A DNA stretch of 64,000 nt from Phoenix dactylifera (taxonomy: Eukaryota; Streptophyta; Magnoliopsida; Arecales; Arecaceae): positions 21,144,899 to 21,208,898 of the forward strand of contig NC_052394.1 in the NCBI RefSeq assembly GCF_009389715.1. Direction: 5' to 3'. The position numbers were made by a program, and so were the translations under genes. Of this stretch, positions 1 to 64,000 are shown piece after piece. Position 1 is the first letter of the stretch. Each line of letters opens with the position of its first letter. The notes under the pieces are model-generated. The model was given only the letters and a program-made list of their open reading frames with translations, was not told where the DNA came from and made no database searches.

Positions 1-317
1 TTTGGGCATAAACAGTTAGTATGAAAGCAAGTCATTATTTTGCGCAAGTAATCCAAATGAAGAAGCACAATACCACGAGGCCGGCCTCCAAACAGGATTC
101 CAATCTCTGCCTAAAAACAAACCTTTCCACAAGCAAAACAAGACCTTACAGTCATCAATATATTCAGGAAATTCAAGGATGATGAGCATAGCTTTAATTT
201 CTAAGAAAAATTTTATGAAGAAACAATTAAAAAACCTAAATTAAACCAAATGGCAAGTCATATTGATGATTTAAGTAGAGATCAAAGTGTAAGGGCCCAA
301 GGCACTGATCTACCCAC
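1..317 (-). other. Start of intron 1 of the D53/SMXL-like gene
   Basis: This stretch lies directly downstream (minus strand) of the splice donor AG|GTGGGT at 318/317 and should be intron 1 of the D53-like gene. The open frame runs on for some 27 codons past the donor but has no similarity to the family. I looked for the family's conserved second-exon start on the minus strand and did not find it, so the following exons are probably outside the window. Confidence 0.5.
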
Positions 318-1585
318 CTGGGAGGCCTGGGGAGCGATCCACCAATCCCGGGTCGTTCCGCGGTAATCGGCAGCAGCTGCAAATCCCAGTCTTTGTCCAA
401 CAGAGGATACCGCGACAAGAACTTCATGTAGGTCTCGTATGTGGCCGACCACCCCATCACCCACAGCCTCCCCCGGAGAAGCTCGAGCACCCTGGTCAGC
501 TCCAAAACCAAAGAGCTTTGTTTTCCCGCATCATCACCCCCTTCCACCATCCCCTTCAAATCCCCGATGCTCAAAACCACACCCGGCTCCTCCGCCTGCC
601 GACCCAGCTCCTCCAACCAGGCGCCGATCCACGACCGGTCGTCACCGCTCTTCCCGAGCTCCGACACCTCCCTCTCGATGCTAACGAGCCTCAAACCGCG
701 CAGCTCCGGAGGTAGGACGGACCAGTTCTTCCGCTCCACGGCTCGGGCGAAATCCCGGGCGGCGTCGCCAGCAGTGACGCCGACCAGCATCGGATTCCGG
801 CTGCTCCTCCGGGCGAGGACCTCTCCAATCCTCCGGCAATTGCCGTCGCTGTCATCGGAGCAAAACTGGGAGGAGAAGGGGAAAGTGAAGCCCCGTGGCG
901 TAAGCGCATCCAAGTCGTCCGCAGCCGAGAAGTTGCACAGGAAGAGCGGGGGGCAGCGGGCGGCGCGGGGAAATCGGAGGACGGGCGGCGGGGGACGGAG
1001 GACGGCGAGCTTGATATCGCTGCTCCGGAACCCGGCCTCCCCGAAGACCCGGCTAACGACCGGGTCGTCGAGGATGGCGAGCACCAGCTGCTGGAGCTCC
1101 ACCTTGACGCCGGAAAACGACGACGACCCCTGCTGCTGCTGCTGCTGCTGCTGGTAGAGGTGGAACGTCTCCGGATTCCTTCGCTGGTTAGCCTGCGACC
1201 GCTTGATGGCCGCCATCAGCGAGTTCGACACCGGCGGCTCCTCCGCCAGCGCCGCCTGCTGCTGGTGGTGGTGCGACGACGACGACGGCAGCCTATCCAG
1301 AGCGACCCCGAAACAGAGCTCCAGCGCTTTAAACTGCAAGCGGGGGGAGTACGCGGAGCTTCGGGCGCGGGATAGAGCGTCTCGGAGGATGGAGGGAACA
1401 GCAGTGGAAGCGGCGCCCCCAGGGGATGAGGATGAGGAGGAGGAGGAGGAGAGGAGGGCATAGACGACGTGGAGGGAGGTGGTCTGGGCGTGGGCCCGGC
1501 GCCGAGCGACGGCGACGGCGTCGTCAAGGGTGGCCGCGGCCTCGGCCGCCAGGCACTGCCGCGCGCTGCTAACCGGCGTCGGCAT
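318..1585 (-). CDS. D53/SMXL6-8-like strigolactone-signalling repressor, exon 1 (partial gene)
   Basis: This is the first coding exon of a class I Clp-ATPase-like nuclear repressor, the family that the D14-MAX2/D3 ubiquitin ligase degrades in response to strigolactone. The start chosen is the ATG at 1585-1583 (MPTPVSSARQCL, the family's typical N-terminus); an in-frame ATG 12 codons upstream gives no family sequence. Residues 1-180 form the double Clp-N region (AHAQTTSLHVVYALL, SNSLMAAIKRSQANQRRNP, VKVELQQLVLAILDDPVVSR). Around residues 260-400 begins the degenerate D1 ATPase region (RNPMLVGV, LWVMGWSATYETYMKFLS, DKDWDLQLLPIT). The exon is 1268 nt (422 codons plus 2 nt) and ends at a good donor, AG|GTGGGT. 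Insertions of Ser (about 1427-1456) and Gln (about 1131-1154) interrupt the domain. The degron, the second ATPase domain and the EAR motif would lie in exons beyond the left edge. Confidence 0.88.
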
Positions 1586-2250
1586 CCCGGAATACCATAT
1601 ACAGCAATTAAAAATAACCAAAAAACCTCTCCACCGGCATTATTAAAAGAGAGAAAAAAAAAATCTCCAACCTCTTATTATATAATAAATAGAGCAACGG
1701 GGTTGGGAGAAGCAATTCTCGTTCTTGGCCAGGAAAGGAAAGCCGGGCGAAATATAAAACTCGGGGGAAGTGGTAGACTCTATCGTCCCCTTTTGATTAT
1801 ATCTATTTGGCGAGTAGAGTAGAGAGAGAAGGAGGGGGCTTCGATTCCGCGCCCAGCTATCGCTCTCCCGGGAGGAGATGCCAAAGGCAGCGTCCACTTG
1901 TTACAGGAGTGGGACCCAATACCAAACGCGACGGTGGAGCAAAGAAAAATAAAAAAAAATAAAAAATATTTCACCCCACCACTCCACCTCCCACTCACAG
2001 CACCAACACCCAATGGGTGGTCACTGCCGAGTTTGGTCACTTCCACCATCTTGGGTAGCCGTTATATTATCAATCTCAAAGAAGACGATGGATTACAAAA
2101 ATTCCAACGGTCATGCTGGATGCCATACACTGCATATGCTTTAGACAAACATTAGTCATCTCTCTTTTTAGATGGATGATGCGGCAATTATTCACGGCTG
2201 TATACCCTAGAAAATTCTAAATAAATCCGAAAAATGGAAAGAGATAGGTT
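1586..2250 (-). promoter_or_regulatory. 5' UTR/promoter region of the D53-like gene
   Basis: This is the sequence immediately upstream of the D53-like ATG. A TATA-like core lies on the minus strand around 1678-1687 (TTATATAA within an AT-rich block), about 95 bp before the ATG. A second candidate lies near 1749-1760. Which of them is used cannot be read from sequence. No upstream gene shares this promoter. Confidence 0.3.
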
Positions 2251-5030
2251 GGGTTTTGCTTTTGAGCCTACCTATTTGGCGGCTAGATCGGTTAATTGTC
2301 AAAGGGGCAAAGCAAGTCGCAATTGGTTTTCTATTTCAAGTGCTCTCGATCGAACTTGGGTTTGCTATTTGCATTACATTGTGTGGATCTTGGTATTACT
2401 AGTGATAAGAGAATACGGAAAGATGAATTAAGAAATCAGAGGACTAGTTTATCTCTCAATTTTGGATTTCAATGAAAAGATCTATTCATGAATTATAATA
2501 GCTTGTGTACGACGTGATAACCGCGATTGCATGGAGTCCATGTAATACTCGAGGAGCTGCAAGCTGTATTGGCGGCATGGACCTTGTACAATCATTGCTA
2601 TTGTATCGTACACAAACTATTTTCTACACTAAATGCATATTGTTCCTATAGTGATGCATCAAGATGCATGCCTGATGGATGAGGTTTACAAAAATGAGTG
2701 GCTATGATTGGTGGCATGCATAGCCGCATGGTGCATGCAGTGCAGGAAATAATTGCTCAGCCCTCTTCAATTCAACTCCCAATTAATGGAGAGGACTCCG
2801 ATTATCATAGGCGGACCCATGGCTGACATGAATTATTATAGTTTGCAAGGGCTCAGATAGGCCCTCTTTCGTCCGTTGGATACTGTTGAGAGATGCTTGA
2901 TTTATATTGTGCTAGGAATGAGTTGGATTGGGATAAGCTTCAGAATTCTTATCCAACAGTGGCAGGCACGTGTGGATTAGTATGGCTCTTCACCTGCTAT
3001 TTTCTCGTGCCCCTGTCCTTGCCCTTTCACTCACACGTAGGTGGCGGCCGTGACACGGGTTCGAACCATAAATGGATGGCGTCCATTAGTTGCACACCAT
3101 CCGAATGTCTCCGGAAACAGTCTCGTATGGTTATGGAAAGGTTGCCTCGGCATTTGATGTGATCAGATATTAAAAATTGCATGGTACAAACTCTCTCTCT
3201 CTCAAAAAAAAAGATTTCATGGTACAAGATTGAATGAATCTGATAACTATATAGCTGCTATCAATTTTTTTTCCTCACCAACCGTAACCGTGACATTTGC
3301 ACCAGATTTAGATTTGTATTATTAATTTGCTTCGTCGTCAGCACGTGTGAGATTGCGTTATTGCTTGTTTTTGTGGTACAAGTTATTATTGGTAGTTGTT
3401 GTCCAGCCAATACAAAAGGGATATTTGAGAGCTAGCCTTGTTGTGCATTTATGATCAAGACTCCAACTTAGGAAGATAGGCCGTCATTTTCCTTTAAAGT
3501 TTTAAAGAAAAGTACAGGAAAAGAAATGGAAAAGGAAAAGTCTCTTTTCTTGAACAGAAACATCTAATTTTTCATCTTGTGGCTTTTTGCAAAGAAAAAA
3601 AAAGCTTTTCATAAGTTAAAGCAACATTTGTATTGCTGAAAAGTTATATTTCTTTCCAATTTTTTTGAAAATAAAAGTTAAAAAAATTGAACCGGATTTT
3701 TTTCCCCCATTGGTGGAGCTTTTTCTAGCTAAACAATTATTTGAAAAACATGTATACAAAAATATTAGTTAATTATCTTTTTTTTTACTAAACACGGTGA
3801 CTAAAGATCGAAAGAAGAAAAATAGAGTTGTTGGAATGGAAAAAAAACTATTGAGAACAATATTATGAGGTGCCTTATAGTATATATAAACCATTGATGA
3901 GTAAATGAGAGAGCGAGCCTTGGTTGATCGGTTACATAATTTCCTATTATCCTATATATGTTTCATCTAATCAACAAAAATATTATGACAGGCCTGGGAT
4001 CATCTCTAGTTTGAGCAGGAAATAGAGATATATCATTCATATGATCCATCTTCTGTGTATCATGCAATGGCTGGTGATTGGACATAGTAAAGATGTACGT
4101 ATCTTTCCCCGTGCAGTTACATGATGTTGCACAATGCACGAATAACTGGCGATTAAGCTGTATCTCTCTAGTGATTGGAGAAGATACGAGCATGAGTGCA
4201 ACACCTAAGTGCACGTGTAATAGACACGACAAGGTTAGTGGCTCATTATCCTAAATAGTCGGCATGCATCTCTTTTATCTCAGCTAGTGTAACTCCTCAC
4301 CAATCTCCACTGCCTCAACACAAAAAAGCTTAATCTCACCTTTGCTTGTTCTAAATTCCCTCTGTAATAGCTCCTCCATACTCCATCGACCCGACATCTT
4401 TTACCTATCATGGCGACCGAATCCTGTGGAATGTTTTAGCTTTTTATCGAGTAGGATTTAGCATTGATCTTTTCATCATGTAAGATGCTGCTATATATTT
4501 ATTATTGGAGAGCAAGCATAATATAAGCCCTTTAGAACCATCAATTGTTATTTTTCTTCTAATTTTTCGCCTTCTATAACCATCAATTCGTAGTCTTCCT
4601 TTGTTCTACTATTACCAGCAAAAAACTACTGCGCTTCTAGCTCCAACACTTATTGAAAACTTCGAGCATGGAGATGAGGTTGAGTTCCCCCCCCCCCCCC
4701 CTCAATTTTTAACTTTCAGGTATAAGGGAGACAAGCATGAGAATAAAAAATTAGAATCTAATGAAGTATATCGATACGCATCAGCAGCAAAGAAGGAAGT
4801 AAATTGAGATCTGAATTCAGAATGAGATTAATGTTAGAGCCTCAAAGGGCTTATCTTCAACTAGACAAAAATGGAGTCAAGCTCAAGACTAGTGCGTGCT
4901 GCATCTCGAGTGTCGCCATTTTTTTCAACATAATGCTGCGCATTTGCGCGTTTCTTCCACTTACACTCAAAACGATTCCATTAAGTACCCTTAGTCTAAA
5001 GGTTATTAATCTGAGGTGCTGAATCATATG
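2251..5030. other. Intergenic, no gene recognised
   Basis: Both strands hold only short open frames without family resemblance or codon bias. Simple tracts are present, for example a 15-nt poly-C run at 4687-4701. A B-box-like GGGTTCGAACC near 3058 has no matching A box. Confidence 0.5.
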
Positions 5031-5076
5031 GCATCCACCATCAATCACAGCAGGCATCCACCATCAATCACAGCAG
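5031..5076. repeat. Two perfect 23-bp tandem repeats
   Basis: The unit starting GCATCCACCATCAATCAC occurs at 5031-5053 and again without a gap at 5054-5076, followed by a decayed partial third copy (TCATCC). It lies in gene-free DNA. Confidence 0.85.
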
Positions 5077-5224
5077 TCATCCAAAAAAAAATAGTAGGGC
5101 CCATGTCCCTCATGTTCTTCCTTCAGGCACTCGTTGCACGCGCCTGACGCAGCGTGGCTGCCAAGAGGAGGTAGCATTCCAACCTACGCTATGTGCCAAG
5201 CAACATGCATGCATGCATGCTCCA

Positions 5225-5260
<36 letters not shown>

Positions 5261-8200
5261 CTTCTTTTCTTCCTCTTTCTATCCTTTCCGTTCAACAGAA
5301 CGGGATGCGATATGATGATAAGGATGGTGATGGAGGAGGAGGTGGTAGTGGTGGGAAGGGGAATAGAAACCCCCACCAGCCACCACAAACATCCCCTTCA
5401 CCTCTTTAGAATCTGAAAGCTCTCGAGTTGCACCCCGGGCCCCGCCACCCAAGCCACCTTTACGCCCCTTCCTCCCCTTTTTTTTAAAATTTTTCGAGCA
5501 CGTAATCCTCTATGCCCCTTTGTCCACGCCCCCACCGGCCCCGATGCTTATTTTTTTCTCAAAGACCAAAGACCGGGTTAAAAGTATAAGAACAAGCAAG
5601 AATCCCACTCTTGTCTCTTGCTTTCTCTCTCTCTCTCCATGTACACATCTCTTCCCATCCCCAGCCCACGCCAGTGCTCGAAAAAAAAAAGGCGAGACCC
5701 TCGGGCCGGACCTGTCGCCCTCAAACCCTTCCATTATTGGGGGCAGATGAGCACTCGGCTTTTGAGTGATGATGAAGTCTAGAGAGAGAAAGAGAGAAGG
5801 AGAAAAAAGTTGGAAAGAAAGAGGAGACTCTTCGCTCAGTAGAAAGGTTGGAACCCATATTGGTTGGCTTTCTTTTGTTGGATGGTCCCTCCAACCGCCC
5901 ATAAGAGGACACGCCATAAAGGCACACATGTCCATCAATAGCTATCGCTGTTCTGTTTGTCTTTTTATATGTAAGCTTTTACATATCTATCCTTTGAAAA
6001 ATTGAACTTCCATGTGTATGTACTAGCAAATTATTCTTTTTGTATATTGGTTGACATGCCTTCTAAGTTCTATAGAGTGATCATTGGATCCACAAGAAGC
6101 TATAAACCCCGTTCCTGATACGGGTGCATGCACTTTTGCATATTAAAATATTGATCCTCAAGGCATGGTTATAATAATAATAATAATCTCACAGGCCAGG
6201 TTTCTCTCTCTCTCTCTCTCTCTCAAAATATAGTTAACCCACCATCTTATATCATATCCTCTCCATCAACATGTTACTTGTTAAAATAAAACAGCTAATT
6301 TCAAATAATTGAGGTAAGACTTGATATTATTATAATTTAGATGAGTGCATTATCTATTTAGATCAATGTTTTTTTTTGTTTATTACTGATATAAAAATAT
6401 CATGTGGTGTAACCAATTAATGACAGGCAGTGTTCTTGTTACGTGACAATCATCACTGCTTTGATCATATTGCAATCTTACAGGCTAGCAGGAGTGTTGT
6501 TGCAGCATCAGCAATTTACAAGATACGCATGCAAATTATATATAAGCACCAAATTAAAGAAGAAAAAACATAATTCAAAGGATATTAATTATATGTGATA
6601 TTTTTATCTTGTTTTGTTTTGTTTTGCGGGGTAGGGGGTTGAGTGGAGATCGAGCTATCGAATATTGTTGCTTTGTGGAATTATTGGGATGCCTTTCGGA
6701 AATGGAGTTCTCTCTTGACACGCACTTCTCACCGTGCGCCGCTTGGCTGCCCTTTCGGGGCCAGACCGGGCCACCCTTCTGCTCCACCAGATATTTTTCC
6801 CAACCTTGGTCCTTGCTAGCCCCGGCACTAAATGGCAACGACCCTTGGTATGCCATTTTCTACCACTGGATGCTGGAATCGACCACTTTGCTTGATGTGA
6901 TATAGCTTGCTAGCCCGGAATCTGATCACCCTTCCATCTGGTTCCCAAAGTTGGGCCAAAGTCTCATAAGTCCACAGGTCTTGACCTTTGTTACGTTTTA
7001 AAGCTTAGCTTAGCTTAGCTTTGATTATTAAAACCTATATATTGCTTTGAAGTCTGATCCATCTCTATCCCCATCCTATGGCATCATGTGTCAAAGCTTG
7101 GTAGTGCTTCTGTCGCATGGAAAGGTTCTCTGCCCACTGCTTTTCTATGTGGGTTGGCCAAAACCTAAAGCTAGGATACAATTAAAGGTGGCGGCTTTTC
7201 CTCCCTATACTTTAATTGGGGTGCATAGCCATCCCCTGTCTTCTAGCTGCTACAAAGTTATCTATCTGCTAATGACTTTACGTATCTTTCGATATGATAA
7301 AAGATGTATCTAGCCATGATCATTGAGATCGGAGTTTGATCATATTCGGTGCCTTTCCTGTTCCACGGTCACACCACCTTCTTTCTACAGGGTTGCTACC
7401 GTTTGGCCCTTGTCTTTATTTCTATGGCCTACCTCTACCTAATTAACTTTAGCTATATGGGAGGCCTGATGATGACCACATGGCCATTTTGTTTGGATTT
7501 GTCTGTTCATTCAATTCTTTGGAAATGGTTTGCATGGAATCGCCCTTGTGATTTTGTCTTGTATCATTAGAACTTTATATACTCGGGGTAGAACTCTATT
7601 CCAGATACCATCGCTTAGAATTCAAGTACTCTTTCCCTGATATAATTTAGATTGAATCTTAAGTGCCTATTGGTGATGCAACTACCTTGAGACTTTACAG
7701 GCAAGTAACAAAGAGTGGCAACAACTAAAAGAATAAGAACTTGAAACAATGTGAAAAGAATATGCTATGGTCCTAAGAGACCACAATGTTTTCATTCTTT
7801 CCACACACCATGTTGCTTTAGATTCCAACTAGATAATATGCTTACCAATCCACGTTAGCGCTGCTTCATTAAGGATGCATGGGGCGATCGCATTAGGCAC
7901 AAAAAGGGAGAACACTCGAAGGCCACAGGCATATGCACCAAGCCATTTGATCACTAATGATCACAACGCATGCAATGAATGGTCCTGTCCTTGGATGCAT
8001 ATGTCATATGCCCCTCCCATGGCATGGGTGGGATAGATGTGATGGTGTGTGTATTAGGGGACCAGTCCCACTCGCAGGAGGGTTGAATTAATTGCTCCTG
8101 TGATTGATGGCACTTCCACTGTCACACACAGGGAGAGGGAGAGATTCAGGCTTGAGTGGTTGTGAGACTATTCAACGTTCCACTCTGTTGAACATTTGAA

Positions 8201-10133
8201 ATGGAGGCCTCAGAACCTTTTCTTTGTAAAGGTGGCGGAGGACCCTTTCATTGCTGTCCTTTATGCTTTTCTCCTCACCTTTCTCCTTGTTCCGTGGCTC
8301 TAGCAAGTCTACATTAGGCCATGGAAACGCTTTTCCTTCATGCAGGGGCTGCCCTCTTTTTTTTTTTTTTTTTGTGGCTTGTGGGGTTTGGGCCATTTCA
8401 TTTGGCCAAAATCGTTCCTCTCTAGAAGCAAATTTCCTTGGCTTTCCTTTAGAATCATTGGTGTCCCTGGCCAGTTGCAAGCTGCATGCCTCTTAGCTTT
8501 CTGGGGCTAGTGGGAGTGGGGAGAGATCACCTCCGCTGCATGCGAGACAGCTTCCGTGCATGACTTGGCTCCCATTCACCACCATGGGAGGCATCGTCCA
8601 TCTGATAACCCAATATATAACCCGACCAGATTGCTGATTGGACTCAATAAATTTATCATGTTGGATTCCAACACTGTATCCAAGATCTAATTTTCTGTCA
8701 ACTTGTGCAAGATTTTGGGTCCCCAGGGCCTAGCTACTATGGCCATGTTCCAGTACGGAGATTCGTTGCATCTAAAGATAATGGGATGATTTTGGGTGGA
8801 TATTAGAGCATCGAGATCGGTGAGCGTGAATCTTAGCACCCCAATGAATGGTAGATGACCGGCTGCATGCCGAAGTCTTATATGATCAAATAAGCTCAGC
8901 TTGTCTTCTTCTAAATTGAGCTTAGCCTTAAAGTTCTAATGTGGGAGACATCAATTATTGATACTGTGGGACCTTTGGGTCACATTAGGTCATATCAAAT
9001 GGATGCAAAAGGGTGAAGGACATGTGTGAAAGCAACTAGCGACATTTGCTGTTACCACTATACTTAGCAATGAAAGTCCAAGACATCATAAAAACTCATT
9101 TAGTTGACTTGCTGTTAAAATTGACCATCTCCTCCATTCATTATGATGTATTACATTTGACTAAATTCAATGTATGGCTAAAAGAAGAAAAAAAAATGTT
9201 GTACCTCATAGAATTTACTTGTTCGATCAGCAACTAAGACAAATGAAACTTATTTTTATTTTAATATCCTGGCGAAAATATTTTTTATTTCTAATAATAT
9301 GATTAGGAGTTTAGTGTGCTAATGCAACAATGATTTGAAGGAACCAAAATGCAAACTTATTTGATATGCATTGATATATATGTAACACACAAAATTTAAC
9401 GTGTATATTAATCACATGGTAATAAACAAATCAAGATTATTATATGATATTGACCATTACGTTACTGATCGAGGGATTTAATCAGATCCTGTTAATTGTT
9501 TTAGAAGCTAAGTTACCCACATTTTTTTTTATCTGCGATGGTTCTTTTTCTCCCCCCGTTATGGATCGCAAAAAGGCTTGAATGGCGTGCGCAAATTAGA
9601 TTATAGAAATACCATAGTCCACGGCAATCAGTCTTCTAAGGACTTGAGTGCTAGGGCCTACTTAGCACCAACTTTCATTGATGTAGGCAAATAATGGAGC
9701 CCAAGCATAGGAAGGAAAAGCATGGAACAGAGCTGCCCATTGGGACAAGCTGATTTTAGATTCATTTTCCCAAACTACGATCAACTTTTTCTTGCTTTAG
9801 TAGAATATGATTAATTGTGTATCAAATTAAGGCATTGTTTGGAATTGCTGTTGGTAGTCGAGTTTTTAAAAATAGAACTTTCAAACTCTCTCTCCCCCCC
9901 TAGGATTAGGGTAGATATGCAGTTAAGTAGAACCGAAGCTTATTTTCTAATACCGATGAGTATTCTGATCGAATGGGCCCGCAACGTGCATCGAGCAATC
10001 CATTTACTACATGAATTTGGAAATATTATTTATAAAGCAATGTGTTGTTATATCATCATCATCATCACCATCATGTTAAAATTTTATATGTTCTTCTTTG
10101 ATTACCCAAGTCTATAGCAGGTTATATCTGTGA
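5077..10133. other. Intergenic, no gene recognised; simple repeats
   Basis: About 5 kb without a supportable gene. It contains a (CT)n run at 5227-5257, a second at 6203-6224, and four AGCTT units at 7001-7022. I compared the region by eye with common conserved plant microRNAs (families 156, 159/319, 160, 164, 166-169, 172, 390-399, 528) and saw no full match. Uncharacterised transposon relics or non-coding transcripts cannot be excluded. Confidence 0.5.
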
Positions 10134-10540
10134 CCAACTACTACAACAAAAATAGAATTTTCTGACTCCTATGTGCCGACGCAAGAAAGTAGCGTCGGCA
10201 ATTTGTGAGCACGCCAAATTTTGCCAATACTTTTTAGTAGCGTTGGCAGAAATGAAATTAAGACGACGCTAAATAGCGTCATTAAAACCAAATTGTAAGA
10301 CGACGCCTCTAAGCATCGTCAGGGGCCAAAGAGAAAAGAGCAGACGACATATAAAAGTGTCATCAGAATCCTACTCACTAAACACCCCATTTAACACTTA
10401 ACTTTTTTGGTTAGACCCCTAGGCCAGATGACGCTTAAAAGCGCCGTCGGACACCAACCCACTCCCACTTGGATCAGATGACACTTAAAAGTGTCGTCGA
10501 ATGCCAACTCACTCCCAAACGACACTATAAACGGTGGAAG
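10134..10540. mobile_element. CACTA (En/Spm)-like transposon end with subterminal palindromes
   Basis: A CACTA-type terminus (CTACTACAACAAAAAT, from about 10138) is followed by seven related imperfect palindromes built on GACGACGC/GCGTCGTC arms. They lie at 10174-10200, 10222-10248, 10262-10280, 10299-10320, 10343-10364, 10427-10448 and 10477-10498. In CACTA elements such subterminal repeats are binding sites for the element's own protein. The opposite end and a transposase were not found, so this is probably a fragment or a non-autonomous element. The exact first base is uncertain. Confidence 0.55.
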
Positions 10541-11918
10541 GCGCCGATGGTGCATCCCACTTCCCTCCCCCCCTCCCATCCCATGGTCGCCGCCCCTATA
10601 AGATGCCGCAACCCTAGCACAATTGCACATCCTACAATCCTCGTCTCTATGCCAAACCTAGGATTTTAACTGCAGAGCTCTACTAATGTGAGGGTTTTAC
10701 CAAACACTTTAAACACTAGACTTAATCTTTTAAACTTCTTCTGTTTCTTCAAAGAACTGGTAGCTTTGATTAGTGTTGCACGACAAACTGGGGATATAGA
10801 AAAATCGCCAACATCTTTTTGGAGAATTGACAGGTCACCCACTGATTGCAGCTCTTTAGACCGGGTCCACGAAGTTGAGATTTGAGAACCTTAGCCAGGC
10901 CAGGCTTAAAGCCACGAGCCCACGACAAACACCGCTCATAGTTGGCCGATTTGGACTGAATAGTTTAACGTAGAAGGCAGCAATAGATGAGGTTAGCTGG
11001 TAACAATCGCAATCATATAGTTATTACGAGTGTGCTATTAACGCTTGAAGGTGACAAAGAATTTTTTTTATAAATAAAACAGATGGATCATTTATAAAAT
11101 ATTTCGAAGCGAAAACAGGATGAATGGTGAATTAGTCAACATAATCTTATCTTGAGTGCTGAGCTACATAAGGAGCAACCCAGTCAGCCGCCCCATTAGC
11201 TTCTCTATAGAGTATAGATATATCTGGCCACCAATAACACACACTCCCCAACACATAAGGATGTCTATCTTTACATGCAAAGCCACTCCTAGACTTTGAT
11301 TTTTCTCCATTTGGTTGAAATTTGATAGCTTGACAGGTCTAATATTTCATTAAGTTTATACAACTTTCCCAAGTGCTGCCAAAAGTCTCAAAAGTCTACC
11401 CTTGTGACGTGCGCTTAAATGAAGATTGAAATTTGCGGATTTTGTTGATTTAAACGTAAGCACATGCCAACAAAATCCAGATTTTAAGAACTTGTAATCT
11501 GAATAAAAATAAGAAAGTTGAAGGAAAAAATTGGAATTGCAAAAGACACTCGTGGAGACGTCCAAGCATTGTTTAATTTCTTAACTTGTTTCGAAAGATA
11601 CTCGCATCAGTTGTACCAAAAAATAAATAAGCCTTGATTGAGGAATCCATTAGGTATTTTCTTTATGAATCCATATGAACTCACCAAGACTCGCCTAATT
11701 GACATGAAACTCATGCACAGAGAATGGAAAAGTTTAACATATCTATGGACTCATGAATAATTTTTTTACATCTAGGAAATAATTGGTCATCAACCAACTA
11801 TAGTACACCATCGCAAATATAGGGCCATCAAGATTTGGCTAATCATTAATTTGTGCATTTTATTTTAAGGAACAATGTTTAGTCACTGGCCACTTCAATG
11901 AGAAGCCATATTTTGATA
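10541..11918. other. Intergenic, no gene recognised
   Basis: A short GC-richer block (10541-10640) follows the CACTA-like end and could belong to that element. The rest is AT-rich sequence with short unrelated open frames only. Confidence 0.45.
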
Positions 11919-11923
11919 GTTAA
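11919..11923. other. Copia target-site duplication, left (GTTAA)
   Basis: GTTAA directly precedes the 5' LTR and is repeated exactly at 16744-16748 after the 3' LTR. A 5-bp duplication is the usual product of Copia integrase. Confidence 0.9.
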
Positions 11924-12213
11924 TATTAGCTCACCAGGTTTGAAGCTTAGTATCACCAGACGAATCTCCCAGGCACTCCACCATATCATCGTTCCCGAAC
12001 GTTTCAGTGAAACGTTTTCAAACCAACTGTAACAACCCCAACGGACACCTGGTGATGTAACGGGATTTACAACAGAGTCTGTTAGACTCTAACAAACCCA
12101 ACTAACTCTCAGACATAGCTCTATATAAAGCTATCGTCTGAGAGTCATCTGAGATATATACTTTTCATCTTCTTCTCTGTTAGTCTTCCCCTGTTTCTAT
12201 AGCATTGTTTTCA
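11924..12213 (+). repeat. 5' LTR of the Copia element (290 bp)
   Basis: The LTR runs from TATTAGCTCACC to GCATTGTTTTCA. It holds a TATA box (CTATATAAAG, 12121-12130) that should drive the element's transcript. Upstream are a 19-bp odd palindrome (11998-12016) and a 17-bp hairpin with 7-bp arms (12074-12090). The TATA itself sits in the loop of a 15-bp inverted repeat (12106-12120 and 12129-12144). By eye it is identical to the 3' LTR. Confidence 0.95.
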
Positions 12214-12228
12214 TGGTATCAGAGCGGG
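12214..12228 (+). other. Primer-binding site (initiator Met tRNA)
   Basis: TGGTATCAGAGC directly abuts the 5' LTR. It is the standard plant Copia primer site, complementary to the 3' end of initiator Met tRNA, where minus-strand DNA synthesis starts. Confidence 0.93.
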
Positions 12229-12324
12229 AGATCCTGCCTGATACTTTGAACTTCATTCTTCTCCAAATATAGTAGTTCAGCAACCCATGAGTGATCATCT
12301 GGTTGATTTAGAAACTTGACTACC

Positions 12325-15300
12325 ATGACTTCCCCAGGATCGGTGAATGCTACCAGATCCAATGAAGCTATACAAGCAGCGGAAGATTACAACATTCCAC
12401 CTAAGCTGAAATTTTTGATGAATCGAGTTCAAGCCCTGGTAACAACTCAACTTACATCTGATAACTTTCTTACATGGAAAGCTCAAATCACAAGAATATT
12501 TAAGGCCAGTGGCTATCTGGGTTTCTTGGATGGTTCTACTACCTACACCCAGTCATCTGATACCTCTGATTCCTCTGCATATGAGGCTTGGCTATTAATA
12601 GATCAATATCTGGCCACGGCTCTAAACTCTACTATATCCTCCACCATCTTACCTTATGTCATTAATCTAGAGCATTGCCATCAAATATGGACAGCCTTGG
12701 ATTGCAGATTAAATTCTGCAACAAGAACTCATATTATCCAGCTCAAAAATGAGCTTCACAATATCAAGAAACAGGGAGTATCAATGTCACAATATCTACA
12801 TGATATTCGTCTCAAAGTCGATGCTCTGGCAGCTGCTGGTTCCTTAATTGATCCAGAGGATATTATACTTCATGTTCTTAATGGACTCCCGGCTTCCTAT
12901 GATTCGTTTGCCACAGCAATTCGAACGCGTCCCTCTACACTCTCTTTGGATGAACTGTATGCTCTCCTATGCAGTGAGGAAATCATATTATCTAACAAAG
13001 AAAGGCAACAGTCAGCCACTGACTCCTCCTTCGCCTTATCTGCTATACGTGGGAGGGGACGAGGTGGACGCTTCTTCTATCCACATAAAGGTAGAGGTCG
13101 GGCAAGATCTGACTCCCGACCAGACGTCTGGCATTATTCTGGACGTGGGGGATCGAGCAAAGGCCTCCTTGAATGTCAAATATGTGGCAAGCGAGGGCAC
13201 TCGGCAGCAACTTGTTGGTATCGTCTGGATACCACTTATATGGGAAATCAGCAGTCTTCTTCTGGTCATCAAGCTTACCTTACAGCTCCCTCCAGGTCTC
13301 CTTCTTCGACTGAATGGATAGTTGATAGTGGTGCGACTACTCATCTAACCGCTGATTCCTCTGCCATTCAACACTCAACTCCATATCGGGGACATGATCA
13401 GGTTACCATTGGTAATGGGGATTCTATTCCCATCAGTCATATAGGGGACGGTACACTCCACACTTCAGCTCATTCTTTTCATCTCTCTCAAATTCTTCAT
13501 GTACCTCACATCTCCCACAATCTCCTATCTGTCCACAAACTTGCTACTGATAATAACTGCATTCTCATATTTGATTCTGCTGGCTGTGTTATAAAGGACA
13601 AACAAAGCAATCGGATCCTTTTTCAGGGGCGCTGCACTGAGGGACTCTATCGCATTCCCTTCACCTTTGTTCAGCATGGTTCGATTTCTACATCACCAGC
13701 CAAAGCGTTGCTCTCAACATCTTCTCCTGTCCCCTCATGGCATCTACGTCTTGGACATCCAACTGTCTCTGTTATCTCTCAAATTGCTAAGAACTCCTTG
13801 CTCAAAGGCATTCACCCATCATCTACACTCTGCTCCACCTGTTGCATGGCCAAAAGTCACAAGCTCCCCTTCAAACCAGCTCACATCTCTTCTACGAAGC
13901 CTCTTGATCTCATTCATTCGGATGTGTGGGGTCCTTCTCCTTCACCATCGGTTACAGGTTTTCAGTATTATGTCTTGTTTTTGGATGATTTTTCAAGGTT
14001 TTGTTGGGTATATCCTCTGGTGTCAAAGTCTGATGTATTCTCTACATTTGTACATTTTAAAACAATGATTGAGAATCAACTTTCCACCAAAATAAAGAGG
14101 TTCCGCTCTGATGGGGGTGGGGAATTTAACAACCAGCGCTTTCACAACTTATTTTCCACTTCTGGCATCGTTCATCAAATGTCTTCCCCTTACACTCCCG
14201 AACAAAATGGAGCAGCCGAACGGAAACATCGTCATCTCCTTGAGGTTGTTCGAAGTCTACTTCTTCACTCCTCTGTTCCGAATCACTTCTGGGTTGAAGC
14301 CTTACTCACTGCCGTTTTTCTTATCAATAGACTACCTTCTCAGTCACTTCTTCACAAATCCCCTTATGAGATACTCTTCCATCGGCACCCTGACTACAGT
14401 TTTCTAAGAACCTTTGGCTGTCGGTGCTTCCCTTGGCTTCGGCCTTTAGCTCCTACCAAATTCTCACCCAGATCTGTTCCCTGTGTCTTCTTTGGTTATT
14501 CCTCTAAACATAAAGGCTATAGGTGCTATAATCCCCTCACAGGTAAGATCATCATTTCTCGTCATGTCACCTTCGATGAAAACTTCTTTCCGTTCTCAGT
14601 CACCAAGGACACCTCTTCCTCCCAGCCATCACTTCTTCCATATCCACTACTTGTCCCAGCTTCCTTAACACAACGCTTGCCCACTTCCTCTCCTGTCACC
14701 TCTACTACATCTCATTCCTCTTCCCATTCTCTTCCTTCTCCCACCAGCTCTATTTCATCTCCACAACAGAATACCAACATACATCAATGTTCTCCTGTTG
14801 TACGGCCATCTTCAGCTCGTCCTTCCCTTCGTCATCATATGATTACAAGGTCCCAAACTGGTTCACTTCACCCGCGAAGGATTCTTTCTTTACTAACCAA
14901 TGTGTCTTCCCCAACTGAACCAACCTGCTTTTCTACTGCAAATACTGATCCTCATTGGAGAGCAGCAATGTCCCAGGAGTTCAATGCTCTACTGGATCAG
15001 GAAACCTGGGAGTTGGTTCCACGGTCTCCAGAACAGCATGTCCTTGGGTGCAAATGGACATATAAGCTTAAACACAATTCAGATGGTTCATTAGCCAGAT
15101 TTAAAGCTCGTTTGGTAGCTCAGGGCTTTCAGCAACAATATGGCATTGATTATGTTGAAACTTTCAGTCCGGTTGCTAAGTTCCAAACTATCCGCGTGCT
15201 GATCGCACTTGCTCTTTCTTCTCAGTGGGACATTCGCCAACTCGACGTCTCTAATGCCTTTCTCCATGGCAACCTTGATGAGACAGTCTTCATGGAGCAA

Positions 15301-16446
15301 CCCAGAGGATTCACTGATCCCCTACGGAGTGATCATGTCTGTAGACTGAAGAAGGCTATCTACGGTCTGAAGCAAGCTCCTCGGCAATGGTTTGCCACAT
15401 TCTCTGATTTCTTAAGAACTTTAGGATTTCGGGTAAGCACAGCAGATCCTTCCCTGTACTTGCTTCATCAAGGCGACACTGCAGTCTACGTTTTGATCTA
15501 TGTTGATGACATCCTCATAACCGGCAATTGTAATACGGCTATCACTGAGCTCCTTCTCAAGCTGCAGGGTAGATTTAAGATTAAAGATCTTGGCATCCTA
15601 TCTCATTTCTTGGGAATTAAGGCCACTTACTCTTCATCTGGTGTTGCTTTAAACCAATCAACCTATGCCACTGCTCTGCTGAATAAGGCTGGTATGCTGG
15701 ATTGCAAACCAGTACAAACACCATTATCCTCAAAGCAGCAACACACCCCTGACTCAACTTTGTTTTCAGATCCTGAATTATTTCGAAGTCTAGCAGGGTC
15801 TCTACAATACCTTACCATCACTCGGCCAGATATCTCCTTTGCCGTCAACTACATATGTCAATTCATGCACTGTCCACTGCAGCTCCATTACAGCATGTTA
15901 AAACGGATTCTCCGTTATGTTAAAGGAACATTGGATCATTCTCTCTTCTACAAATCAAGCCAGCTGACTCTGTCTGCATATTGTGACTCTGACTGGGCAG
16001 GAAACAATATGGATCGCCGGTCCACAACGGGATACTGCATCTTTCTAGGCACCAATCTCATCTCTTGGTATGCAAAGAAGCAACCAACAGTTGCCAGGTC
16101 GTCCACCGAAGCCGAATACCGGGCTTTAGCCATTACAACCACTGAGCTCATCTGGCTTCGACGACTTCTTCAAGAGCTGCAGATTCCTGTCACTTCTCCT
16201 ACTGATTTGTTCTGTGATAATATCTCAGCCATGACCTTAGCATCAAATCCGGTATTTCATGCACGTACAAAGCACATTGAGGTAGACTACCACTTTGTAC
16301 GTGAGAAAGTTCAATCCAAGGAGGTACATCTAGCTCATATCTCCACCCTAGACCAGCCGGCTGACATCTTCACCAAATCTCTTCCAATGCTGCGACACTC
16401 TCTCATCTGCTCCAAGCTTCATGTTCTTCCAGATCATTCAGCTTGA
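12325..16446 (+). CDS. Copia Gag-Pol polyprotein (intact)
   Basis: One frame of 1373 codons encodes the whole retrotransposon polyprotein. I start at the ATG at 12325; the frame also opens three codons earlier at a TTG, which is not a likely plant start. Domains in order: Gag (about 1-270, UBN2 type); an RG-rich stretch; a CCHC zinc knuckle (CQICGKRGHSAATC, near residue 284); aspartic protease (WIVDSGATTHLT, near 334); GAG-pre-integrase His/Cys region (WHLRLGH... CSTCCMAKSHK, from about 472); integrase core (IHSDVWGPS, RSDGGGEF); reverse transcriptase (WTYKLK, RLVAQGFQQQ, YVDDILITG near 1058); RNase H (YCDSDWAG near 1218, RSSTEAEYRAL). There is no stop or frameshift, so the copy could be functional. 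It carries no intron and ends just before the 3' purine tract. Confidence 0.96.
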   Translation: MTSPGSVNATRSNEAIQAAEDYNIPPKLKFLMNRVQALVTTQLTSDNFLTWKAQITRIFKASGYLGFLDGSTTYTQSSDTSDSSAYEAWLLIDQYLATALNSTISSTILPYVINLEHCHQIWTALDCRLNSATRTHIIQLKNELHNIKKQGVSMSQYLHDIRLKVDALAAAGSLIDPEDIILHVLNGLPASYDSFATAIRTRPSTLSLDELYALLCSEEIILSNKERQQSATDSSFALSAIRGRGRGGRFFYPHKGRGRARSDSRPDVWHYSGRGGSSKGLLECQICGKRGHSAATCWYRLDTTYMGNQQSSSGHQAYLTAPSRSPSSTEWIVDSGATTHLTADSSAIQHSTPYRGHDQVTIGNGDSIPISHIGDGTLHTSAHSFHLSQILHVPHISHNLLSVHKLATDNNCILIFDSAGCVIKDKQSNRILFQGRCTEGLYRIPFTFVQHGSISTSPAKALLSTSSPVPSWHLRLGHPTVSVISQIAKNSLLKGIHPSSTLCSTCCMAKSHKLPFKPAHISSTKPLDLIHSDVWGPSPSPSVTGFQYYVLFLDDFSRFCWVYPLVSKSDVFSTFVHFKTMIENQLSTKIKRFRSDGGGEFNNQRFHNLFSTSGIVHQMSSPYTPEQNGAAERKHRHLLEVVRSLLLHSSVPNHFWVEALLTAVFLINRLPSQSLLHKSPYEILFHRHPDYSFLRTFGCRCFPWLRPLAPTKFSPRSVPCVFFGYSSKHKGYRCYNPLTGKIIISRHVTFDENFFPFSVTKDTSSSQPSLLPYPLLVPASLTQRLPTSSPVTSTTSHSSSHSLPSPTSSISSPQQNTNIHQCSPVVRPSSARPSLRHHMITRSQTGSLHPRRILSLLTNVSSPTEPTCFSTANTDPHWRAAMSQEFNALLDQETWELVPRSPEQHVLGCKWTYKLKHNSDGSLARFKARLVAQGFQQQYGIDYVETFSPVAKFQTIRVLIALALSSQWDIRQLDVSNAFLHGNLDETVFMEQPRGFTDPLRSDHVCRLKKAIYGLKQAPRQWFATFSDFLRTLGFRVSTADPSLYLLHQGDTAVYVLIYVDDILITGNCNTAITELLLKLQGRFKIKDLGILSHFLGIKATYSSSGVALNQSTYATALLNKAGMLDCKPVQTPLSSKQQHTPDSTLFSDPELFRSLAGSLQYLTITRPDISFAVNYICQFMHCPLQLHYSMLKRILRYVKGTLDHSLFYKSSQLTLSAYCDSDWAGNNMDRRSTTGYCIFLGTNLISWYAKKQPTVARSSTEAEYRALAITTTELIWLRRLLQELQIPVTSPTDLFCDNISAMTLASNPVFHARTKHIEVDYHFVREKVQSKEVHLAHISTLDQPADIFTKSLPMLRHSLICSKLHVLPDHSA

Positions 16447-16453
16447 CAGGGGA
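16447..16453 (+). other. Polypurine tract of the Copia element
   Basis: AGGGGA lies between the gag-pol stop codon and the 3' LTR, where plus-strand synthesis is primed. It is short but correctly placed. Confidence 0.7.
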
Positions 16454-16743
16454 TATTAGCTCACCAGGTTTGAAGCTTAGTATCACCAGACGAATCTCCC
16501 AGGCACTCCACCATATCATCGTTCCCGAACGTTTCAGTGAAACGTTTTCAAACCAACTGTAACAACCCCAACGGACACCTGGTGATGTAACGGGATTTAC
16601 AACAGAGTCTGTTAGACTCTAACAAACCCAACTAACTCTCAGACATAGCTCTATATAAAGCTATCGTCTGAGAGTCATCTGAGATATATACTTTTCATCT
16701 TCTTCTCTGTTAGTCTTCCCCTGTTTCTATAGCATTGTTTTCA
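16454..16743 (+). repeat. 3' LTR of the Copia element (290 bp)
   Basis: It has the same length as the 5' LTR and, on reading both line by line, the same sequence, including the palindromes and TATA box. It is followed by the GTTAA duplication at 16744-16748. Confidence 0.95.
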
Positions 16744-16748
16744 GTTAA

Positions 16749-17454
16749 TAGCTGGAATTAACTTTCTAAAGGATGCTATTGGGACAAAAGGAAGATATTC
16801 ATGCCGGTGAGCCCCAGCAACCACTAAAACAAGGAGTTATTATGATAAGTAACCATCAAAAGAAGGTAAAAGAATGCTCTATTCACTCTCTCTTACACTC
16901 TACACAATTGGATTGTTGATTATCCTAATATTGGATAAAGCTTCTATGCCCCTCCTATGAACACATGGATTGTTAATTATCCTGATATTGGACAAGGCTT
17001 CCATGCCTCTCCTATATGCCATGATTACCATCAAGAGGATTCTACATCTCTGATCATAGTCCAAAGTTTTCGAAAATGATATCGCAGTTCATTTTGAAAA
17101 AGAATGGCAGCATTGAGAAGATTCTACGTCATAAATCTTTATTGGTTTACCAAACTCTGATGTGACTATCATTCTACCTTGAAGAACTGCTAGCATCTAC
17201 TCAATTATTCTTTTATGTAATGAAATTTATTAGTTCTTAATTTCTCTTACCTGCAAGCTATTACTTCCTTCAGTACTTTTACTAAAACATGAACTTGCTT
17301 TTCTTGATTCCCAAACTATAGATTTGTATTTTTTAGGAAACACATATCAATGATACTTAAACATCCATACTTAAATTTTATGAATCCGCATGAGTTGTCA
17401 TGGCCTGAATGCCAAATTCATATGAAATTTGTATTTAAGAAACCAAAAAAATAA
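16749..17454. other. Intergenic, no gene recognised
   Basis: AT-rich sequence on the right of the Copia insertion. It carries only short random open frames. No gene or complete element was recognised. Confidence 0.5.
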
Positions 17455-17465
17455 TTCAAGTTATG

Positions 17466-17804
17466 ATTTTTTTTTTTGTTCAAAAAATAGGAGGGGAGGG
17501 GGAGGGGCAGAACCCCACCAGCGTAGCAGCCCCCACTGGGCCCCCTTCCATCAGTGAATATTCGATGCGGGTCGCAAGTTTCTGCATGCCCTCCTCAAAT
17601 CGTGGGAAATCTCACTGGGCCATCCACGTGTGAGTACATCATCCTAGCGCCACCTCAGTACTGATAGATGGAAATATATCCATACAGAGACATCCGGGCG
17701 TGGGGCATACGGTCTCCTGATTTAATCGATGCTCATGCATTTCGAACCCGGACAACTCGGGTAGAGTCCAAGCCCTTTTACCACCAGGCTACCATCTTGG
17801 TGGC
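17466..17804 (-). mobile_element. tRNA-derived SINE
   Basis: Read on the minus strand, the element starts with a tRNA-like head: A box (TAGCCTGGTGG) and B box (GGGTTCGAA), spaced as in a Pol III promoter. A body of about 280 bp and an A-rich 3' tail follow. An exact 11-bp duplication, TTCAAGTTATG, flanks it at 17455-17465 and 17805-17815. These are the hallmarks of a SINE inserted by LINE machinery. The perfect duplication suggests a fairly young copy. Confidence 0.85.
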
Positions 17805-17815
17805 TTCAAGTTATG

Positions 17816-20160
17816 TTTGATCTATATGAAGTTGTCAAGTTTTGTCTTCACAAAGGGTACACATCTCAGAGATCCCAAAATAGATTGATATAAAATTAGG
17901 GACCAATCCTGTTATAAACTTCTCAACAAAAAAAAAAAACAACCTAGTAACTTTTATCAAGCTATATGAAGTCATTAGATCCTGCCATTTCATGTATAAC
18001 TTGTATCTTAGGAACCAAAAAATAATTTTTCAACTTCATGTGATTTCTCGTCCTTAAAGAATGGGCAATGAATCTGTGACACTAGGGATGCATATCGGGC
18101 GACATGAGGTAGCCCATACATGGTCTCAAGCTTGGCCCAGCCCATACTCAACCCACATGTTTGGGGCAAGCTCAGCCCAATAAATGACGAATGAGTTCAT
18201 GTTGAAATCAGATCAACTCATAGTCTCATAATAATAGGAAATCAGAGTTCGAAAAAGGAATTCCCCTCACATCTATCGTATATCCGATCCGACCTAACTG
18301 TCATCCCTAACTTATACGAGAATTTTTTTTTAATATTATATTTTTACTATATATATTTATATGTACATGTTAAGTAAGTATTGCGCTGAGCCTGTTCGAG
18401 CTATCAGGCTCATAAGTCTTATAATGTTTGTGTGAGTGAGGTATCTGAAGCAATATTAGAACTCTTATAAAAACATAATGTTTGATTAATGTGGCTTATG
18501 CCTTCCAAGTTGTGGAAAGCAGCGAAAGCATAATTATGCGAACAATCCAATGAATTATTCTGCAAACATTGCAGGAGATTTATCATTCCGCACACTCAAT
18601 AAGGTGTGAATTTTTCTTCCTTCCTTTTTGCACTGGGCATTTCTGTTTAATAAGTAACTTTGCTTCAAGATTTCTACTATAGGTAGAGGTCCTTCATGAT
18701 TTCCACTTTATATTATTTTACATTTTTCTTTGCTGTTTATTGCAGTGTTGAGGCCTTGCAGGGCCCATTTACCATTAGGCCCATGGCCATCATGGACATA
18801 TGAAATGCGGCCCACAGGCTGATCCATTAGCAGCCATACTACCCCAACTATAGCTCGAGCTGTGCCCGTAAACAGAGGAATCAAAGCCACCACAAGCCCC
18901 TCTTTTAATCCATTCCATTTTGTTTTTATTTTTTTTCTTTTTTTCAGATTAGTCAATCTTCTTTCGAGAATGGGAGAGCCAATATGTCCAAAATTTAACT
19001 AAAACTTATTAAAAAAATAAAAATAATTCCTCCGATATAAATTATAATATCTTTTTGTCAAAACATGATATAGGAACCTATCTTAGAGAGAGAAAGAGAG
19101 AGCATATAAACAAAGAATTGATTGGATCAGCAACAAAAGCACCTAAAATATAACATGAACCGTATGATAAATAATCAACTAACTTCATTTCTTAACTCAA
19201 TAGAACTATAATCGCTGAATGGTAAGCAATCGACCAAGCTTTTATTTTCGGGAGGGATCGAGCCTTGTAAGCCCTCCATGTGCTTTTTCTTCTTCTCCTG
19301 CTCCATCCCTTCCTTCGCTTTAGTTCACTTCAGTTCACTCCAACAGATGTTATCATTCCAAAGAATTAGTCCAAACAAGCATTTTTCTATTTTTAATTCA
19401 AAACTCTAATTTATTTTTTCTTCATTCATTTAAAAAGAATATATTTAAATTTAAATTCTTTTGTCTTGCACGACATGAAATGTTGCCAATAGGAAACAAA
19501 AAAAAAAAAAAAGAAGACCAAACCAGCATCAACCCAAATTGATAGGCATCCTGCTCAACCTTGATGGTGGCTCTATCTTTTATTTCTTAAAAAATAATAA
19601 AATAATATTTGTACTAAACATGTGGAGCAAAAGGCATTGGTGATAGTAATTATGCAAGAGACAATTTCAATTTTTCATCTCAATCATACTTTGACATTTG
19701 ACTAATAAATTCTTCTCATTTTCATCCTTTAAAAAAAAATAAGATAATTTATACAATTTTTATTAATAAATGAGATGTATAAAATGCATCACAGAACTCT
19801 GATGAGCAGCAATTGCATATCCAATAAACCCACTTCAGCCTGTTTTGACTAAAACCAGACAAACGGCGGGCGGAAGTTCCGTTACAACGGAGCAAGGACG
19901 TTTTTCGTTATCTCGAAACTACAGAGCTCTTCAGAATTTCTACCCTCACAGGGTGGTGACCACACTCCCAAAGTTTGACGTCCGAGGCCGCGGGAGAAGG
20001 GAAGAAAAGCCGCCTTTCCACCACCCGCCGCCTCAATCCCCTGCCCGATAAAACTATTCGACGAAATCGACCTCTCGCCACGTGTTCTCAGTTGGTCCCT
20101 TCCACAAGTCACTCTCTTCCTCTCCCTTCCACAAGCACCCCCTTCCTCTCCCTTCCTCAT
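17816..20160. other. Intergenic, no gene recognised
   Basis: No supportable gene. Near 19213-19270 there is a weak tRNA-like pair, GCTGAATGGTAAG and GGATCGAGCC, on the plus strand, spaced like A and B boxes. It may be an old SINE head. The rest is AT-rich with poly-A and poly-T tracts. Confidence 0.45.
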
Positions 20161-20485
20161 TTATCCACCTACACGGATATCAAAGCATTCCGTTTTCTAT
20201 TACCTATCTGCTTGCGTAGATCTCAAAGCATTTGATTCTCTGTCATCCATCCGTCTGTATATATCTTAAAGCACTTCCTTTATATGCACAGATCTCAAAG
20301 TGCCCTCATCATATATCATCTATCCACCTAGATAAATCTTAAAACATCTCATCATCCGTCAATTATCCAGGTATATAGATTTTAGAGCACTCCATCCTTT
20401 ATCATTCATCTGCTTACACAGTTCTTAAAGTATTTTATCTTTTACCGTTCAATTGTTTGCGCAAATTTTAAAGTGCTCCATCCAC
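20161..20485. repeat. Degenerate tandem repeat, unit about 43 bp
   Basis: A core like TCTCAAAGCA or TCTTAAAGCAC recurs near 20182, 20225, 20268, 20297, 20341, 20394, 20427 and 20470, mostly 43-44 bp apart, joined by ATCC/ATCTGC-type spacers. It is an old minisatellite about 0.6 kb upstream of the kinase start codon. Confidence 0.6.
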
Positions 20486-21038
20486 TTAACTCTTTTTCTC
20501 TTTCTTTTTATATTCATGCTAAAAAAAAGTGTCTTGCTATGGAAGCTGAAAAGATAATTTTAGAATTTTATAAAAGTTTAAAAGTTTTTGGATAATTAGA
20601 TTGAAAATGCTACGGGATTTATGGGCTGGTCGGTATAACTAGTAAAATTATAAAATTACAGGATGAACTAAATTTATATTCATGAGAAGGGGAAATGGCT
20701 TTTGAGAGAACCATAAGTTGAGGTCTTTTTCTTTTCCACCTATTAGGTGACTCTTTACGTAATAATACTTTGTAAGAGATGACTGATATTTTTTAGATTT
20801 TTAGGACCCAAGTGTTAATGATTTAACTTGAGCCGATGCCTCTGTAATTTTTTATTTTTATTTTTACTGTTTTTTTAAAGGATGACCTCCCCGAGCGCTA
20901 TTCAACTCTAGCGAGTCGGTGACGCTGCCTTCCAACCCCCCCTTCCTCCCCCCCCCTCTTTCAAATCATGCGGCCCCGATGGGATCCCGTCCTCCGCTCC
21001 GTAATCCTCCATCTCCCTCCTTTTGAGTCGCTCCGCCC
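20486..21038 (+). promoter_or_regulatory. Upstream region and 5' UTR of the DYRK-like kinase
   Basis: AT-rich sequence changes to a C-rich, pyrimidine-rich leader (20888-20965) just before the kinase ATG, as is common in plant 5' UTRs. No single convincing TATA box can be chosen. Confidence 0.3.
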
Positions 21039-24000
21039 ATGGCCTCCCCGAGCGTGCAGGACATCATGGAGTTCTTGACGGCGCATGGCTTCGCCAGCGC
21101 CGCCGCCGCCCTTCGCGACGACATCAACTCCCGCTCCGCCGCGGGCGACGCCGACTCCGTCGGCCTCGACCTCCTCCGGCCGCTCAGGATCAATCCCTGC
21201 AGTGGCGATGGCGACGGCGGCGGCGGCCTTCCGGTGAGCTCCGCCTCCAGCTCCCGCTCCACCGACGCCTTCGTCAGCCCCGGCTCGTCCCCCTCCGGTT
21301 TTACTCCCGGAAAATCTAAAATGACTATTCTTCGAGCAATTACAAGCCAATTTTAGTTGATTACTTGATTAATTTGTTACTTTCGACCGGCATTTTATCT
21401 TAAATTCTTGGTCTCGTTACCTATTTTGATGTTTCTTGGACAGAACTATTGAATCCTTATGGAATTTGGTCGCCGGCTGGGGCTAAATCATCTGACTCGT
21501 CGTTGGAGAGGGAATTTGGGACTGCGCGAGAGTATGATGAGTCGAATTTGTTCGATGTCCCCTTCTGGGATGATGATCGGTACGAGGGCTATCTCAATGA
21601 TCCGTACATTGTAAAGATGAGCCCGAGCCCTGGTGGATGCCAGACCGAGGATAAGTTTATAATGTCTATGGATGCTGAGGAGAGACTTGGGAAGCAAGAA
21701 ATATTTGATTTTTGTGCTGGAGATGAGCATGGAGATGGTGTTGGTGCTAGCTGTTTGGGTTGTTCTGAGATTTATAAATGTTCTTCTCCTCTATGCGATT
21801 GTTGCAGTGAATTGAGGGAGCGGTATGACGTGAACGTTGTTGGAAATTCGAGTTTGACAATACATGGAAGGTACCAGATATTTGATGACTATGCAGAGAG
21901 ACTGGATGAATGTGGGGAAGAAGATGGGCTTCAGTTGAAGTGCGTTGATATGAGGCCAGAGGATGTTGTTTTGGAAGGTGATTTGCTTCAAGATGTCAAT
22001 GAAGTACAGAAGAAGAAAATTTTGGAGTTTGGGTTAGTGGAGAAGGAATCTCATATGTGTAACTCATATGCAGGTGCCACGAGTAATCTCACAAGTGAGC
22101 ATTTGCTTTTTTCTCTTTGATTAATAGTTGTTTTCTGTAATGTTAGTTTTATTTTTTTGGCCAGGGGGTGACTGTCGATTTGTCCAGTCTGTTTGAACAA
22201 AAATGATGAGTTGGCGGAATTTGCAAGGTGGCCTATTTATTAATCATAGTCTCGATTGATGGTGTATTGTAAATAAAAATTTTCGATCTGGTTGTTAGAC
22301 CAGTCTCTTTGTTTTATTGGACACTAAATCTAAAAAGAATTCTAACTTAACTACGTTCTAGAGAGAACGATACCTTTTTGTGATGTGACCATCATTACAT
22401 GTTATTATATGTTTAATATGGTATGTTTTCTGAAATCTTCTTCAGCTTTGGTGCCTCAGCTCTTACAGTTCTTCCATTCCATTATAATTTCAGAAATATG
22501 TGTACTTTTCTTTCTTTATATTTACTATCGTTTAGATGCTGGGTTTCATTATTGAAATTTTTGTCATGTGAATGTAGATGATGATTCTGTATATGAGAGA
22601 AAAAGTAGTGGGGATTCAAACAACTGTGGTGGAGTGATTATTGTAAACACTATAGATGATAAGGAGGTGCAAAAAAGAGACTACTGCATACAACCTTTTC
22701 CTGAGAGAGCTTCTCAAGATGTAGATGATGCCTATGAAGAGTGTGAAACACTTGATAGGGCACTTGAGGGTTCTGGAGCTGTGGACATTGAAGGAGAGGA
22801 CGACATTACCAGTAATGAACTTCAGCTGTATAATTGTGATGAGGATGAATATGAAGCATTTGAGTTGAGAATCATACATCGGAAAAAGAGGTAAAATAAG
22901 AATCAAACCTTCTTGTCAGAGTATAATTTGATTAATGCATAAAACTATCCTTGTGCTCACATGCTGGACAATCAATTACAGGACTGGCTTTGAAGAAAAC
23001 AAAGATCTGCCAATTGTTTTGAACTCTGCTATAGCAGGCAGATATTATGTTACTGAATATCTTGGTTCAGCTGCATTCAGCAAGGTTGTCGAGGCACGCG
23101 ATCTTTATATGGGAATTGATGTGTGCCTTAAAATAATAAAAAATGATAAGGATTTCTTTGATCAGAGTTTGGATGAGATCAAACTCCTCAAATTAGCGAA
23201 TAAACATGACCCTGCTGATGAGCACCATATATTGCGTCTCTACGACTTCTTCTATCATCAGGTTTGTTGTATCAATTCAGCATATAAGAAGTCTCTTGAA
23301 TAATGTTCAAACACTTGTTTTTTTCCCCATTCTCACTGAGATAGATCATGCCCAAAAAAAAAAATCAAAGTTCTTTGTGTTTCTAACTGATGCTCAACAT
23401 GAATATTTTTTTTCTAATATAGTCCTCCTTGATCTGCACTCTCGAGCATTACAATTTTATATTGACATATATACAAAAATACTTGGGAGATTGACCTATA
23501 AAGATTGGATCAAGGTCAGTATTCTTCCCCTAGTGAGAGGAATTGACCATTTTACAGCAAAAACAATCCTATCAAAGTCCTCTTGCATAGTTGCAAACTC
23601 TAACCTCAAAAGGAGAGCCAAAGCACATTGACAAAGTATCCACTATACATCTCATCCTATTTATCCCAAGCTTATTGGGCATTCTACATACAACCCTATT
23701 AACAATCTCTTTCTCAAATCCACTTGAAGATGGATAATCTAGTTGAAATGACTCAGCATGATTTGAAATCTACTAAAAGCTTATTCTAACCAAAAGCTCG
23801 TTCTACCCCTTAGGAGATCAGCCATCATTTGCATGTTGTGAATAGCTAGAAAAGACTGCTTTCTCAACATCTCTATGTATAAAAAGAAATGTCAAAAATG
23901 ATTCTTTTTCTCATTGAGGTACATCTCCCAAAACATTTCCTAAGATAATGGTAGAATGTTAAGCGCAAGGATGGTCACCTATCACTGTTCTTACCCCTTA

Positions 24001-27000
24001 AAATTCCAACGGATGCCTTTATGCAACCAGCTGATTTTAATCTATTGTTCCTACTTGGAAGAACATCCAAACTTGAGCCTTTTTTTTTTTTTTTTTTTTT
24101 TTTGCAGAATGGCACTTCTGGGAAAAGTCATAGGCACTCCTTGTTCACATTATTATGATACTTTCTACAGTCAACATAAAACATGCACGAGATCTTTCTC
24201 CAATTGTCTTATTTGAATAACTGAGATCTTTCTCCAGTATCATGGGCACACTTCTGGGCCTCTAAACAGTAAGAAGCCATCAAAGTTAAAAATTTTGTCT
24301 CCCGATAATTTTGGCTCTTATGGCACATAGCTGGCATTGTGGAAGATGAATATTTAACACATTCAATAAGGTAAGAGGCATGTAGTTCTTGATGCAATTA
24401 TCACTCATCATTACTTATGAATCAAGGCAAAGAAATTCATATTAGATCCTGACTGAGAAGTCACCCTAGTAATACACTTTGTATCTCTCCACACCCTATA
24501 TTCAACATCAACAATATCCAAGAATTGCTGATAAAAGAATTGAATAAAAATCAAGCTCAGGTGCCTTCTTCTCAGGCATCTCAAGCAATGCTTTCCTAAT
24601 CTCTTTCTATGTAATTTTCTAAAACATTGTATAAGTCATAAAAGATTGGTATAAGCGCTACCAATCAGGGTGTATGAACACCTGCTAATAATCAGGGCAC
24701 TAATGCAAGCAATGAGTGGTTGGTTCTTAGTAGGAGACAATAAATTTTATAAGAATACTGTGCATTCCATGAGCATTGTGGATAAATGACGATGGAGGTT
24801 TTCAACATTTTTGGTGTTGAATCTGTAAGTCATGTTTGCTGGATTGTTTTTCACTCAGTGGTTAACAAGCAATATTCTTTTGAAATCCATATGCATTTAG
24901 TTAATATTTTGTCTTTATATATTTTTAATTAGGTTATTTCATCCGTTAGGATTTTCTGCTTTTGTGATTACATGTGTTTCTTTCTTATACTAATGGGTAT
25001 ATCTGGTTTGTTCTTGGTACTCATATTTAAATTTGTCCTTTTTAATTAAATAGCTTTATAAAAATACAACTTCTAAAATTTGATTTGTTGATTGTTCTGA
25101 AATTCTGACCGCAGAAAAATCCTACAGGAACATCTTTTCATTGTTACTGAACTACTTCGAGCAAATCTGTACGAATTTCAGAAATATAATCAGGAAACTG
25201 GTGGGGAGGTGTATTTCACATTGTCCAAGATACAGGTTTATTCTTTCTATTTTTAATAGTCATTAGGCACTCATACAAAAGTTTTGTAGACTAGGAATAC
25301 CTGTAAAACTAACATAGTCCTCACCATATTACAAATAAAACTAATACATCTGACCGTTTGCCATAATTGGAAATATTTGTAGTCCCGCTTTGATCAGTAA
25401 CAAATAAGGTGAGTGAAAGAATTGTTTTCTATGCTTGTTTAAAGAAATTTATGATAATATTCATGCTGGCTACTCTACGAGTCAAGTCAAAACACACTAA
25501 AGCTTTATCAAAAAGGCACCAATTTTTAATGTAATTTAGAAATGTTCTCTCTATTAACATGCCTTGAATCATCTAGTTCATTCTTTAGTTTGTTAAGATC
25601 ATTTCATTGGCTGGTGACAATCTTTAAGTTTCAAGTAATGCCGCATATAATTTCCTATTTCAACAACAGAAACTTGAAATTCTATGTGTTACTTATTTAT
25701 TATTTATTGTTGATAGGAAGAACAAATACTAAATGATTAACGACTTATATTGGATCTTCCTTTTTCTCTCAGGATATAGCTCGACAATGTTTAGAGGCTT
25801 TGGAGTACCTGCATCATTTGAGAATAATTCATTGTGATCTAAAGCCTGAGAATATCCTTATTAAAAGCTACAACAGATGTGAAATTAAGGTTATTGATCT
25901 TGGAAGCAGTTGCTTTCAGATGGACAACTTGTGCCTGCATATCCAATCTCGTTCTTATAGAGCTCCTGAAACTATTCTCGGTCTACCTTTTAATGAGAAG
26001 ATTGATGTTTGGTCTCTTGGTTGCATCCTAGCTGAGCTTTACACTGGTGATGTAAGTTTAACTTGATTTTCCATAGCTTAAATTTATAGAGATATGCTTT
26101 TTTGTTAGATATTGTAACAATGTCTAATGATATATAAACTCCAGGTATCATACTTGATTGGAATCATCACTGAAGTAACAGTTCTTTTCATCCTTTTCTT
26201 GTAACTGCTTAGTTTGACAATGTTATTCATAAAATGCAATTATCTCTTTAGAGAAGCTTATAAAATTCATTATGTGATTGAAAGATCCACCCTTTTCTTT
26301 TAAAATAGTCTTATGACTAAGTCCTTATGGTTTGCAGCACAAATTTCACCAATGTAATTTATGTTATTTGTGTTCATTCTAAGAAGAAAGGAACAAGCAT
26401 CCTTGTCCCTTGATGGTAGAAAATAAATTTCCGTTTCACAACTCAGTTTTGGTCTTCTTTAGACCCTACTATTTCTCGTATCATCGACTCCCTCTGTGAA
26501 ATCCTACCATCTAGGATGGCATATAACTGCGATCATAGCTTCAAGTTCTTCGATGGAGACACAACTGAGATTTTGTGATACTTCCTACTAGAGAAGTTCA
26601 GATCAAATGCAGAAGTTCAGATCAAATGCAAGTTGGTCTACAGGGTCAAGTCTCTCTATGATGGCCTTATTGACTGTACCATTGATTGATTAGTTGGTAG
26701 TGATTTCAACCAAGAGTATGAAATTAACTTCGTTAATGACATCAGAAAAAAGACATTGACTTTATCAAAAACTTCACTCCATCGCTAGACAAAATCATAT
26801 TAGGTGAATTCTTAATGTTCTTATCATTTATATGTGACCTCGATGTTGTTACATAATACATGATAGATTATATATTAGATATATTGGTGTTGAATGTCTG
26901 GCCAACCTGGGTTTTCCAGGGCTAACTTTATTTAAGCCCAGGCCTGGCCTGAAAATTGATATCTGGCCTGGCCTTATGCTGAAAAGGCAGCCCATGTGGC

Positions 27001-29495
27001 CCATGCCAAGTATATAATACCAATTAATATTACTATGTATAATACTACCATGTTGTCAGAAATCTTTAACTGCAAGAAGCTTGAGAAAGTTATAACAATG
27101 CACGGATCAGGAAGAATCTTTCAGTGGAACAAGTGGTAGTGTTTCTCTGTTATAGCAATTATTGCCAGGGTACATTCATACCATTCTCCCATGTGACTTA
27201 AAGCATTATCCTTCTTATTACGAGGGCTATCTCCTTTTTCTGAAAGCTTATCCTTATTGGTGCAAGGAATTCTAAGTTTATTAAACAAATTCACCTGACT
27301 TACTCAGGATATGCTTAAGAGATCATTCAACCAACAAGTTGTTAGGATTTGGAACTGCTAGTATAAAACTCGATTACAGCTCTCTTCAGCCATAGATGTT
27401 GTGTTTTTACTCATCCATATGTTTTCCCCCTTCAAAAACTTTGTTCAAAGTATCTGCTTAAGAACAAGTATTATTTATGAAGCACGTATGTATAGTTCAC
27501 TGCTTGCTATAATATTTGAATTTTTAAAATTTTCTTTCCATACCAGCTGATTACAAGTTGTAAGGTTTTTTCCTACAACAGGTGCTCTTTCCAAATGTTT
27601 CAGCAGTCATGATGCTGGCTCGCATGATTGGGATTCTTGGTCCAATTGACATGGAGATGCTTGTAATGGGCCAGGAAACCCACAAATACTTCACAGATAA
27701 CTTTGATCTTTATCACAGAAATGAGGTTTGTGTCACATTCTTAGTCTTAACTTCAATATAAAAGCTGTCTAGTCATTTCTTAAACTTAAATAAGATTATC
27801 ATTTTGTTAATCTTTCCGAACTCAATATAAAATAAGGTTTGTTAGTTATAATTTTGTTTTCTCAGTGTTAATATCTTTTTGTATGTAGAAAATCTCTTTA
27901 CTATAGCTGCATAGTAATTTTAAAATGGGAAATAGAATTACATTGAAAGACAAGAAGAATTCATTTGATTATTTGTCAATTTTTGCAAGCTCAAATATAT
28001 GATATAAGGCTTGTTAGTTATAATTCTGTTTTGTTAATGTTAAGACGCCCTTGAATGTAGAAATTCTCTTTACAACAGCTACCTAGTAATTTTGAAATGA
28101 AAAATAGAATATTCTTATGTAGGTCACTTTGAGGTATGCTACCAGAATCATACATCATATCTATGTTTTGCTTAGTATTAGTTTTTTGGCTTCTGTCCAT
28201 GATGAACCATACACTTCTAAACAGGGAGTGTTGTTTCATATAAAGTCCTGCAATATTCACAGTGACATGTTTTTGTGAGTTCAATTATTTTTAGTGAAAG
28301 GCCAATTTGAATGTCTTGCAATTCAATGTTCTCAGACTTTGAGCCTTGGCGCTACGGTAAGGTTGCTTCAATTGTGACCTAAGGGTTTCATGGGTTCAAA
28401 GCATGGAAATAGCCTCTCCACATGTAGGGGTAAAGCTGGATCTTCGTGAGACCCTGCAATGGCAGGAGCCTCATGCACTGGGCCGCTCTTTTTGGATGCT
28501 TTCTAAGGGATTCATTATTTTGGGATTTTGGTTTACAGACAACTAATTTAGGCAGATCATCAATTGGTTTGAGTCGGAACTCCATCTTTCAAAGAAGAGG
28601 ATTAATTCAAAGTAACTCAAAAGAAACGGAATACATACAACCTGTTGAAGTGGTACATGTGTAGATAATGAGCATGGACGGATGAATCCTGTGCAACATC
28701 TAATTGCATGGAAAAAGGTGAACTAAGAAAATAAGAATTCTCAGACCATCTATTTGTGGCACATTTTAGCGAATCCTGCTTACCCTTATGTTAATGTCTT
28801 CCTGATGGCAAGTTTCTAAACTCTTTGTTACTTAAAATGCAAGTCTTTCTTGAAAGACTAGCTATTGAAAGTAATATGCATGATTGATAGCATAAAGATT
28901 GCTGATAGCCATAAATCATATGATAGACTATCTTCTGTCTGAAACTCATGCTTGAAAGTTTCTAGATCATTACCTTTGCAACATTCAAACTTGAAGCCAC
29001 ATTGTGAATTTAAGCCATTTTTACCATAACATGTCACATAAATGAGAAATCTTTGGAATAATTTGGAGGAATTATTATGTAAGGAGCCTGGATATAACCT
29101 TTATTACCTCGAGAATAATCAACTAACAGGATCAATGTAGTCCCATGGGGAAGTTTGTTGTGTTATGATATAGTTACCTTGTTAGCTGGTTTTCCTCATT
29201 AAAAAAAAGGTTAAATGATTTTATAGTGTCATTAAGTGTTTATCTGGCCAAAACTGTTGGAAGTATGTTATGACTATTGAAAAATAACTATTTTATTTTG
29301 TCTATATGTGCTTCTCAGGAAACAGATCAGATAGAGCATGTGATACCTGAGAAGTCATCATTGGCACATCATTTGCAAGTTTCTGATACAAAATTTCTCG
29401 ATTTCCTTTCATGTTTGCTCGAAATAAATCCTAGGAGGCGGCCCACAGCAAGACAAGCGTTATTACATCCATGGCTTTCCTTTCCATATGAGTAA
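21039..29495 (+). CDS. Plant-specific DYRK family protein kinase (DYRKP type)
   Basis: Eight exons: 21039-21297, 21444-22094, 22578-22890, 22982-23261, 25128-25235, 25773-26051, 27582-27725, 29319-29495. They total 2211 nt, 736 aa. Residues 5-30 resemble a LisH motif (VQDIMEFLTAHGFASAAAAL). A long acidic region (about 90-400) includes ELLNPYGIWSP, conserved in plant DYRKs. The kinase domain (429-735) has a glycine loop (YLGSAAFSKVVEA), K458, E473, the catalytic loop HCDLKPEN (D559), DLGSSC (D579) in place of DFG, and SRSYRAPE. It should phosphorylate Ser/Thr. The DYRK activation-loop YxY is replaced by C-L-H (591-593). The exon 1 donor (GTTTTA) is weak but restores frame and family sequence; a stronger GTGAGC at 21234 would drop conserved residues. 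Intron 4 holds a LINE relic. Confidence 0.9.
24110..24625 (-). mobile_element. Degenerate L1-type LINE fragment in kinase intron 4
   Basis: On the minus strand at about 24540-24617 a frame reads EIRKALLEMPEKKAPELDF. It resembles the reverse-transcriptase block EI..AL..MP..KAPGPDGF of plant L1 elements, with the GPDG altered. The surrounding frames are broken. It lies antisense inside an intron of 1866 bp and should not affect the kinase protein. The boundaries are unclear. Confidence 0.4.
26593..26630. repeat. 19-bp perfect tandem duplication in kinase intron 6
   Basis: GAAGTTCAGATCAAATGCA occurs twice without a gap (26593-26611, 26612-26630). The surrounding intron has a broken frame of unknown origin. 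Confidence 0.85.
27821..28110. repeat. Diverged duplication of about 120 bp in kinase intron 7
   Basis: Block 27821-27938 reappears with scattered changes at 27990-28110. Shared landmarks are TTGTTAGTTATAATT, AATCTCTTTA/ATTCTCTTTA and AATAGAAT, about 170 bp apart. It is an intronic duplication of some age. Confidence 0.75.
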
Positions 29496-31435
29496 ATCTC
29501 CATCCAAAGTTTCACTGATGCCCCTTATAAAAGGCCAGTGCCATACCACCTTGTTTCAATACCTGCTATTGCTTTTGCTAAGCAAAGGCATTTTCACCAT
29601 CTACAGGTTCAATGTTCTGTTGTATGTTTGTCCGGAATTTCTGCATCCCAAGTGTATTGAGTGAGTATCCTGAAAACAACAAAGAGAAAGTTATACCAAG
29701 TGAATCGAGTCATACATGTAACTATGCATGTAAATATCTAACATACATGTTCTGTATATATTTTATGGTTCTTTCCGAACGTTTGGCCCTGAGTTCCAGT
29801 TCCATGCTTGCAACTCCCGGAGCTGGAAATGCTATTAAGTTCTAAGCAGCTTTTATTTAGCTAGTAAGTTGATTTCTAAGCCACATTTTGGTCCTGTCTT
29901 GGCCTGAGTGTTATCCATGTTGCCATCAATCAAGTGATGTATTTGTATTAAAATCATTTGGCTCTGGAAGTGGTGATTAATACTGATAAATCAGTGGAAG
30001 GCTTCTGATTTCTAAAACTCCAATACCATAGTAAGTTTGGACAGTTGACTAATATTAGGATTAATTGGGAAAAATGAAATGTTGCTTTTTATTGTTTTAG
30101 ATTAGAAATTTCGAAACAGGATATGCAGATATCCTAAGTGATATGTAACGTTCAATACATTGAATAATCAGCAAATATGATAAAGCAAGTACTGTTTTAT
30201 ACTTCTTCTTGTGTTAGAAATTTATTATGCAGGGAGCTCTATAGTTGAAGTTGTACTGCAACTTAGAAGGCATTGTACCTTATGTTGTATTAGTTGATTT
30301 ATAAGGAAGCTCACTTCTTCTATTAGATGAAAGTTTTGAAAAAAGAGGGATGCACTTAATAGATATTTCGTAAAACATATTGCGAATGGATGTTAGGTTA
30401 GGATAATTGATATATATGGAGATAAGGATATTTTAGATAGGGAGGTTGGTGTTGAAGTCGCCAATGGTGATATTCATGGTGCGGACCTAAGCACCATGGG
30501 GAAGGAGGACGGGTGGTGCGGGCTTTGAGGAGGTGGAGAAGGTGAATGAGAGAGGTGGGTTGGGTGATGTAAAGGTGAGGATACGTGGTGGTAGAGGTAG
30601 AGGAGGTGGTAGAGTGGAGGAGAGAGGAAAAAAAAGGAAAATTTTTTTTTCTTTAATTAAGATAGAAAGGGGAGATTCTTTTTTCTTTAATTAAGATATC
30701 TTGTTTTGTGGCTATTTTGACTGCAAGTGAACCTACCACAAGATGGCCTAAGTTGTTGCTTAAGAGCAAAGCAACTTAGTACATAATTTGAGGGGTAGAT
30801 ATCCAAACGAGCGGGATGGTTTGCACCTCCAACTTGAGTTACATATGGCTCTACTGCTTCCAAGTAGCCTGTATAAGTAAGCAGACATATCAGATAACAG
30901 ACATCTTATAATTCATCAGTTCATAGATAATTTCATGTTTATTCATGTTATTTTTAATAAAAGGAAATTAGTTGGAGACGAAAAAACAAAGGAATAAACT
31001 CGAAAACATTTTTTTGGCCATCTTGATTAAATAGTTTCTTCATGGTTAAAAGAAAAATAAGTCTCTTTGACAACATTAAACCAAAGTATTAGGCGGCGTG
31101 ACCCAGGTATCGGGTAATCCTAAATAGTTGAAAACCAAAATTGAAATGTGGAGAATTCTTTTAGTCTTGCTCGGTTAAGGTGATAGTCAAAAGGGGGGCA
31201 AAATAAGGGAGTATGATAGAATAATGCTGAATAAATGAAGTTTATTCAGATAATTCCAGTTTATTTAAGAACCACACAGAATCATTTTATTCTGCTGGTG
31301 TGGAATAACCTTCTTTTCAAGCATTATTCCAGAATGTCCCTCACATGTTCACCACCCTTGGCCTCAAAACTTAATCCCAAATCTTGAATGATTTAAATAC
31401 ACAATATAATGGAAGCGTAATGTAGATCACAACAC
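29496..31435. other. Kinase 3' UTR and intergenic sequence
   Basis: The first few hundred bases are probably the kinase 3' UTR. Further on is a purine-rich stretch (30430-30640) and a short repeated TTCTTTAATTAAGAT motif near 30650-30700. No gene was recognised. Confidence 0.4.
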
Positions 31436-31438
31436 ATC

Positions 31439-31919
31439 GGGCTCGTTTGGTTCGCGGGAAAAGAAGGGGGGAAAGTGTGGTCAACGGGAAAGTAATGAGA
31501 TGCCTCTTGTTTGGTTGGAGTTTTCAAAGGAGAGAGAAGGGAAAGTTATATTCCCATGGGAATGTGATTCCCACATTTCATGGGAAAGTCTTTCCCATGA
31601 GAAACATGGGAAAGTTACTTTCCCATGAGGCGGGAATCACTCTATTTTTACTTTTTCCCAAAAAGTCCCTTCAGCATTAAAGAAGCATTAAAGAGGCATT
31701 AAAAATCTAATTTTTATTAAGGGCATAATAGGAATTATATATAACTTTCCTAGGAAAGTGGATGGCCAACCAAACATAAGCACCTTGGAAATTTGTCACT
31801 TTCCCATGGTCAACCAAACATGCCAAAAATACTTTCCTAGGCATCCTCTTCCTAGGAATTTGTTTCCCAGGAATCATATTCCTAGGAAGGAAAATGCTTC
31901 CCGCGAACCAAACGAGCCC
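31439..31919. mobile_element. Tourist-like MITE, long copy (481 bp)
   Basis: The ends are perfect inverted repeats of 20 bp or more: GGGCTCGTTTGGTTCGCGGG at the left and its complement at the right. They are flanked by a 3-bp duplication, ATC (31436-31438, 31920-31922). Terminal GGGC.TGTTTGG and 3-bp duplications fit PIF/Harbinger (Tourist) MITEs. It is too short to encode a transposase. A related shorter copy lies at 63581-63834. Confidence 0.85.
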
Positions 31920-31922
31920 ATC

Positions 31923-34900
31923 ATTTGTCATGAACGGTGATGACATAGTTACATAAATTCTATGATGGAACAACATTAGTTCCCGGATAGTTTCTATTGA
32001 AATGAACGACCTTGTGTCGTCACGGCAAGCCCCCTAAGAAGAGTATATCCACGAGGACTGGTTGCTATTATTTATAACCATTCTGGCCTCGAAAACTAAG
32101 CGAATTCAACTATGTCCCAGTTTGATAGACCTCGAGCCAGCTTTAAAATTATCACCAACAGTCCCTAGAATGTGAGTGGTTTAGCCGCTGCGAACTAAAA
32201 TAAGTATGGATTTACGTCCAAGCTCACAGGTTTTTTAGGTTGAAACCATCTTATCTTGTCCTATGTTCAATCCAACTTGCTAACTATCAATAAATTAAGT
32301 TCGCAATTCGATTTTATGTGTAATAGGACTGGTAATGGACCCCTTTTTTTTAAAAAAATTGGCTGAGCAAGAACAAAATACTTGGAGGCTTATCATGCTG
32401 ACTGCAACTTCACCTAACGTGCCAAACCCAAGCATGGCCCACGACACCAACTTGGATCTAAAAAAAAAGAGACATGTTTGTAGGCAGTCTATTTTTGATT
32501 TCTATTAATATTTTTGTTTATTCCTATTTTCAGAATGGTGATCCAAAATGTAGCTTATGTTTTGAACGGATTGCATTATAAAGGTTTGCTTTGTAAAGGT
32601 GCATCAAGAGATGCATCTCTTGGTTTAGACCCAAAAGACGCATATGGCAGCTTAGTTTTCTTTTCAGTAAAGGGATGCAATATGTCCGAGGGACACGTCT
32701 CTTAAATAAAGGGTTGCGACCCTTTACTATAAGACGGCTATTCACTTGCAGTCTATCGTATTTTTAAATAAAGTATATGAATTTTTTCATCTTACACGAC
32801 TCAGCATCCTATAATGAGGGTGCAAGAGTGGATTAACATCTTGGTAATATATGAGAAATGTGAGTGAATTAAGTTATATAACTTACAACCAATTACCTCA
32901 ACTATCTTCCATGGCTATTTTATCAAATTTACAGCGCCAGTCAAATAAGTTTAGAACGATTCTATCCATCTTGGCACCCCACTTTCTTGGGCGCTTTAGG
33001 TGGTGTTCTATAACAACCAACCAAGAAACTCATTTGCATATCTTTTTATAAAAAGTAGAGATGATCATAGGTTAGATTTGGACATGGAAAATATCAAATT
33101 TTAAATAGATATGGCCTAATATCTAACTAAAAATGAATATAACTTAGGCTCGAGATTGTCTTCCTCCAATGGTCAGCTCTAAATTGGCAAGCTTTGTTAT
33201 ACCAAATGTAAGAGCAAGCTAAACAATCCAGTAAACCAAGAAAAAAAAGTTGAAAATATCACTTAAAAAGAAATGAGTGGGTGTCAGAACAATTGATTCC
33301 CCATAACGAATAAGCTAACTTTATCTCTCAATTGCCTATCCTGTGCTGGAGAAGGTCCTCTAGTTCTTTGGATTTAGTTGTCTAACTTTATACTCGGGAT
33401 ATTCCCCACTCCATGGCACCTTTTGCTCGTCCATTCAGCTCGCTTAAAAAGAAATGAGTGGGTGTCAGAACAATTATAGTCATTTACATCATTATTCCTT
33501 TTTTACATTCTTTGAATTTATCTTAATTGCAAGTGTTTGAGGCCCAAATCTCCTTGCACCAGGGAACTGTTGCGTTGTCCATGACGCTGATATCCTGAAT
33601 GCGCCAATCTCCTTTTTGTCACACGGGCCTCATTTATGAAAGCTCTTTTTTTTTTTTTTTCAGGCACTATTCTTGGGCCTTATACCATTGCTCATCTGAA
33701 GGTGACCTGACCTGACTATACCCTGGAGAAATGTATGTGGAGTATAAACTATCACAATCCCTTATCTACTTTTGACTGATGTGCATAAGAGGACACAAAG
33801 GTAGGTCCCATCTTCTCTTCTGATCCAATTAACATGTTGTTATCTAGAAGTAAAATAAAAGTAAATTAAAAAACCAAAGCCCTGTGCTCTAAGTATAGAG
33901 CGAATCAAAACATTAAATACAATAATGAAAGAAATCGGAAAACAAATCAACTAGCCCATCGATCCCTTATATAGCACCAAAGATATCATGTATTGCAACT
34001 GATAAAAAGCTACAAGCCTTGATGCATGGTTTCAGAATCTAACCATTACATCATTTTATTCTTCTTTAATTCAAGAAGTTAAAAGAAATATTTGATTCAT
34101 TTGGTCACTAGCAGGATATACTTTCTTCCAACCCTTCCACTGAATCAGCCCCCCAGTGGTTGACTGACTTGGACTAGGAGTCAAGCCTGTAATTTATAAC
34201 AACTAATAATGCTTTCCCTCACATCATGGCTGGTGTTATAGGAGAACTTAGTTCAATTGCCCCACCCACCCCAATCTCATTAACTTCATACAAAAAAATA
34301 ATACATCGAGCACTTGCATTACCTCTGAACCTGGTCATGCTTTCAGTTTGATACAGCCTATGGCTTTTGTCAGTCTTCTGTTCCCGGTAAGCCAGTCATA
34401 TTACCCAATGGAAGAAGCCCAAGCCATTTACAACTGCCACTTGGCAAACCAGTTAAGAGACGCAAGGAACTCAATACTGTTACTGGGTCCATCAATAATA
34501 AACAAATAATAGAATATCCCCGATTCAATGATTGTGAGCTGGATTTCCTACAAACATCCATAAAAGTAGCGGAAAAGTAAAAGCTTCTATCTACCATGTG
34601 CCCTCCATCATTCCATGCAAAAGACCAAGCTTTGGACTTCTTCTACCTTCCACATCAGCTGCAGGCCCCACCCATGAAACGCCGTGAGAAAAATAAGCCT
34701 CGCACTCGATGGAATCTTTGAACCAGTCTTTACTCATTCATCCTCTCCACTTGACTCAGACCAGTACACCGAACTATCAAGTTTTCTTTGCGGTGTAGAA
34801 ACTTTTTTTCTTCGGATTCAGTCCAATGCCATAGGAGCTTTAAAATTCGAGTTTGGATACATATCGTATGGATCTTAATGTATATGAGCATGGATATGGT

Positions 34901-35050
34901 ACTGCTGAATATAATGCAAGAGGTGGACGACAATTAAACAAGACAGTATATGTACACGATGTGCATTGTTTGATGCCCATTTATCTTCTAATAGCAATTA
35001 TTTAGAGATGCACAACTTTCTGCAGTATGAGAGATATATGATGCAGGATT
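31923..35050. other. Intergenic, no gene recognised
   Basis: No supportable gene. A perfect 18-bp palindrome lies at 32605-32622, with a 7-bp-arm hairpin (AAAGGGT/ACCCTTT) about 100 bp on. A 33-bp direct repeat lies at 33262-33294 and 33443-33475. These suggest old insertions. Confidence 0.45.
33262..33475. repeat. 33-bp direct repeat spaced by 148 bp
   Basis: The block starting CTTAAAAAGAAATGAGTGGG is present at 33262-33294 and 33443-33475 without visible differences. The sequence between them is not repeated. Confidence 0.85.
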
Positions 35051-35290
35051 TTGTTTTTTTTTTTTGCTGAAATGGATGATTCATACATTTCTGGTACGGA
35101 TACATCTAATAAAGTCAAAAAATAAAAGATTTTGAAGCGCTCTAGGCAACACCCTATCTCCGACCCACAGGATGTCTTCGAAGTGACTGGTTATGTACGA
35201 AGCCACCGAATCCATAGCCTTGTTACTCTCTAAATAAATGCTTGGTCTGAAAGATCACTCGGTTATTCACCATAACTAAAATATTCTGAA
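35051..35290 (-). mobile_element. LINE 3' end with RNase H-like tail
   Basis: On the minus strand the frames read HLFRE, then after a frameshift NKAMDSVASYVTSHFEDILW and RVLPRALQNLLFFDF, a stop and an A-rich tail (poly-T at 35053-35064 on the plus strand). This matches the end of plant LINE polyproteins, where an RNase H domain ends in H..REAN..AD..A followed by LP..L..LLF.DF. It is a 5'-truncated, frameshifted relic about 0.6 kb upstream of the phosphatase gene. Confidence 0.6.
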
Positions 35291-35873
35291 GCAGATGGTG
35301 ACCCCACTAACATAGCTAGAGCCATTTTGAATTTAGACGTTCACAGTGGCCATACAAGATCTTGGTTGAATGTATGTATACCATGGATTATATAATACTC
35401 TTAACAAAAGGCTTTTGAAGCTGGTGGTGTTCTTGCACCAAAAACTACGGAGTCAGTTAACGACTCGGTACCGGTTCGGTGTCCCCCGACCCAACCTCAA
35501 CTCTCTTTCTCTCCGGGATAGCCGGCGAACCGCCGTGAGCGACCCGGAACATCCATCTCGGAGGCTTTCTAAAAATAAATAAAGGCATAAAAAACCGAGC
35601 ACTACCGGTGAGCCGGTGGGTCCCATCTCCGGCCCCACGCATGATTGCTACGTACCCTTTTTGTCCCCGCCCCAACCCCCCTCCTCGCGGCCAACGAGCG
35701 ATTTTGGCCTTCCTTTCTCTCTTCCCCTTCACCTCCTCCGCGCCGACCTTCTCCCGGCTCCCCGCGGCGTATCCTGCCCCGCTTTGTGGCCCCAACAGCG
35801 CCTCGCCACGTGGACGCCCGCCAGCCCTCGCTCCCCTGACTCCTGTCCTTTTTCCTGCCTCTCCGGGGCTCTC
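35291..35873 (+). promoter_or_regulatory. Upstream region and 5' UTR of the HAD phosphatase
   Basis: Composition changes from AT-rich to GC-rich at about 35450, marking the gene's 5' end. The pyrimidine-rich stretch 35690-35870 is probably 5' UTR. An in-frame open stretch continues upstream from the chosen ATG to 35616 but has no family resemblance. Confidence 0.3.
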
Positions 35874-38800
35874 ATGGCGGAGCTGGCCGCGGCGGAGGTC
35901 TACGCCGCCGCCGGGCGGAGGACGACGACGGGGCAGGCGTGGCGGACGGTGCTGGGCTGGCTGGGATTCCTGTTCCAGATCCTGCTCCAGATCCTGAGAG
36001 GCACGCCGTCTTGGGCTCAGGTGCTCTCCTTCGTCGGCCTCCGCCACCCCCTCCTCTCCTCCTCCTCCTCCTCCTCCCCGGCCTTCAAGCCCCTCCCCGC
36101 CGAGGCACCCAACGACACCCCGCCCCCGCCTCCCCCGGAGGTTCTCGATAAGCTCACGGTATGTCATCGTCTCCGGTCCTCTTGTTCTAATTTTTTTGTT
36201 CCCTTGGTGGTATTTCCTTTCTTTCCTGGGAAAAAAAGGGAGAAAGGAGCCACTTTTGTCCTTGAATGTAATAAAAACCTCATCTTTTCTTGTTTTTCTG
36301 CATCTTTACTAGTGATTTTTATTTTCGATTAGAAGGACGAATGGTTAGCGGGATCCGGTTTTCGTGCGATTGGTGTAGATTTGTTGGTTACTTTTGATCT
36401 TTGTGAGCTTTCTGGATCCGGATGTTCTGTTTGGAATTGGGAGATCGGTCATTAAACTGGAACGATGCTAGGATCCGATCATGTATTCTCTCGAGTTCTG
36501 ACCAATTTTAGATTCTTTTGGGAGCTTTGGGTGCCTGTAACATCTATTCTCCTTTAGTTTCAAATCCGAATTTCGCCACTTGCGGCTTCAGGGGCTTGAT
36601 ATAATTATTGGATTCTAAAAGGTGGGGTGATGATTGATTCCAATTACTGGGAATGGTTTTAGGATGAAGCGTTGAATACTGAGACATGTTCGTCTTTTCG
36701 GCTGATGCTGTCTGACCATCACACAATTCAAGATCAGTTTTGAGAGGATTTACATCATCTGGGTTAAGCAGCGAAAGAGCTCCATACTCCGTGAGGGATG
36801 GTCAAGAACAAGATCAAAATTGCATATGACTTGGTCCAGCTTTTGCCTCTTCTCGCACTTGGCCTTGGATTTCTATTTGCTGACAGGAATACTGCCATTG
36901 CTACCACCACTAACGCAACATGCTCACACCACTACAAGCCTTTTTCACCAATCATACAGCCCACCTCCCCCTCCCCACAAAAAGGCAACCCCCAATCAGC
37001 AATTCGTGTGTTCCATAGTGATGCAGAACTGGACAGCAGCCGAAAAGATTGCAACTTTTTAAGATAGATGAAATGCAAAAAAGGACATGCTTTTGGTACC
37101 GTCTTTTCCCATGTTCGGCTACAAGGTTTGGTTAAGAGGATCGTAAGGGGGTGCTATATTATTAGAGGCTTGAAGTCATATCACAATCTGTGGTATACCC
37201 AACAATAGAAAGTTAGAAACCACTGATTTAGTCCAAAAAATGTGTTAACGTACTGCTACTCTCTCACTGGTCAGCTAGAGGATGGAAAGTGGCTATAAAA
37301 TAAAACAAGTTGGACCCTTATCCCATATTTATGGAATAAAGATGTTTTGCTTTGGCTTCTAAGCATCAATGGCATATGGCAAAGTTCTTAGGCACCCAAT
37401 TGAAGTTTTATGGTTACAATTAAATTAAGTGATTTGTTTGATGATGCCCTTGAAACAGAGAAGGAAATAAAACACCTTGAAGATAGCTCACTGAATTCAA
37501 AACTAGGAACATTGAGAATAAGTTATTAACTTGCTTTTTACACCAATATGTCATCTTTGAGGCCAAGAAGGGGAGCATAAAGCTTTTATTTAAAACTTAA
37601 TATTTCTCTCTTGCCTTACCAAAGATATGCTGCCTTTGTCATGGCTTGTCACATGTTATTGTTGCAGTGATTGTGTTACTTATTTGGAAAATTCATGAGA
37701 ATTCTAGTGATCCAATTTTGCAATGCTTTGGGTATCCCTTTATATTCTTTGATTTTTTTATAGTCGCTGGACTCGAGAGATCTTCCACATGCCCTTTGGT
37801 CACTATAACTAGAACTAAGTAATCACATGAATTTAGAATGGTGGGGTGGGTTGGCAATGTAGAATTTGAATGATTGAATCATGAATGTATTTGGGAGGAA
37901 GTTCTTTTGCTTTTAGAATGAGGTGATATTTATACAGGGCTATAGCATGAACTTTTGGACTCTCCAAAGGAATATCAAACACAAATTATACCTTAAGCAG
38001 CTGCCAAGCAAAGTAACTTTTCTATATACGATATTCCTCTAAATTATGTAATACTTGTAAGAGGTTAAAACCTATCTATTGATTAAGATCTTTTATAGAA
38101 AAGTTACTTTGCTTATATATAGAAAGATCTTTTATGTCCCATCCCTTTCTAACTTATATTTGTCTTCCTGAAAAAGTTGTTTGCCTCAATTTTCATGTCT
38201 GGGGTAGTCGACTTCAGTCACCTTAATGTGTATATCTGTGATATTCATGTATATAACAAGAAATATGCAACAAATAACAAACACAGTTTTTATTTTAAAA
38301 AGAAGATTTTATTAAGGCAAGCTAGAATGGCTGGGTTAAGAAAAGTTTGAGATAGGGAATTAGAACTCAAGCATTTTCTCATAAATTCCTTGAAAGTTTT
38401 GTTAACCATGAGTAAACCTTCTTTGATTTACTTTACTCTTTTATTGTTCATTCCTCGCTGCTTGGCTCTTTTTATACTTTTTTGTTCCATAATACACCTT
38501 TTTTTTTTCCTTCTTGTATCAAAGTGGAAATTATCATTTCATATTCTCCTCTTATGGTTGCCACTGCCTCAACACAGTTTATGCATGCACCCTTTCTGTT
38601 AACTCCAATTTAGAATAAATGTGCAGGTAGTGCTTGACTTGGATGAGACTTTAGTATGTGCATACGAGACATCTAGCCTGCCTGCTGTTGTGCGTAGCCA
38701 GGCTGTTGAAGCTGGTCTCAAGTGTTTTGAGCTGGAATGCATATCAATAGATAAGGTAGCTGTCTTTTAAATTTTTACATCTTATTTATCTGTTTGTCTA

Positions 38801-41800
38801 ATTTTTATTCTCTAAAAAGGAACTTATTTGAAGTTGAAATTGCTGAGCTGAAGGAGGTTGAAGGAAAACAAAAGGTGAATCATGTTACTGTGTTCGAGCG
38901 TCCTGGTTTGCAAGAGTTCCTACAGCAAATTAGTGACTTTGCAGACCTTGTTCTCTTTACTGCTGGTCTTGAAGGTCTGATTTTATCTAATATTTTTATT
39001 TATGGGACATCCTTGTTTAACATAATTTTTTATCCTTACTGCATTTGAATTTTCATTCTTTGATATTATTTCAGGTTATGCTAGACCACTTGTTGATAGA
39101 ATTGATATTGAAAATAGATTTAGTCTTCGTCTTTATCGGCCTGCAACAGTTAGCACGTAAGTTATGCTTATCTCAATGATAGCTGCAGCTCTCTTAGAAT
39201 TGATTTTATTTGCTTGAAATATACTTTTTTCAATTGTTTTCTTGAGGCTTGTTGTTGTTGTTACTTTAACAGTGTGGCGGATACTTTGAAGTGATATTAA
39301 TTAATATGATAGTTTCAATCTTGACCAAAACATTTGGGTTTATAATTGCCCCAGACATTCACCAAGGTACATTTAAGGCCTCATTGACTTCGACTAAAAG
39401 TATATGAAAGAACTTTGGACCCCTTGGACTAGACAGGGATGAGGATGCCTCATTCTTCTTGCCCTTCTTTAGTCCTTTTGACCGAATAGTGGGGTGTTTT
39501 AAGATGGCTTCACTTTTTGATTGTGTAGCTTGAGAATTTTTTGATTCGAAAGAAGTTTGAAAATTGTGATCCCTCAAGTACCTAGGAGATGTAGTTGGAA
39601 TCTGATTTTGCATTTTAACCAAGTGCAAAATAATTCATGTGTTCACTTTTGGCAGAGAGACCCATGTGACAGGGAGCTCCCTTCTGCAAGATGGTGAGCT
39701 CCCTTTTGTGAATGGGTTCTTGTAGACGATCCTTGTTTGTTTGGGATTTATTTCTTCCTGCTTTTTTAGGAAATCTTTTGTCCTTTTTTTTTTGAGAAAC
39801 TTTCTTCCGTGAACCTAGTATAAGCCAATGCATTGTCTTCTAGTGATGATGAGTAATCTTTTATGATGAAGGCCTCTTGTTTCCTGTCTCCTATTCTTGT
39901 TTTGTCTATTTGGGGGAATTGGTTTGACCTACAAGAAATGCGAAAAATGAAAATCTCTTAGCAACCTTGTTTGTCTTATTGTTGGAGTAGCACAAGTTAC
40001 ATAATTATCTCTATTCTTATTGTTGAAGTAACACAAGTTACATAATTATCTCTATTTTTTCACCCGTTTGAAGATATATAAAGTCTGATCGGTTCCCTTT
40101 ATATGAACTGAAAACCAACAAAATGGAATTGGAGGTTAACCGTATGATGCTGCACATCTTTTAGAGTTATCTTTGCGGATGATATTTTATTGTTCTTCCA
40201 GGAGTGTTTTCGTTATTCTAATATAATGATTATTATTAACTCCTATTTGTGGGTAACTGCAGTATAGAGTAGATTTATGATGATATTTAAATTATAATTA
40301 ATGGAATTTAGTTAAAAAAATAAAAAAATATTGTCATGAATAATTTTATAAGCTTTTATGATTTTTTTTGTATCTGAGCATACAGGATCTACATTTTTCA
40401 TGCATATGTTTTTCTATAGATCAGATGTTTTCCTGTTCAAATTTTGCCATTTTTGCTTTGATAACCTTGTGAGTGCTAATTTTCTTCCACTTGGCTTAGA
40501 TTATCTGTTTTCTATTTTCACATTTATGCAAAGTCTCAAAACCTGTGACTCTCAAGATATGAACCACCAGGCAAGAACAAAGCAAGCCTCTGAACCAATT
40601 CACATGGAAATATAACTATAAAATGTCCACAATTCTTGTCACATGAATTACTGATTAGCGATCATGAAGAACATATTTTATCATGACTACCCATTTTACT
40701 GTCCCTTTTACTTGTCTAATAATCCCTGAATAAATGTTAATTCAGTTTCTCCTTTTTGTCCTCTAAATCATTATGGATGTAATATTGGCAGTTCAGAAGA
40801 TCATATGCCAAATCTAGTAAGTTGGAAAATATGTGCAGATTTGTGGAATCTGCCAACTAGAACCAATCTACATATGAATAGAGTTGATAATTAAAATTCT
40901 GTAGCCCACTGGAGCATGTGGTATTTCATCTGCCTCCATTGCACTGTAGCCAAAAGAATTCAGATGTGGGCCCACATGATTCTCTGTACACTTTAGCCAT
41001 CATATATTGTGATGTATTTCATATATTTCACGTACAAAGATATCATCAAATTTTCTGACAAGTTCAGTTCACATATAAGCACAAAACAGAATGTTTTTGC
41101 TCTAGACCACTGTTTACCTTCCAAAAGTCAATGTATTATGTCTGCCAGGATCTGGATCTTGCTCCTTATGATGGGATGTAGAGATTAGCTGCATTCTGGA
41201 CTTGGTATTTAGATGCATTTTTCCTGCCAGTTTCTATGAGTTGAAACTGGCGCTTGGTTTGCAAATATGTTTACGGTGCTGCAGTACCTGAAGAATGCCC
41301 AGTGGCAAGAGATTCCTTCATCTATTTATTCTTTTTATGTCTATGCAAACATAGGCCCAAACTTTTTAAGGGTTCAGGAACTACATGGACAATGAAGAAT
41401 GCCCTAAGTCATTTACCTGAGAAGACCTCTGGGTTTGTATTTTATTAAGGCGCATCAAAACTTGTGAGCATAAAATTAAGAGATTTACCCCACCATCTAG
41501 ACTTCCAATGTGGTATCAGGGTTCCTGATGCACTTACATAATTGTCTCTTGTATAGGGTTCCTTTACCACTATGACAACCCATTGTATTTACATTTATAA
41601 TGTATATTTTTATTTGTTAAATCTGCATGTCGAATTAATTTTGAATGCATTCTACACCAAGTGATGTTTGGAATCATTTCCACCCTGGATTAACTCGTTC
41701 TTTTATTTTTTTGTAATTCTATTATTTAAACCAGGGAATACAGGGAACATGTCAAGGATCTTACTTGCCTATCAAAAGATCTATGCCGAACTGTTCTTGT

Positions 41801-42159
41801 TGATAACAACCCGTTCAGCTTCTTGCTGCAGCCATTGAATGGAATACCATGTGTTCCATTTTCTGCTGGACAGCCTTATGATGAGCAGGTAAGAAGAATT
41901 TGAACCTTCCAATCAATTTAATGAAGGGAAAGCTAATTTATGTTGCGATAAATAGGTATCTCATAACTATAATTATGTTCTATCTTTCAAATCTCATATT
42001 TTTCTTATCATGTTCTGCTTTCAGCTTATGGCGGTTGTTTTTCCTCTTCTTAAGCACCTCTCTCTCCAGAAGGATGTCAGGCCTGTACTACATGAAAGAT
42101 TTCATATGCCCGAGTGGTTCCAAAAGCATGGGATCCCTCCCTCTAATCAGACTTTGTGA
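35874..42159 (+). CDS. FCP1/SCP1-like HAD-family protein phosphatase
   Basis: Six exons: 35874-36158, 38627-38755, 38854-38974, 39075-39156, 41735-41888, 42025-42159. They total 906 nt, 301 aa. The FCP1-homology HAD domain starts at about residue 95 with the catalytic DLDET (nucleophile D99, acid D101). It continues through VFERPGLQEFL, LVLFTAGLEGYARPLVDRID, YREHVKDL and VDNNPFSF to the C-terminal KHLS region. Members remove phosphate from Ser/Thr, classically the RNA polymerase II C-terminal domain. Residues 25-41 (TVLGWLGFLFQILLQIL) form a hydrophobic segment that could be a membrane anchor, as in Dullard-type members, so an endomembrane location is possible. Exon 3 uses the acceptor CTGAAG|GAGG; an alternative 6 nt earlier would add two residues. 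The substrate is unknown. Intron 1 (2.5 kb) and intron 4 (2.6 kb) show no further gene. Confidence 0.88.
39978..40059. repeat. 41-bp tandem duplication in phosphatase intron 4
   Basis: Two adjacent units (39978-40018, 40019-40059) share CACAAGTTACATAATTATCT and differ at about three positions. Intronic, with no function suggested. Confidence 0.85.
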
Positions 42160-43483
42160 TGTTTCCTGAATAGAATTAAGAAGCTATGGCTCTTCGAGCA
42201 CCTGAACTGACAGATGCCTGCTGTGCCACGATGCCATCCGATCCCTGGAATGCCTGTACATTATTAAATTGTTGAATGCTCCTAATTAGAAGTTGGAATT
42301 CAATAGTATTTCATCCAACTTGTTCAATCACGGAAAAGCTATGTTTGTCTGTGCAATTTAGATAAAACTCAGCACTGTACTTATGCAGCAGAAAATTTAC
42401 TCTGATTTCTTGTAATTGTTTATACAATTGTAAGATGATAGTCAAGATCTGTTAGTGGATGAAATAATCAGCCGATGAGGTTTTGAAGCATTTTTGTTTC
42501 AATTTGAGTGCCTGTTTGGAATATGATGGAGGCTAAAATGGAATAATTTTCTCAAAGCAAAAGAGGCTATAACTTCATCAGGAATGATTGACCAAAGAGA
42601 AGTGGTCAGAAGTAAAATCTAAATTACTTGCAGATTATGTGCTGCTTGCCCGACTTCTCGCATTTGCATTATTGAGAAAAGCGCCGGGCATGAGTAAAGG
42701 TGTTTAATTCTTGATAATATCATCCATGCGTACAAGTCCTATGATATCATCCATCTCTTTTCTGGGAGAAACTATACTCTACATTGCGTGCACCATTTGA
42801 TTGTGAACACGGCTAATCATAGCTATTTGTTTTTTTAGGCTCTATTCATTGAGCACTTATCTCAGTGCATCTGTATAAGAATGAGTAGTTGTAATTGGCT
42901 ACATGACCTCGATCCCTCTAAACACTTATCTCGATGCATCTGTACAAGAATGAGCGGCTATAATTGGCTGCATGCATGACCTCTACTTCTCTGTATGCAT
43001 GTTTTTATTTTATTTTATTTTCTTGAGAGGGCACGGCATTCTTATTATTAGCATCCCCAATTTTTTTTTTTTTTTTTTAAGTTTCAGATTATGGGAGCAT
43101 ATTATTATTACAATTTTTTTTGAGAATGTCAGTTCATTTAATTACTAAAATTATCTAATATTATATTGTTGGTAAAATTATTGGATATTGATAGAAGTGA
43201 TATATTAGAACTCTCTCTGATAGTATCATTGGATCGTTGGATGTTGATATTAGTGACTTGAGTTCGTTTGGTCTGTAGCTTGATTTTATCGTCTCCTCAT
43301 ATCCTAGGCCCTTGTCTTTGAATTCCGTCGCTTCTCCTCCCCTTGTTCCCAACCATCCAAGGGTTGGAAAAAAAGGGGAAAAAAAATTCTTGCCCTACTT
43401 TTGTTCGCGGAATTCCGACGCTAATAAAGTCGTCCGTTGCGGCACCGGGTTTCTTATTTTTCCCTTTTTTTTGTGCGATACAG
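42160..43483. other. Phosphatase 3' UTR, spacer and ureidoglycolate-lyase-domain gene promoter
   Basis: Probable 3' UTR, then spacer with a duplicated block of about 69 bp (42854-42922 and 42923-42995, sharing CACTTATCTC and AATGAG/AATTGGCT). AT-rich and poly-T tracts (43063-43079) follow. The last 200 bp become GC-richer and should include the next gene's promoter and leader. Confidence 0.45.
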
Positions 43484-46400
43484 ATGGATTCCTCCTCCAA
43501 AGCCTTGAAGATGGTCAAGCTGAAGCCCATCGACGCGACTCCGGCGAGCTTCGCGGAGTTCGGCCAGGTGGTCTCAGCGTCGCCGGACGGACAGGAGTAC
43601 GGGCCCCATGATGCCCAGTTGGAGCTCCATCGCGGCACCCCAAGGAAAGAAAAATCTCGGTCTCTTTTAGACTTTTATTAATCTTTTCATACGATGCTCC
43701 ATCTCTCTCGGCCATATTTAGGAACTTTTTGAGGCAGGCAGTTTTCTTGATTTTTTTTTTTTGTTGCTGTCGTCGTTTTTTCTCGTTCTGGCAATTGTGT
43801 CTTGGCACTCTTCTTTCTTTTAGCTCTTTTGCAAACTTCTCCATTTGATCCAGAATTCCCTTTATTAAGAAGGCATTTTACTTTCACAGTTAGAAGGAAT
43901 TTGGGTTTCATGAGTGGCTGACTAAATGCGTTGGATTTCTAAAATTGTTTCGCTGAATCTATCATTCTACTATATCAATTACTTTTTCTGGAAATATAGA
44001 AACAAAAACTACCTCTTAGACATCAAGGGCATGTTTGGTTTGTGACTGGAATCAGAATTGGAATGGAATTTGAATACTAGGGATTGGATTTTGGAAGGAC
44101 TGGTGTATTTTTTGTGAGAACCCGTCCCACATCGATTATTCGTCGGGTAGATCTTGGATACTTATATAGGATCAAGAAACTTAAATAATACTTTCTGTCT
44201 AGCTATTTTAGGTGAGGTGCTGGATCGTGATAAATGATATCAGAGCGGATCCATCTCATAATCTATGGACTAGGGGACATTGCAGCATAGATCTATTGAG
44301 GCAAACAATGGGTCGATCATGGTGCTTGTGATTAAATTTGAATGGATTTAAATTTTTAACCTGACGAGGATGCCACGGTTTAAACGGAAAGAGTATGTGA
44401 GAACCCGTGGAGGCGTGTGTTTAGTCCTACATCGATTATTCGCTGGATAAATTTTGGGTTGTTACATTCTTTCTAGAGTCTAACTCCTCCCAACTCCAAA
44501 TGTTTTTAGATGCATAGCTTCTGTCAACAATAGCCAAATTTCTTTGTTTGTGACTTGAATGCCTTATTCTGTCTTGCTCTTGGACTTGACTAGATGCATA
44601 AAAGGAACTTTATGATCTCTTTTTTATTTGTAACATTTTGCCTGGCCATCAGATTGGTATAGATATTACACTTTACATGGTGGCATATCTTTATTATTTA
44701 GACTATACGACATGATGCACCTCATACGGTCATACCCATAGACAGTGATTAAACGAGAAGGATATGAGTGGCCGTATTTGAGAGGCTGCTTTGAAATGTG
44801 AATGGTTCTGTAATTGTCTCGTGCAACTCTGTATCTATGTGGATACATATCAGTTGGCATCTTCAACTTGTTGACCACCTTTGGAGACAATATTGCATCT
44901 CATTGTAAATGATCATTTTATGCGCTTCTTTCCACATCTACCTTCAATTTGGAAGGTAGGTTTTTCAACATATAAAGTCATTCCTTGAACCATAAGCATG
45001 TCTGAGTTTCTTCCTCTTCTTATATTTCTGGAACTGAGCCTGATATTTTTGTGCAAGTAGCATCAGAATCACATATTTGGTTGATCCCAGGATCTATGCC
45101 GAAATTTCTGCTATTTTACGCAGCCATGGCTTATGACTAACTGAAGCACACTGGCCCCTAAATTATGGGATTCTAAAAAGCATTTTATCTATGCAAATCT
45201 CAGCTTTTAGAGTGATCATGTCAATGTCCAATATAGACATGTAGAACTGAAGTTCTCATTGACACAGGCTGACATTTCCGCACTGATGTGCAATTTTGAG
45301 TCCAATCTCCCAAGCAATTGCAAAAACTGTTGCCTTGATAGTTTATCTTTTTCTCTTAACAGGTTATATATAATGCATTTGGAAGACCGAGAACTTAAAT
45401 TTTCTAAAATCACTCATCATGCAAATGTAACCCAGTGCCTTGGTTCTGTTGGCGGGCAAGAGTGGTATCTTGGTGTTGCTAAGGCTTCCATATTGGATGA
45501 AAGCAATGTTAGTAAAGAGGATGGCAGAGAACTTATGCAATCAACCTGTGGACATTATTACATGCCTCCTCATCCTGAAGATGTTTGCATTTTTCGAATT
45601 GCCGGTCCCAAATTTCTGAAGCTTAATGTCGGGACATGGCATGCAGGTCCGTTGTTCAAGACAAGGACTATGGATTTCTATAATCTAGAGCTAAGCAACA
45701 CTAATGTAAGCATTTTCTTTTTTTTTTTCTTAATAATTGGAGCAGCTTATTTTTTAATGCTATTTTAAATTTGATTTCTGATAAGACTTTTATATAGATC
45801 TGATGTTCATAACTTTCTTTCCTTCTATTGAAGTGGAATTTTTTTAGTTGGAAGCAGGAACAAAGGTGCATTGTCCACTCAACTAAGTCTGGACATGAAA
45901 TTCCAATTCTTGAGTGTGCAGTGACACCACCTTTCAGTTCTTACTAATAAAAAACTACTCCCCATTATTTACAGAACTTAATATTTGAACTGTAGTTCAT
46001 TCTCTTCTGACTCAGAAATTTTATGATTATCAAATCAGAGGTTGTTGATTACCATTGAAAACACCCTGCTTTAATATGACAGCGCCTTGAATGTTTGGAA
46101 CATCATGTCTTCATCTTATTTAATTGATGAAACTCTCAGTGTGGATGAGTAACAGCTACCTCAACTTTTATCGGGGAGCTGAAGAGGGGGAGAAGAGACG
46201 ATCGAAACATTCTTATGGTTGAAGAACATTAGAGTTGCTTAAATATCATGTGAGGTGAAAAGGGGAAGGTAGAGAATGGGGGCCTCAGGGAAATGCAGAT
46301 AATCCAAAAACCTTATGTAATATGTGAAAGAAGATAGATTTTTTTCCTTATGAAAACCAAACATGTTTTTTTTTTTATTTTTTTTTTATTTTTTTTTATA

Positions 46401-47088
46401 GGAATCTGCAGTTTTGGATGCCATAATCATCCATGGTAATTAGATAGGCGAATTACAGAATCATTAAAATAATGCTGGTTGGTTTGTAGTATATTTTAGG
46501 TATTTTTCTTCGGAACACCTTTGACTGTCAATGATGGCAGGTCTTAGGAACATTCTGTTTTATAACATAGAGTTGATGAGGAGATGGAATTTACATATAA
46601 CTAGTCAACTCTAGTCAGGAGGATTTCAAGTAAGGATTGAGCAGATTTTTGTGGCACAACTGAACCTGATATGGACCCTTGAATAATTGATGTCTTGGCC
46701 AAGGCCACTTTAGGCAAAATGGGGCTGGAACTGAAACCTAAAAAATCCATTGGTGGGTAGTGAAATTGAACTTACTCATCATGTTAAGTTGTTAACCATA
46801 AAATTCTTCATTGCAGTTTAGACATGCTGGAATGGACAGCGTTGAGTTGTATTAGAATGATTCTAGTGATGTTTCTTTTAACTTTGTATGGAAAAGTTCT
46901 CATACTTTTGTTGCATATGTAATGTACTTAAGAAAGCTGACATGTTGCATGCATGTGCCTCTTCTTTTTACCCCTTTTATAATGAATCTTTTTTCTCTGT
47001 TTTTTTGCTTTTTTTTTTTCAGGTGGTAGATCATACGACACATGATTTCCTTCGCAATGATGGGGTGATCTTCTTGGTTGAGGACTAA
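43484..47088 (+). CDS. Ureidoglycolate lyase-domain (AllA-like) protein
   Basis: Three exons: 43484-43644 (or to 43659), 45363-45705, 47023-47088, giving 189 or 194 aa. The product matches the bacterial AllA-type ureidoglycolate lyase fold (PF04115), a small cupin-like enzyme that splits ureidoglycolate into urea and glyoxylate. Conserved stretches are LYIMHLEDRELKFSKITHH, TQCLGSVGGQEWYLGVAK, FRIAGPKFLKLNVGTWHAGP and DHTTHDF. The physiological role of the plant members is unsettled, because plant ureide breakdown uses an unrelated amidohydrolase. Oddity: where the family's exon 1 ends (RGTPR), the donor reads AG|GAAAGA instead of AG|GTAAGA. The nearest in-phase GT is 15 nt on (CG|GTCTCT) and would add five residues (KEKSR). 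The exon 2 acceptor and intron 2 are canonical. Intron 1 (about 1.7 kb) contains a TRIM-like element. Confidence 0.85.
44113..44466 (+). mobile_element. TRIM-like LTR element in intron 1
   Basis: TGTGAGAACCCGT occurs at 44113 and again at 44396, and each copy contains CACATCGATTATTCG or TACATCGATTATTCG. After the first repeat comes TGATATCAGAGC (44235-44246), resembling an initiator-Met-tRNA primer site; before the second is a purine tract (GGAAAGAG). This is the layout of a small non-coding LTR element (TRIM). The second repeat is about 71 bp against about 120 bp for the first, and no clean 5-bp duplication is visible, so the copy is damaged. Just upstream (44029) GGGCATGTTTGGTTTG looks like another MITE end. 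Confidence 0.6.
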
Positions 47089-47956
47089 GTAAATGTTGCA
47101 TAGGATATTAGTTCCTTTGGCCCATAACTTATGCATAACATTCTCTTGTTGCTTGTTGAGAATCTTTCTGATGGAGATCTATGATCAAGAGTCTTTTCTT
47201 TCTTTAATCAGATTCTTGGGTAAATTTGTTGGTCAGACAATGGTTAAATTGTTCTAGAGAGAATTACTGCAAGTTATAAACCAAGCTCCTGCTTCCAAAA
47301 AGACCCAAAAATTTGATAATTGGAAGTACTACTAAAAAAGAATGTTTATGAATTGCCCACTGTAACGCTTTGATGTCTCTCACCTCTCTCTCTCTCTCTC
47401 TGTATTTACTGTCTCTTCTTTTTCTTTTTCTTCTTTTTTACTTCTCCTATGAACAACCTCTTCCTCTCTCTCTATTTCTCTTCCAATATTGTAAAACATG
47501 ACACTTACCTAGGAAATTAATTAATTTACTAGATCAACATACTACTGCACACTTCTGTTTCTGTGGACTTCTGATAGAATTCGATCAATAGAATAGTTTC
47601 AAAATCAATCAAATCATGCTACCTGCATGATAGAAGATTTTGAATCACAAGTTGGTGAGCAATCAAGAAGACCGTAGCCTTCAGAAAGGTGGGACATAAA
47701 AGTTTGCAAATGGAGTTTTGGACAAGTTCAGCAAAAAACAGAAAAATCTTAATTTAATAAGTACGGGAGATCTAAATAACGACGCTAAAAGTTGACCTAC
47801 AGAGGTATACCAAATTGTAGGAGCACAACTTAAAATACAGAGCCTACTGCAAGATCAAAAGCTATTGGTTCTGCAGCCTACCAAATAAGTTACAACACAG
47901 CACAAACTATTCCAAGGCTATTGAAGTTCCAACAAAACCAAGCTTCTGCTGCAGTC
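47089..47956. other. Spacer between two convergent genes
   Basis: 868 bp separate the stop codons of the lyase-domain gene and the first phospholipase C gene. It should contain both 3' UTRs. CT-rich tracts lie at 47380-47480. No other gene was recognised. Confidence 0.5.
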
Positions 47957-50900
47957 TCAGACAGACTCAAATCGCATGAGCAACTTCACAGATTTGAACT
48001 TCATTCCCTTGCGGTCATAGAGTGGAACTGCTCGGATCCCTGACCTCAACTCCGATACCGGAAGGCAGGTTTGTCCACCGAAGTCATCCTTCTCAGAAAA
48101 GTCATACTCATGAACTTCGACCCTCAGCAGAGCCAGTTCTGGAACAGTTAATGGGAAGCTGAATTCCTCATCCCAGACTGGTGTCCAATCATCTTCAATA
48201 GTTCTAGTTTTCTTCGTTACAGTATCAGCTGGCACTCCAGCTATCCCTACCTGAAGGTTGAACAAGTGATTATTCACAGACTTCTCTATGCTTTTATTTG
48301 CGAAATTACACTCTTGTTATTTTGGGCAAATAATATTATATGTACTCTGAATCAGCCAAGATGGCAGATCCTACAGAATGGAAGACAAAATGCCTTGGCC
48401 AACCATAATCAATGGAAACATACAGAAAAAGCTGTGGTAGAAGTAACCATTTTTATATTCTGACCTTCGTATAGAAATCTGGAGGGGAATATGCATCGAA
48501 GTGTGTCTGCTTAAAATCCATCCTCCATCCATCCCCCATGTATACTTTAACCTGTTATAAGCACAGATATTTAGCAAAGTTGGCAAAAAGCGGAGAGGTG
48601 CAGATAAATTTCACACCTTCAAGGTTTTCTTCACAGGAAAAGTTTTTTTGGGGTCAAACGCCTGGCCATCTAGACCAGCCTTTAACAAGAAATCAGCCTT
48701 TTTTATATAACCACAGCCTCCATTTGCTCTAAAAAATCCATGCATCAACCATAGAGACCTTCCATATCCCTGTCGAAGGAAAGGCACATTAAAATGCCAA
48801 CTAATGAAAATTTCAATAAGATCAAAGTAAACAGATGGGTATGAATTATATCCATGTGATCATGCTAGGTATGAATTTTCACATGGTTAGGTCTTTCTTA
48901 ATACAAAACACGTCTAGTCTAGTTTCTATCAGAGTTTCCTTAATATTTTGAGAGATTTGCTTCGTAAAAATAATAAACAAATGAGTTTGCAGCACAGTTG
49001 TGTGATTACATTAGCAAAAGCTTCTCTCTTCTAAAGATACATAAAATTCTACATTGTCCTATTTTTTATGCTTAACTAATGTATGGACCTTACTCTCCAA
49101 AGAGTCTTCTAAAATTCTAACTTAATACTGAATCCTATTTCCATCTCATCAAACATTTCAAAACATACCAGAAAACTTCTGCTACGGCACCTCAACCTAA
49201 CTAGAACCAATTATTGATCTATAGCGTGTCAAATAGTATACACAAACACTATCACAAAGAGGTTTGAGGTGGCAACACCTCCAAAATCAAATTATTTGAA
49301 AAAATTGCTTGCTCGATATAGTATGGTATGACATATGCATGGAGAGACTTAATATTTAGATACTTTTTTTCTAATAAAATAAGTCTGCTAGCATTGTTGC
49401 GACATATTTTATCTTGTAGCATTCAATACAGTCACCCAAAATTCTCTCCCTTTGTTAGAAGAATGAGATCAGAACAGATAAAAGACAGGGAGAATGTTCT
49501 TAGCTGCCCATTGTTTTAGAATGTCAAAAATATATCACTCAGCAAGAAAGCTCATCAAAGCAAAATTCTTGCATAAAGTCTTGCCACAATTAGTAATCTT
49601 ATACCCAATCGCTCAATCAGATATGTGCCAAATGTTTGCCATACAAATATTCCTTAGATCCCACTTTGTTTAGGAAAAAAGAAAAAATAGAAGACATGTA
49701 CCGAACTAGGACCCATCAACCTTAATTGAGAGAATGAAACAGGGTTATATAATACAACCTAATCCACATGGAACCATCAGAGCAGAAACAACAAACAAAT
49801 GGCATTAAGGGGAAGAGAAGGAAGAACAGCGGAAGATGGCAGGTGCTTAACTCCCATTCCAATATTATGCTTTTGAAAAGTCAATAGTACAATAAGAAGA
49901 TCTATAGCCCTGCATGAATCATGAATCATGAATCACGAGTAAAGACAGCACCATAACTGATAATAGAAAATTGTTAGCTGCATGCTAAGCATATAAGCTC
50001 ACCTGCATATTAAATGCAACCATCTGTGCACCATGCATCCATCCAACCAATGGTTTGTAATTAGAAGAGGTAAAACGGGTACCCTTTGGGTATATTCTGA
50101 GCAGATTCTGCTGAGTGAACCTATACATTGGAATTCAAGCAAATCAAGCACTTGAACAAGCAATGATGAACATTTTGATCAAAAAGGAAAAAACAACAAA
50201 AAGAATGATGAACGTGTTAAGTTTGCTTTTGTTATCTTGAAGAATAGCTTATCTTAAAGATACAAATCATTTAACTTGTATAGAAAAAGATCTACAGGTG
50301 GTCACAATTTTTTCATGGAGTTGTCTTGACAAAAGTGATTGGTATGTTATGACATTATGACATCTCAAGAATCAGCTGATTACCTAACCACACACGCAAT
50401 CTCCATAAAATGAATGTTCCCGTGTGACTATAAAAATCACCTTACTATATCAGTCCCATGTGATGCTGCTGCCTTTGCAAACTGTTGCTCACTCAAACTA
50501 AGACGCTTTACTTTATCAAGATCCACCTTTAGTGCATCTCTCAACGGACCTTTAGGCTTCCCAGCATGAATAGCGATCAAGCGTTTGTACTCAGGTGCTG
50601 AATTTTGCTGGAAGCTTTGGTCATCGTCGTCGTCATCATCATCATCAGAATCTTCCTCATCCCGGTCCTCCTGATCATTCTGTTCATCTTCATTCTACCA
50701 AAGATCAATGAAATTTAATGAGAATGAATGTTAACAGGTCAAACTTTTCTGAAGAACAAGAACACATGCATTTTTAAAGCAAGAATTGTACCTTGTCATC
50801 AGATTCAAGTTCAGATTTTTGAATTGTAACCTCCTTATCCCATGTTTCTTCATCAGATGTATAATTTCCCTTTTGAGCGTCGTTCTCCTTAGAATTCTTA

Positions 50901-52687
50901 GATTTGAGGTACTCCTTGGGTGGTTTTGTTGAAATAATGATCTTATTCTTTAGAGAATCTGGAGAAGGAAATTCCTTAAGAGAATCTTTCTCAGGGTAAT
51001 AAAGCATGTCTCCAAAAGTTTGAGCGGCCATCTATAAGAAAATGTACGTGACAGTTGAAAGCGAGAATTTGAGAACATTTAACATCTAAATTCAAGTGTA
51101 GAAAATAACGTCCACCTCAGCTACTTTAGCCTGAAGATCTGGTGTAAGGTGGTCCTCCAGAGTTATCACAAGGGGATATGGTGATGCACAAAAAGCATAC
51201 TCTCTAATGGACCTCAAGCATTTGATGAGCTCTACTGGAGAAGTCAGCGTCCTTCAGATGCAGAGACAAGATATAAGAATGGTACCAACATGAAGGAAAA
51301 GAATAATATGATCTTTTTTAAACTTTTGTGAAATATAAAAGAAATATAGAAGAAAGAACAAATGAAATCTAGAAAGAATTCATTAGCAGCTGTTATCCAA
51401 AGTGTCTCACTAGACTAGACTCCCATGTCATCATCATAATCCAATTTTTCTTGGACCATCAGTGTGGACTTCTAAGATACAAATGTCTGCCGAACAAGAG
51501 AGCAAGATCGCCACAAGCGAACTAGAACCAGCAATTCTGATATCGCATACTTTTGAGCATTGGATCAATACCTCCCGTGAAGAATATCAACATTATCTTT
51601 TGCAGAATTAGGCCACATATCCAGCTCAATTACTCTCACACCCATCTGCAGTGCTTTGATAATTGGGACATCACTGCAATCACTGCTGAGCTGGTTTCCT
51701 GTCAGGTATGAATTATGGCCTGTGTAAATGTGATAATGAGATAATGGAGCAGTCATATCTTGGTGAACCTGGGATAAAAAGACTGCTGTCAATTATCGCA
51801 TATTAATGCCAAAAATATATACACCATCATGTTTATAAGTATAGATTACACTGCAGACTAAACTTAAAAAAGCTTAGAAGAAAGAAAAAAGAAGAGCAAA
51901 TGAGGTACAAAGTCTAGCACATGCTTAGTAATCTACAACTAATCATGGTATGACTACAAACCCCATTGGTAGGCAAATTAAAGTTATCATATCATAAAAT
52001 ACTTAATTGGTGCATGGAACAGAATTTTGCTCTGCATTTGGGCGGTTTTATAATAGTATCATCCTAAATTCCTAATCCTCTTTTTGAAGCAATTTATTTG
52101 GAAAGTTTGCATCTTTGATGTTTCACTTTGCTTTATGATTAGTGGTCAACCGTTCATCCACAGGAAATTGACGCGATAAATAAATGTCGCAAATCTTCCA
52201 TCCAGATGAGTTATGACTTTCGCAAAACAAGTCCTCGTAGACTAAAACGGAAATTAGATTAGAAAACAATTGGCGATAACCTAACCGAGCGGTTACTTCA
52301 CACCCCCCGCCGATAAAGAAACGGAGACGTCGACGGAGACTAGGGTTCCAGCGGGCTAGTAATCAAACCGACCTGGGATTGGATGGGCGGGTTGAGCTCG
52401 TCGGAGAAAAGGAAGTGGTGGAAGTCGTCGAGGGCGAGGAGCGGGCGGCCGAGAAGGTGGTGGCGGTGGCGGAGCTGCCGGACCTGGTAGATAATCCGCT
52501 CGGCGTCGGCGAGGGTGGCGCCGGACTCGCCCTGGGCCTCGGCGAGGAACCGCCGGAGCTGCTCCGGCCCCATGTGGGCCCCGCCCTCGGCATAAGCCGC
52601 GAACGCCGCCACCACGTCCGGCGGCGGCGCCGCCTCGCTCCACCGGAACTTCCGGGTGAAGCAGAGGCAGCACTTGTAGCTCCCCAT
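47957..52687 (-). CDS. Phosphoinositide-specific phospholipase C, copy A (intact)
   Basis: Nine exons in transcript order: 52373-52687, 51572-51768, 51116-51251, 50792-51031, 50441-50694, 50003-50120, 48617-48769, 48465-48551, 47957-48250. They total 1794 nt, 597 aa, all with GT..AG borders. The enzyme cleaves PtdIns(4,5)P2 to inositol trisphosphate and diacylglycerol at the plasma membrane, dependent on calcium. Domains: EF-hand-like N-terminus (1-105); X domain (about 107-250) with H123 in [10 protein letters not shown]153/D155 in ELDMW, H169 in HGRTLT, and ITLEDH; an acidic linker with a run of nine Asp (about 310-325); Y domain (about 330-445: [43 protein letters not shown]); C2 domain (about 465-590). 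The length is normal for plant PI-PLC. The start is the ATG of MGSYKCC. The similar copy B lies 2.4 kb upstream in the same orientation. Confidence 0.93.
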
Positions 52688-55092
52688 TTCCCGCCTCTTC
52701 CGTAGTTCGCCGCTTCTTATTTCTCTAATATCGGTTTCTAGTTCTAACACTCTCTCGGAGAAGGTGGAAGGGGAAACGGCGACGGTTACGGCAGGGAGGG
52801 AACCGCGGAAGAGCTTCCCGTCAAGAAGTACTTCGGATTCCCGAAGCTTTTCGCTTCTCCTTTCTCTGCCACTTGGTGTCTCCGCCGCTTTCTACTCCCT
52901 CTCACTCTCTCTCTCCCATTCTCTCTCTCTCTCTATTAATTAATCCGTGGAGCATTACAGTGTGGTTAAGCTTCATTAAACTTAATGAATGCCTTGTGAC
53001 GCTTGAAGGTTGGATCATTATTGACTATTATTATTTTTTAGGCAAGTTTCACGTTAATCACCAAATCGATCTCCTCAACTCTTTCTTCGGTCTCTCTTTA
53101 TTATAGTTTTGTTTTTGTTATTATTATTATTATTTTTTTCTCTCTTTAAGAAAACTGTGGGCTATTGCTGCCAGCCTGTCGTCGCCGGCCACGAGTTTTC
53201 TTAATATTTTTTATTAGCGGGCAGTCGGCAGAACCGGATCCGATGCTCGGTTGGTGGCGCGATGACCGCTTAGTCAATGTGCGAGGACATTAAAAAATAG
53301 CCGTTGGGAAGGAGAGCGGTTAAGCTGCTCCTTTTGATTATTATTTTACTGATAGAAAAATTCTCTCTTTCGAAGTGAAGGAAGGCATTACTCACCCGGC
53401 TTTTATTGATATGGCGAAAAAAGAGATAGATTTACATCGCAAAGAGGGATTCAGAGAGAGAGATAGAGAGAGAGAGAGCAACGGGCAGAGACGACAGAAT
53501 CAGTGTAGTTTCAGAGATATAAGAGAGGAATTCGGAACTGTTGCTGAGTTGATTTGATAACCACTCTGTAACGGGTGACCGGATTCAGTTGTACTTGAGA
53601 CCATTGCAAAGGGTGGGGCAAGCAGGAAATGGGAGGCTTGAGAGCTTGCGATCTGAATTTTTTCACAAACTTGCAATTTTGCCAAACATGCAAGAACCTT
53701 TGACTGAATTGGCAATGGGTCTACCACCAATCCACTTTCCTTCATTTGGTTTTGAGTCGAAAGCTCAAACCAGTGAAAATTTTATATTTTGTAATCTCAA
53801 ATTTTTTATAGCAAAATTTTACATCATCGCTATTCATAAACATAGATCGGTCGGCCGAACGAAACGAAATAACATTAAGTGCTTTTCTACATTTTCTCCT
53901 CTTTTTTTATTTTCTTGTTTCATTACATTTTTTTTTTGTTGCAACAATTAGAAATACAAAGATTATTTTTAGGTGGGATGAAATGGGAGGAAGAAGTTGT
54001 CATCCAATCTCTTGCAAGCTGCCCTTGTATGTTTTTGACTTTGGACCAGATATCTCCAATTCAGAGAGAAGCTTATGGTTGCAAAGAGTAGACCATTCAT
54101 TAAATAAGTGAAGATCTTCTGAAGCAATAAGGAAGATAACTTGCTGAGGAAAATTCTTGAATATAGAAAAAACTATCACAACAACACGTGGAGCGAAAAA
54201 GTCGTGTGCTGATCCTAAAAGCTGGTGCTGCCGTTGGTCGGCCAACGCTCGATTCTCCGCTCCTGTGATACGTGGGAGATGGATGGACGTCTCTCAAGGA
54301 TGGGATCATTAATTGGACACCATGTAGCTGGTCCCGCTAATGGGAATTGGTCTTGAAAACAGGACATTCTGCACTAATATGGCATGATTTCCATAAGGTT
54401 TCTTCCACTCCTAGTTAAAAAACCAGAAAAATATGCCAACGACATTGGGCGAGATGATAAAAAAGGTACAACTAATGTCATATTTAAGCAATGTTTCTTA
54501 AGACTTTCATTGGCAACTGTCAACAAAGTGTAAAACCTACGAATCAGAAAGAGTTGGTGTTATGAATTTTCCTTTTTAAAATACAGCAGTTATTGACCAC
54601 GGTATCCGAACCTAATCCCTAAGGTTTTTTCTAGTCTTGGCTTGATGTTCTCCATGCGTTATGAAGAGCATAAGAATGCCATCTCACAAAACAATTAAAT
54701 CTGTAATAGCTTGAGATCTGAATCCAAAGGGTAGAACATTCTGAATAATCACTGAGCAAGCAATCAAGCAACCACCACAAAAGAAGGGGAAACAAAAGAT
54801 TTGGAAGATAAAAAAATTGAATGGGAATCATAGCAGCATTTCACTGTTGCTGCTGCTGTCATGAGTATTATTCTTCTTTCACCATGTACAAGATCTAAAT
54901 CACAAAATTACTAATATCATAGTCATTTAGATGTCCACTGAACTGTAGGAATGCATGTTATAGTCTGAAACCCTCCTCAATGATATCCAACAAACCACAG
55001 CTTCTGCAGCAAACTGCACAAAGTTATAACACAAAGTTGTATAATTTCATGGTTAGGGGAAGTCCAGCAGACAACAAAGCTCCGCTGCAGTC
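52688..55092. other. Spacer between the tandem PLC genes
   Basis: This contains the promoter and 5' UTR of copy A (GA/CT repeats at 52898-52938, which read as GAGA on the gene strand) and the 3' UTR of copy B near 54950-55092. In between is a GA-rich block (53450-53480) and unrelated short frames. No gene was recognised. Confidence 0.45.
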
Positions 55093-58000
55093 TCAGACAA
55101 ACTCGAAACGCACGAGCAACTTCGCAGAATTGAGCTTTACTCCCTTGTGGTCATAGAGCGGCACGGCTCGGATCCCCGGCCTCAATTCTAATACAGGCAG
55201 GCAGGTCTGTCCGCCGAAGTCATTCTGGGGCGTGTTGCACTTACGGACTTTGAAACTCAGCAAAGCCAGTTCTGGAACAGTTAATGGGAAACCAAATTCC
55301 TCATCCCATACTGGTGTCCAATCATCATATATCGTTCTCGTTCTCTTCTGCATGGTATCAGCTGGCACTCCAACTATCCCTACCTGGAAATTGAAACACA
55401 AGTTGCTTCCCATGTTATATATCAACAAGATTGCACATCACATTAGCAACTGTGACATGCAAGGTCCAAGTTAAACATGAGTAGGAAGGCACAGAAAGCA
55501 GGGTGGAGACTATGGTTTTAAATTCTGACCTTCATGTAGAAATCTGGAGGGGAATAGACATCAAAATGCAGATGCTTAAAATCCAAGCGCCATCCGTCTC
55601 CCATATATACTTTAACCTGTTATGAGCGTATGAATTTAGGAAACTTGGCAAAAGGAGGATAGATGCATATATAATTCACAAAGGACCCACCTTTAAGGTT
55701 TTCTTCACAGGTAATCTTGCTTTGGGATCAAATACCTGACCATTTGGATTGGCCTCTAGCAAGAAATCAGGCTTTTTTACATAACCACAACCACCATTGG
55801 CTCTGAAAAATCCATGCATCAGCCAAAGAGATCTTCCATGTCCCTATCAAAGGGGAAGACAGACAAACTAATCAGTCTATGAAGTGCCAATTTGTGGAAA
55901 TCCTCAATATATAGATTAATAAGAAAATGACATATGGGATTATCTATGCTAGGGGAATTGAGTTTGGACAAAAATGGAAACTTAATTTTTTTTTTTTTGT
56001 TGAGAAATCAACAATAACAATTTTATTCATGTGATCTTGTTTGGAATTCATGTGATAATCTTGTGTATGAATTTCTTCGGGTTTCTATAGGAAATTTTCT
56101 AATTTTTAGCATTTTTTGTGATGATTTAGGATTAAAATGGAAAAACATAATAAAGAAATCAGTTTGTTGAGTTGTGTGATTTTATTTGTAAAACCTTGAT
56201 TGCTGTACACTATCTTTTCCGCTCATATAATTTATGAACTTTACTCTCCAATGTTTCCCTTCATAATTCCAACTCAGCATTCAGCAGTGTTCTATCTCAT
56301 CAAACATAATATGAAAAACAGAAAAAAAAACTTATTCTAAGAGGTATTCTAATTATCACTAATTATTGATCTATGATGAGGGTAAAGAAAAATAAATAAT
56401 GCCCATCTTAACAAGCAGCCAGCAATTTGACAGACCAAAATCTAGAGAGAGAGAGAGAGGCAACAAATATCAGACACCCAATAGTTGAAGAATTTGCTCA
56501 TTCGGTATGGTAAGATGTAGTTTGCAAGTGAAGATGCTTAACATTTGCATAATTGCTTGTTTTAACCAATTAAATTTACAAGCTGCCCGAACTTTTACCA
56601 TGTAGTATTAGGTACCGTCATCCAAACGTGTCCTGCTCGTGTTTGAAAACAATGAATCAGCATAAGGAAAGTCTGCAAGGGATTTTTCTTTTTTCTGTCT
56701 AGGAAAAAGATGGGGCTAACAAAGTCTGCAAGGGATGTCTGTAACCAGCATTTTGTTGTTATTATATGTATATAAACCTTATATAAGCCTCAATCTTAGC
56801 AGAAAATTTGATAAGTCTCACAACAACTATAATGTTGTTTCTTATTTTAAATCAAAAGTTCACAAAGCAACGATCTCTAGTTCTCATCAATTTACCCATC
56901 TGAAATTCCAACACTGATGTTTTTGTTAAATATAAAAGAAAGATCATGAGTTATGCGAGCGTAACTGATCATAGCAAATTATCAGCTCACTTGTTGAGCA
57001 TGGAAGCTAACCTGCATGTTAAATGCAACCATCTGTGCACCATGCCGCCACCCAAGCAAAGGTTTGTAGTTAGAAGAGGTAATACGTGTACCTTTCGGGT
57101 ATATCCTGATCAAATTCTTCTGAGTGAACCTATGATGCCAAGCAGAACAATTCTCAGTCAGATTAAAGAGGACAAGAATGTGTCAGGCTAGTCTCCTTTC
57201 TGCAGCTTCTGCCACACAGAGCATAAATTAAAAATACACTAATTTGACTCATCTAGAAAATAAAATAGAACATCTGCAGGTGGTTAAGTAATCGCCATGA
57301 TAAATGGCTCGGCTTTGTTCTGACATCCAAGGAAACTAGACCTTCTGATCGACCAAACCACATATTTAGTCTCAAATAGATTGATGTTTATTAAGAATGT
57401 AAATATTACCTTACTACATCATCTCTATGGGATGCTGCTGCCTTAACAAACTCCTGCTCGCTCAAGCTAAGCCGCTTTACTTGGTCATGATCCAGCTTTA
57501 GCGAGTCTCCCAGCCGGCCTTTAGGTTTCTGAGCATGAATAGTGATAAGTAGTCTGTATTGAGGTGCTGAATTCTGCAGGAAGAAGTCATCACCATCAGT
57601 ATCTTACTCCTGATCATGTTTGTTCCGTTCGTGATCATTCTGCCAGAGATTGATGGCATTTAATGGTGATCAGTGTCAATGAGTCAAATCTAAGTTCTGA
57701 AAATAAAGCTCTAGGATTAGTAAAATTTATACATGTATGGACATATCAAAAAAATCAGGCTCCCGAAGTGGGCCTCAGCACCCAGGCCAAGAGACCGAGC
57801 ACAAAGGCCCTGTTAGTAGGCTTTGATAATGAAAAAAAAGAAAATGCAGAAGCAGTGTTGGTATACAGTTCTCTGTGTTAAGACCTTCCGATGCTATTAG
57901 CCAGTCTATAGCACGATTACCGAAACTAGAACAAGTGACCATAGCCCACAATGCTTTCTTTCCTAAAGTGACTAAACTAAGTTTGATAGAGGAAGCTGTT

Positions 58001-60416
58001 TATGTAGCGAAGCTTTTTGTGCCATATGATCGGTATTGATCTTCATTTTATACATTTTCTTAGAAACTGCTCAAGTCGGTATCCTATAAATACAAGATAC
58101 ATCATAACATGAAAGAAAAAAAAATATGTGCACCTTATCATCATATTCGAGTTCAGGTTTTTGTTCTGTAAACTCTGTTGCCGATGTTTCATCATCAGAT
58201 GTTACCTTTCCCTTTTGAGAGTTGTTCTCCTTAGGCCGTTTACTCGAAATAATGATCATCTTCTTAAGAGCATCTGGAGAAGGAAAATCCTCAAGAGTTT
58301 CTGTCTGGGGGTAATAAAGCATGTCTCCAAATATTCCAGTGATCATCTGAAAAAAACGAATACCACACTTAAAATTAAGGATCCAGAGAACTACAAATTC
58401 AAATTTAGAATGATACTCACATCAGCTAGTTTAGCCTGAAGATCTGGGGTGAGGTGGTCCTCTAGAGTTATCACAACAGGGTACTCCGATGCACAAAAAG
58501 CATACTCTTTAATGGACCTCAAACATTTGATGAGTTTCACTGGTTTTGTCAGTGTCCTTCAAATGCAGTAAGCAAGCTACTAAGGGTAGTGCCAACATGA
58601 AGGAAAGATTAAAATATAAAGGCTTTAAATTAAAGATATATGCAATCAGCTGAGTCTACAGTTGGTAGCAGAAAGAAAAGGCCTAATCAGCATAAGAAGA
58701 GCACTTTTTCAGGCCTTGTTTCAAATTATGATTTCAAGGAAATTAACCTTGTTAGCAGTGTCTTGGAGAAAACAGAGCATCCCTAGTTAATAATGCTAAT
58801 ATTGTGCCCACTGTTGAAGAACAAAACTATCATCAAGTGGATATTGAAATTAACTATAGATAGATGGGTAGATAGACAGACAGACAGACAGATAGATTGA
58901 TAGGATTTTCAAACTTTTCTTACAACATCATCAACCACTTTAAGGTGGCGAATATCTGTTGCACGAGACAGCTAGGTTACACATTTTACGCAGAATCCAC
59001 AATCTCAATAACAAGTAATATTGAGCATCACAACAATAACATCAATAAAGATTTTGATAGGGTTGGAAATACCTTCCATGGAAAACTTTAACATTATCTT
59101 TTGCAGAATTTGGCCACAAATCCAGCTCAATTACTCTGACACCTCTCTGCAACGCTTCTATGATTGGGACATCACTGCACTTGCTGTTAAGCTGGTTTCC
59201 GGTCAAGTATGAATTATGGCCTGTGTACATGTAATAATGAGACAATGGAGCAGTCATATCTTGGCGAACCTGGAATAAAAAATTAATTTGAAACACCTCA
59301 TGTTAGTACCAAAAAATAAATAATAAAAGAACAACCCTTAATCAAACAACTATTTTTACTTTAAGAGATATAAAAAAAAAGCAAATTAACATAAGGTTCG
59401 CAGCTGCCATGAGAAATATATAGTTTTGGAGGAAAATATCAGATATTGCATGAGGGTCGAAGTTATGTTCATCACTTTACAACTAGAGTATTACTGTAAG
59501 TCCCTGGGTGGTCCATATAAAAGTACCATAATTTAACTTAGCTATGAAATAAAAATTTCGCTCTCCATTTGTATGGAATATATAGAAAATGCTTTGAGAC
59601 ACCAATTGGTGAATGCAAAATATTTCTTGCGCTCACATAATGCTGCTCTGTCCGCTCGATATTTGGCCATTTTCTGCGTGCTGCACTACTTTTCACGAGT
59701 TATATGCTAGTCCCTTGGCTACATGGAAAGTAAACTATTTGTATGCATGAATTAGGAGTGCAGATTCTTTGCAATCTTAGTTAAGACTGCACGAGATATC
59801 TACAATCAGGATATGTGGCAAATTCTGATTAGTTGTGCAACTTGAGCTGCATAATTAAGGCACATATTATGTTACCAGAAACCAATCTTTCTTTTCATTG
59901 TAAGCAATTTTTGCATGATGAACATATTATGTAATCAGAAACCAACCTTTCTTTTCATTGTAAGCAATTTTTGCATGATGATGTATTTATTTGACCCCGC
60001 TAATTAATAATCCATTTTTTTTCTTCTCGCGAGCTGCAAGAGCAGAAAGGTGACGCTTGACCCGAGGCGTAGCGCTATGCCTAGTCTACCATGTTAGATC
60101 CTGGGTTCGCGCGTGGGAAACGGACCTGTGCCTGGATGGGTGGGTTGAGCTCGTCGGAGAAGAGGTAGCGGCTGTGGAAGTCCACCAGCGTGAGGAGTGG
60201 GCGGCCGAGGAGGTGGTGGAGGTAGTGGAGCAGCCGGACCCGGTCTACGATCAGCTTGGCGTCGGCGAGGGTGGCGCCGGCCTCGCCCTGGGCCTCGGCG
60301 AGGAAGCAGAGGAGATCGTCGGGCCCCATGTGGTTGCCGCCATCGGTGTCGGGCTCGAAGGCCACCTTCCGCCGGAGCTTCCGAGTGAAGAAGAGGCAGT
60401 GCTTGTAGCTCCCCAT
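55093..60416 (-). CDS. Phosphoinositide-specific phospholipase C, copy B (in-frame stop in exon 5)
   Basis: Nine exons matching copy A: 60126-60416, 59073-59269, 58421-58556, 58134-58346, 57410-57639, 57012-57129, 55691-55843, 55530-55616, 55093-55383. Exons 2, 3, 6, 7 and 8 have exactly the lengths of copy A. The X-domain residues are kept (HNSYLTG, ELDLW, HGRTLT, ITLEDH), as are Y and C2. Exon 5, aligned to copy A, contains TAA at 57604-57606 in the linker, which would give a 290-residue protein of EF-like and X regions only. However, TTCTTCCTGCAG|AATTC creates an acceptor at 57574 in the same phase. Using it (exon 57410-57573) removes 22 codons with the stop and gives 549 aa, with only the linker shortened. 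So it may be a pseudogene in the making or a functional shorter isoform. The N-terminus is 8 residues shorter than in copy A and the poly-Asp run is absent. Confidence 0.85.
57604..57606 (-). other. In-frame stop codon in PLC copy B exon 5
   Basis: TAA on the gene strand follows DQE in the linker; copy A has DQED at the same place. The frame after it continues in register with copy A, so this is a nonsense change and not a frameshift. Confidence 0.85.
58857..58904. repeat. GATA/GACA microsatellite in PLC copy B intron 2
   Basis: Units of GATA and GACA follow one another over about 48 bp, with a few interruptions. Intronic. Confidence 0.85.
59862..59981. repeat. 60-bp tandem duplication in PLC copy B intron 1
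   Basis: Two adjacent 60-bp units (59862-59921, 59922-59981) share TCTTTTCATTGTAAGCAATT and differ at only a few bases. A recent local duplication. Confidence 0.9.
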
Positions 60417-61528
60417 TACCCACCAATTGCTGGACTGCCGCCACCAGGATTCGTTCAGTACCAATATCTCGTTATAGCTCCGAGTTTGGACCGCCAGCTC
60501 GATCTCTGATATTTTCCCTAGTAAAATAACGCACCGGGAATCTGATTCCCCTCGGCAGCGTGATGTTGATGGGAACCCAGGGAGCGAATTTACATCTAAC
60601 ATGAGGAACATTGATTTGCCGTCCGGACTTTTCCGAGATCGAGTACAGACTTGGCAATGCGAGGAAGATTTCGGAGAGATAAAAAAAGAATCTTGCATAA
60701 GCATGCTTCGGTAGCAACATGATGTCATCTCTTAGCAAACATTTTGATGAAATATATAGATTTTTCTTTGCTCGTTGCTCGGGCAGACCCTGCTGCATTG
60801 GTCCGATTCTCTTGCTCAGACTCATTTTTTCTGATTCAATTAGCTACACTCACACCCATCGCGTGTAAGTTACTGTTGTACAAAAAAAAAAAAAAAATCA
60901 CAAAAATGCTTAAGTAAATATGAAATGAGACAACAATTTGACTTGGCATCAATTCTTATGTGAGGACCGATTTTTGACAATTTAAACCTAGCTCTGATAG
61001 CATGCCAGGTAATCATTTAATTCCAAAATCTTCAATATTATTGAATGAATTTGGTAATGCAAATAATTTAATAATAACTTTCTAGTGCTTTGCAGCATGT
61101 TTGTTTGAGCATACTTTGTCTTGCCTGTCAGTTGCATTATTTGGTAGAAGAAGTACTGCTAAAGTTACACCCAGGCGATCGAGAGATCTGACTCAAGAGA
61201 AGCTGTGGTTTTTGGCTCTTGTCTTGGTTTCCAGATCTCATCGAGTCGAAATATGTCAACTCATGATATATCTAACCCATCTTGACGCAACCAACCAGCT
61301 TTCAAGGCATAACTAAATATTATTTCGTAATTCCCTGATACGGGGATAACCTTGGTTTAGCATCTGGGGAACACTTCCCAGGGTTTGAGTCTACAATCTC
61401 CTCCTAGGTTTAAACGAAGAATGTTTCCACATTATGAGCAATTTTAATGGACTAATATATTTGACTGAAAGTAGTTAAATTTCTATATACCCACCCATTC
61501 TAATATTTGACTTATGGCAGTTAAATTT
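60417..61528. other. Promoter of PLC copy B and spacer
   Basis: The region upstream of copy B stays open in frame to 60728, but that part has no family resemblance; it is probably 5' UTR and promoter. Beyond 60830 the sequence is AT-rich with a poly-A run (60880-60897). No gene was recognised. Confidence 0.4.
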
Positions 61529-61720
61529 ACATCTACCCCATCTATTTTATCCTTTACCCACCTGTTTTGGATGGAGCCTAAGCTTCTGAGCGAACTCGGC
61601 CACCATTACTCATGGAACCAAAAATTTATGTATACAGTGTTGAAGCGAGGGTTGACGCTCTTAGAATTCAAATCTCCATCCCTTGTCTCAAAGGATAGGG
61701 TCTACCATTTGAACTAAGGT
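61529..61720 (-). mobile_element. Second tRNA-derived SINE (probable)
   Basis: Read on the minus strand it starts CCTTAGTTCAAATGGTAGA (A box) followed by GAGATTTGAATTCTA (B box) with tRNA-like spacing. The flanks carry an imperfect duplication: AAATTCACTGCCA on the 5' side (61721-61734 region) and AAATTTAACTGCCA on the 3' side (61514-61528 region). This is a different family from the SINE at 17.5 kb, and older. Confidence 0.5.
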
Positions 61721-61734
61721 TTGGCAGTGAATTT

Positions 61735-63577
61735 CTATAGTATCTTTCATGTCATTGATGAGAAAATCAATTTTAGAATCACTCAAATATATAATAAGGA
61801 TTCGTGCCTTGCACTAGATTTGGTGGGTTTACCACATCAAGGCTCCTCCTAATTGGCTTCTTGCGGTATGCTCAATGCCTTAAACTAAAAGTATATTCAA
61901 GCCTTAGCCTCATGCTAATAGCCACCTTAAGGTGGACTAGTGAGCACCATGGTTTCTTCTCATTTTCATCAAAAAAAAAAAGCTTACTGGTTTCTTTGCT
62001 GACAAGTTTTATTATTCTAAACATCGAAATGCTCTCGAGCATTCATTATTTTATTCGCGTCTTTTTCGACCAAGGGTGCACATGGTCCGTCGAATGTATC
62101 CAATGAGTTCTCTAAGATGACTATCAATCTTCTTTCGAATTAAAATAAGAAGACTACCCATCCACTTATTCAGATTCCTTTCCGACAACAACCATACCAA
62201 GCATATGGCGTGAATCACGCAATTAACTCCACTTGGTTGGATAGAAAAGACTAAAAAAAATATTTAGAAAAATTACAAGAAAAAATATTTAGGGATGCTC
62301 CTTACATAGTGAAAATCTAAGAAAAATAACCAAAAAAATATTAAACTGATCTTTTTATATAAATTAGGAAACTGCTAGACGGTGAAATTGTCTGTCCAAT
62401 TGCGTGCTAGAGAATAGGGTTTTTAAAGATAACAATTAGGGCTCCTTAAATTGACATTCATTATCCGCCTAAAAGGTGAAGCTCTTAGCCAAGTTGATGC
62501 CATGGGGAGAGAGTATTTATTTTTATTTTTTAAAATTTTTGCTAAGGAAATAAAACCATAAAAGCAGTGAAGCTGACCTCTTCATGCACTAAGATAGATT
62601 TGATGCATGTGGATTAAAGTGAAAGAAAATCATATGACCGGCAAAAAATTCCTTTCCCTATCCCTTTGAGGATTGGAATTTAAGGCTAAACTTTTTGGAA
62701 CTTTAACCTAACAAAGGAAGGCAGCAAGAATCGAAGAGTGACACCTACCGCATCCTTTTCCTAAAAAATAATCAAAAAGACACCTGTCATTATTAAATAA
62801 CTTTGTCTTGGAGTATTCCTTGGCGCCACGTATAAATGGAAGGGATGAGTGGGGGCCAAGGAAATTCTACCATGGGGAACAAGGATGTTGCCAAAGATCA
62901 TGATTTGGCAGTTTCAAGTTGGCGTTTTCGGGACTTCACAAGCCAGTCCATCACTAATTCCTAGTCTAATATATGAATCTTTGGATCAATATCTAATGTT
63001 CATATCAATTTTTCAGAAGCTTGCATATTTTGTAATAAAATTTAATTTCTATGCATACCCTCATCTTATGATGGATTAGGAGTCTTGATCGAAATTTTTA
63101 GCAAGTCAGGTTGCTGTCTCCAATCAGTGAACTTGATACATTAGTTCTGGATTGGCTCGGTTTGGATAAAATAGATTTTTATTCAAAAATAATTCAGATA
63201 AGTGGATTCTGGCCTCTATGGCCAATTCTAAGCTTCATCTTTTTCTAGTTTATTAAGCACGACGAACAAAAATCATATGAGACAAGAGAGGAGGAAATAT
63301 AGGATGGACTTTCACATGTTTTTTACTGCCCATCTTAAAGCAAAAGCCCAAAAGCCAGGAACTTTTTCTACTAACAGAGCCATCGGTTCCGTAATAAATA
63401 TAAAAAAAACAAAAAAAGAAAGAAAGTCGCACATGATTTTCTCTTTCTTTCTCATCGAGCCTCTCTATCTATTCTCTTCCTCGTTAAGCTATATCTTTCG
63501 TCTGAGGTCTTTCTTCTTCTTTCAAAGTTTCTTTCTCCCCCAATTAAATCTCTCTCTCCTTTTTCAATACTCTACAC
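61735..63577. other. Intergenic, no gene recognised
   Basis: AT-rich sequence with short unrelated frames and a pyrimidine-rich block (63420-63570). Nothing else could be supported. Confidence 0.5.
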
Positions 63578-63580
63578 TAA

Positions 63581-63834
63581 GGGCTTGTTTGGTTTGCAGA
63601 AAAAGAAGGAGAGAAAGTGTGGTCAAGGGAAGAGTAATGAGATGCCTCTTGTTTGGTTGGAGTTTTTAAAGGAGAGAGACGAAAAAGTTGTATTCCCATA
63701 AAAAGTGGAAAAACCAAAAGTACTTTCTCATTGTCAACCAAAAATACTTTCTCAGGCATACTCTTCCTAGAAATATGCTTTACAGAAATCATATTTTTAG
63801 AAGAAAAAATGCTTTCCACGAATCAAACAAGCCC
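63581..63834. mobile_element. Tourist-like MITE, short copy (254 bp)
   Basis: The ends GGGCTTGTTTGGTTTGCAGA and AATCAAACAAGCCC are imperfect inverted repeats, flanked by TAA (63578-63580, 63835-63837), the classic Tourist target duplication. It shares ATGCCTCTTGTTTGGTTGGA and GGAAAGTGTGGTCAA-like blocks with the 31.4-kb copy in the same orientation. It lacks most of that copy's middle. Confidence 0.85.
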
Positions 63835-63837
63835 TAA

Positions 63838-64000
63838 AGTGTTTCTGGAATTAAGGTATGATGTGCACAAGCTCCTTTGTTGGAGCGTGACACCAAAGTC
63901 AACAGCCTAAGTCAAACACACTTAAACCAATATTTTCAAGTCTCCTCTGCGCGCTGACGGGCGAACCACCGCTACCGCATGGCGTCCAACCAATGCCACG
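63838..64000. other. Right-edge sequence
   Basis: GC content rises in the last 60 bp, where an ATG at 63979 opens a short frame (MASNQCH). It could be the start of a gene beyond the edge but is too short to judge. Confidence 0.2.

Follow-up and report, generated by a model that had tools for sequence, protein, structure and literature searches.

Does a PI-PLC gene that carries an in-frame stop still make an enzyme, through a shifted splice site that removes the stop, or is it a duplicate on its way to loss? The question is raised by copy B, a PLC gene in a 64,000-nucleotide stretch of the Phoenix dactylifera genome (GCF_009389715.1, contig NC_052394.1, positions 21,144,899 to 21,208,898; hereafter the window, to which coordinates refer unless another location is named). 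An earlier note, made from the letters alone, had placed a TAA in exon 5 of this gene and offered three readings: that splicing has shifted past the stop, that the gene makes an X-domain-only protein, or that it is a young pseudogene.

Copy B Has Plant PI-PLC Architecture and an In-Frame Stop

Copies A and B both lie on the minus strand of the window. Each has nine exons with GT-AG borders and agreeing phases. The features used in this section are:

55093..60416, minus strand: PLC copy B gene from ATG to stop, nine exons (exon model, GT-AG borders, phases)
60416-60126, 59269-59073, 58556-58421, 58346-58134, 57639-57410, 57129-57012, 55843-55691, 55616-55530, 55383-55093, minus strand: exons 1 to 9 of copy B
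57410..57639, minus strand: copy B exon 5, the end of the X/Y linker and the start of the Y side (model; alignment to copies A, C, and D)
57604..57606, minus strand: in-frame TAA in copy B exon 5 (GAA in sister copy C; Asp codons in copies A and D)
60369..60370, minus strand: site in copy B exon 1 where 27 nt have been lost in frame (alignment; the nine codons are present in C, A, and D)
52687-47957, minus strand: PLC copy A, an intact 597-aa paralogue used for comparison (exon model, Pfam)

Exon 5 of copy B is 230 nt long in our model, is entered in phase 0 and is left in phase 2. We reproduced both the coordinates and the frame of the TAA at 57604-57606. The accompanying claim, that the other exons and borders of the gene are open and canonical, also held: all eight modelled introns are GT-AG, and a scan of the exon model revealed no second internal stop and no frameshift. 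With its canonical exon 5, copy B does not have the uninterrupted frame of a plant PI-PLC, and its frame is open only via an acceptor 66 nt into the exon (the +66 acceptor).

The domain content is that of a plant PI-PLC. In Pfam searches, X, Y, and C2 occurred in order in A, in C and in the two pieces into which the stop divides B, where PI-PLC-X scored 177 bits, PI-PLC-Y 102 and C2 40, all above cut-off. The PI-PLC-X match in the 290-aa piece before the stop is full-length (residues 102-244), and the Y match begins 41 residues into the piece after it. The motifs GHNSYL, IELDLW, FHGRTLT, TLEDHL, SSK, SLSE, and RIYP are all intact in the alignment of B, so that by motif comparison the gene retains the catalytic residues of a plant PI-PLC. 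The correspondence between individual plant motifs and the numbered residues of PLC delta-1 is one that we assume; the alignment to PLC delta-1 was made with copy C, not B, and SLSE fell outside the aligned part. The catalytic residues given for rat PLC delta-1 are His311, Glu341, Asp343, His356, Glu390, Lys440, Ser522, Arg549, and Tyr551, and those listed occur in X as well as Y (PMC11174929, in the excerpt available).

The earlier note was silent on the 27-nt deletion in exon 1 (near 60370). Intron 1 of copy B also contains a 60-bp tandem duplication (59862-59981), the copies of which are 95% identical.

An Intact Sister Gene Lies Just beyond the Window

We searched the genome (773 Mb in 2,391 contigs, with the window at G000:C3:21144899-21208898) for the PI-PLC-X family and obtained 16 matches at the exon level. 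A third tandem copy, C, maps to C3:21216049-21210836, 1.9-7.2 kb past the end of the window, and has nine exons, canonical borders and an intact open frame of 580 aa. Its location is outside the window, and the earlier note did not mention it. Among the copies aligned, C is the nearest to B by a wide margin and on this evidence is its sister. Copy D, on C13, is intact; copies E (C13) and F (at another place on C3) are more distant relatives.

Several side observations came from these comparisons. A PLC fragment on the minus strand of C13 (L011/L012, G000:C13:10073517 and 10070189) carries exons 1 and 2, with border sequences near-identical to those of copy D; tblastn with the exons of copy A detected no exons 3-9 in the stretch fetched there. 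In exon 9 (55093-55383 in B), a C2 loop reads VHKFN in C, VRKCN in B and VHEYD in A and D, and a one-residue deletion is common to B and C. The Pfam score for C2 is 54.2 bits in A and 39.7 in both B and C. A weak PI-PLC-X match (33.9 bits) at G000:C128:377066-377353 lies inside a 335-aa open frame that is perhaps an X-domain-only protein. Elsewhere in the window, a single open frame of 1376 aa on the plus strand (12316-16446) is possibly a retroelement.

Copy C also allowed us to polarise the stop. The codon at this position is GAA in C, with no gap between B and C, and the aligned codons are GAT in A and GAC in D, in a part of the linker where the alignment is gappy. Because C has GAA and aligns to B without a gap, the most plausible origin of the stop is a single G>T change in the lineage of B. 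Relative to its intact sister, B has the disabling lesion of a pseudogene. Under neutrality, about 1.2-1.6 stops would be expected on the B branch for 33-42 substitutions, and one is observed. We considered skipping of exon 5 alone (230 nt) or of exons 4 and 5 together (443 nt) as a rescue and rejected both, as neither length is a multiple of three.

Copy B Appears Near-Neutral but Lacks Frameshifts

We fitted a four-taxon branch codon model to copies A, B, C, and D, coding the stop as missing data. The omega estimates were 0.89 (B), 0.67 (C), 0.42 (the B/C stem) and 0.19 (A and D). A value of 1.0 was not rejected for B (p=0.80) while 0.19 was (p=5e-5), and the same was true of C (p=0.39 and p=0.003, respectively). 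A model in which a single omega served A, B, D, and the stem, and only C had its own, was also rejected (p=0.0013). B and C differ at 71 of 1716 exon sites (4.1%) and 165 of 3436 intron sites (4.8%). We polarised the exon differences by parsimony, using A and D as outgroups. The changes that could be assigned clearly numbered 28 nonsynonymous and 5 synonymous on B and 13 and 7, respectively, on C, and 18 of the 71 were ambiguous. In these models, codon evolution on the B branch is indistinguishable from neutral, which favors a decaying duplicate. However, omega alone is not decisive for a pseudogene call: since the stop-free copy C is near-neutral too, relaxed evolution by itself is no mark of a dead gene.

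Two further comparisons concern the coding sequence. Between B and C we counted 18 indels in 3,436 aligned intron nucleotides, 14 of them of the frameshift type, and a single coding indel, which is in frame. If coding sequence gained indels at the intron rate, an assumption tempered by the possibility that introns are more indel-prone, B should have about 3.5 frameshifts and has none (P=0.03); for both copies together, 7 are expected and none is found (P=0.0009). The exons that encode the barrel (2, 3, 6, 7, and 8) contain 12 B-C differences in 691 sites, compared to 59 in 1025 for the rest, and exon 2 (59073-59269) has none in 197 sites, compared to 4.3% in the local introns (Fisher p=0.0004). 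Five of the 12 barrel changes fall on B, or six with one that is ambiguous, versus 12.4 expected from gene-body divergence if the barrel were neutral (P=0.016 or 0.037). The absence of frameshifts and the conservation of the barrel suggest that B had a coding role for at least part of its history.

Raised B-C Divergence Surrounds the Stop

Divergence between B and C is unevenly distributed along the gene, and one segment stands out:

57287..58187, minus strand: island of raised B-C divergence (81 of 850 aligned sites) that runs from late exon 4 through intron 4 and exon 5 into early intron 5

Divergence in this island (58187-57287) is 9.5%, compared to 3.6% (184 of 5135 sites) in the rest of the gene body from 59990 down, and none of 5000 permutations reached 9.5% in either of two runs. 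The TAA of copy B is inside it. Weak protein constraint does not explain the island, because divergence is raised in introns 4 and 5 as well. Upstream of the gene, B and C differ by 7.5-15% in aligned bins, and just upstream of the ATG by 19-24% in short global alignments. Exon 1 is intermediate (17 of 291 sites, 5.8%; p=0.055 versus the body). Exon 2 is identical in B and C while its flanking introns differ by 4-5%.

From this mosaic we infer that gene conversion, in either direction, partly homogenised B and C and left out the island around exon 5; regional differences in mutation rate or another recombination history are alternative explanations. The intact frame elsewhere in B may owe something to conversion as well as to selection. 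Conversion of B from A was rejected, as B does not come closer to A in exons 4 and 5 than C does (44 and 42 of 207; 61 and 55 of 234). We also dropped the argument that both lesions of B lie in unconverted sequence (a chance of 0.11 if exon 1 is unconverted), since exon 1 is intermediate; with exon 1 so weakly raised, the link between lesions and unconverted sequence is carried by exon 5.

The mosaic bears on the inference that the open remainder of B supports shifted splicing. That the remainder is open is true, but the argument is weaker than it first seemed, because conversion with C appears to have evened out most of the body of B but not the island containing the stop. A purely functional reading drawn from the intact remainder is set back by this mosaic and by the near-neutral codon evolution.

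A Strong In-Phase Acceptor Could Remove the Stop

The candidate splice site and the segment that it would remove are:

57574..57585, minus strand: candidate 3' splice site TTCTTCCTGCAG, at the end of which exon 5 would begin (PWM score 10.38, versus 7.97 for the native acceptor at 57640/57639)
57574..57639, minus strand: 66-nt segment, 22 codons including the stop, removable by the +66 acceptor (phase arithmetic)

As the earlier note had proposed, the acceptor at 57574/57573 lies 30 nt past the stop, and its use would drop exactly 66 nt in phase. We scored acceptors using a position weight matrix (PWM) of 23 positions trained on 32 sites of copies A, D, E, and F, a small set from one family. 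On this scale the +66 site beats the native exon-5 acceptor both in B (10.38 versus 7.97) and in C (8.37 versus 7.17). Six PLC genes together contain 642 AGs within exons 2-9, and the B site ranks first among them; of 48 real acceptors, 12 equal or exceed its 10.38. In the other five genes, exons 2-9 comprise 2,392 codons, not one of which is followed within 90 nt by an in-phase AG of such strength. Eight of the 642 exonic AGs reach 7.97, and the +66 sites of B and C are the only ones in phase. In this site copy B has the credible frame-preserving acceptor that intronization or an alternative 3' splice site would use.

Within the 23 scored bases, B and C differ only at offset 61, where a B-derived A>T change (CAG to CTG) both strengthens the +66 site and abolishes a competing CAG three bases upstream. 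The acceptor was probably present in the B/C ancestor and then became stronger in B. A CTGAT motif resembling a branch point places its A at -23 of the site.

Other measurements argue for caution. Seven other exonic AGs score 8.3-9.7, several of them within conserved coding motifs; high-scoring exonic AGs occur at exon 4 +73 in A, B, and C (8.4-8.6) and at exon 8 +73 in B (9.7). As conserved exonic AGs also score high, we did not accept a PWM score as proof of splicing use. CTRAY motifs are not rare near exonic AGs (125 of 452). The +66 site does not have a T-rich upstream context: T makes up a fraction of 0.27 in the preceding 48 nt, which ranks at the 2nd percentile among 48 real acceptors and at an ordinary 56th among 480 exonic AGs, although the native exon-5 sites are also poor (0.31 in B and 0.27 in C). 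The sequence upstream of the +66 acceptor is exon-like. Because other exonic AGs score high, T content is low and CTRAY motifs are common, we regard the +66 site as a good candidate splice site rather than a demonstrated one.

The remaining AGs near the stop offer no substitute. Between the stop and the +66 site there is a single AG, at offset 37, which is in the wrong phase and has a score of -2.3, and use of the AGs at offsets 30 and 33 would retain the stop.

Splicing at the +66 acceptor is predicted to yield a 549-aa PLC that lacks 22 linker positions and keeps all of the catalytic motifs. The removed segment falls between the X and Y matches, in the gappy, least conserved stretch of the linker alignment, in agreement with the claim that the shift would join X to Y across a non-conserved linker. 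Most animal PLCs are autoinhibited by their charged X-Y linker, although PLC-zeta loses activity when it is missing (PMC12195575, as far as the excerpt goes). Our search of the plant PLC literature found no equivalent test of the X-Y linker, and none of the titles that it listed concerned variable splicing of this linker in a plant PLC.

Decay, Splice Rescue and Other Readings of Copy B

On balance, we lean towards copy B being a dispensable, decaying tandem duplicate of the intact copy C. After B and C separated, constraint would have relaxed on both copies, and conversion between them would have homogenised the greater part of intron 1, the stretch from exon 2 into exon 4 (all but its end), and exons 6-9 while sparing the exon-5 island. 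The single G>T change would have created the stop in the acidic linker between X and Y, within that unconverted island, and exon 1 would have lost nine codons. A stop upstream of introns is expected to trigger nonsense-mediated decay, and canonical splicing of B would leave the premature stop upstream of four introns. Through the inherited +66 acceptor, some transcripts would probably escape and encode the 549-aa product; such a leak may soften the loss, and we do not think that it is what keeps the gene. In favor of decay are the intact sister, an omega close to neutral, a single stop that matches the neutral expectation and the position of this stop in the island. The absence of frameshifts, the conserved barrel exons, the intact catalytic motifs and the near-neutrality of C, despite its lack of a stop, argue against it. 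That B lacks function is a judgment from sequence.

The three readings of the earlier note fared differently. Shifted splicing is credible because the acceptor is phase-correct, unusually strong for an exonic AG and common to C, and a young pseudogene accords with the near-neutral codons, whereas the X-only protein is disfavored by the expected nonsense-mediated decay. As a full account of the gene, splice rescue is possible, though we think it rather less than probable. The 3' site of intron 4 would have moved 66 nt, making the TAA intronic in an incipient intronization; as the acceptor pre-dated the stop and is present in C, the linker would already have been optional and the stop nearly neutral when it arose, and decay of the long form would leave the short form as the only productive one. 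The strength of the +66 site relative to the native acceptors and to all 642 exonic AGs, the derived change at offset 61, the CTGAT motif, the lack of frameshifts and the intact catalytic motifs fit such a rescue. The segment is also short, a multiple of three and in the least conserved part of the linker, as the intronization hypothesis predicts (PMC2586383, in the part available). Against it are the near-neutral coding sequence, the scores of 8.4-9.7 for exonic AGs in conserved motifs, the frequency of CTRAY, the low upstream T content and an intact frame that may stem partly from conversion. The bolder form of this proposal is that intronization by acceptor shift has been caught under way in a pair of sister PLC genes sharing a strong acceptor 66 nt into exon 5: the segment would be open in C, and in B the acceptor would be stronger and the stop present, so that productive B mRNA would be limited to a form encoding a PLC whose acidic, possibly autoinhibitory linker between X and Y is shortened. 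We offer this tentatively and think it doubtful.

An unlikely alternative is that the gene otherwise works and that its stop is an allele, heterozygous or rare, or an error in base calling. The stop is a single base difference in the one haploid sequence examined, and date palm is described as highly heterozygous, with a FALCON-Unzip primary assembly from which haplotigs are separate (PMC6794320, in the passages available). However, the same passages describe polishing with long and short reads, and a lone error would not explain the near-neutral pattern, given the excess of replacement changes in B and its exon 1 deletion. A functional 290-aa protein with an EF-hand-like region and the X domain, but without Y and C2, strikes us as highly improbable. 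The full-length 177-bit PI-PLC-X match is what speaks for it; against it, besides the four introns after the stop, the frame beyond the stop has neither shifted nor gained another stop, the barrel needs both X and Y, and catalytic residues are found in both (PMC11174929, same excerpt).

Relation to Known Systems and Implications

Copy B resembles plant PI-PLCs of the X/Y/C2 subfamily in domain order, catalytic motifs and the nine-exon structure found in A to D, and departs from them in its internal stop, its nine-codon deletion in exon 1 and its altered C2 loop, the last of which is also seen in C. Non-processed pseudogenes derived from tandem duplicates are a second class for comparison in plants. 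Like these, B contains introns, lies beside intact sisters, carries a nonsense change and has an omega close to neutral; unlike them, it has only one stop, no frameshift, canonical borders and conserved barrel exons. In common with intronization as described in the accessible parts of PMC2586383 and PMC9612004, B has a stop-bearing segment of 3n length under low constraint, a plausible splice site and an intact relative that reads through, but here an existing intron would be extended by a putative alternative acceptor and no new intron would arise. Exitrons likewise involve a spliceable coding stretch; for B, no internal donor is proposed, only an alternative 3' site.

As a case, copy B is fairly ordinary and mostly looks like a spare, decaying duplicate. 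Should splicing use the shifted acceptor, B and C would form a matched pair, one with a stop and a strong acceptor and the other with no stop and a weaker acceptor, in which intronization could be tested in a plant and the effect of trimming the acidic X/Y linker on plant PLC activity could be measured. If the acceptor is unused, B would be an example of gene conversion making a decaying duplicate look almost intact, a masking of decay that matters for pseudogene calls made from one genome.
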